From Campylobacteraceae bacterium (GTDB lineage: Bacteria > Campylobacterota > Campylobacteria > Campylobacterales > Sulfurovaceae): a stretch of DNA of 42,881 nucleotides. The stretch lies in assembly GCA_027068975.1 (NCBI GenBank), contig JALXFN010000123.1:1-42881 (forward strand), in the 5' to 3' direction. This document shows positions 1 through 42,881 of this stretch, piece after piece; within the stretch, counting starts at the first letter, position 1; each line of letters starts with the position of its first letter. The position numbers were made by a program, and so were the translations under genes. The notes beneath the pieces are model-generated. The model was not told where the DNA came from and made no database searches. It saw only the letters and a list, made by a program, of their open reading frames with translations.

Positions 1-101
1 CCATCAACGTCACCATGAACCGACTCAAAAAGAAAATAGACCCAACAGGAGAGAAAGAGTACTTTATTCCTGTCTGGGGTGTGGGTTATAAATTGGTCTA
101 A
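1..101 (+). CDS. OmpR/PhoB-family response regulator, C-terminal end (partial)
   Basis: Only the last 32 codons are present; the gene begins left of the window. The reading frame starting at base 3 contains NRLKKKI followed by WGVGYKLV and a TAA stop. This is the recognition helix and C-terminal beta-hairpin of the OmpR-type winged-helix DNA-binding domain. The gene lies directly upstream of a Pho box and pstS, so it is most likely the phosphate regulator PhoB or its functional equivalent; that identity is inferred from position. The receiver domain and any partner kinase are outside the window. Confidence 0.85.
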   Translation, partial: INVTMNRLKKKIDPTGEKEYFIPVWGVGYKLV

Positions 102-135
102 CTGTTATCATTCTGTTACCAACATATTCTATACT
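102..135 (+). promoter_or_regulatory. Pho box and -10 element of pstS
   Basis: CTGTTA occurs at 102-107 and again at 113-118, an exact 11-bp period as in PhoB direct-repeat boxes. The second copy extends to CTGTTACC and ends at 120. A TATACT -10 element lies at 130-135, nine bases further on, so the box occupies the -35 position as in PhoB-activated promoters. The first half-site begins one base after the stop codon of the response regulator gene. Confidence 0.75.
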
Positions 136-164
136 ACATCAAATCAAATTAAAGGACGTATGAT

Positions 165-1166
165 ATGACATTTTCAAAACTATTAACAACAGCTCTTGTA
201 GCAACTGTGACACTAACAGCAACTAATGCTGATGAACTAAAAGGTAGAGGGGCATCTTTTCCTGGACCTGTTTACAAAGCGTGGACAGCAGACTACTTTA
301 AAGCGACAAAAAACCAAATTAACTACACACCAACAGGTTCAGGTGATGGAATTAAGTCTATTACAAAAAGAATGGTAGATTTTGCAGGTTCAGATAAGCC
401 ACTTAAACCAAAAGCTCTTAAAAAGAAGAAACTTTTTATGTTCCCAGCAGTTGTAGGTTCAATTGTTCTAGCCTACAACATTGACGGTGTTAAAGATGGT
501 GAGTTAAAACTCTCTCGTGCTGCTGTAGCTGCTATTTTTAGTGGAAAAGCTACCAACTGGGACGACGAAGTAATTGCGAAAGAGAACAAAGATTTAAAAC
601 TTCCTCATGAGCCAATTACCATTGCAGTAAGAGCTGACAAATCGGGTACAACGTTTAACTTTACTTACTTTTTAAATCAACTTGACGACAGTTTTAAAGT
701 AAGTAAAAAACCAACATGGACTGCACCTAAAGTTGTTGCTGGTAAATCAAACTCTGGTGTATCAGCCAATATTCAACAGATTAAAAACTCTATTGGTTAC
801 ATTGAGTACTCTTTCAAAGAGAAACTAGGACTTCCTGCTGCACAAGTAGAGAACAAAGAGGGTAAATTTATTAACCCAACACTAGAGTCATTCCAAGATG
901 CTGCAAAATACGCAGAGTGGACAGCAGACCAAGATTTCTATGCTGTTATTGGTGACCCTAAAGGTGAGACATCTTACCCTATAGTTGCTGCAACATTTAT
1001 TTTACTTCCAACAGAAAAAGTAGATACAAACAAAAAAGTAACAAAGTTCTTTGATTGGGCATTTGCAAATGGAGACAAATCAGCTTCTGACTTAGGTTAT
1101 GTACCTCTTCCAAAAGAGACTAAAGATGCTATTAGAAAATATTGGGAGACAAAAGGGATTAAATAA
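165..1166 (+). CDS. pstS: Phosphate ABC transporter, periplasmic phosphate-binding protein PstS
   Basis: This is the 333-residue periplasmic receptor that captures inorganic phosphate and delivers it to the PstC-PstA channel. Residues 1-22 form a signal peptide ending near TNA. The mature protein begins with LKGRGASFPGP, typical of PstS. TGSGDGIKSI (57-66) and RADKSGTT (156-163) match the family's phosphate-binding loops. The start follows an AAAGGA ribosome-binding site at 151-156. The gene stands alone between two Pho-type promoters, which lets the receptor be made in excess over the membrane components. The length is normal for the family. Confidence 0.95.
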   Translation: MTFSKLLTTALVATVTLTATNADELKGRGASFPGPVYKAWTADYFKATKNQINYTPTGSGDGIKSITKRMVDFAGSDKPLKPKALKKKKLFMFPAVVGSIVLAYNIDGVKDGELKLSRAAVAAIFSGKATNWDDEVIAKENKDLKLPHEPITIAVRADKSGTTFNFTYFLNQLDDSFKVSKKPTWTAPKVVAGKSNSGVSANIQQIKNSIGYIEYSFKEKLGLPAAQVENKEGKFINPTLESFQDAAKYAEWTADQDFYAVIGDPKGETSYPIVAATFILLPTEKVDTNKKVTKFFDWAFANGDKSASDLGYVPLPKETKDAIRKYWETKGIK

Positions 1167-1246
1167 TTAATCCCCCCTCACTACATTTTAGCCCTATTGC
1201 TACATAGGGTTAAGATGTGGAGAATAGAACTCTACTTGTAAACTTC

Positions 1247-1287
1247 AACTCATTTCTTTTACTCCTTTTATAATTTAGAAATGAGTT
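1247..1287 (+). terminator. Hairpin between pstS and pstC
   Basis: AACTCATTTCT (1247-1257) and AGAAATGAGTT (1277-1287) form a perfect 11-bp stem with a 19-base AT-rich loop. A shorter stem, CCCTAT/ATAGGG, lies near 1191-1210, closer to the pstS stop. Neither is followed by a clean T-run. They may be weak terminators or 3'-end stabilisers that separate pstS expression from pstCAB. Confidence 0.45.
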
Positions 1288-1307
1288 ATTACTTTTCAAA
1301 TACCTTT

Positions 1308-1340
1308 TGTTACCAAAATGTTACCACCTTAAAGTATTAT
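1308..1340 (+). promoter_or_regulatory. Pho box and -10 element of pstCAB-phoU
   Basis: TGTTACC occurs at 1308-1314 and again at 1319-1325, an 11-bp direct repeat. A TATTAT -10 element lies at 1335-1340, nine bases after the second copy, the same spacing as the pstS promoter. This gives pstC its own phosphate-responsive start about 30 bases before the coding region. Confidence 0.75.
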
Positions 1341-1368
1341 CACCCATTAAACAAAACAAAGGCAAAAA

Positions 1369-2226
1369 ATGGGTGGAAAACTCTTTAAAAATTTCTCGTT
1401 TTTCTCGGCTACGCTCTCCTTTTTTATCCTTGTTGGTATCTTCTCCATACTCTTTAGCTATGCACAAGATTCACTCCATGAATTTGGATTTGATTTCTTA
1501 GGTAGTGAAGTATGGGAAGCTGATGAGGATGATGAGGAGTTAGGCGTATTTGGTGGGTATATCCCTCTTGTTGGTACGATGCTAAGTACCGTTATTGCTA
1601 TGGTTATAGCTACTCCATTGGCGATGGGTATTGCTATCTTTTTAACCGAAATTGCACATAAAACACTTATTAAACCTGTCTCTATTGCCATTGAGTTACT
1701 CGCTGCTATTCCTAGTATTATCTACGGTATGTGGGGGCTTTTTTACTTTGCACCCATTATGCAATCTGCCTTTGGGGGAAATGGTGTTGGACTTCTTACA
1801 GCAGGTGTTGTTTTGGCGATTATGATTATCCCTTTTATGGCTGCAATTACTCGTGACTCCATGAATACTGTTCCAGATGTACTCAAAGAGTCAGCTTATG
1901 CCATGGGGGCAACGAAGTTTGAGGTTATAAAAGATGTCATTATGCCGTACTCAAAAGGTGGGATTATTGGCTCTATTATTTTGGCTTTAGGTCGTGCTTT
2001 AGGTGAGACTATGGCTGTTGCGTTCCTTATTGGTTCAGTCATGCAGATACCAAACAAAGTAACCGATGCCACAACCTCTATTCCTGTTCTTTTAGCGAAC
2101 AATTTCTCAGAAGCAGAGGGGCTTGAGATGAGTTCCATGTACTATTTGGCTCTTATCTTATTTGTTGTTAGTTTTGCCATTATCTCCATAGCAAAATTCT
2201 ACTTCTTAGGGAAAAAGGTTAAGTAA
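1369..2226 (+). CDS. pstC: Phosphate ABC transporter permease PstC
   Basis: This 285-residue inner-membrane permease is one half of the phosphate channel. It has about six hydrophobic segments. The cytoplasmic coupling loop reads KESAYAMGATKFEVIKDVIMP, the EAA-type motif that contacts PstB, and is followed by ALGRALGETMAV, characteristic of PstC. The segment AAIPSIIYGMWGLF is also typical. An AAAGG ribosome-binding site ends six bases before the ATG. The stop overlaps the pstA start in a TAATG arrangement, so the two permease subunits are translationally coupled. Confidence 0.95.
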   Translation: MGGKLFKNFSFFSATLSFFILVGIFSILFSYAQDSLHEFGFDFLGSEVWEADEDDEELGVFGGYIPLVGTMLSTVIAMVIATPLAMGIAIFLTEIAHKTLIKPVSIAIELLAAIPSIIYGMWGLFYFAPIMQSAFGGNGVGLLTAGVVLAIMIIPFMAAITRDSMNTVPDVLKESAYAMGATKFEVIKDVIMPYSKGGIIGSIILALGRALGETMAVAFLIGSVMQIPNKVTDATTSIPVLLANNFSEAEGLEMSSMYYLALILFVVSFAIISIAKFYFLGKKVK

Positions 2227-3035
2227 TGAACAGACTACTCTTAAATAAAATCATCTTAGTACTCTCAACACTCTCAGCAGTGATTGGAATAAGCTTTCTC
2301 TTTTGGATACTCGCAACCTTAACCTACAAAGGGGTCTCTAGTCTTCATCTTAGTACCTTTACACAAGACTTGGTAAATGGTGGTATTAGAAACCTACTTG
2401 TTGGGCAGTTTACCATGGCACTTATCGCCTCGGCGATTGCTGTGCCTATTGGAATGTTTGCAGGTATTTGGCTTCGTGAATACTCGAACCAAAACAAGTT
2501 GGCTTCAATCATTAGAAATCTAAGCGATGTTATGATGTCTGCTCCATCTATTGTTATTGGGGTCTTTGTCTATGCTCTCTTTGTTGCACCTTTTGGTAAC
2601 TATAACGGTTTTGCAGGGGTTATTGCTCTAACTATTATGATGATACCAATTATTATAAGCACTACAGACAATATGTTAGCTCTTGTACCAAAAGAGTTAA
2701 GAGAAGCAGGGATTGCACTTGGTGGGAGTAAACACAAAATTATTATGCAAATAATTATCAAAGCTGCTAAAGTTGGGATAACCACAGGAGTTCTACTCTC
2801 GTTTGCTAGAATCATCGGAGAGACAGCACCACTGCTCTTTACTTCGGCAAACAATCAGTTCTTTACTATGGATTTGACAGGGCAGTTTCCATCACTTACT
2901 GTAAGTATCTATAACTTAGCGACCTACCCAGATGAAGCAAGTCGTGAGTTGGCATGGGCTGCGTCGTTTGTTTTGACAGCTATTGTTTTAATTATCAACT
3001 TAACAGGTCGTTATATGACCAGAAATAAAAAATAA
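2226..3035 (+). CDS. pstA: Phosphate ABC transporter permease PstA
   Basis: This is the second channel subunit, 269 residues with about six membrane segments. It carries MMSAPSIVIGVFVYALFV, the EAA-like coupling loop LREAGIALGGSKHKII, and ARIIGETAPLLFT, all typical of PstA. The ATG shares one base with the pstC stop. PstB follows after nine bases with an AAGGAG ribosome-binding site. The protein pairs with PstC and is energised by PstB. Confidence 0.95.
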   Translation: MNRLLLNKIILVLSTLSAVIGISFLFWILATLTYKGVSSLHLSTFTQDLVNGGIRNLLVGQFTMALIASAIAVPIGMFAGIWLREYSNQNKLASIIRNLSDVMMSAPSIVIGVFVYALFVAPFGNYNGFAGVIALTIMMIPIIISTTDNMLALVPKELREAGIALGGSKHKIIMQIIIKAAKVGITTGVLLSFARIIGETAPLLFTSANNQFFTMDLTGQFPSLTVSIYNLATYPDEASRELAWAASFVLTAIVLIINLTGRYMTRNKK

Positions 3036-3044
3036 GGAGTCGCA

Positions 3045-3827
3045 ATGACCAACTTAATAATGGAAACCAAAGATTTTAGCTTTACCTATGCAGGGGTTGA
3101 TGCTCCTTCTTTAAAAAAGATAAATCTACCAATAGAGAAAAACAGAATTACAGCAATGATAGGTCCTTCGGGTTGTGGGAAATCGACACTACTTCGTGCC
3201 ATGAACCGAATACATGACCTCTATCCAAATAATAAATATGAGGGAGAGATAAACCTCTATAGCAATGGAAAAAAAGAGAATATTTTAGACCTAAAAAAAG
3301 AGAACGACCTTATTCGTCTGCGTCAAGATGTGGGAATGATTTTTCAAAAGCCAACCCCTTTTCCAATGAGCATTTACGATAATGTAGCTTATGGAATGAG
3401 ATTAGCAGGTGTTAAAAACCAGTCTGAACTAGATGGTAGAGTAGAAAAAGCTCTACAAGATTCAGCGATTTGGAAAGAGACCAAAGATAGACTTAATACC
3501 TCTGCCCTTGGTATGAGTGGAGGTCAACAACAACGACTATGTATCGCTAGAGCTGTTGCACTAAAGCCTGATATTATGCTATTTGATGAACCAACATCGG
3601 CACTTGACCCAATCTCTACAGGGGCGATTGAGGAGCTTATTGCAGAGCTTAAAAAAGATGTCTCTATAGTTATTGTAACACACAATATGCAACAAGCTTC
3701 ACGGCTTAGTGACTACACAGCCTTTATGTATTTGGGAGATTTGATTGAGTATGATAAAACTGATACAATTTTTATGAATCCTAATGAGAAATTGACAGAA
3801 GATTATATTACAGGGAGATTTGGATAA
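3045..3827 (+). CDS. pstB: Phosphate ABC transporter ATP-binding protein PstB
   Basis: This 260-residue cytoplasmic ATPase drives phosphate import. All ABC motifs are intact: Walker [10 protein letters not shown] (40-48), Q-loop Gln101, signature MSGGQQQR (157-164), Walker B IMLFDEP (177-183), D-loop SALDP and switch His213 in VTHNM. The N-terminus [16 protein letters not shown] and the segment [11 protein letters not shown] are PstB-specific. The stop overlaps the phoU start by one base (TAATG), so the transporter and its negative regulator are coupled. Confidence 0.96.
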
Positions 3828-4492
3828 TGTTACCACAATATCATGATGCACGACACGCAGTAAGAGATACCGTTATAGATTTGGTTGAGAACCTTCAAAA
3901 TGCAAATAAAATGGCTGTAGATGCTGTAAAAAATTGGAATGCCCAAGAGTTAGAAGAGGCACGAAAATCTATTAAAGATTTTAAAACTATTACAGAAAAA
4001 GTAGATAATGATGTTGTTATTATCTTTGCTAAATATACCCCAAGTGCTAAAGATTTACGAGAGTTGGTTTCATACTTTAAAATAACCTCAGCACTCAATC
4101 GTATTCAGAACAATACAAATAGCTATTTGAAAAATATGCAGACAGTTATTATGGAAGATGATAAGAATATTCGTGAGTTTGTTGATGACTCTTTGCGTAT
4201 TAACAAGTGTACATTAGATGCTTTTGAATATACACTAGAGATGTTAAACACTTTTGAAGATGATGATAAAATCAAAAAACTCAACTCTAAAATTACTGTT
4301 GAGCAGAGTAAAACAGAAGATATATATTCGCTACTAGAAAAAGAGATTGTTCAAAAAATGAGTGATGCAGATGTTAATGTGCAAGAGTACTTTAATCTAC
4401 TTAAATATTTTAGGAAAAATTTAAAGATTGTAGATAGATTAGAGACTATTGCTCAAAGGGTTATCTTTGCGAGAATGGGTGGGAAGCTTTAA
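3827..4492 (+). CDS. phoU: PhoU phosphate-signalling protein
   Basis: This 221-residue all-helical cytoplasmic protein matches PhoU in length, operon position and pattern. Two three-helix halves each contain acidic metal-binding segments, such as DFKTITEKVDND and RELVSYFKITSALNRIQNN. In the family it links Pst transport state to the sensor kinase and limits phosphate uptake when phosphate is plentiful. The ATG overlaps the pstB stop. A homologous PhoU-like family serves PiT transporters, and a pit gene follows 59 bases later, so it may regulate both; the direct fusion to pstB favours classical PhoU. Confidence 0.9.
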   Translation: MLPQYHDARHAVRDTVIDLVENLQNANKMAVDAVKNWNAQELEEARKSIKDFKTITEKVDNDVVIIFAKYTPSAKDLRELVSYFKITSALNRIQNNTNSYLKNMQTVIMEDDKNIREFVDDSLRINKCTLDAFEYTLEMLNTFEDDDKIKKLNSKITVEQSKTEDIYSLLEKEIVQKMSDADVNVQEYFNLLKYFRKNLKIVDRLETIAQRVIFARMGGKL

Positions 4493-4500
4493 AAGTCAAA

Positions 4501-4522
4501 TGTTACCTTTTTAAGATATAAT
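4501..4522 (+). promoter_or_regulatory. Likely Pho-type promoter of pit
   Basis: TGTTACC lies at 4501-4507 and a TATAAT -10 at 4517-4522, again nine bases apart as at pstS and pstC. The upstream half-site of the direct repeat is not recognisable, so this is a single half-site promoter. Phosphate control of pit is therefore likely but weaker than at pstS. Confidence 0.5.
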
Positions 4523-4551
4523 TTCCAAATCAAAAAAAAGGAAATAAACTC

Positions 4552-6084
4552 ATGAACAGTACAATCAAAACAATACTTGGAGCAGCTTTTGCCATAGCTG
4601 TGGCCTACTATGTACAGTCTGCATTTGGAGAGATTCCCAGTGTCAACTTTCTAACATTAGCAGCTGTATTTGGTGCTTATATGGCGATGAATATTGGAGC
4701 TAATGACGTAGCCAATAACGTAGGTCCAGCTGTTGGAGCTGGGGCTTTAACCATTGGTGGGGCTGTTGTTATCGCTTCTATCTTTGAAGCAGGTGGAGCC
4801 TTACTTGCAGGTGGAGATGTTGTTGGAACCATTAAAAAAGGGATTATTGACCCTGTTGCTTTTGCAGGAGACCCAATGATGTTTGTCTATGCCATGGCTG
4901 CTGCTCTTCTCTCTGCTGCATTATGGTTGACCTTAGCAACAGCACTTAAAGCCCCTGTTTCAACCACACACTCTATTGTTGGTGGTGTTATGGGTGCAGG
5001 TATTGCTGCTGGTGGTTTTGCTATTGTTTCATGGGGAACCATGGGTAAAATTGCTGCTTCATGGGTTATCTCTCCTGTGCTTGGAGGGCTTATTGCTGCT
5101 GCTTTCCTTTACATTATAAAATCACAAATCTTACACCAAGATGACCGACTCAGTGCTGCCAAAAAGATTGTACCTATCTTAGTCTCTGTTATGGCATGGG
5201 CATTTTTAACCTACTTAACACTTAAAGGGTTCAAGCATATCTGGAAAGATGTTTTAGAGTTTTTACCATTCTTACCAGAGACAAAAAAACCAACCATTGG
5301 TGTTGCTGCCTCATTTGGTCTTATTGGAGCGATTGTAACCTATATTCTTGTTAAACCTAGAATAAACTCTAAAATTTCTGGTTTAGAGAATGACAGAGCT
5401 GCTATTAACACTCTCTTTACTATCCCACTTATTTTTGCTGCTTCCATGCTAAGTTTTGCACATGGGGCAAATGATGTTGCCAATGCAGTTGGACCTCTTG
5501 CAGCTATTTATGACTCTCTTGCACATGCTACCATCTCTGCTAAAGCAGCCATTCCATTGTGGGTTATGGTTACAGGTGGTGTGGGTATCTCTGTTGGTCT
5601 TGCTCTCTTTGGTCCAAGACTTATCAAAACAGTTGGTTCAGAAATTACTGACCTAGACCCAATGAGAGCCTTCTCTATTATGATGGCTGCAGCCATTACC
5701 GTGGTTATTGCTTCTCAACTTGGTCTTCCTGTTTCATCAACACACATCGCTGTGGGTGGGGTATTTGGTGTTGGTTTCTTACGAGAGTGGATGGACAGAA
5801 AAGGTACAGATGAAAAACGTATTGCATTAGAGAAACAACGTGAAAAAGTACAAGCTCTTAAAGATAAGCTAGAGACAATAGATGATGCTCAAGAAAAATT
5901 AGAACTTTTTGAAACCATTAAATATGAGAAGAAAAAAACAAAAGTTTTAAAAAGAGCTGTTAAAGATACCTATGTAAAACGTGGTATGGTTCAAAAAATT
6001 GTCGCTGCATGGGTCATTACTGTTCCTGCTGCTGCTACACTTTCAGCTCTTGTATTCTTTATTATTAGAGGGATTGAGATTTAA
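4552..6084 (+). CDS. pit: PiT-family inorganic phosphate transporter
   Basis: This 510-residue inner-membrane transporter belongs to the PiT (SLC20-like) family and is expected to move phosphate or metal-phosphate driven by an ion gradient. The two duplicated signature motifs are present: MNIGANDVANNVGP near residue 46 and FAHGANDVANAVGP near residue 302, each followed by an APVSTTHS- or LPVSSTHI-type motif. About twelve hydrophobic segments are visible. A charged, helical cytoplasmic stretch (about 415-475, rich in Lys and Glu) precedes the last membrane segment. A low-affinity carrier beside the high-affinity Pst system gives this locus both uptake routes. Confidence 0.93.
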   Translation: MNSTIKTILGAAFAIAVAYYVQSAFGEIPSVNFLTLAAVFGAYMAMNIGANDVANNVGPAVGAGALTIGGAVVIASIFEAGGALLAGGDVVGTIKKGIIDPVAFAGDPMMFVYAMAAALLSAALWLTLATALKAPVSTTHSIVGGVMGAGIAAGGFAIVSWGTMGKIAASWVISPVLGGLIAAAFLYIIKSQILHQDDRLSAAKKIVPILVSVMAWAFLTYLTLKGFKHIWKDVLEFLPFLPETKKPTIGVAASFGLIGAIVTYILVKPRINSKISGLENDRAAINTLFTIPLIFAASMLSFAHGANDVANAVGPLAAIYDSLAHATISAKAAIPLWVMVTGGVGISVGLALFGPRLIKTVGSEITDLDPMRAFSIMMAAAITVVIASQLGLPVSSTHIAVGGVFGVGFLREWMDRKGTDEKRIALEKQREKVQALKDKLETIDDAQEKLELFETIKYEKKKTKVLKRAVKDTYVKRGMVQKIVAAWVITVPAAATLSALVFFIIRGIEI

Positions 6085-6098
6085 TAAATCTAAAAATA

Positions 6099-6148
6099 GG
6101 AGTCGGGACTTTAGTCCCATAAATAACTTGGACTAAAGTCCAAGCTCC
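6099..6148. repeat. GGAG-headed inverted REP pair (BIME-like)
   Basis: On the + strand GGAG (6099-6102) is followed by the palindrome GGGACTTTAGTCCC (6105-6118). On the - strand GGAG (complement of 6145-6148) is followed by GGACTTTAGTCC (complement of 6130-6141). Together they form a long imperfect hairpin from 6096 to 6151. A tetranucleotide head plus hairpin is the known layout of REP sequences moved by RAYT transposases. It sits exactly between the convergent pit and CofD-like genes and touches the stop codon of the latter, so it may also act as a transcript end. Confidence 0.6.
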
Positions 6149-7299
6149 TATAATCCTAATAATACTCTTCCTACCTCTTTTGCATCAAACTCCCCTCGTT
6201 TCCAAGGGTCTTCTAAATCACCTACTATAATTTCAATTCCCTCTTTAAGATATTTATCTAAGTCCCCCGTCTGTATATAATGTTGTTTTTGCTGTTTACT
6301 ATTGAAAAATGATTCTTGATTATAGTGGTTATTGATGATTATATGCGTTATAAAGTCACTCAAAACATAACCCTTCTCATGAGCTAAACGTTCTATTATT
6401 TGCATAATATCTTCAGCTGTAAAACTTTTAGTTTCACTATCCTGTGCAAGATTCACCAAAAATACTTTTTTTGCTCTTCTATTTTGACAAAGAACTTGAG
6501 GCAGTTCATTGTTAATCAAATGAGGTAAAATACTGGTAAAAAAGCTACCAGGACTAAAAACTATAAGCTCAGACTCCTCTATTGATTTTAATACTTTAGG
6601 ATTTACCACAGGATTGACATAGGAAAACTTGTTACCTTGTAATTGACAAATTTTCAAAGACTCTATTTTATGTTTACTATTTGCTCCAAATGCACTTATC
6701 TCACTCTCTCCACAAATAACCGTACCATTATAAAAATTTGCTTTTAAGTGGTATTGATTATCCAGATAGATAGGCAGAGATTTTGAACTACAGTTAAAAA
6801 GTGTCTCTAACTTTTCGATGGCTTCATTCCAATCACGATTATGTTTAAAGTAAGCAGCAACCAAAATAAAGTTTCCAATACTTCCATTAGAGAGATTGAT
6901 ACTATCTACTTTTTCTAAAAATAAAAACAGATACTCAAAAAGCTCTTTTTGAATCTCTAAACCATCACTAAGTTGATAAAGAACACTATTTTTATCTAAA
7001 ATAAGTTTTCCCAGTTCATCTATAAAAATGTACTTCTTTACAGGAAACCTCCAATTTATAAATTTCACCAACTGTTTGTTTTGTTGTGTATGAGGTATAG
7101 ACATGGCTATAGACTGTCGTATGTCACCTACTGACAAAATATTACAACACTCTCTAAGAATCTTTGATGAGGCTCCATTATCCGTACTTGGTACTACACG
7201 AGTAATATTTTTGGAGTAAGTAAGCAACTCAAACATTATATCTTTAATGGCAGAACCACCCGAAAGAATAGTTATTTTTTTATTTTTAAATTTTAACAT
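6148..7299 (-). CDS. CofD/YvcK-family (UPF0052) protein
   Basis: This 383-residue cytoplasmic protein belongs to the family of 2-phospho-lactate transferase CofD and gluconeogenesis factor YvcK. The N-terminus has a nucleotide-binding fold with ITILSGGSAIKD, where the family usually has GGGTG. STDNGASSK (38-46) matches the usual DDGGSS loop, and VGDIRQSIA (57-65) matches PPGDIR. A C-terminal VFSPGSFFTSILPHL corresponds to IGPGSLYTSI. The first loop lacks one of the usual glycines, so the ligand may differ. The family includes a member of the so-called GAK gene system, but none of its partners is nearby. No clear ribosome-binding site precedes the ATG. Confidence 0.75.
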   Translation of the reverse strand: MLKFKNKKITILSGGSAIKDIMFELLTYSKNITRVVPSTDNGASSKILRECCNILSVGDIRQSIAMSIPHTQQNKQLVKFINWRFPVKKYIFIDELGKLILDKNSVLYQLSDGLEIQKELFEYLFLFLEKVDSINLSNGSIGNFILVAAYFKHNRDWNEAIEKLETLFNCSSKSLPIYLDNQYHLKANFYNGTVICGESEISAFGANSKHKIESLKICQLQGNKFSYVNPVVNPKVLKSIEESELIVFSPGSFFTSILPHLINNELPQVLCQNRRAKKVFLVNLAQDSETKSFTAEDIMQIIERLAHEKGYVLSDFITHIIINNHYNQESFFNSKQQKQHYIQTGDLDKYLKEGIEIIVGDLEDPWKRGEFDAKEVGRVLLGL

Positions 7300-7337
7300 A
7301 AATTATTATACTAATATTTTATTAAAAGAATACATTT

Positions 7338-10007
7338 TTAAAAAGCTGCACCAAACATAAATCTTATCTGTTCTCTATCTTGGACATCTTTATTATAAAT
7401 CCACTCTATATTTAGAGGAATAGTCGCTTTATGTAAAAAGAGTAAATCCAACTCTAAACCTACTGTACTCTCATTGTACTGCTTATTTTCTCTATCAGTA
7501 AAATCTATATCATAAAATCTATTTTTTAAATATAAACTCTCACGCTGCAAAGAGAGAGGAAAAGAGTAAAAATAGAGTGACCCATCAAACACTTTTGCCA
7601 AACTCAACTCTGCCATTTTTGCCTCTTTTGCATATGCTGTTCTTTCTATGCTTGGCATGTTTAAAGTAGCTTTGTCTGATTGTAAAGATGAAAAACCATC
7701 ACGTATCTCTACCCCTTTTTCTCTAAGAGGGTTAACCTCATCACTTTTGATATATTTTCCTTTTATCCCCACATAACTCTGCCAAGGTAAATCATGTTTA
7801 AATATATAATCTATACCAAAAATATTACTCTCTCTATCTTTCGTAGCAAACACAGAGAGGGCATTTAGCTCATTGGCATATTTACTAAAACCATACTGTT
7901 TATGATTGCTAATATCTAATGAAAGAGTCAACGGCTCTCTATAGATATTATCATAAGCTTTAGTATACGCCAAAGTTGTATCGCCCCTCCAATAGCCAGT
8001 GGCTAAAAATGGTAAGTTCAGATAAGCTTCATACCCATAATCACGCTCTTCATCTGTTTGAATGACACTTTCATCATGCTTCACCCCATAAACAGCCCCT
8101 CCAAACTCAAGCTGATGGGCTTGATTATCATACTTTAAACCTCCTACAACTCTCTGCTTATTATAAGAGAGAAGAGCAGAGAGTGAGTTTTGCATTAAAG
8201 GGTCAAAGAAATTGGCTTGAACATCTACTCCAAACCCTTCATAATCCCCATAGCTAGTAGCATAATTAAGTGAGCTATACTTCAATTGCGTTAAAGCATT
8301 ATAAGGTTTTGAATTTATAGGTTTACCATCTCTAGCAAAATTGGTTCTCCGTAGGGTGCCGTTTTCCAACGCACCTTTATCAATCTCAATTTTATATGGT
8401 CGGTTAGCACCGACCCTACGCGTATCCAACCTTATAACCCTATACGCATACCCATCTGCCCCAACAGTAGCTACCAAAGCCTGATGTTCATCTATAATTT
8501 TAAACTCTATCACATCATCACCCTGCGTTACCCGTTCTGTTTTCCCATTAACAAACTTATAAACAGTACTTCCATGCTCACTAGACGCTATAAAATAGAC
8601 AGCCCCAAACTCATCTACATCGGTCACAAAACCATAATGCCCCTCATAGTCAAAAAGTGCTATTTTGTTTTTATAGAGTATACGTTTTTCACCCTCTTGT
8701 TTAAAGTAGTAGAGGTCTCCCTTTTTGTCAACATAAACAGAAGAGTGACTCTGCGTATAAAACTTACCATCAACATAAACATGAGGATTTTCTAAAGATT
8801 TCTCTACATCAAAATAGACCTCTTTTCCATCAGGTTTAAAACCTTGAACAACCTTTGAGCCTTCGCCTTCTACCAAAGTACCATCTTCATGAAAGAGTCC
8901 CATCTCTATTTTAGTAGGAGAGGTTTTGGCTGTACTCTGAACAACATACTCTCCATTTCGCTTAAAGAGTTCCCCTACTCTCCAAGACCCCTCTTTAAAA
9001 CTCACTGCTTCACTCTGTTTGTTGAAGAGAAATATTTTAGGAGCCGATTTTCTATCCCCCACAAGGGTATAAATCTCATTATCTGTAACATTTAAAGGGG
9101 TAAAGAGCTGACTTCTTACAAGCACTTCTCCTTTTGTTACTTTAGCATTAGCATGTTTATTTTTTAGCTCTTCGACAAACTCTGCTAAAAGCACTTCAAA
9201 GTTTTTTCCATACTGCTCTTTAAACATCCTATTGGTAAAAAATGGAAAAGGTTGAGTTGCATACCTTTTAAAATAACCATTCACCTTCTCTACACCATAC
9301 TTCTCTACTAAAAACTGTTGAAAAAATCCACCCACCAAGTAGAATTTCTCTCCATAAGGAAAGTTCAACGTAGTGTTATACATGAGTTGTGGTGTAATCT
9401 CCCCTGCTTTTGCCAATGCCACAACCTCTGCTAAGGCATAACCAGAGAAGAGTCGCCCACCATTACCATAACGAGACTCATTCATAACAGCATTCCCCTC
9501 TAATACAAATGAACTCTCTGTAATATTAGGAATAGGAAAAAGAGGTAAAATACCAAGCATACTAAAAGGTGTGTTTCCTAAAACCTTATGGCTTATACGA
9601 GATAACTCATTCTCTTTAGGATTTAACTGAAAGTTATGTGCTGTCTCATGAATCACCAAAGTCTTTAACCATGATGTGGCACAAAAATAATCAATCATCC
9701 CAGCACCTGCACCATAAAAGAGTTGAGAGTTAAAAGGAAACTGAGTAGAGAAGCCATTGGCTATTTGGTTGTTTTGTGAAGCCAACCCCACATAGAGTTT
9801 ATCATCAAGTTTAAAACCATACTCCTTCTCATAACCTTTTACTATCTCTTCTTGATACATCTTCATATCGGACATCATTCCAGCATATTCATTGGAGTAA
9901 ACATAAGAGAGTTTTTCATCATCAGCAATTACATAGTCATCAGGAACCACTACCCCTGCTGATAAAAGAAGTGTTGAGAAAGATAAAGAGAGTACGATTT
10001 TATACAT
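7338..10007 (-). CDS. Exported HExxH metallopeptidase with propeller-like middle and C-terminal barrel
   Basis: This 889-residue protein has a signal peptide (1-17). The catalytic region contains LVIHETAHNF: His120, Glu121 and His124 form the zinc motif, and Glu170 in FVLEGNA is the probable third ligand, as in gluzincins. The middle (about 300-540) has repeated YxF/YxV strands such as DLYYFKQEGEKRILYKN, resembling a beta-propeller. The last 330 residues alternate hydrophobic and polar strands and end in FMFGAAF, an outer-membrane-barrel ending. It is probably a peptidase anchored in the outer membrane; side and substrate are unknown. A 69-bp REP pair lies in frame at about residues 530-552. 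The gene is monocistronic. Confidence 0.7.
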   Translation of the reverse strand: MYKIVLSLSFSTLLLSAGVVVPDDYVIADDEKLSYVYSNEYAGMMSDMKMYQEEIVKGYEKEYGFKLDDKLYVGLASQNNQIANGFSTQFPFNSQLFYGAGAGMIDYFCATSWLKTLVIHETAHNFQLNPKENELSRISHKVLGNTPFSMLGILPLFPIPNITESSFVLEGNAVMNESRYGNGGRLFSGYALAEVVALAKAGEITPQLMYNTTLNFPYGEKFYLVGGFFQQFLVEKYGVEKVNGYFKRYATQPFPFFTNRMFKEQYGKNFEVLLAEFVEELKNKHANAKVTKGEVLVRSQLFTPLNVTDNEIYTLVGDRKSAPKIFLFNKQSEAVSFKEGSWRVGELFKRNGEYVVQSTAKTSPTKIEMGLFHEDGTLVEGEGSKVVQGFKPDGKEVYFDVEKSLENPHVYVDGKFYTQSHSSVYVDKKGDLYYFKQEGEKRILYKNKIALFDYEGHYGFVTDVDEFGAVYFIASSEHGSTVYKFVNGKTERVTQGDDVIEFKIIDEHQALVATVGADGYAYRVIRLDTRRVGANRPYKIEIDKGALENGTLRRTNFARDGKPINSKPYNALTQLKYSSLNYATSYGDYEGFGVDVQANFFDPLMQNSLSALLSYNKQRVVGGLKYDNQAHQLEFGGAVYGVKHDESVIQTDEERDYGYEAYLNLPFLATGYWRGDTTLAYTKAYDNIYREPLTLSLDISNHKQYGFSKYANELNALSVFATKDRESNIFGIDYIFKHDLPWQSYVGIKGKYIKSDEVNPLREKGVEIRDGFSSLQSDKATLNMPSIERTAYAKEAKMAELSLAKVFDGSLYFYSFPLSLQRESLYLKNRFYDIDFTDRENKQYNESTVGLELDLLFLHKATIPLNIEWIYNKDVQDREQIRFMFGAAF
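8351..8419. repeat. In-frame GTAG-headed REP pair inside the metallopeptidase gene
   Basis: The left unit is GTAG (8351-8354) plus an imperfect hairpin 8355-8375 (GGTGC, one bulged C, GTT, loop TTCC, AACGCACC). The right unit is in inverse orientation: GGTCGGT (8398-8404), loop TAGC, ACCGACC (8409-8415), then CTAC (8416-8419), which is GTAG on the other strand. The pair spans 69 bp, exactly 23 codons, and keeps the reading frame, adding residues around RRVGANRPYK and LENGTLRR. The right unit has the same 7-bp stem design as the REPs flanking the RAYT gene. Confidence 0.75.
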
Positions 10008-10367
10008 ATAACAGTCCTAAAATAAAAGTGCTATTAGTATATTGTAAAAACATGAGAATAGAATGAAAAAAGGAAAAAGCTTCTACCTTACCAATACGGT
10101 TATAGGAGTTAAAATAATATGAAGTAGAAGCCAAGTATGAGAGGAAAATAAAAAGGACTAAGAATTATGTCTCTCATGGCGTAAGTTTAGCATCTATATG
10201 TGTTCTAAATGTGTACTTTTTCTCTTTTTTTTAATCTTTTTAAAATCCGTCATATAGGGATTATCAACAAAAAAGAGAGAAAAGAAAAAATGTGTCATTT
10301 CTTATTCTAATTTATGAGAAAAACAAATCTCAAATAATTATATATATTTATATGATATACTATTTTT
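10008..10367. other. Divergent intergenic region between the metallopeptidase and lipoprotein genes
   Basis: This 360-bp non-coding stretch must hold promoters for both neighbours. It contains the inverted repeats GCTTCTAC/GTAGAAGC (10079-10086 and 10124-10131) and ATGAGAG/CTCTCAT (10137-10143 and 10171-10177), then long T- and A-rich runs (about 10213-10292). TATGATATACTAT shortly before 10368 is the likely -10 of the lipoprotein gene. The repeats have long loops, so a structured RNA is only a weak possibility. Confidence 0.35.
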
Positions 10368-11351
10368 ATGAAAAGAATATTAACACTCTCACTGATAAGC
10401 CTTTCCCCTCTACTCATAACAAATTGTGGTAGTTCTAGTAGTAGCACTACTCCAAATATAAGTTCATCAATTCCAAATGACCATACAATACCTATAGAGA
10501 GAAACAGTACAACTATTGACGATACTCTTCCCTCTAACCATAAAAGTGATATTACTCTAAAATTTAAATTGCCAAATGAGATTAAGGAAACTTCTGGACT
10601 TATCAAAGTTGACAATCAACTCTGGACACATAACGACAGTGGAGATAAAGCAAATCTTTATCAGATAGATGAAGAGAGTGGAAAGATTATTAAAAGTGTA
10701 ACCATTACCAATGCTACCAATAAAGACTGGGAAGATATCACTTATGATGATACTTATGTTTATATAGGTGAATTTGGTAACAATAATGGTAACCGTAAAG
10801 ACCTTAAAATTTATAAAATATTACGTAGCGACTTAAAAATAGAAACATCTATAACAGCAGAAACTATAAACTTTAGCTACTCTGACCAGACTACATTTAA
10901 TGACAAAAACTTTGACTGTGAAGCTATGGTAGCTTACCAAGACAAACTCTACCTATTTTCAAAAAACTGGCAAAATAAAAAAACACGCCTATACGAACTA
11001 GAGACCACAAAAGGAACACATATAGCAAACTATAAAGAGACCTTTAACATCAATGGTTTGGTCACAGGAGCCACCATCAACAAAGAGTTAAATATCCTAC
11101 TACTAAGCACCTATTCAAAAACTCTAAATGTAAATATTTGGTCATTTTTAAACTATAGTAACAGTGATTTCTTTAGTGGAGATGCAAAAAAATTAACTTT
11201 AAAGACTCCTCTTAATGCACAAGTAGAGGGTATTACATTTATAGACAAACACAAAGCCTACCTTAGTAGCGAATCTTTTTCAAACACTTCTTATAATATC
11301 TCACTTGATAACAACTTATATGAGTTAGATTTTTCTAAGGAATTTGAGTAG
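10368..11351 (+). CDS. Lipoprotein with beta-propeller-like domain
   Basis: This 327-residue protein has a lipoprotein signal peptide with lipobox ITNC (Cys20), followed by a Ser/Thr-rich spacer to about residue 60. The rest has repeated blades: ETSGLIKVDNQLWTHNDSGD, DWEDITYDDTYVYIGEFGNN, KNFDCEAMVAYQDKLYLFSK and NAQVEGITFIDKHKAYLSSE. The pattern resembles exported SdiA-regulated or phytase-like propeller proteins, but I cannot name the family. It is probably envelope-anchored. It is transcribed alone, with the PIN-toxin gene convergent downstream. Confidence 0.65.
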   Translation: MKRILTLSLISLSPLLITNCGSSSSSTTPNISSSIPNDHTIPIERNSTTIDDTLPSNHKSDITLKFKLPNEIKETSGLIKVDNQLWTHNDSGDKANLYQIDEESGKIIKSVTITNATNKDWEDITYDDTYVYIGEFGNNNGNRKDLKIYKILRSDLKIETSITAETINFSYSDQTTFNDKNFDCEAMVAYQDKLYLFSKNWQNKKTRLYELETTKGTHIANYKETFNINGLVTGATINKELNILLLSTYSKTLNVNIWSFLNYSNSDFFSGDAKKLTLKTPLNAQVEGITFIDKHKAYLSSESFSNTSYNISLDNNLYELDFSKEFE

Positions 11352-11385
11352 AAGTGATAGAGTAATCTACCATCCTAACGAGACA

Positions 11386-11445
11386 TCTTAAAAACCCGTT
11401 CAAAATCTAAACTAACATTACAAGTAGTCTCTTCAAAGTTATAAC
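11386..11445. repeat. 60-bp dispersed repeat, copy 1
   Basis: This segment is about 57/60 identical to the reverse complement of 29067-29126. The core includes AAAACCCGTTCAAAATCTAA. It runs from the intergenic space into the last codons and stop of the PIN-toxin gene. It contains a short palindrome around ACAAGTAGT but no stable hairpin. Function is unknown. Confidence 0.7.
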
Positions 11446-11894
11446 GATTCCAAAACATCATCAACCATCTTTTTAGAGATTCTATAGCCATTATCTATGG
11501 CACTCTCCATAAACTCACTAGCCTCTCTCTTTGTCAAAAACCCTTTTTTCGCATTTAGATAGACTACACCCAAAAGACCAATAACTTTTAATCCCATTGT
11601 TTTTGCTATTTTTCTACCTTTTTTTTCATCTATTATAAGAGATAGATTTTTCTCTTTTGCTAAAGCAATGGCTTCTGACTCTCCAAGGTCAAGATGTATT
11701 TTTAGGGAATTAAAAAGCTCATTATCTTTTAACTTTTCAACTTTCATAAAAGATGGTAAAACTACAGGATATTTAAAACTTATCTCTTCCAATACAATGG
11801 GGGTAATATAGACTACCTCAAAGAGATTTTCCAAAAGTTCAACCCTATCTAAGTCAAACAAAACGATAAGTGCAGTACTATCAGAGATAATCAT
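11439..11894 (-). CDS. PIN-domain toxin, DUF3368-like
   Basis: This 151-residue protein is a predicted ribonuclease toxin of the PIN superfamily. It starts MIISDSTALI with acidic Asp5, has LGESEAIALAKE in the middle and LIIDEKKGRKIAK with another acidic residue. These are the spaced carboxylates of PIN nucleases and match the DUF3368 subgroup. Its start overlaps the stop of the upstream antitoxin gene by 4 bp, the standard arrangement of a type II toxin-antitoxin operon. Its last codons fall inside the 60-bp dispersed repeat. Confidence 0.8.
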   Translation of the reverse strand: MIISDSTALIVLFDLDRVELLENLFEVVYITPIVLEEISFKYPVVLPSFMKVEKLKDNELFNSLKIHLDLGESEAIALAKEKNLSLIIDEKKGRKIAKTMGLKVIGLLGVVYLNAKKGFLTKREASEFMESAIDNGYRISKKMVDDVLESL

Positions 11895-12214
11895 AAAAAG
11901 CTATCCAAATCTTTTAGTTCATCTTTAAAATCATAATCTATTACATCAATACCCATAAGCGAAAGCATTTTCATCGTCTCTTTTTTAGAGATATTTAAAG
12001 CTTTAGATAACTGACCTAAACTTAGTAGAGATTTTTGATAAGCATCTACCATTAGAGCTGTTTTTAGCCCTTCTGTTACTATTTTATCATCAAAAGCAAG
12101 AGCAATCCCCAAAGGTTTACTTCTTTTTGTAATCAGAGTATACTCTTGTGCCTCCAATGCTTTTGTTAATATGGCAGGGTTTACTTGTAAATCTTTTATA
12201 CCTATTGTCTGCAT
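11891..12214 (-). CDS. Antitoxin, UPF0175-like, partner of the PIN toxin
   Basis: This 107-residue protein begins MQTIGIKDLQVNPAILTKAL, a prevent-host-death-like DNA-binding start. It continues with SLGQLSKALNISKKETMKMLSLMGIDVIDY, the helix-turn-helix typical of UPF0175 antitoxins, and ends in an acidic tail (KDELKDLDSFL) likely to bind the toxin. I chose the ATG at 12214 because AAAGGA lies six bases upstream; a TTG two codons earlier overlaps that site. It presumably represses its own operon. The toxin start overlaps its stop. Confidence 0.75.
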   Translation of the reverse strand: MQTIGIKDLQVNPAILTKALEAQEYTLITKRSKPLGIALAFDDKIVTEGLKTALMVDAYQKSLLSLGQLSKALNISKKETMKMLSLMGIDVIDYDFKDELKDLDSFL

Positions 12215-12312
12215 GGTCAATCCTTTGTACTTACTTTTGATAGTATATCATTTTTTATTTAAAAACTTGCTCGTTTCTATTTGCCATTATTGTATATAAA
12301 AATTTTTTAAGT

Positions 12313-12464
12313 GGGGCAAACCCCGTAGGTTCGGTAATACCGAACATCTAATCCCCAAATATCATTGCTAATGCCTAACATTTAAATATCAAATATTTCG
12401 ATAACAGAAAACAGAAAATGTCTCATTCATGAAATCTTTTAATGTTCGGTGTTACCGAACCTAC
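12313..12464. repeat. Inverted pair of GTAG REP sequences downstream of the RAYT gene
   Basis: Unit 1: a GGGG-CAAA-CCCC hairpin (12313-12324), then GTAG (12325-12328), stem GTTCGGT (12329-12335), loop AAT and ACCGAAC (12339-12345). Unit 2 is inverted: GTTCGGT (12444-12450), loop GTT, ACCGAAC (12454-12460) and CTAC (12461-12464). The two match at all but one base over the tetranucleotide, stem and adjacent AT. About 100 bp of AT-rich sequence separates them. A GTAG head with a 7-bp hairpin beside a RAYT gene is the classic REP design. Confidence 0.8.
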
Positions 12465-12499
12465 CCCAACTCCCAGAGTTATCGTATAAAAATATTAGC

Positions 12500-13279
12500 C
12501 TATAAAATCTTCCCCACCATCACAACACTCAACCCCACAAACCGAGCTATCTCAGCCTTACTGTACCCATACTCCCAAGCTCTTTTCATATTTTCATTAC
12601 GATTAATATCTATGTCTTCTTCAAAAAAACTTTTCAATCGCTTATAGAGAACTCTCATCTCTCCATCTTTGGTAACTATTTTTGGAGTAGCATATATCTC
12701 TAAAAACTCCTCTTCATTCATCTTCTCATAGATATATCGTTCATACTCCTCTAAAGTCATATCAAAGATTAAAGAGTCTTTCAGTAGTTTAAGATGTTTA
12801 GCTCTATTTTTCCACTGAAAAAAGGATTGATAAGCATACTCCTCTATCTGATTAACCATCTTAGCTGTTATGGGGTTTCGTTCAATATATTTAGCCACAA
12901 TCCAAGCATGAGCATTATCATAGAGATAGTAAGAGAGGTAACGCCCCTGCCAAAAGTGACCTGTTCGCTTATATTTTTTGTTAAAGTACATGGAGTAAGT
13001 TCCATTGAGGTACTGTATAGCTTCGGAGATATTTTCATCAGAAGTTTCAAGGAGCAAATGATAGTGGTTGGTCATCAAACAGTAAGCATGGAACTTAATA
13101 TTAAACTTCTCCAACATATTTTCAATGAGTTCCATAAACTTCTCGTAGTCTTCCTCTTCTAAAAAAACTTTTCGTTTTGCTACACCACGGTTAATGATAT
13201 GATAAATACCTTTGTAGGTTATGCGTTGTTTTCTTGGGATGATGGACTCCTTTTTCTTAGTGAAATAGAAGTCTATCAT
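12500..13279 (-). CDS. REP-associated tyrosine transposase (RAYT, Y1 family)
   Basis: This 259-residue protein is a single-strand DNA transposase of the IS200/IS605-related RAYT group. PRKQRITYKGIYHIINRG is the usual start. FHAYCLMTNHYHLLLET holds the HxH metal motif, and NGTYSMYFNKKYKRTGHFWQGRYLS is diagnostic. The catalytic Tyr is expected in the helix around HAWIVAKYIERNP. The C-terminus (RAWEYGYSKAEIARFVGLS) is a helix-turn-helix. A strong AAGGAG site (complement of 13248-13253) is followed by ATC rather than ATG just before PRKQR, so translation either starts at the upstream ATG used here or is impaired. Confidence 0.88.
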   Translation of the reverse strand: MIDFYFTKKKESIIPRKQRITYKGIYHIINRGVAKRKVFLEEEDYEKFMELIENMLEKFNIKFHAYCLMTNHYHLLLETSDENISEAIQYLNGTYSMYFNKKYKRTGHFWQGRYLSYYLYDNAHAWIVAKYIERNPITAKMVNQIEEYAYQSFFQWKNRAKHLKLLKDSLIFDMTLEEYERYIYEKMNEEEFLEIYATPKIVTKDGEMRVLYKRLKSFFEEDIDINRNENMKRAWEYGYSKAEIARFVGLSVVMVGKIL

Positions 13280-13336
13280 TTTTTAGATAAAGTATAAAAT
13301 AAGTTTAGTTATCTATTTGGGGTCAGACACCTTGGC
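13241..13336. repeat. GGGGTCAGACCCC repeat, copy A (5' flank of the RAYT gene)
   Basis: The sequence from GATGGACTCC (13241) through the RAYT start codons to TTATCTATTTGGGGTCAGA and ACACC (13331) is shared with copies B-E. In this copy the terminal palindrome is imperfect (GGGGTCAGACACC, 13319-13331). It lies between the RAYT gene and the YgiT/DUF4258 pair. Confidence 0.75.
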
Positions 13337-13340
13337 TTGT

Positions 13341-13574
13341 TTAAGCAACATTCAACTGATAATCACGAATATCTACTTTAACACCACTTGCTACAATCTC
13401 TCGACTTTTTTGCAAAATGGCAGAAGTAACCTCTCCTTTGACATATTTTTCACCACAATTATCACAAACCAATGCAGGAACTTGTTGAAAAACAATTGTC
13501 GCTCCATTTTTCTCTAAAGTAATGGTTGTAAAGCCATCCACAGTTTCACCATGTTTACAAATTGTACATTTCAT
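13341..13574 (-). CDS. YgiT-type zinc-finger antitoxin
   Basis: This 77-residue protein has two CxxC pairs (Cys3/Cys6 and Cys37/Cys40 in LVCDNCGEKY) that bind structural zinc, as in the N-terminal half of MqsA/YgiT antitoxins. No DNA-binding domain follows, which is usual for this short subfamily. The gene starts one base after the stop of the DUF4258 gene, so toxin precedes antitoxin. Its 3' end lies next to repeat copy A. Confidence 0.82.
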   Translation of the reverse strand: MKCTICKHGETVDGFTTITLEKNGATIVFQQVPALVCDNCGEKYVKGEVTSAILQKSREIVASGVKVDIRDYQLNVA

Positions 13575-13575
13575 T

Positions 13576-13848
13576 TTAGACCTTTCTTGTTTTTAAATCT
13601 TCTTGCCATTTCGTCAAATTTGGTTTATAGGCAGTAATAACAATAACATTATCTTCTTCATCTTTTGCATAAACAACATGAAGTGCAATACCATCAACAT
13701 TACCTAAAGTTAAAAAAGATGGATAGGGTTTGTCATCAATATAAGACTCTATAACCTCACCATTTTCAATTACCTCTTCTACTTGTTTTTCACTAATGTC
13801 TCTTTGAAACATTCGTTCAATAGCATGAAGTCTATAGATATATTCCAA
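13576..13848 (-). CDS. DUF4258 toxin
   Basis: This 90-residue protein matches DUF4258, the usual partner of short YgiT zinc-finger antitoxins: HAIERMFQRDISEKQVEEVIENGEVIE followed by a beta-sheet with HVVYAKDEEDNVIVITAYKP. The fold is related to RelE/MqsR-type ribonuclease toxins; activity here is inferred. The start codon is TTG with AAAGG six bases upstream. A TATAAT-like promoter lies near 13875-13885 on the - strand. An almost identical but truncated copy lies at 14685-14903. Confidence 0.8.
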   Translation of the reverse strand: MEYIYRLHAIERMFQRDISEKQVEEVIENGEVIESYIDDKPYPSFLTLGNVDGIALHVVYAKDEEDNVIVITAYKPNLTKWQEDLKTRKV

Positions 13849-13935
13849 AAGTTGCCTTTAATTGTATTCATTTGGTTTATTATATCACAGCAAAACCTAA
13901 ATTATCTTATTCAGTTGTGGAATGCCTATTGGTAT

Positions 13936-14035
13936 GATGGACTCCTTTTTCTTAGTGAAATAGAAGTCTATCATTTTCTTGAATAAAGCATAAATTAAGC
14001 TTAGTTATCTATTTGGGGTCAGACCCCCTTAGCCA
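13936..14035. repeat. GGGGTCAGACCCC repeat, copy B, with a RAYT 5' remnant
   Basis: This copy aligns with 13241-13336 base for base apart from scattered changes, including the GATGGACTCC ribosome-binding region and the first RAYT codons. It ends in a perfect GGGGTCAGACCCC palindrome (14015-14027). It is the 5' end of a lost RAYT gene or a mobilised 5' flank. It separates the DUF4258 pair from the HigB/HigA pair. Confidence 0.75.
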
Positions 14036-14084
14036 CTGTAGATTAAAAACTTGACAATTCGTATCTTTTAAGATACACTACACT

Positions 14085-14384
14085 ATGTACACAATTAAAG
14101 AGACTGAAATATTTTCAAAATGGTTACTAAAGCTCAAAGATACAAAAGGTAAAGTTTCTATTTTACGAAGAATCAAGAGAGTAACACAAGGAAATTTTGG
14201 AGACCATAAATCTGTTGGTGATGGTGTAAGCGAACTTAGGATGACAACTGGTCCTGGTTATCGTGTTTACTATACCCAAAGAGGTAGTGAAATCATAGTT
14301 TTACTAATAGGTGGTGACAAATCAAGTCAATCAAAAGATATAGAAAAAGCCAAAGAACTAGCAAAGGAGTACCAAGATGAGTAA
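14085..14384 (+). CDS. HigB/RelE-family toxin
   Basis: This 99-residue protein fits the short RelE-superfamily addiction-module killer group. It starts with FSKWLLKLKDTKGKVSILRRIKRV, continues with GDHKSVGDGVSELRMTTGPGYRVYYTQRGSEIIVLLIGGDKSSQSKDI, and ends with a basic-acidic helix. SELRM, GYRVYY and LLIGGDK are family hallmarks. Members cleave mRNA, often on ribosomes; that is family knowledge. It is co-transcribed with the antitoxin, whose start overlaps its stop by 8 bp. Confidence 0.88.
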   Translation: MYTIKETEIFSKWLLKLKDTKGKVSILRRIKRVTQGNFGDHKSVGDGVSELRMTTGPGYRVYYTQRGSEIIVLLIGGDKSSQSKDIEKAKELAKEYQDE

Positions 14385-14658
14385 TGAACTAAACACATTT
14401 GATATAGCAAAATATCTTGATAGCAATGAAGTTATTGCAGAGTATCTTTCTCAAATATTAGAAGATGGAGATTTAGATGAGCTTTTATCAGCTATAGGAG
14501 ATATTGCAAGAGCCAAAGGAATGACTCAAATTGCAAAAGATACAGGACTTGGTAGAGAGAGTCTCTATAAATCATTTACTGTAGGGGCAAGACCTAGATT
14601 TGATACCATTTTAAAGGTTTTAAACTCTTTTGGTATTCGCCTACAGGCTGTTTCTTAA
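14377..14658 (+). CDS. HigA-like antidote protein
   Basis: This 93-residue protein has the acidic N-terminal segment DIAKYLDSNEVIAEYLSQILEDGD and a Cro/CI-type helix-turn-helix, AIGDIARAKGMTQIAKDTGLGRESLYKSF, as in the addiction-module antidote family. It should bind the HigB/RelE-like toxin and repress the operon. Repeat copy C begins at its stop codon, so the pair is bounded by repeats on both sides. Confidence 0.88.
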   Translation: MSNELNTFDIAKYLDSNEVIAEYLSQILEDGDLDELLSAIGDIARAKGMTQIAKDTGLGRESLYKSFTVGARPRFDTILKVLNSFGIRLQAVS

Positions 14659-14708
14659 ATAAAGTTATATTTAAGCTTAGTTATCTATTTGGGGTCAGAC
14701 CCTTTAGC
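14656..14708. repeat. GGGGTCAGACCCC repeat, copy C
   Basis: TTAAGCTTAGTTATCTATTT precedes GGGGTCAGACCC (14691-14702) and then TTTAGC. Only the distal part of the repeat is present. Its right edge is fused to the truncated DUF4258 gene, and the fusion supplies the new stop codon of that gene. Confidence 0.75.
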
Positions 14709-14903
14709 TTCTTCATCTTTTGCATAAACAACATGAAGTGCAATATCATCAACATTACCTAAAGTTAGAAAAGATGGATAGGGTTTGTCATCAATATAAG
14801 ACTCTATAATCTCACCATTTTCAATTACTTCTTCTACTTGTTTTTCACTAATGTCTCTTTGAAACATTCGCTCAATAGCATGAAGTCTATAGATATATTC
14901 CAA
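14685..14903 (-). pseudogene. Truncated DUF4258 toxin gene fused to repeat copy C
   Basis: The first 65 residues are almost identical to the DUF4258 protein at 13576-13848, with the same TTG start and upstream region. After KDEE the frame enters repeat copy C, reads AKGSDPK and stops. The break is at about 14707, where both copies share CTTCTTCATC. The last beta-strands and the YgiT antitoxin are missing, so this is probably an inactive remnant from repeat-mediated recombination. Confidence 0.85.
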
Positions 14904-15013
14904 AAGTTGCCTTTTTAATTTATGTTTATTATAGCAAAAAAATCTTACTAAAACTAAAGGGTAATAATAACCTCATTTTCTCCTATACACTCCCACTTAG
15001 GAGTTATGGGAGT

Positions 15014-15109
15014 AAGTTAAAATAGAAGTCTATTGTTTTTCAGATAAAGTACAAATTAAGTTTAGTTATCTGTATGGGGTCAGACCCCGTAGCTTAGACC
15101 CCGTAGCTT
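15014..15109. repeat. GGGGTCAGACCCC repeat, copy D, with 14-bp tandem duplication
   Basis: AATAGAAGTCTATTG and AGATAAAGTACAAATTAAG match the RAYT 5' flank. The palindrome GGGGTCAGACCCC is perfect (15076-15088). The end is duplicated: AGACCCCGTAGCTT occurs at 15082-15095 and again at 15096-15109. Confidence 0.75.
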
Positions 15110-15200
15110 TTGGAACTCATTCTCAACTTTTTAAATAGAATAATTTCGATGAATGAGTTTAAGAGCTAGAGTTGTCATTGTCATCTGACAGCTCTATTTA

Positions 15201-15290
15201 CTAGATAAAGCATAAATTAAGCTTAGTTATCTATTTAGGGTCAGACCCCTTAGCTCGACCCCTTAGCTCCCTTAGCTCGACCCCTTAGCT
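15201..15290. repeat. GGGGTCAGACCCC repeat, copy E, with 13-bp tandem repeats
   Basis: AGATAAAGCATAAATTAAGC through TTATCTATTTAGGGTCAGA is followed by a tandem array of GACCCCTTAGCTC at 15243-15255, 15256-15268, a partial CCTTAGCTC at 15269-15277 and 15278-15290. The array has the hallmarks of replication slippage at the repeat end. Confidence 0.75.
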
Positions 15291-15391
15291 CAGGAGTAAA
15301 TAATTTTAATATGTTTTTGTAACTCTAATAGGTATTCTACAACTGGGATTGTGGAACTATCTAATTTAATATAGCATTAGACTACCTATAC

Positions 15392-16696
15392 CTATAAATA
15401 TGGTGGAATCATATTATCACTCATTAACTCTTTGGGTTCTAACTTTTTAAATAGCTTTTTCTTTGTTTTTGTATTAACAGTATCGCACCAATTTTTTCCT
15501 TTCTCTAATTCTTTAGAGCTACTTAAATTTTTAGCAAAAAAATCATCCCAGTCTGTTTCGTTAGGTAGTATAGATTTAACTATGAAAATATCTCTATCTC
15601 TTACTTCTTCATCTGCAATTCTGTCTCGTTTACCCCAAACAACTATATAATCATTGCAAGTTAAATTAGAATCCTTAGTAGGTTTTGGCATAAATGCTAA
15701 ATCTCGCTGAATTCCATAATGATATTTCATCATTGTAGCTTCAAAAAGCATTGCTAAATCTTCATATTGATTACTATATGCATATAAATCATCTGCTTTA
15801 TCTTCATCAAAAAATTGAGCTATCTCTTCAGTTTCATAATTTTTTTCTATACTTGATGCTTTTTCTCCATGATATAAAATAGATCCTATTTTTTTTAACT
15901 CTTGTGATTTTAAAGGAGTTATTTTATAAAGTTTTGTAGATATATATTCATTATATGACAAATCAGAATTTAAAATCTTAAAAATAGAGTTATTTTTATT
16001 AGCATTTTCTATAACATTAAATCTTGTAAAGTCATTTGCATGTGATAACTCATGATAAAGTAAACATGCAAAAGAGTACTTTATATCATCTATACTTCTT
16101 GTAACATTGCTGTCTAATCTATAGTAACGATAAGCATATTTATTATTTTTTATATATCTCCATCCACTAATAAATTTTAAATCTTTTCCAAAATTATTTC
16201 TATAATCATCTTTTTTAGTTATTGTTTTTACTTCTTTTGATGTTAACCATAAATATCTTGGGTCAAGATGAATAGCACCTGTTCCTCTCCAATAGTATGC
16301 TGGTCTTACATCATCATCTATTACTATCGCTGTTGTTGCTCCTAAAAGCTTTTTAATATCATTGGGAAGAATATCTAACATTTCTGCAAATCTATCTCCC
16401 ATCCACTGATGAGATACAACAACCCTTTGCATAATCTGCTTTTTAGTAGGTCTATCACTATCTTGCATTAAAAGTGGTAGCTTATTTAAAGAACAAGAAT
16501 TTCTTGTATCTTTAATTGATATACATCCTTTTAAGACATTTTTATATGGACTATTTTTGTCATAAACAAAAGTATTTGTATAATTACTATTCAATATAAG
16601 TTCATCAGCTACATATTGTTTTTTACTACTACTTCCACATCCATTAATTACAAATGTAGCAATAAAAAATGATGTAGTTATTAAAATATTTCTCAC
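15392..16696 (-). CDS. HExxH metallopeptidase-like lipoprotein
   Basis: This 434-residue protein has a lipoprotein signal with lipobox INGC (Cys20). CLLYHELSHANDF contains His215, Glu216 and His219, the zinc motif of metallopeptidases. The preceding segment AIHLDPRYLWLT also occurs near the active site of other secreted HExxH proteins. The third ligand is unclear; an acidic stretch EEIAQFFDEDKADD or FEATMMKYHY could supply it. The start is GTG with AAAGGG upstream. It is the last gene of a three-gene operon after the VWA lipoprotein, with a hairpin between them. It may process the VWA protein or a shared target; that is inference. Confidence 0.65.
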   Translation of the reverse strand: MRNILITTSFFIATFVINGCGSSSKKQYVADELILNSNYTNTFVYDKNSPYKNVLKGCISIKDTRNSCSLNKLPLLMQDSDRPTKKQIMQRVVVSHQWMGDRFAEMLDILPNDIKKLLGATTAIVIDDDVRPAYYWRGTGAIHLDPRYLWLTSKEVKTITKKDDYRNNFGKDLKFISGWRYIKNNKYAYRYYRLDSNVTRSIDDIKYSFACLLYHELSHANDFTRFNVIENANKNNSIFKILNSDLSYNEYISTKLYKITPLKSQELKKIGSILYHGEKASSIEKNYETEEIAQFFDEDKADDLYAYSNQYEDLAMLFEATMMKYHYGIQRDLAFMPKPTKDSNLTCNDYIVVWGKRDRIADEEVRDRDIFIVKSILPNETDWDDFFAKNLSSSKELEKGKNWCDTVNTKTKKKLFKKLEPKELMSDNMIPPYL

Positions 16697-16722
16697 TATA
16701 TTTTCCCTTTATTTTATTTTTA

Positions 16723-16748
16723 GGGGAAGCTAAACTAGCCTAGCCCCC
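16723..16748. other. Hairpin between the VWA and HExxH lipoprotein genes
   Basis: GGGG-AA-GCTA (16723-16732) pairs with TAGCCCCC (16741-16748) with a two-base bulge and an 8-base loop. In the direction of transcription it is followed by an A-rich, not U-rich, stretch, so it is more likely an attenuator or mRNA-stabilising element than a full terminator. Confidence 0.4.
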
Positions 16749-16783
16749 ATTTTTATAATATTTAACTTAATACGAAACTAAGA

Positions 16784-19700
16784 TTAATTCTCTTCTCCTA
16801 AATATTCATCTCTACTATAAACTTTCATAGCCAAACTACGCTTTCTATACATTTTACTACTTATTTTATCTGTAGAAAATACACTTAACTCTTCAAGTAT
16901 TTTATCAACAACTTCAGATGAATTTGATGACATTAAAGCTTCAAAATCAGATATTTGTTCCATATCTTCGGTCATTCTTCCTGATGCTAAACCTATAATA
17001 TATACCCCTTCATCATCTATTAACTCTTTAGTTTCAGTAGAACCATGACCAGGGTATGAGCTATCTTCTGAATATTTATCTTTATCATGAAAACTAGCAT
17101 CAGTAAAAAATAAAATAATCTTTTGAGCATTATCATCCCAAGTTATCTCTTTTATCGTTTGATAGATACCTTCAAGTTGAGCTTCTGGACCATCTCCTCC
17201 TCCATAAACTCTTAATTCATTCAGTTTACTCTTAAATGTTGAAATATCATGAGTTAAATCTAACTCTTTTTTAAATGCATAATCTCCACTACTACCATAA
17301 GGATTTATAGGATAATCATCAAATGATGTAATTCCTATTTTTAAATCATAATCAGGAAGTTTTGTTTTTATAGCATCAACAATCTCTTGAGATCTTGCTC
17401 TGAATGTAGATAAATCATCACTATAACTACTACTCAAATCTACCAACATTACAACATCAAGATTTTTATTAAACATACGAACTGTATCAAAATATGTTGC
17501 TTCAAGTCCATTTGCATCTTTTGCTATTAGTTCTATTTGATAATTACCATCTTTGGTATAAGTATGTTTAACACTCTCTTCACAAGAATCTAATTTAACT
17601 GCTTCTGAGTCTTTTGTATATTTAATCCAACACTCTAGAGCATCATCATCTTCATCCGTTGCTTTAATATTAAATGTTACTTCAGCAGGTGCAGGTTGTT
17701 TATCTCCTATAATTTCTATAGGTTCTATCGTTGGTCTATGATTTACTTTTTCTAGACTAATATGCTCTTTTTTTATGAAACTATATAAATTATTTTTACT
17801 GTACTCATTTACAAATGTTTCCAATGAGCTATATTTAGCATTAATAGCCATCATTTGTAAAGTATCAATTAAGCGTGAATGTTTCATAAACTTTTTGTAA
17901 GAGTCTAAGATGCTATCCATTACAAGAATATCTATATCCATAGAACCATCTTTGTTACCTATATATTTTTCAAGCTCTTCATAAGTAATCTCAATTGCTT
18001 CTTTAGCCTTTAATAATTTATCGTAAGTCTTATAACTTGAAAAAGATTTAGCAGAAGAACTATTTATAACTATTAAAGATAATGGTATATCAGAGCCATT
18101 AGTTAAGATAACTTTGTCTTCCTCTGTTTTTATATCTAATTTTATTTTACTCAAATCAGCTATTTTAAATAATGTAGTATACTGCTCGGGGCTATCTACT
18201 GCAGATTTAACACTACTCTTTGCACCATATATTTGCTGCTTAACAACATCTACAAATATGCCTCTCGTTTTATTATACACAAACATAAAACCACTAGAGT
18301 CTTCATCACTGCATCTCCAATCCCCTGTTGTCGCATCTTCGCATAGTTTTTTACTCAAAATATCAACATAGTCTAATGATGCATGACCGCTGGAGTTTTT
18401 AATAAATTCATCTTCTACATATGAGTAATCATTATCTAATTCTTCACCTGTATATGAACCTGACAAGTCATTTGTTAATCCATCACCATTTGTAAAAATG
18501 CTACATTTATTTATATCAATACTAGAATCTTTTATTGCACTATCATCACATATTTTCTCATTCCAATGAACTTCTAAAAACTTTGATTCATCAATATAAT
18601 TATCTAGGTAACTCTCCAATAAATCTTTAGTTGTACCAAAATTTACTCTATGTGATGGTAAGAAATAAGATTGATTAGACTTTTTTTCTTTTGTCACTAC
18701 TACATAAGGAGCATCTGTGTCTGCTTTTAAAAATGCATCTCTTTTTATTTTGTCTTTATCTCTCCAGGGCAAAACAATTCCACTTTCAAAATTAATAACA
18801 ACAGGTACACTTGTTTTAAAATCAATTGTTCCATTTTCTTTTGTTTCTAATTCAAATGCTATTTTATTTGGATATGCAGTCATGGCAATAACTTTCCCAG
18901 CCAGTTCATTACCTCCTTTAACGACGACAGAACTTATACCGTATGGAGTGGCAAATTTAATCAGTCCATTAGTAATCGCATCCACAGCAAAACCTCTAAA
19001 CTCCGTTCCTACATTATCCAAGGCACTATACCACATAGGAATAAGTATATTGTGTGTTATCATTTTAACACCATCTTGCCAGTTTATATGGGATATTGCA
19101 TCTCCTGTTTTAGTAACAAATTTTAAAAAACTAAAATCTGCTTTTAATTTTTTGAGTAATGTTTGGAAACTATTGGATATTTTTGCTAACTTACCACCCT
19201 TTAGTACGGATAAATTTTTACCGTTGAATAAAAATGAGATGATTCTAGAGGATGCCTTGTCTAATGCATATCTTGTAGTTTTTCCTGATTGCAAATAACC
19301 ATTTTTGACCAATGTGTCTGCATAAGCCCTTCTGCTAACTGTTTTTTTGCCTGTAGCTAGTTTATTAACCGTAAAAAATATCTGATGAAGCAAGCTATCG
19401 TCAACAAAATAAGAACCCTTATCCAACCCATCATACTCTTTTTCAAATATTTCCTGATCACCTAACCCAATATAGAGAACCAGACTTTCAAGTATCATAA
19501 TGGCTTTTTGTTTTTTTGTTTTTGCTACGGTAGGCAATGTAAACAAAGTTGAAAAATCCACATACTTTTTGATCCCTGCCACTTCAAACAATTTCTTCAT
19601 GGCATTTCCGTCTAAAAGCTTTTCATATTTATTGTTTTCTATCCCGTCTCTATCTAAAGAAAAAGATGATAGTAAAGATATCAATTCATCAATATTCCCC

Positions 19701-21580
19701 TTTACGTTTTTATAGTTTCCAATGATTTCTTGTATCTCACCTTTCTCTTCTTCTGTGAGGCTACTAGATGCATTAGCCAACATGTCAAGAATATCTACTG
19801 TCACATCGGTTAACATACTTATAGATACAGCTGTGTCTGCTATTCCCTCGGCAATTTTATCAGCTTTTTTTGCCTTATCAAGCATCTTTTTAATTGCATC
19901 AGGCTTTGCTGCAGGAATGCCACCTATTACATTTTTAATTGCGTCAATAACATTCAAAATACCCTGTAAAGAATCAAAACCCATACGTTTATAAAAAACA
20001 TACTTCCCCGTTTGATCTGCATACAGTTTGGAACCATCACATAAGGCACCATCAAACTCTTCACAATTCATAGGGGTATTATTGCCTGCAAGCTTGTTCC
20101 CAAACACTTTTTCCCAAACTACTGCAGCACCAAGCCCTATACCTCCACCGCTGCTTGCATTAATAAGATTATGTTGAAAAGTTTCTGGAATAGTACTTAA
20201 ATTAAAAAAATTATCACCAGCCTTTTCATTATATGCATTATATCCATCTAAAGAGGTTAATCCCCAATACATAGGCAATATATTTCTTATGTTGAAAGTA
20301 TTACTACTTGTATGTTCTACTGAGATTCCTCCAAAGTTTATTTTTTCATTAAAGGTATCCTGATAGGTTGATCTCGTCATACTTCTGTCTATATTGTTAT
20401 TTATCTTTTTGAGACTTCTTGATACATCGCTATTGTGCTCAATTGCAGCATTAGTATTAATGTTCTCACTTTTTAGTAATGCTTGTAATTTTTTTATAGA
20501 TGTTTCAAAATCTCTTAAATGCATGTCACCTTCATTGACATACAAGAGGTGCATTTTCTTTGTATTTTCTAATTCTTTATTGTATTTGTTCAATACAACT
20601 TCAATCAATTTCTTTTTTGTCTCGCTATTGAGCGTTGATAATATTAAGTCTTTAAATACAAGGTTAAAAATAGTCGAATAAGAATCAAGTTTAGTTTCGC
20701 TGTAAGGTTCAAATGGCAGATAAACAATATCTAATTTAGTTTTAGGAGTGCCATCATATAATTCATACTCCAGTTTTTCAACCAGAGCCAACTCTAATCC
20801 ATAACTTTTATAGGAAACCGTACCATCAATTTCGCTTTCTTCGCCTGTCACTAAGTTCACCAATTTCAAGTTTCGATTAGCAACATTTTCAATAGCTTCT
20901 TTATCTATCTCAAAATTACTTGATTTGTCTTCTCTAAACTTAGCATTTGGAAAAACTGTTTTAAATGAAACATTATCAATATAACCATCAGCTATATCAT
21001 TTGCAATACTAGAAGCTATATACTCAAGCCCCTGTTCATTGTCTTTCATATATTTTCTAAAGTTTACAATTTCATCTTGAGAAATAGACTGCCAATCACT
21101 TATACCTAAATAGTCCGATGCAAATTTGGCAAAGTCCTCTTTTTTAGATGATGTTAAATTTGCGATAAAAGATAGAGACAATGTAGTTGTAATTGGTGTG
21201 ATATTACAGCTTTTTTCAAAACACACACCATACATTACATCATCAAATTTAGTGCCATTAATTTCTCCATCTGTTACTTTTAAAAGTAATGGCAATGAAT
21301 ATTTCTTATTTACATCAATTGAGAAGTTTCCATTTTCATCACTTGTATTTTTAAACTTTTCTATAAAAATTTGATTGGCATCATATACTTCAATTGTTGC
21401 ATCTTCTATAGGATCATCTACTACTTTACCTTTTATAGTTATTTTTTCAACACTACTACTTCCTGTTGGTTCACCATTAGCATCAAACGCACCTCCCCCA
21501 TTATCACTCCCACACCCAGTAAAAACAAACACCGAGAGCAAAAAAACAAAAACATATCTATAAAACTGTTTTAATTTCAT
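16784..21580 (-). CDS. Very large VWA-domain lipoprotein
   Basis: This 1,598-residue protein has a lipoprotein signal with lipobox FTGC (Cys23). I chose the ATG at 21580 because the longer TTG start would overlap the AAAGGA site six bases upstream. A carboxypeptidase-regulatory-like beta-sandwich (ITIKGKVVDDPIEDATIEVY) lies near residues 45-120. A long, partly helical unrecognised middle follows. A PKD-like domain (about 1295-1375) with TDEDDDALECW precedes a C-terminal von Willebrand A domain with an intact MIDAS: DLSSS at Asp1381 and FFTDAS later. VWA domains bind partners through a metal ion. It is probably an envelope-anchored adhesin or scaffold, co-expressed with a barrel and an HExxH lipoprotein. 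Confidence 0.75.
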   Translation of the reverse strand: MKLKQFYRYVFVFLLSVFVFTGCGSDNGGGAFDANGEPTGSSSVEKITIKGKVVDDPIEDATIEVYDANQIFIEKFKNTSDENGNFSIDVNKKYSLPLLLKVTDGEINGTKFDDVMYGVCFEKSCNITPITTTLSLSFIANLTSSKKEDFAKFASDYLGISDWQSISQDEIVNFRKYMKDNEQGLEYIASSIANDIADGYIDNVSFKTVFPNAKFREDKSSNFEIDKEAIENVANRNLKLVNLVTGEESEIDGTVSYKSYGLELALVEKLEYELYDGTPKTKLDIVYLPFEPYSETKLDSYSTIFNLVFKDLILSTLNSETKKKLIEVVLNKYNKELENTKKMHLLYVNEGDMHLRDFETSIKKLQALLKSENINTNAAIEHNSDVSRSLKKINNNIDRSMTRSTYQDTFNEKINFGGISVEHTSSNTFNIRNILPMYWGLTSLDGYNAYNEKAGDNFFNLSTIPETFQHNLINASSGGGIGLGAAVVWEKVFGNKLAGNNTPMNCEEFDGALCDGSKLYADQTGKYVFYKRMGFDSLQGILNVIDAIKNVIGGIPAAKPDAIKKMLDKAKKADKIAEGIADTAVSISMLTDVTVDILDMLANASSSLTEEEKGEIQEIIGNYKNVKGNIDELISLLSSFSLDRDGIENNKYEKLLDGNAMKKLFEVAGIKKYVDFSTLFTLPTVAKTKKQKAIMILESLVLYIGLGDQEIFEKEYDGLDKGSYFVDDSLLHQIFFTVNKLATGKKTVSRRAYADTLVKNGYLQSGKTTRYALDKASSRIISFLFNGKNLSVLKGGKLAKISNSFQTLLKKLKADFSFLKFVTKTGDAISHINWQDGVKMITHNILIPMWYSALDNVGTEFRGFAVDAITNGLIKFATPYGISSVVVKGGNELAGKVIAMTAYPNKIAFELETKENGTIDFKTSVPVVINFESGIVLPWRDKDKIKRDAFLKADTDAPYVVVTKEKKSNQSYFLPSHRVNFGTTKDLLESYLDNYIDESKFLEVHWNEKICDDSAIKDSSIDINKCSIFTNGDGLTNDLSGSYTGEELDNDYSYVEDEFIKNSSGHASLDYVDILSKKLCEDATTGDWRCSDEDSSGFMFVYNKTRGIFVDVVKQQIYGAKSSVKSAVDSPEQYTTLFKIADLSKIKLDIKTEEDKVILTNGSDIPLSLIVINSSSAKSFSSYKTYDKLLKAKEAIEITYEELEKYIGNKDGSMDIDILVMDSILDSYKKFMKHSRLIDTLQMMAINAKYSSLETFVNEYSKNNLYSFIKKEHISLEKVNHRPTIEPIEIIGDKQPAPAEVTFNIKATDEDDDALECWIKYTKDSEAVKLDSCEESVKHTYTKDGNYQIELIAKDANGLEATYFDTVRMFNKNLDVVMLVDLSSSYSDDLSTFRARSQEIVDAIKTKLPDYDLKIGITSFDDYPINPYGSSGDYAFKKELDLTHDISTFKSKLNELRVYGGGDGPEAQLEGIYQTIKEITWDDNAQKIILFFTDASFHDKDKYSEDSSYPGHGSTETKELIDDEGVYIIGLASGRMTEDMEQISDFEALMSSNSSEVVDKILEELSVFSTDKISSKMYRKRSLAMKVYSRDEYLGEEN

Positions 21581-21597
21581 AACATTTCCTTTCAAAT

Positions 21598-22146
21598 TTA
21601 AAATCTAAACCCAACACCAACTTCAATGGCATCAAGATTGTTAAAATACTGCATATAGTTAGCATATACAGAGACATTAGCAGAAGTCCAATACTCCAAC
21701 CCAGCACCATAAGAAAAAGAGTTTTCAAAACTACTTGCATTAGCTCCACTATCTGATGATGACAACACTTTTGCTGTTGTTCCACCCAAGTAAAGATTTG
21801 CATTGAAACTTTGACTTAAAGGAAACATACCTTTAACCTGTACCGAGTAGAGTTTGTCTAAACTTACTTTTGCATTGGTGAAGGTATCACCATTGCTGTT
21901 TTGAACAGTTGCTTTACTGTCATTGTTCACACCCAACATGGCAGAACCTTCAAGAGCTAACGAAACAAAAGATAAATCTTTCACCACATACCCAGCTGTC
22001 CACTTAAAGGCTGTGGGTTTAAACTCACTGCTAATCCCTTTGGATTCATAGTTCAACCAAACGGGACTCATATCTACATAAACTTTTGAACTTTGTGCCA
22101 CAATGGCACTTGAAAAAATTAGCATACTTGCTAACACTTTATTCAT
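21598..22146 (-). CDS. Small outer-membrane beta-barrel protein
   Basis: This 182-residue protein has a signal peptide ending near VAQS. The rest alternates strands and turns (AFKWTAGYVVKDLSFVSLALEG, NANLYLGGTTAKVLSSS, NVSVYANYMQYFNNLD) and ends in VGVGFRF, a C-terminal Phe suited to barrel assembly. It resembles eight-stranded OmpA/OmpW-like barrels, though I cannot name a family. It is the first gene of the operon with the VWA and HExxH lipoproteins, 17 bases before the VWA start. It faces the regulator gene at 22427 across a shared operator region. Confidence 0.7.
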   Translation of the reverse strand: MNKVLASMLIFSSAIVAQSSKVYVDMSPVWLNYESKGISSEFKPTAFKWTAGYVVKDLSFVSLALEGSAMLGVNNDSKATVQNSNGDTFTNAKVSLDKLYSVQVKGMFPLSQSFNANLYLGGTTAKVLSSSDSGANASSFENSFSYGAGLEYWTSANVSVYANYMQYFNNLDAIEVGVGFRF

Positions 22147-22189
22147 AACTTCTCCTTCAAAATAGACTCTACCAATCTAAATCTTAACA

Positions 22190-22248
22190 CTTTAAACTAA
22201 ATACAATTTAAAACTTTAGTGTAAAGTTAGTGAACAAATAGTGAAAAA
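22190..22248. promoter_or_regulatory. 11-bp direct-repeat operator upstream of the barrel/VWA operon
   Basis: Three consecutive 11-bp units run on the + strand: TTAGTGTAAAG (22216-22226), TTAGTGAACAA (22227-22237) and ATAGTGAAAAA (22238-22248). An inverted unit TTAGTTTAAAG lies at 22190-22200 on the - strand. The first 17 bases, TTAGTGTAAAGTTAGTG, recur exactly at 38346. Tandem 11-bp units suggest an OmpR-type response regulator or another oligomerising activator. Confidence 0.6.
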
Positions 22249-22330
22249 TATTAAATATAACATAAAAAAATAATTTAAAATTTTATAACAGATTAAATAT
22301 AAAAATTAATATAAAATAATCAATATTATA

Positions 22331-22403
22331 TTGGTGAAAAGTTGGTGAAAAAATATTTTACTGCATGATTTTAATTGATATAAATATAAAAAGTTAATAT
22401 AAT
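22331..22403 (+). promoter_or_regulatory. Second direct-repeat operator and -10 of the 22427 regulator gene
   Basis: TTGGTGAAAAG (22331-22341) and TTGGTGAAAAA (22342-22352) form another 11-bp direct repeat of the same motif family. A TATAAT -10 lies at 22398-22403, inside a near-palindrome GTTA...TAAC just before the AAGGAG ribosome-binding site. The repeat is about 45 bases upstream of the -10, an activator-like distance. Confidence 0.5.
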
Positions 22404-22426
22404 ATATATAACAAGGAGAGTCCATA

Positions 22427-23176
22427 ATGAATCAACTTTTACACACCCCTGCACAAAAATTAGACTACCTGTTAGAACACTATATGTCTGCAACTGAGGT
22501 TACCAAAGCTTTTGGATTTAAAAGTAATACCATGATAAGCAACATGCGTAAAGGTCAAACAAACATAGCTACTTTACACATGGAAGGGTTAGAGAAACAT
22601 TTCGGTATACCTAAAGAGATATTTGCTAACCAAGTATGCAGTGCTGAAGAGATAGACAACCTCATAGAAAACTATAAAATTATAAAAACGGATGAGCCAA
22701 ACAATAAATTGTCGAATAATGTTTTTTCAAATAACGAAAAACTTTTCCAAAAACTAAAAGGAGTATGGTATGGATACCTCTACCCCTCTAACCCTGCCTC
22801 TGCAAAACATGGAGTATGGGAAGTAAAAACCATTATCAAAGATGACTACACAGTAGTCGATGAACCATGGGGAAACAGAGGGTACATCCAACTTGGAAAA
22901 CATGAGAGCCTCATCATAAAAGAGTCTTATGATAACGATGACTTAACCATCATACGTTTTTCTAACAGACAAGTGCCATCGGCACATTTTCGTTTTGTGA
23001 TTATCTCTAACCAAAACAATACACTTCATGAGATGGTTAACTTTGGGTTCTTTTCACGTAAACAGTATAGCCCCGATGAAGCCAAAGAGATTTTGGGAGA
23101 CATTGAGAGCAAACAGTTAAAACTAGACTTAGCCTTTAATGACCGACTAAATGAGAGGGCTGTTGTTCCACAGTAA
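22427..23176 (+). CDS. HTH regulator with novel C-terminal sensor-like domain, paralog 1
   Basis: This 249-residue protein has no signal peptide and is likely cytoplasmic. Residues 10-65 resemble a lambda-repressor-type helix-turn-helix: SATEVTKAFGFKSNTMISNMRKG followed by LEKHFGIP. A linker leads to a mostly beta C-terminal domain (105-249) with WYGYLYPSN (114-122), SLIIKE (161-166) and NFGFFSR (205-211). These motifs recur in the proteins at 28231 and 31859. I do not recognise the domain; it may sense a ligand or a partner protein. The gene diverges from the barrel/VWA operon and precedes the 745-residue lipoprotein, so it probably controls both. Confidence 0.65.
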   Translation: MNQLLHTPAQKLDYLLEHYMSATEVTKAFGFKSNTMISNMRKGQTNIATLHMEGLEKHFGIPKEIFANQVCSAEEIDNLIENYKIIKTDEPNNKLSNNVFSNNEKLFQKLKGVWYGYLYPSNPASAKHGVWEVKTIIKDDYTVVDEPWGNRGYIQLGKHESLIIKESYDNDDLTIIRFSNRQVPSAHFRFVIISNQNNTLHEMVNFGFFSRKQYSPDEAKEILGDIESKQLKLDLAFNDRLNERAVVPQ

Positions 23177-23259
23177 GTCTAAAGCGAGAAGAATAATATT
23201 TTATTAGACTTTAAAAAGAACACTATATACTTTATATTATAATAACTAAAGAGTCCATC

Positions 23260-25497
23260 ATGCAAAAACTAATTTCCTTTACTTTTATACTACTCTTTCT
23301 TCATGCCTGTGGTGGAGGAGCAAGTCAACATGAACCTCGTGAAGAGAAAACACTCTACTTTGTAGATGCTCCAACAAATGGCATCGACTATGCTTGTGGT
23401 GAACGAAAAGGAGTGACCAAAACCTATACTCAAAATGGCATAACCAAACATGGGCTTTTAAAGTGCATCTACTCTCCTATTACTTTCTCTTTGGGAACAT
23501 TAACCTTAGGTAGCATTGACAACATAGTGCATGAACAGACCATCTACCCTCAAAGTTTGGTCAACTCTTTTAATGGTAACTTTAACAACGAAGAGGTACT
23601 TAAAATAGCCATACTGCTACAATCTTTAGATGACAAAAGTAACCCAGACCATATTAACATTCCTCAAAGTACTAAAGATAAAATCAACCTAACAAGTTTA
23701 AAAGAACTAAGCATAGAGCAGTTAAATGAAGCCATTATCAAAATGGGTTTTACTCCTGTTAGCAAAGATGAAGCTCGTATACACCTCATCTTAAACTCAG
23801 AAAATGTACAGAGTGGAAAACCAAAAGTTGAGCCTTTTGAAGAAGAGATTTCCAATGAATTGACCGTAGGAAGCTACATAGGAGAGCTAACTATTGACAA
23901 AGGTGATGGTACACTTATCTACCCTTTTCTTTTAGAGGGCGAGGGTAAAGAACATTTTTTACTTAACAACAAAGGAAAGCTCATAGTTACCAAAAGCTTT
24001 ACTACTGCAGAGACTTTTAACCTTAAAGTAACTGTAAGTAATGAGTTTGGCTATACAACTGTACCTCTTAACATTCACGTAAAAAACTCAGGCAAAATCG
24101 GAAAAGCCCAAATGGGACGGCTTAAAGGAGCTACCGTTAAACTTTTTAAACTGAACAGTGATGGTACGCAAGAGCTACTAGCTACAGAAACTACAAAAAG
24201 CAAAGGTAACTTCAACCTCATAGGAAATTTTGACCTACATACAGAGCTACTTGAAGACCATAGTTTTTATGTTTACGAAATAAGTGATGGTATAGATATA
24301 GACAGCGATGACAATGGAAAAGAAGACCCAAAATCTACAATAAATCATGGAAAACTTCACCTCATAAGCAAAGGTATTTGGATAAAAAATGCAAACTATA
24401 AAATACGTGTTACACCACTAAGTGAGATGCTCTATAGTTATCTGAAAAGAGATGAATTTAATGATTTAGAGAAGCTAAAAACCTATTCACAAATTTTATT
24501 AAAGGAGAGTTTAGACCAAGATAGAGAGATTGATGCCCGAGATATTATGCTCTTTAACCCAGTAAAAGATAAAGAGCTACTCTACCCTACATTGACATAT
24601 AATAACAGCTATAGCAATATTACTCAACAGATAAGAAATGGAAACTCTAATTACAAAAACACTATTTTCAATGCTTATATTGTTGAGTCTTTTCAAGCCA
24701 ATGCCATAGAGATAGTCGGTTCAAGCATCTACACCATTGATATGTTAGGAAGTGGTGAATTTAACATTTATGACCTAGAGACAAAAGCAAAGATAGGAGG
24801 AGTAAAACTGCCTAATGCACCCTTTGATGAAGATACACATGTACTTTATGTTAATTTATTGCTTAGTGAAGCTAGAATTTCTAGTTTAAGCGAATGGTCT
24901 TATGAACTTTTTATTAACAATCAATCTAAACCTGTTTTAGATGGTGAACCAAGTATGAAAGAAGCGTTAATTTCAGGAAACTTTAGTCGTACAACTTTGG
25001 GGAAAAGTAGCATCTCAACTTTTTTTGGTCAAGATAAAAAAACACATCTATATAACCTCATTGACAATGAAGGTGAAACTCAAACTATTAGATTTTTCTA
25101 TGTAGATAAACTCAATAGTTTTTATCAGTTTGAATTTGACTCACAGCTCAAAAATATTGAAAGCTTATGGGTGAATGGCAACTACCTCTATGTTATAGGT
25201 GACCATAAAATGCATATTTTTAAAGAGACAAACAGTGAAGCGACATTGAGTAAAGTATATGATAAGCATATAGTTTCAGGAGACATTTTAGGTATTGAAA
25301 ACAACATACTCTATGTGCTAAAAGAAAAACTGCTAACACTTTATGACATTGGTTCAGCCCTCAATCCAAAAATTATAGAAACTATAACTGTTCCTTTTAC
25401 TTATAAACTTGGCATCAAAACCCATAATAAGTACATTGTCACTGACTCTCAAATACTAGACATTAACGCTTTAAGAGCCTCTAAAATCGCCAAGTAA
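23260..25497 (+). CDS. Lipoprotein with YYVD-type N-terminal and cadherin-like domains
   Basis: This 745-residue protein has lipobox LHAC (Cys17). Residues 31-80 (YFVDAPTNGIDYACG) match the N-terminal domain of the lipoprotein at 36512-38278, a domain common in exported proteins of this group. Residues about 205-275 look cadherin-like (YIGELTIDKGDGTLIYPFLLEGEGKEHFLL). A carboxypeptidase-regulatory-like segment follows (GRLKGATVKLFKLNSDGTQELL), with an acidic DIDSDDNGKEDP loop near 350 that could bind calcium. The C-terminal third has propeller-like repeats ending in KYIVTDSQILDI. It lies 83 bases after the regulator gene and is probably in its regulon. Its end overlaps the convergent barrel gene by 17 bp. 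Confidence 0.65.
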   Translation: MQKLISFTFILLFLHACGGGASQHEPREEKTLYFVDAPTNGIDYACGERKGVTKTYTQNGITKHGLLKCIYSPITFSLGTLTLGSIDNIVHEQTIYPQSLVNSFNGNFNNEEVLKIAILLQSLDDKSNPDHINIPQSTKDKINLTSLKELSIEQLNEAIIKMGFTPVSKDEARIHLILNSENVQSGKPKVEPFEEEISNELTVGSYIGELTIDKGDGTLIYPFLLEGEGKEHFLLNNKGKLIVTKSFTTAETFNLKVTVSNEFGYTTVPLNIHVKNSGKIGKAQMGRLKGATVKLFKLNSDGTQELLATETTKSKGNFNLIGNFDLHTELLEDHSFYVYEISDGIDIDSDDNGKEDPKSTINHGKLHLISKGIWIKNANYKIRVTPLSEMLYSYLKRDEFNDLEKLKTYSQILLKESLDQDREIDARDIMLFNPVKDKELLYPTLTYNNSYSNITQQIRNGNSNYKNTIFNAYIVESFQANAIEIVGSSIYTIDMLGSGEFNIYDLETKAKIGGVKLPNAPFDEDTHVLYVNLLLSEARISSLSEWSYELFINNQSKPVLDGEPSMKEALISGNFSRTTLGKSSISTFFGQDKKTHLYNLIDNEGETQTIRFFYVDKLNSFYQFEFDSQLKNIESLWVNGNYLYVIGDHKMHIFKETNSEATLSKVYDKHIVSGDILGIENNILYVLKEKLLTLYDIGSALNPKIIETITVPFTYKLGIKTHNKYIVTDSQILDINALRASKIAK

Positions 25498-26311
25498 CTC
25501 CTGTATAAGTAGAGAAAGACTCCTCTTTAAGCTCTGCTTTTGGTAAACTGTCACCCACACGTGATGTAACAGAGAGTTTGTTAAAGTTGTCTCTCCAAGC
25601 ATCTGCTCGTATGTTTAAAAAAAGCCTATTTGTCACTTTGTAGTTGTACCCTGCACTAAATTTAAATCCTATAGAGTTTGTACTGTCATCAACAAATGAG
25701 TCTTGCAGATTATGGTCTATGGTCTCTGACATCTCTACTTTTGCTCTACTGTAAACAACTCCACTGTTTACAAACCATGAGTCTCTTTTGTTTAACATTT
25801 GACTATAGACCAAAGAGAGTGCCAAACCATCTGTTTGGTACTTAAAATGACTGGCATAGTCGTAAAAAGAGACATAAGCGTCTGAAGAATCAAGTGAAGC
25901 ATACCTATAGATTAGATTTATCTTCCAAACATCATCTGCACTCTCTTTTAGCCTATAGTTAACATACAAAGCAAACTCATCTTTGTCTATATTTGCCTTA
26001 TCATCTAGTGGACTCTGTGTTGTTACCACATACATGTTACTTTTAAGTTCATTGACTAAAAACTTTCCATACACACCCCACAACCATTTATCATAAACAT
26101 AAGAAGCTCCCAAAGTAAACTCTAGTACATCATAATCTATGGCAGAGTCCACTTCGCTTGAGTGTAACTCAACCAAATAAGAGCTATAGCCAATATCGGC
26201 ATGGACTCCAAAACCTTTAACTATGTGTGAGGTATCTTTATAAAACTTATCTTCATAGTTTTGTGCATTTAGACTAAGTGTCAATAAGCAAACAAAATAT
26301 ATTTTTTTCAA
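25481..26311 (-). CDS. Outer-membrane beta-barrel protein downstream of the caspase-like gene
   Basis: This 276-residue protein has a signal peptide (to about NAQN) and about ten to twelve amphipathic strands, for example GASYVYDKWLWGVYGKFLV, VWKINLIYRYASLDSSDAYV and NRLFLNIRADAWRDNF. It ends in STYTGVTWRF, the terminal Phe of an outer-membrane barrel. The start is TTG with AAGGGA upstream, nine bases after the caspase-like stop. The two are almost certainly co-transcribed. It could form the outer-membrane part of a peptidase-linked system. Confidence 0.7.
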   Translation of the reverse strand: MKKIYFVCLLTLSLNAQNYEDKFYKDTSHIVKGFGVHADIGYSSYLVELHSSEVDSAIDYDVLEFTLGASYVYDKWLWGVYGKFLVNELKSNMYVVTTQSPLDDKANIDKDEFALYVNYRLKESADDVWKINLIYRYASLDSSDAYVSFYDYASHFKYQTDGLALSLVYSQMLNKRDSWFVNSGVVYSRAKVEMSETIDHNLQDSFVDDSTNSIGFKFSAGYNYKVTNRLFLNIRADAWRDNFNKLSVTSRVGDSLPKAELKEESFSTYTGVTWRF

Positions 26312-26320
26312 TCTTATCCC

Positions 26321-27199
26321 TTATATTGGTGGTGCAACAGCAACATCTGCTCTTTTAGGAACAAGCCAAATATTCTTCTCTAAGTTCATCTCTTCAGAGT
26401 TGCATTGTCCACGCTCTGTCTCTTTTAGTAAACGTACCCGTACACGTCTAAAAACCTCTTCTATAGGAATCTCTTCATCATCTAAGTAGTTCATAAGAGC
26501 GTAAGCATAAGGGCTATGCTTATCATTATATATACTCCAATCTTTTGCTTTTTGATTACGCCTAGTAGCATAAGAGATAATGGTAGACTTAGGTAGAGTA
26601 GCAGAGTAGTTATTGTCAAGGAGTACATTTTCATCTCTTTTAATTCCATCATCATAACGGATATGTACTGTTCTAAAATTTCCTCTAAAGTTTTTTAAAG
26701 CTTTACTATTCTCTTTCGACTCCATAGCTATATAATGTTTCTGATAATCTCTACAAACATCAAGAGCCACAATATTGTGCCTAGCATTCACCTCTTTTAA
26801 AAAATCATAAAACTTATAAATGCTCACCAAAACTTTTTTCTTGGTATCGGTCATCATCAAATATTGCTCAGAACTGTTTTTTTCTAAAGTATTACCATGA
26901 CCTGCAAAATAGATAAAAACTATAGTGTTTTGAGGTTCTATTTTAGCTTTTAGCTTCTCTAATGCTTGGTTTAACTGATGAAGTGTAACATCTAACTTTA
27001 ACACGACATCAAACCCTATACTCTCTAAAGTTTTTGCTACTCCTTTTGCATCATATATAGGGTTTTCCAACTCATTATTAAAATAGTGCTGATTGCCTAT
27101 AACCAAAGCCACTCGCTTAAGAGGTCTCGCTTCTATATTTGGTTGAGTGGTACAACCAAAGAGCAATAAAACATAAAAAAACATCACTATCTTTAACAT
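26321..27199 (-). CDS. Caspase-fold (C14-like) peptidase lipoprotein
   Basis: This 292-residue protein has lipobox LFGC (Cys16), so it is anchored outside the cytoplasm. Residues 28-70 (RVALVIGNQHYFNNELENPI, then DAKGVAKTLESIGFDV) open a caspase/metacaspase domain. The catalytic His101 lies in YFAGHG and Cys149 in ALDVCRD; both are intact. The usual CRDNP is CRDYQ here. The C-terminal part, with SYATRRNQKA and SPYAYALMNYLDD, is typical of bacterial C14 domains. No extra repeat domain is present. It is followed by a barrel gene and diverges from a small PLTC-motif lipoprotein 60 bases away. Confidence 0.85.
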   Translation of the reverse strand: MLKIVMFFYVLLLFGCTTQPNIEARPLKRVALVIGNQHYFNNELENPIYDAKGVAKTLESIGFDVVLKLDVTLHQLNQALEKLKAKIEPQNTIVFIYFAGHGNTLEKNSSEQYLMMTDTKKKVLVSIYKFYDFLKEVNARHNIVALDVCRDYQKHYIAMESKENSKALKNFRGNFRTVHIRYDDGIKRDENVLLDNNYSATLPKSTIISYATRRNQKAKDWSIYNDKHSPYAYALMNYLDDEEIPIEEVFRRVRVRLLKETERGQCNSEEMNLEKNIWLVPKRADVAVAPPI

Positions 27200-27259
27200 T
27201 TCATTTCTCCTTCCTTAAACTCATGATATAATCATAACATCTTAATTAAGGAGTTATAC

Positions 27260-27748
27260 TTGAAACAACAATCAATTTTTATGGGAATTTTTATAATCTT
27301 TTATACCACAGCTTGTAGCAACACTATAACACCTATGAGAACATCTTTTGTTCAAACACATGGTGGAGGTGGGGGGAATCCAGAAGTTAACCTTAATATA
27401 TGTTTAAGCCTAAAAAACAAAGCAAAATCTCAATGTTTAGACACTATTTTTCCTAATAGTCCAAATATCTTAATATTACCAAGTAATGGAAAACACATTA
27501 AATTAGCAGGAAGAGGTAGTTCTATAGAAAAAAGCGTAGTAACATTAAAAAATGATGATATATTATTGCTAAATATAGAGACTTCAACTGTTAAACTACC
27601 ACTAACATGTAATATTAAAACAGCCAAACTGCTACAAGAGCAAAATAGCCTAGTAGTCAGCATACCTGTAAAAGATATAGACAAAAAAATCACCCTCAAA
27701 AATAGAGAGGGTAAACTGCTCCTCGATTACAGCATAATCAAAGAGTAG
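27260..27748 (+). CDS. Small exported protein with GGNPEV and PLTC motifs (putative lipoprotein)
   Basis: This 162-residue protein starts with TTG preceded by AAGGAG at a six-base distance. The signal ends at YTTACSN, a plausible though imperfect lipobox (Cys19). A Gly-rich stretch runs into GGNPEVNLNIC, a motif also found in the 63-residue protein at 27758. The C-terminal half is beta-rich with KLPLTCNI, resembling VPLTCKV in the small protein after the CHAT gene. It diverges from the caspase-like gene across 60 bases and is tail-to-tail with the 63-residue gene. I do not recognise the family; a substrate, inhibitor or cofactor of the caspase-like protein is plausible inference. Confidence 0.6.
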   Translation: MKQQSIFMGIFIIFYTTACSNTITPMRTSFVQTHGGGGGNPEVNLNICLSLKNKAKSQCLDTIFPNSPNILILPSNGKHIKLAGRGSSIEKSVVTLKNDDILLLNIETSTVKLPLTCNIKTAKLLQEQNSLVVSIPVKDIDKKITLKNREGKLLLDYSIIKE

Positions 27749-27757
27749 AGTAAAAGC

Positions 27758-27949
27758 TTAGTTCTCCTGTAAAATATCTTGAGAACTTTGACATAGACCA
27801 AGAAATCTTTCATAAGGATCACAAATCCCTGAAACCGTTGTTGGATTATTCTGTTTAACAGATACCTCAGGGTTTCCACCTATTGTCGAAGCTGTAGCAA
27901 CAGCACCCAGTACTAAAACAACACTCATAAGTTTCATAAATCTTTTCAT
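27758..27949 (-). CDS. Short exported peptide with GGNPEV motif
   Basis: This 63-residue protein has a clear signal peptide (KLMSVVLVLGAVATA), leaving a mature peptide of about 43 residues. That peptide begins STIGGNPEVSV and has two cysteines (GIC...GLC) that could form a disulfide. The GGNPEV start matches the neighbouring 162-residue protein. It diverges from the regulator gene at 28231, across an operator-like region. No family is recognised; it could be a signalling peptide, a peptidase substrate or an inhibitor. The coding call rests on the signal peptide and shared motif. Confidence 0.55.
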   Translation of the reverse strand: MKRFMKLMSVVLVLGAVATASTIGGNPEVSVKQNNPTTVSGICDPYERFLGLCQSSQDILQEN

Positions 27950-28060
27950 GATTTATCCTTTTAATTAAAATATATGATTAGCTATTTAAGTAATCATAGT
28001 GCTATTTTATTAGGACAGAGGGAAACATGACAGGAACTTAAAAGAAACATTTTAGGGTGT

Positions 28061-28107
28061 TTAGGAAACTTTTTGGAAACTTTGTTTTTACTCTTTTTTA
28101 GTATAAT
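28061..28107 (+). promoter_or_regulatory. Operator and promoter upstream of the 28231 regulator gene
   Basis: TTAGGAAACTT (28061-28071) and TTTGGAAACTT (28072-28082) form an 11-bp direct repeat of a motif different from the TTAGTGTAAAG family. A TATAAT -10 lies at 28102-28107, and a second at 28196-28201. The divergent short-peptide gene starts about 110 bases to the left, so the site could serve both. Confidence 0.45.
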
Positions 28108-28127
28108 AGACTTCTTGCAAAGCTAAC

Positions 28128-28183
28128 TTGGAATCGGAGACTTCCATCCCGAATAAAACGAGGCTAAAGCCATCGGTTCCTAA
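28128..28183. repeat. Degenerate REP-like inverted repeat in the leader of the 28231 regulator gene
   Basis: The left arm TTGGAATCGGAGACTTCC and the reverse complement of the right arm (TTAGGAACCGATGGCTTTAG) share about two thirds of their bases. The right arm contains GGCTTTAGCC, like GGACTTTAGTCC in the pair at 6099-6148. It looks like an old, decayed REP pair, and it would be transcribed from the first promoter. Confidence 0.4.
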
Positions 28184-28230
28184 TTTTTCAAGATGTATAA
28201 TATACTACTCAAATGATGAGGGGGAAGTAG

Positions 28231-29025
28231 ATGAATCATACAACAAAAGATGAATTACAAAATAAACTATTGACAAAGAAACTGAACTATATTATAGACG
28301 AGTATATAGAAGGTGGAAAAGAAGAATTATCTGTTAAAACCTTTGGATATGCAAGACAGAATCAAGTCTCTAACCTATGTTCAGACAACCCTAAATCTAC
28401 CACCATTAAAAAAATTCATATGGAGAGTATTGAAAAGCATCATCAAATTCCCTTAAGTATTTGGGATAACTCACTGGCTTTTGAGAAAGAAAAAATTGAC
28501 CAACTCATTCAAAGTTACAGAGCATCATTAAAAGCAGACAAAATCTCTTTTGATGATGAAGACAGTATCTTCAGTGACAACAAAAAACTCTTTGAAAATC
28601 TAAAAGGTGTTTGGTATGCCTATCTCTACCCTTCTAACCCTAACTCAGCCCAAGAGACAGAAGGCATTTGGATAGTAGAAACCACCATACACGATGACTA
28701 TTCAGTAGTAGACTACTGGGGTAATGCAGCTTATTTAAAGCTTGGGAAAAATCAAAGTCTCATTATCAAAGAACCTTATGAAAACAGTGACTTAACGGTC
28801 ATTCGTTTTTCAAACCGTCATGTGAGTTTTGAGCATTTTCGTTTTACCATTGTCTCAAACCAAAATGGTACAACCGAGGAGATGGTTAATTTTGGTTTTT
28901 ACTCTCGTAAAAAATACTCACCCAAAGAAGCAAAAGAGATTTTAGGAGATATGGAGAAAGTACAACTTAAGCTAAATTCTAGTTTTGAGAAGAGGTTAAG
29001 AGAAAAAGGGGTTGTTCCAAGTTGA
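28231..29025 (+). CDS. HTH regulator with novel C-terminal sensor-like domain, paralog 2
   Basis: This 264-residue likely cytoplasmic protein has WYAYLYPSN (128-136), SLIIKE (176-181) and NFGFYSR (220-226), with the rest of the C-terminal domain closely similar to the protein at 22427. The N-terminal DNA-binding part (about 15-75, ELSVKTFGYARQNQVSNLC and ESIEKHHQIP) is recognisably the same fold but has diverged. This suggests the same signal is read at different DNA sites. It diverges from the short GGNPEV peptide gene and has no gene directly downstream on its strand. Confidence 0.65.
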   Translation: MNHTTKDELQNKLLTKKLNYIIDEYIEGGKEELSVKTFGYARQNQVSNLCSDNPKSTTIKKIHMESIEKHHQIPLSIWDNSLAFEKEKIDQLIQSYRASLKADKISFDDEDSIFSDNKKLFENLKGVWYAYLYPSNPNSAQETEGIWIVETTIHDDYSVVDYWGNAAYLKLGKNQSLIIKEPYENSDLTVIRFSNRHVSFEHFRFTIVSNQNGTTEEMVNFGFYSRKKYSPKEAKEILGDMEKVQLKLNSSFEKRLREKGVVPS

Positions 29026-29066
29026 TATGACCCCTATTCATCCAGACTCCTTTTCTTCTCGTAAGA

Positions 29067-29126
29067 GTTATGACTTTGAAAAGACTACTTGTAGTGTTAG
29101 TTTAGATTTTGAACGGGTTTTTAAGA
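29067..29126. repeat. 60-bp dispersed repeat, copy 2
   Basis: This is the inverted counterpart of 11386-11445, about 57/60 identical. It lies 41 bases after the regulator stop and contains the palindrome ACTACTTGTAGT. In copy 1 the same sequence carries the end of a toxin gene; here the matching reading frame is not part of any gene. It may mark a lost insertion or serve as a recombination site. Confidence 0.7.
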
Positions 29127-29181
29127 GGTTTCGGTAGACATCTTAAGAAACCAGAGACCGTAAAATAAACTATGATATTTT

Positions 29182-29280
29182 TGGAGGCAGAAGGAGAAAA
29201 TGTGAAAACTACCTCCAAAGAATATTCCTAAAAAATACTCTTTGGAGACAGAGAAGTTTATCTATAAACCTTCTCCAACT
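29182..29280. other. Structured non-coding segment
   Basis: CTCCAAAGA (29213-29221) pairs with TCTTTGGAG (29239-29247). AGAAGTTTAT (29252-29261) pairs with ATAAACCTTCT with a one-base bulge. GGAGG near 29183 can pair with CCTCC near 29212, and GGAGAA near 29193 with TTCTCC near 29271. The density of stems suggests a structured RNA or a compact repeat element. No coding frame covers it. Confidence 0.4.
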
Positions 29281-29373
29281 CAACCCTATTTTCAATAAAC
29301 TCACAATAATCATGATTATCATATATTCATCTGTTTGGTACACTTTTTGTTAAAAGATTCTTTTTTGAAATTT

Positions 29374-29409
29374 CTGAGTCGATATAGATTTTTTTCTATA
29401 TAAACTCAG
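29374..29409. terminator. Strong hairpin before the convergent Cys-rich protein gene
   Basis: CTGAGT (29374-29379) pairs with ACTCAG (29404-29409), and ATATAGA (29382-29388) with TCTATAT (29395-29401), leaving a T6 loop. On the + strand CTTTCTTTT follows. It probably ends transcripts from the left and may also act for the - strand operon ending at 29505. Confidence 0.6.
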
Positions 29410-29504
29410 CTTTCTTTTGCTAGTGTTTCTCCAATAGGTATACAAAAGCTAATGCTTTAGAGACAAATAAAAGAGCCAAGAATTCGAGTCAACTCCTATA
29501 ACTT

Positions 29505-30908
29505 TTAGTATATTTTCCAACATTTATCTTTACATTTTCTTTGTGGTGAATTATCCCATATAATACCTCTACCTTCAGTAGACATTCCTTCACACATAGC
29601 TAAACAGCTTTTACGAGCTATACTTTTCTGTTCTTTCATTAATTTTTCTTGTTCTTGTTGCTGTTGATATCTCCTATTTGAGGAACCATTACTATAATCT
29701 GGTGTACTTTTCGTATACCTACTTATCATATGTTTATAACTCCATCCATTATTTAAAACAGTAGCTACTTTTACTGTACCCCTTAATTGTCGTTCTATAT
29801 TTGCTATGTTAGAGGTATCTCCCTTACAGTTATATTTCTCATATGTACCTACACATGTATTTGCCCATAAAAAACCACAAGAAAATTCAGAAGTACTTGT
29901 TGTTCCTGTTGATGTACAAGTAGGTTTTTGAGTCAAACGTATATCTTTATTAGGATACTCTAATGTAATTCCATATGCTTTATCATCATCTTCTATTTTT
30001 CTAATGTTCTTTAATTTCAAATCTTTCAAAACATATTTATATTCAATAGAATTAAAAAAATTACTTGGATTTAAATTTTTTCCAAAGTCAGATAAGCTCA
30101 TTATTGTTTGAGTATAATCTGGAATTAACTCTTGTTTACCAAGTTGAGCCATTTTATTTATCCATTGAGGAACATCTTTAATACCTTTTACGTATGAATC
30201 AAAAAGCTTATCATTTGTCTCTTTTTCTATCCTAGCTATCTGCTCTTTTAATTCTTCTTGTTTGGCTAATAAAACTCCTTTAGAATTATCTACATTAATA
30301 TTATTATTTTGCAATGTATCTATTAAAGACAACGCATAATCATAATTAATATCTGTTTTTGATATACTACTTAATTTATCAAAGAAAAGTGTATAGAATG
30401 CCTTGTAACCAAGCAACTCTTTTGCAGAGTTTGAAATATTGATTGGAGAACTTGCACTCTTATCGGAAAGAGAGACTAGAAGAGTATTTAACTCTTCTGT
30501 AACACTACTATCAATAGGTTCTACATGAACCCTAATTTCATCACTATTTTCGAAAAAAGTAATTTTATTTTGAAATGATTTATCTAAAGTATTCTTACTC
30601 CCTAAATCTATTTCAGTAAACCCTTTTCTCTGCATTACTCCTGAAAAATTTGATTCTGATTTTTCTCCACTTGTGACTTTTTCACAAGTTAAAGCATTAT
30701 ATACGGTTGAAGTTGTTCCATATCTTGAATCTCCAGCATCTATTATGATAAAGCTTTCATTACTTTTTGTATATAGTGATGAGCCTATATAACCTGTCTC
30801 TCTGTCAAATTTACAACTTCCATCATTAAGTCTATCACCATTACCCCATGCATATAAAGCATAAGGTAAAACCACTAAAATTAGAGGCAGAAAATTTCTT
30901 TTTTTCAT
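29505..30908 (-). CDS. Exported Cys-rich protein of unknown function
   Basis: This 467-residue protein has a signal peptide ending near YALYAWG. The middle is helical (about 130-260, with EELKEQIARIEKETNDKLFD as a short coiled coil). The C-terminal third contains many cysteines (SCGFLWANTC, YNC, KSCLAMC, KCKDKC) and a QQQQEQEKLMKEQ segment, suggesting disulfide-stabilised periplasmic or surface structure. I do not recognise a family. It follows the barrel gene by 14 bases in one operon, which diverges from the regulator/CHAT operon, so joint control by that regulator is likely. Confidence 0.6.
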   Translation of the reverse strand: MKKRNFLPLILVVLPYALYAWGNGDRLNDGSCKFDRETGYIGSSLYTKSNESFIIIDAGDSRYGTTSTVYNALTCEKVTSGEKSESNFSGVMQRKGFTEIDLGSKNTLDKSFQNKITFFENSDEIRVHVEPIDSSVTEELNTLLVSLSDKSASSPINISNSAKELLGYKAFYTLFFDKLSSISKTDINYDYALSLIDTLQNNNINVDNSKGVLLAKQEELKEQIARIEKETNDKLFDSYVKGIKDVPQWINKMAQLGKQELIPDYTQTIMSLSDFGKNLNPSNFFNSIEYKYVLKDLKLKNIRKIEDDDKAYGITLEYPNKDIRLTQKPTCTSTGTTSTSEFSCGFLWANTCVGTYEKYNCKGDTSNIANIERQLRGTVKVATVLNNGWSYKHMISRYTKSTPDYSNGSSNRRYQQQQEQEKLMKEQKSIARKSCLAMCEGMSTEGRGIIWDNSPQRKCKDKCWKIY

Positions 30909-30922
30909 AAGTTTCTATTTCC

Positions 30923-31564
30923 TTAAAATTTCATACCAAATAAAATACTTCCAACAGTATCTTCACTTGTCTCTGCTTCTCCAACAATATCTATTTTCTC
31001 TACTTCAACTCTAGCAAAGAAAATACCTCCTGTCGTTTCATCAGTTTGATACTCTATATATGCACCTACTCCATTTTCTAAATCATGTTTTTTGTAACCA
31101 TCTGCTTTTAGTTCATCTGATTGAACTTCATCAATATAAAGTGCTTTGGAGACTCCAAGAGAAAGAGCTTTCCCTTTCTCTCCAAATCTAAAAACTGTAC
31201 CACCATACATAGTTACTTGCTTTAAACCTGCATAATATGTTGTTTTTCCTGAGTTACTTGAAGAACTACTCATTCCTGTATTATACTTACCGTTAATACC
31301 TACTTCTACATCAAAAAAATTCCGAATAGGATTAAATAAACCATATAATCCACCTTCTAATAAAAATCCCTGTATCTTAGTATCTCCATCTCCACCTATT
31401 CTTCCTTGATAACCAATTCCTGCTGAATATCCTAAACGAAACCTAGATGATACTGTACCTGCTGAAGCTCCTTTAAGTTCATCAGTCATAGAACTTTCAG
31501 CACTCAATGGTTGAGTAACCAATAATGTTGCACAACAAACAGCACCTAAAATAAATTTTTTCAT
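30923..31564 (-). CDS. Small outer-membrane beta-barrel protein (module with the Cys-rich protein)
   Basis: This 213-residue protein has a signal peptide (to about LSAES). Alternating strands follow: RFRLGYSAGIGYQGRIG, GFLLEGGLYGLF, FDVEVGINGKYNTG, TYYAGLKQVTMYGGTVFRFG, GGIFFARVEVEKIDI. It ends in SILFGMKF with a terminal Phe. It resembles other small barrels in this window in size and position, that is, next to and divergent from an HTH-sensor regulator. It is the first gene of the operon with the 467-residue protein. Confidence 0.7.
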   Translation of the reverse strand: MKKFILGAVCCATLLVTQPLSAESSMTDELKGASAGTVSSRFRLGYSAGIGYQGRIGGDGDTKIQGFLLEGGLYGLFNPIRNFFDVEVGINGKYNTGMSSSSSNSGKTTYYAGLKQVTMYGGTVFRFGEKGKALSLGVSKALYIDEVQSDELKADGYKKHDLENGVGAYIEYQTDETTGGIFFARVEVEKIDIVGEAETSEDTVGSILFGMKF

Positions 31565-31858
31565 ACTCCACTCCTATACTAATTTTTGATTAACAAAACT
31601 AAACTCTAAAGATTAATTTCTATACATCAAGTATAAACAAAATAACATCAACAAATCAAAAATAATACCTGTAAAAAGCATGTAAGATAGATGTATATGA
31701 TTTTTACATAGTAAAGTACAACATTAATAATTATTTAATGTTATGGAAAACAACATATAACTTTCACTAAAAATTTAACTGATATATCTCAAATCTATAA
31801 AATAAAGTTAAATTGAGTTAGAATCCTATTCTAGCATCAACTTAAAAGGAGTTTTACA
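31565..31858. promoter_or_regulatory. Divergent promoter region of the barrel operon and regulator/CHAT operon
   Basis: This AT-rich stretch of 294 bp holds both promoters. A unit TTAGTGAAAG lies on the - strand at 31761-31770, matching the operator family seen at 22216 and 38346, but only one clear copy is present. An AAAGGAG ribosome-binding site precedes 31859. Confidence 0.4.
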
Positions 31859-32587
31859 ATGCAAGAAGAAACAGATGAAAAATTTTACAGTAATGAAGAA
31901 AAAATAGATTTTTTAATTAGACATCTAAAATTAAATGTAAAAGATATAGCAGACCTTTTTGGTATGCAATCTAACTACATTTCCAAACTTCGTAATGCTG
32001 ACCACGATACATTGCGACCTTTACACCTATACGCTTTTACAGGTGCATTTAATATTCCCTTTAAAGTTTTTGATAAAAATGTTAAAGACTCAAAACAACT
32101 AAAAGCTATTTTAGAAGAGCAAAAAAAAGAGGAAAAAGAGGAACTTTTTAAAAAAAATAAACAACTGATTGATGATATAGAAGGAGACTGGTACGCTTAC
32201 TTTTACCCCAGTAACCGTTTTTCTGAAATTTACCGTATTAAAACTACCATTGAGCCTGATGGAACAGTTAGTGATGAAAATGGAAACAGAGGAAAACTCT
32301 TTATAGGAACCAATCAGTCACTTATTATTAAAGAGGCAAGAAACAGTAAGAACTTAATAAATATTACCTTTGACAACCACCAAGTAGCCTACAACATGTT
32401 TCACTTTTCTCTGGTCTCAAAACGAAACCATAACAACTTAGAGATGTTCAACTACGGCTTTTTTTCACGTTATGAGATAGAAACGGACATGCTTAAAGAG
32501 ATACTTGGAGCAAAAGAGAAAGTACAGCTTAAAATGGAATGTGACTTTGCAGAGAGAATTAGTGAATATGTTACGCTTATTAAATAA
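31859..32587 (+). CDS. HTH regulator with novel C-terminal sensor-like domain, paralog 3
   Basis: This 242-residue protein has the N-terminal helix-turn-helix KIDFLIRHLKLNVKDIADLF followed by MQSNYISKLRNAD, a Lys/Glu-rich linker (about 85-100) and the shared C-terminal domain: WYAYFYPSN (111-119), SLIIKE (154-159), NYGFFSR (198-204). It is the most divergent of the three paralogs. The start of the TPR-CHAT gene lies inside its last codons (20-bp overlap), so the regulator and the effector are translated as a coupled pair. It also faces the barrel/Cys-rich operon. Confidence 0.7.
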   Translation: MQEETDEKFYSNEEKIDFLIRHLKLNVKDIADLFGMQSNYISKLRNADHDTLRPLHLYAFTGAFNIPFKVFDKNVKDSKQLKAILEEQKKEEKEELFKKNKQLIDDIEGDWYAYFYPSNRFSEIYRIKTTIEPDGTVSDENGNRGKLFIGTNQSLIIKEARNSKNLINITFDNHQVAYNMFHFSLVSKRNHNNLEMFNYGFFSRYEIETDMLKEILGAKEKVQLKMECDFAERISEYVTLIK

Positions 32588-35500
32588 AGTTTTTACGCTT
32601 CTTTTACTCTTCTCTTTTTTAGGATTTGGGGAAGATTTTGAGAAACTTTGTGATGAAGAGGTTTCTAAAAAAGATTTTAATATTTCCTTGGTACAAAAAG
32701 CTTGTTATGAGACAGCTAAAAGGTATGATGAGCAAATGGATATAGAGAATGCTTCAGGTTACTATTTAATAGCTAATAAATTAAATAACATCTTGAAATT
32801 TGAAAAAAACATAGAAAAAGATGCTTCAGCTACCTATGTGAATATTGGTCATGTCTATATGCTATTAGGAAATAGTGAACAAGCACATAAATATTATAAA
32901 AAATTCTTAATGGTGTATCATAACCCTAATCCATCAATACAAAACGATTTTAAAGAGCTTCTACGTTTCTATCCGTTTTACAAAAAACAACTTATAAAAG
33001 GAAAAGAGATATGGAAGGAACTATACTATCCACTAAAAAAGCTTGATGCATTATATGAAGAGGTTGAAGCCTATAAGGATAGTAAAAAGAATTTAAATGA
33101 AATCATTAAAATTAAAGAGAAATATTTAAAAAATACGCTCTCTATTGCTTCTGACTACCAAAATTTAGCTCTTATTTTAGAGTATCAATATAGTCAATAC
33201 GATGAAGCTCTATATCTATATGGGAAAGCACTCAATATCTTTTTAAAGCTTTTAGGAGAAAATTATTTTGATACTGCAACTGTATATTACAACATTGCTA
33301 ATATATATAATACAAAAGGAGATTATACAGAGGCATTAGAACTCTTTCAACATGTCTTAAAAGTTGATTTATTGCTATTTGGAGAAGAGAACTCTGAAAC
33401 CTCTGCCACCTATCATAATATGGCTAATGTAAATGCTAATATAGGCTCTTTTAAAAAAGCATTTGAACTTTATCAAAAATCTTTACAAATTGATTTAAAA
33501 ATTTTAGAAGATAAAGAACATGACCATATTATGGCAACCTATCATGGTATGGCTAATATTTTATCTTATCAAGGAAAATATGATGAAGCCTTAAAACTTT
33601 ATTTTAAAGTATTAGAGGTAGATTTAAAAAGAGGACATGAACAGAGTATTGAGACAGCTTCCTTGTATCACAATATAGCAAATGCCTTTAAAGATAAAGC
33701 AGAATACCAAAAATCATTAGATTACTATCATAAATCTCTAAAAATTACAGTCTCACTTGTTGGTGAAAAACATGCTGAGACCATTACAACACTACATAAT
33801 ATAGCATACGTCTATCACTACTTAGGAAATTATAAAAAAGCATTGGACATCTATTTTAAAGTGTTAAATCTTGACTTAGAAATCTTTGGACTCAACCATC
33901 CTCATACAGCAACAACATATCATCATATAGCCTATATTTATCAAGATAAAAAAATGTACAGTGAAGCATTAGCTATTTATAATATGTCACTAGATATTCG
34001 TGAAGCTATTTTAGGGGAACATCACATTAGTACAGCTTCAACCTATCATAATATTGGAAATATTTTAGAAGATTTAGAGCATTATGATGAAGCTTTAGAA
34101 CAGTACCATAAAGCTTTAAAAATAGAAATAGACATATTGGGTGTAGAACACCCAACAACAGCCAATAGTTACCATAACATTGCTAATGTTTTACAATCAC
34201 AAAAACACTATGAAGAATCATTATCTTATTATTATAAGGCATTAAAAGCAAATTTAAAAAATTTAAGAAAAAATCATCCTACTATTGCCATTAACTATCA
34301 TAACATTGGAATTAGTTTGTTCTATCAAAAACAGTATAAAGAGGCTTATGAAGCAACTAAAAAATCTTTTGATATTTTTTTAAAAAATAGGCAAATCAAT
34401 ATTATAAATCTTGACAACAGAGAAAAAGAGAACTATCTATCACATAATAGAGATATTATGCGAATTTCTCATCTTTTTAAAACTCTTTTGTTTTATAATA
34501 AACAACAACCACAAAAAGAATTGATACATAATGGTCTGAGTTATTGGCTTAACTACAAAGGAAGCATCTTTGAATACCAAAATATATTAAGTATGATAGA
34601 AGAGAGAAGTAAAGAGAGCAACACCATAGAAAATATTCAAAACCTAAGAGCATTAACACTTCAACTAGCCAAACTAGAAAATACACATATACATAAAAGA
34701 ACAAAAAATTATAACGAAAGAAAAAAAGAAATAAAAAAACAGATACATAATATTCAAATAATTCTTAGTAAACAGACTCCACAATTTAAAGAGTTGCTAG
34801 GCTTAAATCACATAGACTCTACGCTTATAGCCAACACACTCAAACCTCATCAACTCTACCTTGACTTCGTTAGAGGAGAGAAAAACTACTATGTTTTTAC
34901 TTTAGATAAAAGCAATCATATTACTTTCCAGCAGATAAGTGAGAAAGATAGTATATCTATAGAAAAGAACATACAAGCTTTTAGAACGAACAACAACAAA
35001 ATGGCAAATGCCATCAGCAACAAACAGTTAACCAAAAAGCTAAACCAAGAGCTAAAAAAAGAGAGCCAACAGATACTCTCTACCATTTACAACAAACTTT
35101 TCAAAAACTATTTACAAGAGCAAGTTAAAAGCAAAAGCTCTCTAATCATCTCTCCTGATGGGGTACTAAACTTTTTACCTTTTGAAGCACTTTATAATGA
35201 GCAAAAATACCTCATAGAGAAGTATGCCATAAACTATATCTCTTCAGGAAGGGAACTCATTCGACAAAGCAAAAGAAAAAAACAAAAAAGCTCTGAAAAA
35301 GTTGTGGTCTTTGGAAGTCCCGATTTTTGGTTAAAACTACCAAAAAATAATGCTTCCAGTCTAACCAAAGATGTCATTAGCCAAGAAAATGCAACCATTT
35401 TTGATATAGAGTTTACAACATTAGAAATTTCTAAACAAGAGATAGCAACAATGAAACACTATTACCCAAAACTAGAAGTTTATCAAGAAGAGAATGCCAC

Positions 35501-35981
35501 GGTTGAGAATCTTTTTAAAATCCAAAACCCAAAAATACTTCACATCTCTACTCATGGATTCTTCTTAGACAATAAAAACAATCCAAACCCCATGTTAGCC
35601 ACAGCTTTAGCATTTGCAGGGGCAAACTATGCAAACTATAAAAATGATGCAAGAGGTATTGCCACAGCACTTAAACTCTCTGGTTTAAAATTACAACATA
35701 CAGAGTTGGTCGTTTTATCTGCTTGTGAAACAGGTTTGGGTAAAATAGACCAAGCAGAAGGAGTTACAGGCTTACCCAAAGCTTTCATACAAGCAGGAGC
35801 TAAGCATGTAATGATGTCTCTTTGGAGTGTAAGCTCTAAAGAGACCGTAACCCTAATGCAACACTTTTATGAGAATATTCATAAAGGAGACAACTACGCT
35901 ACAGCTTTACACAAAGCAAAACTCCAAATGATTACCATGCACCCTTACTATTGGAGTGCATTTATTATGAGTGGAATTTAA
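32568..35981 (+). CDS. Exported TPR-CHAT protein (caspase-like)
   Basis: This 1,137-residue protein starts at the ATG at 32568, because a signal peptide (NKVFTLLLLFSFLGFGE) follows directly; a longer frame would place 21 charged residues before it. Residues about 60-640 hold roughly a dozen 42-residue tetratricopeptide repeats of the type TATTYHHIAYIYQDKKMYSE. A charged helical linker (about 680-760) follows. The C-terminal CHAT domain keeps the caspase dyad: His996 in ISTHGFF and Cys1053 in LSACETG, ending WSAFIMSGI. The repeats probably recognise a partner and the CHAT domain cleaves a protein. The signal peptide puts it outside the cytoplasm, unlike Craspase-type TPR-CHAT proteins. A small PLTC-motif protein follows. 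Confidence 0.88.
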   Translation: MLRLLNKVFTLLLLFSFLGFGEDFEKLCDEEVSKKDFNISLVQKACYETAKRYDEQMDIENASGYYLIANKLNNILKFEKNIEKDASATYVNIGHVYMLLGNSEQAHKYYKKFLMVYHNPNPSIQNDFKELLRFYPFYKKQLIKGKEIWKELYYPLKKLDALYEEVEAYKDSKKNLNEIIKIKEKYLKNTLSIASDYQNLALILEYQYSQYDEALYLYGKALNIFLKLLGENYFDTATVYYNIANIYNTKGDYTEALELFQHVLKVDLLLFGEENSETSATYHNMANVNANIGSFKKAFELYQKSLQIDLKILEDKEHDHIMATYHGMANILSYQGKYDEALKLYFKVLEVDLKRGHEQSIETASLYHNIANAFKDKAEYQKSLDYYHKSLKITVSLVGEKHAETITTLHNIAYVYHYLGNYKKALDIYFKVLNLDLEIFGLNHPHTATTYHHIAYIYQDKKMYSEALAIYNMSLDIREAILGEHHISTASTYHNIGNILEDLEHYDEALEQYHKALKIEIDILGVEHPTTANSYHNIANVLQSQKHYEESLSYYYKALKANLKNLRKNHPTIAINYHNIGISLFYQKQYKEAYEATKKSFDIFLKNRQINIINLDNREKENYLSHNRDIMRISHLFKTLLFYNKQQPQKELIHNGLSYWLNYKGSIFEYQNILSMIEERSKESNTIENIQNLRALTLQLAKLENTHIHKRTKNYNERKKEIKKQIHNIQIILSKQTPQFKELLGLNHIDSTLIANTLKPHQLYLDFVRGEKNYYVFTLDKSNHITFQQISEKDSISIEKNIQAFRTNNNKMANAISNKQLTKKLNQELKKESQQILSTIYNKLFKNYLQEQVKSKSSLIISPDGVLNFLPFEALYNEQKYLIEKYAINYISSGRELIRQSKRKKQKSSEKVVVFGSPDFWLKLPKNNASSLTKDVISQENATIFDIEFTTLEISKQEIATMKHYYPKLEVYQEENATVENLFKIQNPKILHISTHGFFLDNKNNPNPMLATALAFAGANYANYKNDARGIATALKLSGLKLQHTELVVLSACETGLGKIDQAEGVTGLPKAFIQAGAKHVMMSLWSVSSKETVTLMQHFYENIHKGDNYATALHKAKLQMITMHPYYWSAFIMSGI

Positions 35982-36006
35982 GCAAAATTTTGAAAAAGGA
36001 GAAATT

Positions 36007-36435
36007 ATGCTAAATAAATTGAGTTTAACACTAATTATAACCGTTAGCCTATGGGCTTCAAATCTATCTGAAGATATACAACATACTAAAAAACCTCCTG
36101 TAGATGAAGGTAATGATTTAAAACCAAAAGCCGATAAAATCAAAGGTATTACTTTTGTGAATGCAGAAGAGTCCAACAGCACAACCACACTCTCTTTAGA
36201 AAATGAGAAAAAGAGTATTGTTATTACATTCACAACAACCTCTCATGTTCCACTTACATGTAAGGTTATACGTGAGAAGAAAGAGGTTTTCTCTATAGAA
36301 AAAGAACCAAGCAATCCAAGAGTAAGCAGAGCTTTAAAATTTGAAATTAAAAAGTCTGAGCTTAAAGCAGATGATGAGATTATTATTTTGAACAGTTCTA
36401 AGGTTGTGATTAGAAAAATAGAAGTTAAAAAATAA
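36007..36435 (+). CDS. Small exported protein following TPR-CHAT, with PLTC motif
   Basis: This 142-residue protein starts at the ATG at 36007, with AAAGGAG at 35995-36001; a longer GTG start would overlap the CHAT gene. The signal peptide ends near LWASN. The mature part is beta-rich with HVPLTCKVIREKK and ends DEIIILNSSKVVIRKIEVKK. The arrangement and the PLTC motif resemble the 162-residue protein next to the caspase-like gene. It is the last gene of the regulator/CHAT operon. A role as substrate, inhibitor or cofactor of the CHAT protein is inference. Confidence 0.65.
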   Translation: MLNKLSLTLIITVSLWASNLSEDIQHTKKPPVDEGNDLKPKADKIKGITFVNAEESNSTTTLSLENEKKSIVITFTTTSHVPLTCKVIREKKEVFSIEKEPSNPRVSRALKFEIKKSELKADDEIIILNSSKVVIRKIEVKK

Positions 36436-36458
36436 TCTGATAAAACAAAATTTTTAAC

Positions 36459-36506
36459 TCCTCTTGAAGATACCGAAGCTGGTGCTTCGGTATGAGGGAA
36501 AAATTA
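36459..36506. terminator. Bidirectional terminator hairpin
   Basis: ATACCGAAGC (36470-36479), loop TGGT and GCTTCGGTAT (36484-36493) form a perfect 10-bp stem. CCTC near 36459 and GAGG near 36494 can extend it across an internal loop. A-rich then T-rich sequence follows. It separates the CHAT operon from the convergent lipoprotein gene at 36512. Confidence 0.75.
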
Positions 36507-36511
36507 TTTTT

Positions 36512-38278
36512 TTAATTAGCTAACGCAGCCTGAGCAGCAGTATAAGTTCTATAGAACTTTCCATCATGACCTGAAAAAGTAATATAGTCATTAGTTTCAC
36601 TTACTGGAGCATTAAAATTTTCATTAAATGATTTTCCATCAGCACCTGTACCACTAATATTTAATGTGTCATTTGTTACAGAATAAGAAAAAGTCTGTGT
36701 TTTAGTCTCTCCATTTTCTTGCCATGTATCTGTCACTGTATGTCCATCTGAATTAAATTGTAAGGTCTCTACATGTGGAGTATCTGCATTATCAGCTGTT
36801 ACATAATAAGTTTGTCCTACAATCAATTCAGTTAAACTATTTGTTATTGGTTGGTTGGGTTGTGATGGTGTTCCACTACTTTCAACAAGTTTAGCAGTAA
36901 TAGCATCAAAAGCTTTTTGATTGTAAACTACTATAGGCTCTTTTTTACCTGCTGTGTCAGAATTCCCTTCCCATACTTCTCCATCTTTCATGGCATACAT
37001 TGGCATGTCAGTATGTTTTCTGTATTTGTCTTCAATATGTACTAAAAGAGCTTCTATGTTAGAGTTTGGTAACTTTTTAATCTCCCATGTTCCTACACCA
37101 GAGGTTACTAATGAGTTGTCATTTTTCACAGCAACCAATGTTCCAGAAGTTTGGTTTTCTTGGTCACAAGCAAAGGCTATTCCTCTAGCACCACTATCCT
37201 CTTTTGCATGTTGAAAATATCTATCTCCACATTGAACTTCTACTACTTCTGACAAAGAAGCATAGTAGTCATTTTCTGTATTTCCACGACTCTGTGCCTT
37301 TTCACGTAGGCTATAATTATCTTTAAGAATTTCAAATCCAAGTTTAATCTCTTCTGCACCTTTTGGCATGGTTACAGTAATATCGGAACCATCAATGGCT
37401 TTAATGCTTTTACCCTCTAAATCTTTAACACTAGCAAAAGTAAGTTGATAAACTTCATTTAAAGTAACTACTTTATCATTGTCACTAACTACTGTTGCCA
37501 TGGTATTGCTGTCAGACTCTTCTACCCATTGTCCATTTTCTAAATGAAAATCTCTACTATCATCATTATTTTCATCAAGAACAAAAGAGCCATCTTCAAA
37601 TGCTAATTCAGAGTGTGTAAATTTTTTATCAGCTGAAAATGCAAATTTTTCTGCTTCAAATGTAGACTTATTCCCACCGTTATAATCTTTTTTAACATCG
37701 GCATAGAAGTTACTAGGGAACGTAAACTTTGCACCCGTAGCTGCAATTTCTGCTTTTGTACCCTCAACATGAGCAGCTGCCTCTTCAGCAGTTACATAGT
37801 GACCTGTAAAAGTAAAACTCTCATCACTCTTTGCTTCTTCTTCTATACTTTTAATGACATTTTTTAAATCATCATCATTTTCAGGGACAGCCTCTATGCC
37901 TTTATTTTTTAAGACAGCAATAACTTTGGGTGTAATAGTAATTTTTCCATCTTCTGCATTGTCAAGTGACTGTAAAAACTGTGTTGTTTTTGCATCATCT
38001 TCTACAAATGTAGCACCATCTTTTAACTCTGATGCTTCAACTATAGGTAGTTCAATGTCTCCCACTTTAAAAGTACAAGATTTTCCAACTTCAAAAGTAA
38101 ACTTTCCATCTGCATCTGTTTTACCTGTTTCTTTACCACAAACATAAGTAAGTCCACTTACAGCAGCATCTACATAATACCCTGTACCAGTTTCAGGAGC
38201 AGTTGAACCTCCTCCTCCACAACCAACAAGTGCCAATACTGTTGCTACTGATAAACCTACAAGATTAAATTTCCTCAT
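36512..38278 (-). CDS. Lipoprotein with YYVD-type N-terminal domain
   Basis: This 588-residue protein has lipobox LVGC (Cys20) followed by a GGGGS spacer. Residues 33-85 (GYYVDAAVSGLTYVCG, then DADGKFTFEVGKSCTFKVG) form a carboxypeptidase-regulatory-like domain shared with the lipoprotein at 23260. The middle is acidic and Ser/Thr-rich. The last 110 residues (SLTELIVGQTYYVTADNADT and onward) look like a small beta-barrel that may be duplicated in other surface proteins. It is probably surface- or periplasm-exposed; ligand unknown. It diverges from the TraF-like barrel across a region carrying the TTAGTGTAAAG operator. Confidence 0.65.
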   Translation of the reverse strand: MRKFNLVGLSVATVLALVGCGGGGSTAPETGTGYYVDAAVSGLTYVCGKETGKTDADGKFTFEVGKSCTFKVGDIELPIVEASELKDGATFVEDDAKTTQFLQSLDNAEDGKITITPKVIAVLKNKGIEAVPENDDDLKNVIKSIEEEAKSDESFTFTGHYVTAEEAAAHVEGTKAEIAATGAKFTFPSNFYADVKKDYNGGNKSTFEAEKFAFSADKKFTHSELAFEDGSFVLDENNDDSRDFHLENGQWVEESDSNTMATVVSDNDKVVTLNEVYQLTFASVKDLEGKSIKAIDGSDITVTMPKGAEEIKLGFEILKDNYSLREKAQSRGNTENDYYASLSEVVEVQCGDRYFQHAKEDSGARGIAFACDQENQTSGTLVAVKNDNSLVTSGVGTWEIKKLPNSNIEALLVHIEDKYRKHTDMPMYAMKDGEVWEGNSDTAGKKEPIVVYNQKAFDAITAKLVESSGTPSQPNQPITNSLTELIVGQTYYVTADNADTPHVETLQFNSDGHTVTDTWQENGETKTQTFSYSVTNDTLNISGTGADGKSFNENFNAPVSETNDYITFSGHDGKFYRTYTAAQAALAN

Positions 38279-38345
38279 AACTCTTCCTTTGTTTTAATTT
38301 TAACTTTTATTATAATTCATAAAAACTAATTTTATAATTAAATAT

Positions 38346-38390
38346 TAGTGTAAAGTTAGTGGATAAAATATAAATAAACTTTACACCAAT
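38346..38390. promoter_or_regulatory. 11-bp direct-repeat operator between the lipoprotein and TraF-like genes
   Basis: TTAGTGTAAAG (38346-38356) and TTAGTGGATAA (38357-38367) are adjacent 11-bp units. An inverted unit TTGGTGTAAAG lies at 38380-38390 on the - strand. The first 17 bases are identical to 22216-22232, and the combination of direct and inverted units is also the same. This links the two loci into one regulon. Confidence 0.65.
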
Positions 38391-38458
38391 CATTAAGAAT
38401 TATAATTATTTAAATTAGTTATAATTTTTAATATTAATTTACAAAAGGTGTTCTACTC

Positions 38459-39742
38459 ATGAAAAAAACCATATCAATCATCACAGCATTAACACTCTCT
38501 TCACTCTCTGCAGGAGAGTTTCAATCACTTGGTCATCACAGTACCTCTATGGGTGGTGTTGGTGTAGCATCAGCAAAAGGCTCTATGGCAGGGTACTTTA
38601 ACCCTGCCCTTTTAACGCAAAGTAAAAGCAAAGTTGAAGTTGCCTTAGGTGTAGGAGCTGCTCTTCGTGAAAACAACATTGGAGAACAACTAGATACTCT
38701 TAAAACCCTTGAACTAACCGATACCATAGACCGTATCGCTAATAATGTGGGAGGAACAAACACTCAAACAGATAGAGACAATATCAAAGAGGCAAAAAAG
38801 CTTCTTAAGAGTATTGGAACAAAAAATGGTATAGCTATTATGCCTACTGCATACCTCTCTACACAAGTTAACGAGTATGCCATTGGAATCTATGGAACAG
38901 GAGATATTTCTGCTACAGCTCATGTAGACAATAAGCGTTTAGATTTAAGTGTAAAGGGTAACGATGGCAAATACTATAACTACAACCCAGATACAGACCA
39001 ATACAGTGAAATAACCCAAGCAGCCTACGAAGAGGGTTCCTTAGAGTCTGCCATAGGTGAAAATGGTACTACCTATGTAGATGTAAAAGGTTTGGCACTT
39101 CTTGAAGTTCCTGTATCTTATGCTAAAGCATTTGACTTAAAGCAAGGAGAGCTATCGGTTGGAGGAAGTTTAAAACTGATGAAAGGTTCAACCTTTGTTA
39201 AACGTATGGATATAGATTCAGAAGATAATACAGATGAAAATCTTGACGATTATAAAAAGGACAGCTCTAATGTAGGTCTTGATTTAGGTGTACTATTTAG
39301 ACCATCAAACGTTAAAAAATTATCGGTTGGTCTAGTAGCAAAAAATATTAACTCACCTAAGTTTGACACCATAGATGGAGGTTCACTTAAAGCTGATATG
39401 CAATTAAGAACGGGTTTACTCTATAACTATAATGAGCAAGTAGAACTGGCAATGGACTTAGATGTAACAAGTAATGAAACATTTATTCCAGGGTACGATA
39501 GCCAACAACTGGGTATGGGTGTCAACTACAAACCTGCATCATGGGTCTCACTTCGTGCAGGTCTCATGCAAAACCTAGCCAACAGTAATGAAGGGGTTAT
39601 CTACTCTGCTGGTTTTGGAATTGGAGTTCAAGCCTTAAGCTTAGATGTTGCTGCCCAAATGGCAAGTAAATCAGGGAGTTACGATGGAGAAGATGTTCCT
39701 AAATTTGCAAAAGTAAATGTGGCACTTGTTTCTCGTTGGTAA
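38459..39742 (+). CDS. TraF-like outer-membrane beta-barrel protein
   Basis: This 427-residue protein has a signal peptide (to about SLSAGE). It begins QSLGHHSTSMGGVGVASAKG, then MAGYFNPALLTQSK, the pattern of the FadL-related family annotated as conjugal transfer TraF. Repeated strands follow (AVGVSY-like VPVSYAKAFDLKQGELSVGG, LGMGVNYKPASWVSLRAGLM) and it ends VALVSRW, an aromatic barrel end. Despite the family name there are no conjugation genes here, so a role as an outer-membrane channel or sorting protein is more likely. It shares the operator region with the divergent lipoprotein. Confidence 0.8.
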   Translation: MKKTISIITALTLSSLSAGEFQSLGHHSTSMGGVGVASAKGSMAGYFNPALLTQSKSKVEVALGVGAALRENNIGEQLDTLKTLELTDTIDRIANNVGGTNTQTDRDNIKEAKKLLKSIGTKNGIAIMPTAYLSTQVNEYAIGIYGTGDISATAHVDNKRLDLSVKGNDGKYYNYNPDTDQYSEITQAAYEEGSLESAIGENGTTYVDVKGLALLEVPVSYAKAFDLKQGELSVGGSLKLMKGSTFVKRMDIDSEDNTDENLDDYKKDSSNVGLDLGVLFRPSNVKKLSVGLVAKNINSPKFDTIDGGSLKADMQLRTGLLYNYNEQVELAMDLDVTSNETFIPGYDSQQLGMGVNYKPASWVSLRAGLMQNLANSNEGVIYSAGFGIGVQALSLDVAAQMASKSGSYDGEDVPKFAKVNVALVSRW

Positions 39743-39757
39743 ACAACGTACATTCTC

Positions 39758-39780
39758 GTGACGACGTTAAACGTCGTCAC
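39758..39780. terminator. Stable hairpin between convergent barrel genes
   Basis: GTGACGACGT (39758-39767), loop TAA, ACGTCGTCAC (39771-39780) form a 10-bp GC-rich stem. AAAAAAA follows on the + strand, so the - strand transcript reads a U-run before the stem, and CTCTTTTT follows 9 bases later on the + strand. It is probably a transcript end for the TraF-like gene. Confidence 0.6.
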
Positions 39781-39794
39781 AAAAAAATCTCTTT

Positions 39795-41348
39795 TTAAAA
39801 ACTATAACTCACATCCACAAATGCCATGTCGTTATTTTTAACAGCATCAAAACGTTTTGAGCCACCCATGTAGTCAACATAACCAACATTGGCAAAGATT
39901 CCATCGGCTATATCATATTTGACCCATGCTCTTTGGAAACCACCCTCGTCTAAACTTTTACCAAACAGAGAGATAAGATAGTTTCCATGAACGGTAGCAT
40001 TTACAAAGTCAGAACTTACACGAAAGGCTTGTTGGTAAGTGTTCTCTTCAACGGGAAGTGGATTGTTTTTTAGAGCTTGGTCATAATCATGCACTTTTCT
40101 AAGTGAGACATCATAAGAGATACGTGTATCGGCAATACCATTGTACTCTAAACCTACTAAACCATCGGTTCTTTTAAAAGTTTTATCTTGTGTTGGTGTA
40201 TATTTGAGTCCATCAAAATGAGCCAACTCACCCTTTAATAACCACGAGCCACTTAGAACATTTAGAGCTGTACCAAACATCTTTACTTTATCATGGTTTA
40301 ACTTTCCATTTTTAAAGTAACCAGTGTCATTATGTAAATTACTCGCATAAAAGTTAACATCCCAGCCTGAAAACTCTGCTCCAATACTTAGAGCTGGAGT
40401 AATATCGCTATAGCTTTCATTACTTGGTAGAGAGTTTGGTGATGCGTTAAATGCTCCACCAGCTGGTGGATTTTTGGAAAATCTCTGCTCCACTACAGCA
40501 ATAGGGGTAATACGCCAATCACCTACAAAATAGTCAAACTTAGCCATACCTACAGGCAGACGCAAATCTTCAATATCTACCATGGCAGGACGACGATTAT
40601 CAAGAGGGTTGAGTACATCAGTAATACGAATAGTGTCACTTCGTCCCCAAACCACTACCTGACGACCCAACTTCATATCTAAGTTATCGGCTAGACTCCC
40701 CTCTACATAAGCATCAAAAAGCTCAACTTCACTCTTTAGTTCATCTAGCTCATCATTAGAGTACTTCTCTGTACCTCGTATGTCATAAATAGCATCATAA
40801 TAGGCTTTTGCATTGGTCTTAAACTTAAATCCATTGTCAAATTTATGTTCATAGTCTAAGAGTAGAGAGGTTTTTAGTGAAGAGATATTATCATGAGGAG
40901 AGTCATCATTGGGAGCAAAGGCTACTTGTTCAGTTACTTTTCCTGTAAAGTCACCTAAAACCCCTACAAATTTATCATCTTTATCTTTTGCAGAGTTGAT
41001 AGGCTCATCATCAAACCCATCCATCAACTCATCGGTAGCATCATTTTTTTTAACGTTCTCTTTTGCTTTATCAGATTTTGCAACAGGTTCATCATCAAAC
41101 CCATCCATAATGTCATCTTCTATTTTCTCTTTGTTCTCATGCTTAGTGTTAGAAGCAGATAGAGTATCTTTTTTAGTAGTAGAGGGTCTTTTTTTTACTG
41201 TTTGAGTTGTTGGTTCATTGTCGAAACCATCTAAAATATCATCTAGCGTTTCTTCAGCATTTACTGTTGTCATTAAAAGCATTGCTAGAAGTGCCAGTTT
41301 TGATTTTGACGGTGTTTTCGAGGAAAACACCCTACCGTTGATTGACAT
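39795..41348 (-). CDS. DUF1302-family outer-membrane protein with DGFDxEP repeats
   Basis: This 517-residue protein has a signal peptide (KLALLAMLLMTTVNA, about residues 17-31) preceded by an unusual extension encoded by a REP hairpin. Three copies of an acidic motif, DDILDGFDNEP, DDIMDGFDDEP and DELMDGFDDEP, lie at about 35-115 in a Lys-rich linker. From about 125 it is a beta-barrel with MKLGRQVVVWGRSDTIRITD and VLNPLDNRRP, characteristic of DUF1302, and it ends MAFVDVSYSF. The start shares one base with the stop of the LolA-like gene. Such pairs usually work with an RND-type lipid exporter, which is not in this window. Confidence 0.8.
   Translation of the reverse strand: MSINGRVFSSKTPSKSKLALLAMLLMTTVNAEETLDDILDGFDNEPTTQTVKKRPSTTKKDTLSASNTKHENKEKIEDDIMDGFDDEPVAKSDKAKENVKKNDATDELMDGFDDEPINSAKDKDDKFVGVLGDFTGKVTEQVAFAPNDDSPHDNISSLKTSLLLDYEHKFDNGFKFKTNAKAYYDAIYDIRGTEKYSNDELDELKSEVELFDAYVEGSLADNLDMKLGRQVVVWGRSDTIRITDVLNPLDNRRPAMVDIEDLRLPVGMAKFDYFVGDWRITPIAVVEQRFSKNPPAGGAFNASPNSLPSNESYSDITPALSIGAEFSGWDVNFYASNLHNDTGYFKNGKLNHDKVKMFGTALNVLSGSWLLKGELAHFDGLKYTPTQDKTFKRTDGLVGLEYNGIADTRISYDVSLRKVHDYDQALKNNPLPVEENTYQQAFRVSSDFVNATVHGNYLISLFGKSLDEGGFQRAWVKYDIADGIFANVGYVDYMGGSKRFDAVKNNDMAFVDVSYSF
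41311..41335 (-). repeat. GTAG REP hairpin in the 5' end of the DUF1302 gene
   Basis: On the - strand GTAG (complement of 41332-41335) is followed by GGTGTTTTC, loop CTC and GAAAACACC (complement of 41311-41331), a perfect 9-bp stem. It encodes about codons 5-13, within GRVFSSKTP, between the start codon and the signal peptide. The tetranucleotide and layout match the other REPs in this window. Confidence 0.65.
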
Positions 41349-42148
41349 TAGAGTCCTTTTTCTAATCTTCTTGTAGTAAAGACATCATCTGAAATTGGAG
41401 CATTTAATGCAACATTTGAAAAGGTTAAAATAGTCTTATGCAAGGTGTCTTTCCCTTTTTTAGTGGTCATGGTCATCTCATCTACCAACCAAATTCCACT
41501 CTCTTGGTGTATCTGCTTTAGGTCAAGGTACTTCTTTTTTCCATTGGTCATAAAGTTAATAGCTCGAACTACCATATAGTTGTCTTTACGTACAATAGCT
41601 ATCGTTTTTGTATAACCTGACTCATCAATGGTCTCTTGATTTCTTGGGGTTGCCTCAATCATCCAAGCATCATTACCACGAACTTTTGTCTCTTTTAAAA
41701 TTTTAAAATCATAATCTTCTAAGTCTCTGTCTGTCATGTCAAAATAGGAGAAATCAGAACCCATAAAGCTTGAACTCTTATCTGTCGATGGAATTCTTTT
41801 TACTTTTTTAAGAGCTGGTAAATATAACCACTGGTCATCATCTTTTGCCCCATCATCATAGTCATAAGTTAAAAAAGCTGTATTTTTTACATCTGCTGGA
41901 CTTTTAAAAAAGAGTGTTCTATGTTCATCTGCTCCAAAATCTTTACTATATGATTTTAGGTCACGAGTACGCTCATTTCCATTTTTATCAATCAGCACCA
42001 TAAGCATATCTTGTTCTAGTGTAGTACCATCATCTCTAGCATCTACCTTTTCCATAATAGCTCTTGCGTTGGCATCATCTGCCATAAGATTTGTAGTTAG
42101 AAGTGTTGCTCCTACTCCTAGTAAAAATAGTATTTTTTTTGCTTTCAT
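41348..42148 (-). CDS. LolA-like outer-membrane lipoprotein-sorting protein
   Basis: This 266-residue periplasmic protein has a signal peptide ending NLMAD. ARAIMEKVDARDDGTTLEQD and KSYSKDFGADEHRTLFFKSP, then DQWLYLPALKKVKRIPSTDKSSSFMGSDFSYFDM, are hallmarks of the LolA-like family (PF17131-type) that pairs with DUF1302 proteins. Relatives carry lipid between an RND exporter and the outer membrane. Its stop overlaps the DUF1302 start (TAATG). A promoter probably lies in the 98-base gap before the upstream gene. Confidence 0.88.
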   Translation of the reverse strand: MKAKKILFLLGVGATLLTTNLMADDANARAIMEKVDARDDGTTLEQDMLMVLIDKNGNERTRDLKSYSKDFGADEHRTLFFKSPADVKNTAFLTYDYDDGAKDDDQWLYLPALKKVKRIPSTDKSSSFMGSDFSYFDMTDRDLEDYDFKILKETKVRGNDAWMIEATPRNQETIDESGYTKTIAIVRKDNYMVVRAINFMTNGKKKYLDLKQIHQESGIWLVDEMTMTTKKGKDTLHKTILTFSNVALNAPISDDVFTTRRLEKGL

Positions 42149-42246
42149 TTTTGTATCCTTTTATTTTAAATATTTGTTCAATTTCATAGAACTTATCTTG
42201 GAAGTATATACTATCAAGATGAACTGAATGTTAATTTAAGAGAAAA

Positions 42247-42881
42247 TCACTTAACTCTCTCCCACTCAAACTTACAAATATTTCTATCCTTTTTAGAAAA
42301 TTCAATACCAATAATAGTTATCTCTTTTGCACTAGAGAGATACCTCTCATGATACGTCTTCTCTTTTATCTGCTCTAATGCTTTGCCATCTCTATTTGCA
42401 TTTTCTACTACTTTAAATTCTATTATGTAAACTTGGCTCATATCAGGCGTAGCAATGGTTAAATCAATTCTGCCTAGATTAGTAGTATCTTCAGCTCTAA
42501 ACTCAATACCCAACCCTGCTAGATAAGCATAGATAACATTAGCATAATACCCCTCATGATTTTGCATCTCATTTTTTCTATAACTATCATTAGGCAACAT
42601 AGCAAAGAGTTGACGGATTGCATTTTCAAATATGGTCATATCTTTAAACTCAATAGCATCAAATATAGGATTTTTTTGTAAAATAGTGTCAGTTAAAAGA
42701 TAGCGAAAAATCCGTTCATTGAGTGCTGTTCTTACTTCAAGGTTTGGATAGCCTAGTTTAAAAGTCTCTTGATTAAAACGTCTCTTAACCTCTTTGATAG
42801 TTAAATATCCTGTTTGAAAAAGAAGTGTCTCTATCTTTATATCATCTACATCAAAACTGCTTAAATCGGTCTCACTCATAT
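42247..42881 (-). CDS. AAA-ATPase-like/PD-(D/E)XK protein, C-terminal part (partial)
   Basis: The frame is open to the right edge, so only the last 210 or so codons are visible. The segment SLLFQTGYLTIK-like ETLLFQTGYLTIKEVKRRF and YPNLEVRTALNERIFRYLL belongs to the family that fuses an AAA-ATPase-like domain to a PD-(D/E)XK nuclease domain. The nuclease motif is intact in GRIDLTI (Asp139) and VYIIEFKV (Glu154, Lys156), counting from the Met two bases from the edge. Many bacteria carry several such genes of unclear function; a mobile or defence origin is often suspected. It is not in an operon with the LolA-like gene. Confidence 0.8.
   Translation of the reverse strand, partial: MSETDLSSFDVDDIKIETLLFQTGYLTIKEVKRRFNQETFKLGYPNLEVRTALNERIFRYLLTDTILQKNPIFDAIEFKDMTIFENAIRQLFAMLPNDSYRKNEMQNHEGYYANVIYAYLAGLGIEFRAEDTTNLGRIDLTIATPDMSQVYIIEFKVVENANRDGKALEQIKEKTYHERYLSSAKEITIIGIEFSKKDRNICKFEWERVK

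Follow-up and report, generated by a model that had tools for sequence, protein, structure and literature searches.

What process places a pair of GTAG-headed REP hairpins in frame within a protein-coding gene, and what becomes of the pair afterwards? The question arises from a metallopeptidase-like gene in a 42,881-nucleotide stretch of DNA from a Campylobacteraceae bacterium (the window; its genome is G000, and the window's gene is row L058 among the orthologues). A first-pass annotation had reported two such hairpins in inverse orientation, spanning 69 bp with no stop, and had taken them to be inserted as a unit. Both hairpins are present (Table 1), and the 69 bp are stop-free in the frame of the host gene, where they encode RRVGANRPYKIEIDKGALENGTLR (residues 530-553). 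In each unit the GTAG tetranucleotide lies directly 5' of a short palindrome, as in the GTAG REP superfamily, and the inverse orientation of the units, with heads 69 nt apart, is that of a REPIN. In the mRNA of this minus-strand gene the right unit comes first, in sense, and the left unit second, in antisense. As discussed below, the pair is probably old, and its hairpins appear to have turned over in place.

Table 1. Features discussed in the text; positions are those of the window unless another locus is named.
Feature	Position	Strand	Remarks
Host gene, 889 aa	7338..10007	-	HExxH metallopeptidase-like helical N-part, propeller-like strands, C-terminal beta-barrel-like strands
Interdomain linker, residues 527-574	8286..8429	-	between propeller-like and barrel-like parts; low-confidence model
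Left REP unit GTAGGGTGCCGTTTTCCAACGCACC	8351..8375	+	25 nt, one-base bulge
Spacer between the units	8376..8397	no strand	homologous among orthologues with different hairpins (codon alignment)
Right REP unit GTAGGGTCGGTGCTAACCGACC	8398..8419	-	7-bp stem, loop GCTA
REP GTAGGTTCGGTAATACCGAAC beside RAYT gene	12325..12345	+	
REP GTAGGTTCGGTAACACCGAAC beside RAYT gene	12444..12464	-	
RAYT-like Y1 transposase gene (PF01797)	12500..13279	-	NF047646 REP_Tyr_transpos, 63.5 bits, under the cut-off of 80
cbiD-like gene	L003 886-1866 (G000:C2:13909-14889)		RAYT-class REP GTAGGTTCGGTAACACCGAAC in frame, in four genus rows
cobB/cbiA-like gene	L028 884-2152 (G000:C2:7247-8515)		same contig as cbiD-like gene; REP GTAGGGTGCGATTGCCATCGCACC in frame
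Glycosyltransferase-9-like (GT9-like) gene	L004 1041-2030 (G000:C3:21916-22905)		REP with a true insertion of ~33 nt

Searches of Pfam, NCBIfam and PDB sequences returned no match for the host protein; weak hits to DUF and PDZ appeared only in single relatives and were set aside. The structure model is poor overall (mean pLDDT 54, 8 sequences) and served solely to show how helices, strands and linker follow one another. With low confidence, it predicts helices to residue 284, including the HExxH motif, strands from 294 to 526 and barrel-like strands from 575. Residues 527-574, between strands 519-526 and 575-581, are predicted at the same low confidence to have almost no secondary structure. 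The placement of the pair between propeller-like and barrel parts, which the annotation had suggested, is thus plausible in this model, with strands ending at 526 and restarting at 575. The host protein appears to be of outer-membrane type and carries the REP pair in its flexible joint.

The two units of the window belong to different REP classes. The right unit has the stem design of the REPs beside the RAYT-like gene, as the annotation had stated (GTAGGGTCGGT..ACCGACC versus GTAGGTTCGGT..ACCGAAC at 12325 and 12464). That design is not matched by the left unit, which is of the GTAGGGTGC..GCACC class, a related member of which flanks another transposase gene at C137. REPs of related design flank both the RAYT-like gene of the window and the one at C137, and G000 holds six RAYT-type genes in all. 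The pair resembles REPINs and BIMEs in its inverse REPs, its short spacer and a genome with RAYT-type genes, and differs from them in joining two classes, although both units are of one class in the orthologues L062 and L064.

Several observations exclude chance as the origin of the REP likeness of both hairpins. With the protein held fixed, the best linker hairpin exceeded all of 1000 synonymous-codon shuffles (p = 0.001), and the folding of the linker RNA lay at z = -4.9 relative to such shuffles, its stability being greater than that of every other tested window of the gene. An intergenic copy at C73:47087 (the unit itself at G000:C73:47087-47111) repeats the left unit exactly, and with 5 flanking bases the identity extends to 30 nt. 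A genome-wide count of GTAG hairpins, which the annotation had proposed, was made by pattern searches: GTAGGGT(N9-15)ACC has 127 sites in the 2.78-Mb genome and the reversed-pattern control has 19, so the family has the many copies of a GTAG REP superfamily member. The genome also holds 40 GTAGGGTGC..GCACC hairpins and 25 GTAGGKTCGGT sites. Most of the ten genomes of the genus that were searched show an excess of GTAGGGT(N9-15)ACC, which is only weak in G022, G025 and G009. The head 7-mer alone showed no enrichment in the window (4 found, 2.4 expected), and no match was found to a pattern combining a perfect REP and a second head. The REPs are mostly intergenic, with 11 of 55 distinct units lying within stop-to-stop frames of at least 130 codons; on the evidence of frame and start position, some six of these, spread over five genes, probably fall in coding sequence. 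A MAFFT alignment of mixed REPs mis-paired the 20-nt forms and was set aside.

If the pair had been inserted as a unit, relatives should show a clean gap of about 69 bp (23 codons). A homologue of the host gene was found in 29 of 34 genomes of the genus, and 30 rows, including a few from other genera, cover the linker; all genomes examined appear to be draft MAGs. None of the 29 other rows has such a gap. The linker is variable in sequence and nearly constant in length, measuring 36-38 aa in rows with REPs, 33-37 aa in most rows that lack them and 26-32 aa in a few distant rows, so that rows with REPs exceed most others by 1-3 codons. The pair differs in this respect from the Rickettsia palindromic elements, which are likewise palindromic repeats in frame within genes, in that the elements of the window are GTAG-tagged and show no net insertion. 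The annotation had also allowed that distant orthologues might carry the same residues, which would make the segment native protein sequence; they do not, and seven orthologues, the window gene among them, have REP hairpins of differing sequence there.

GTAG hairpins occur at these codons in 7 of the 30 orthologues, the window gene included, down to about 64% identity (synonymous-shuffle p from 0.001 to 0.007 for each). None of the other 23 rows has a p below 0.05, one lying at 0.05, and an eighth row, L063, has a hairpin with a GTAA head. The hairpins of the seven rows often differ in stem, loop and REP class. The right unit is GTAGGGTCGGTGCTAACCGACC in L058, GTAGGGGCGGTGATAACCGACC in L061, GTAGAATCGATGATAATCGACC in L062, GTAGGGTTGGCTTTAGCCAACG in L066 and GTAGGGTGCAATTTATTACACC in L064; it is common to L058 and L061 and has an altered form in L062. 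The left unit is common to L058, L059 (identical) and L060 (one change). The head-to-head distance is 69 nt in L058, L062 and L064, with a recognisably homologous spacer. Across the right units the inner stem pairs are complementary in 23 of 24 cells, one pair showing C-G, T-G, T-A and G-C states, and when arms were re-paired between species only 4 of 720 arrangements equalled the observed pairing; this covariation comes from six sequences of common descent, a relatedness that the permutation leaves out of account.

The comparison of L058 with L061 localizes one such change. The two genes are 86% identical. Of 878 codon windows (mean 86%) the left unit is the least similar, at 38%, and it contains no indel; the right unit reaches 92%. 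The change may also have run the other way, L061 having lost a unit. Some in-gene units lie close to REPs of their own genome, with 0 edits to the nearest for the left unit of G000 and 1 each for the right units of G014 and G022; such closeness is reached by random hairpins of like design at a frequency of 0 to 0.0023. The right unit of G000, both units of G024 and the right unit of G025 are 2-5 edits from the nearest listed REP, a distance that is not telling. Within the linker, each unit of L062 repeats the other in inverse orientation over 19 nt (1 mismatch), and the same is true of L064 over 13 nt. As a separate observation, GGTCATAATGCCAATGTTGACC-like DNA replaces the right unit at linker codons 528-536 of L059 and L060, although the gene tree places L058 and L059 as sisters, which suggests local recombination or a second rewrite.

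We consider it probable that the locus holds an old in-frame GTAG-REP pair, REPIN- or BIME-like, at a disordered interdomain joint, and that its hairpins have been turning over in place. The same codons carry different hairpins at the same or nearly the same length. A single acquisition is most likely, by a common ancestor of roughly ten of the species sampled, whose linker would have tolerated the pair. The original event could have been an insertion balanced by a later deletion, as the linkers with REPs run 1-3 codons longer. Some units would then have been overwritten by the REP class current in the lineage, as the near-exact genomic matches suggest. Others may have been rewritten by inverted-repeat template switching, in which one arm or unit is copied onto its inverted partner, because the units of L062 and of L064 are complementary to each other. 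RAYT-type transposases are the likely source of the circulating REPs. Only frame-preserving outcomes would survive, and the codon count would therefore be kept; no benefit to the host protein would be required. Import from the genomic pool and inverted copying both fit the data, and each may have contributed; for the left unit of L058 import would be needed because nothing else in the linker could template the copy. Some observations speak against this reading. A single acquisition is weakened by the gene tree, on which the rows with REPs need at least two changes and a clade without REPs is the sister of one REP group; G022 (a MAG, 96% complete) has a good linker hairpin, yet no PF01797 gene was found in it; and the REP of the GT9-like gene came with a true insertion.

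An alternative is that REPs were inserted repeatedly and independently at one hot spot, each insertion being balanced by deletion as the protein fixes the length of the linker. The REP class does differ by lineage, with several units near the classes of their own genome, and the minimum of two tree changes would be expected. A similar case is known from two Xanthomonas species, which have different REPs at about the same recB site (PMC3733652). However, a homologous spacer and an equal head distance in L058, L062 and L064 would be unexpected from independent events, and we regard such recurrent insertion as unlikely.

Another possibility is that selection keeps the hairpins as a functional mRNA or single-stranded DNA element, such as a hairpin for pausing or stability where the two domains meet. 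The compensatory pair changes in coding DNA are what such selection would leave, and in L058, L062 and L064 the linker RNA folds more stably than its synonymous shuffles (z about -3 to -5). The cbiA-like and cbiD-like genes of Table 1 have the REP window among their best-conserved windows, third positions included. Most orthologues of the host gene, however, do without such a hairpin, among them L067, the sister of L064, and L061 keeps one hairpin yet has no excess stability (z = 0). Template switching can yield the same covariation without selection (PMC8794818). Selection on the hairpins is unlikely as the explanation; it and recurrent insertion are the chief rivals.

A recent and simple in-frame insertion of one 69-bp pair is very unlikely. 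The units are real REPs, one with a close genomic copy, in a tolerant linker, and the GT9-like gene of G000 has a true REP insertion of ~33 nt. The absence of a ~69-bp gap and the nearly equal length of linkers without REPs argue against it, as does the sharing of units between rows, the right one with L061 and, in altered form, L062, and the left one among L058-L060. That native protein sequence resembles REPs by chance, a reading in keeping with a homologous linker of similar length in nearly all orthologues, can be set aside as highly improbable, being refuted by the exact 30-nt match to an intergenic REP and opposed by the synonymous shuffles and the genome-wide REP family.

The preferred reading, an old pair with turnover in place, has precedents. 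The annotation had described in-frame palindromes as known mainly from Rickettsia, a view that is out of date: GTAG palindromes in frame within ORFs of several species were catalogued in 2013 (PMC3733652; BMC Genomics 2013, 14:522). In that study the intragenic REPs are often dimers of 20-30 codons, flexible linkers or loops are proposed as sites, and the short Rickettsia repeats are of CGTC type, RPE-1 being longer. The present pair is alike in being an in-frame GTAG dimer at a linker site. The catalogued REPs were described as interruptions or insertions, whereas the length here is near-constant among relatives, and the present case follows one pair site through 30 orthologues with hairpin turnover. 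Intragenic GTAG REPs are thus already published, and what is new is the long-lived, length-neutral turnover. When the REP at an orthologous site next to a RAYT gene changes class, the event has been termed an orthoswitch (PMC3686654; BMC Genomics 2013, 14:385). There, too, orthologous REPs become another variant with the palindrome kept, but the present site lies inside a different reading frame, some 4 kb away from the transposase gene, so that the case extends orthoswitch-like turnover to a coding site. RAYT proteins cleave single-stranded REPs next to the hairpin and are able to transfer strands in vitro (PMC8266576). Template switching is known to maintain hairpins through length-neutral multi-base and compensatory stem changes (PMC8794818), both of which are seen here; alone it cannot supply the left unit of L058, which is unlike the rest of the linker and equals a genomic REP exactly.

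Other genes of G000 carry in-frame REPs as well. At the cbiD-like site, the REP rows L124-L127 are equal in length to several rows without REPs (L128-L130, L133), and agreement among the REP rows is 98% against a gene mean of 78%, the top of 315 windows. The CbiD structure 1sr8 is about 6 residues shorter at the REP region, a difference compatible with an old insertion there and with none. The REP of the cobB/cbiA-like gene occupies 8 codons, with a net change of 0 or 2-4 codons relative to most rows without it. Among the REP-bearing rows it is the top window at third positions (96% versus 69%); against L114, which lacks the REP, its identity of 17-21% is about the lowest of the gene. The GT9-like gene, so labelled from the look of its sequence, has an orthologue, L137, with a seeming changed-stem REP variant elsewhere in the same loop (AVGSISSN). 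Length-neutral REPs are therefore recurrent in G000 and not universal, and four genes are too few for a rate. A wider proposal, which we offer tentatively and consider somewhat doubtful, is that in this Campylobacterota genus REPs enter or change in coding DNA by equal-length overwriting rather than by insertion, a site being repeatedly rewritten by the active REP class; the reading frame would then be kept automatically.

For the question of how REPs spread, orthologous in-frame sites provide a reading-frame ruler on which events can be measured to the base, separating insertion, replacement and arm-to-arm copying. If replacement is what occurs, it would point to strand exchange or template switching over insertion, and would account for the presence of such repeats in genes that remain intact.

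Several further features were observed in G000. At L008 374-1597 (G000:C35), a REP lies in codons that resemble the signal peptide of a porin-like protein (MQKIVTLSFIVCSVLPNLHA). Adjoining the RAYT-like gene of the window are two overlapping small genes (11439-12220) that resemble a PIN-domain toxin and its antitoxin and for which no NCBIfam match was found. Beside the same gene, positions 13263-15256 hold five copies of a ~76-nt repeat with TTTAGTTATCTATTTGGGGTCAGACCCC or close variants. Between these repeats lie small genes of toxin-antitoxin-like appearance and a piece of 211 nt that is present twice (13649-13859 and 14704-14914, 97%), and the whole looks like a cassette array.
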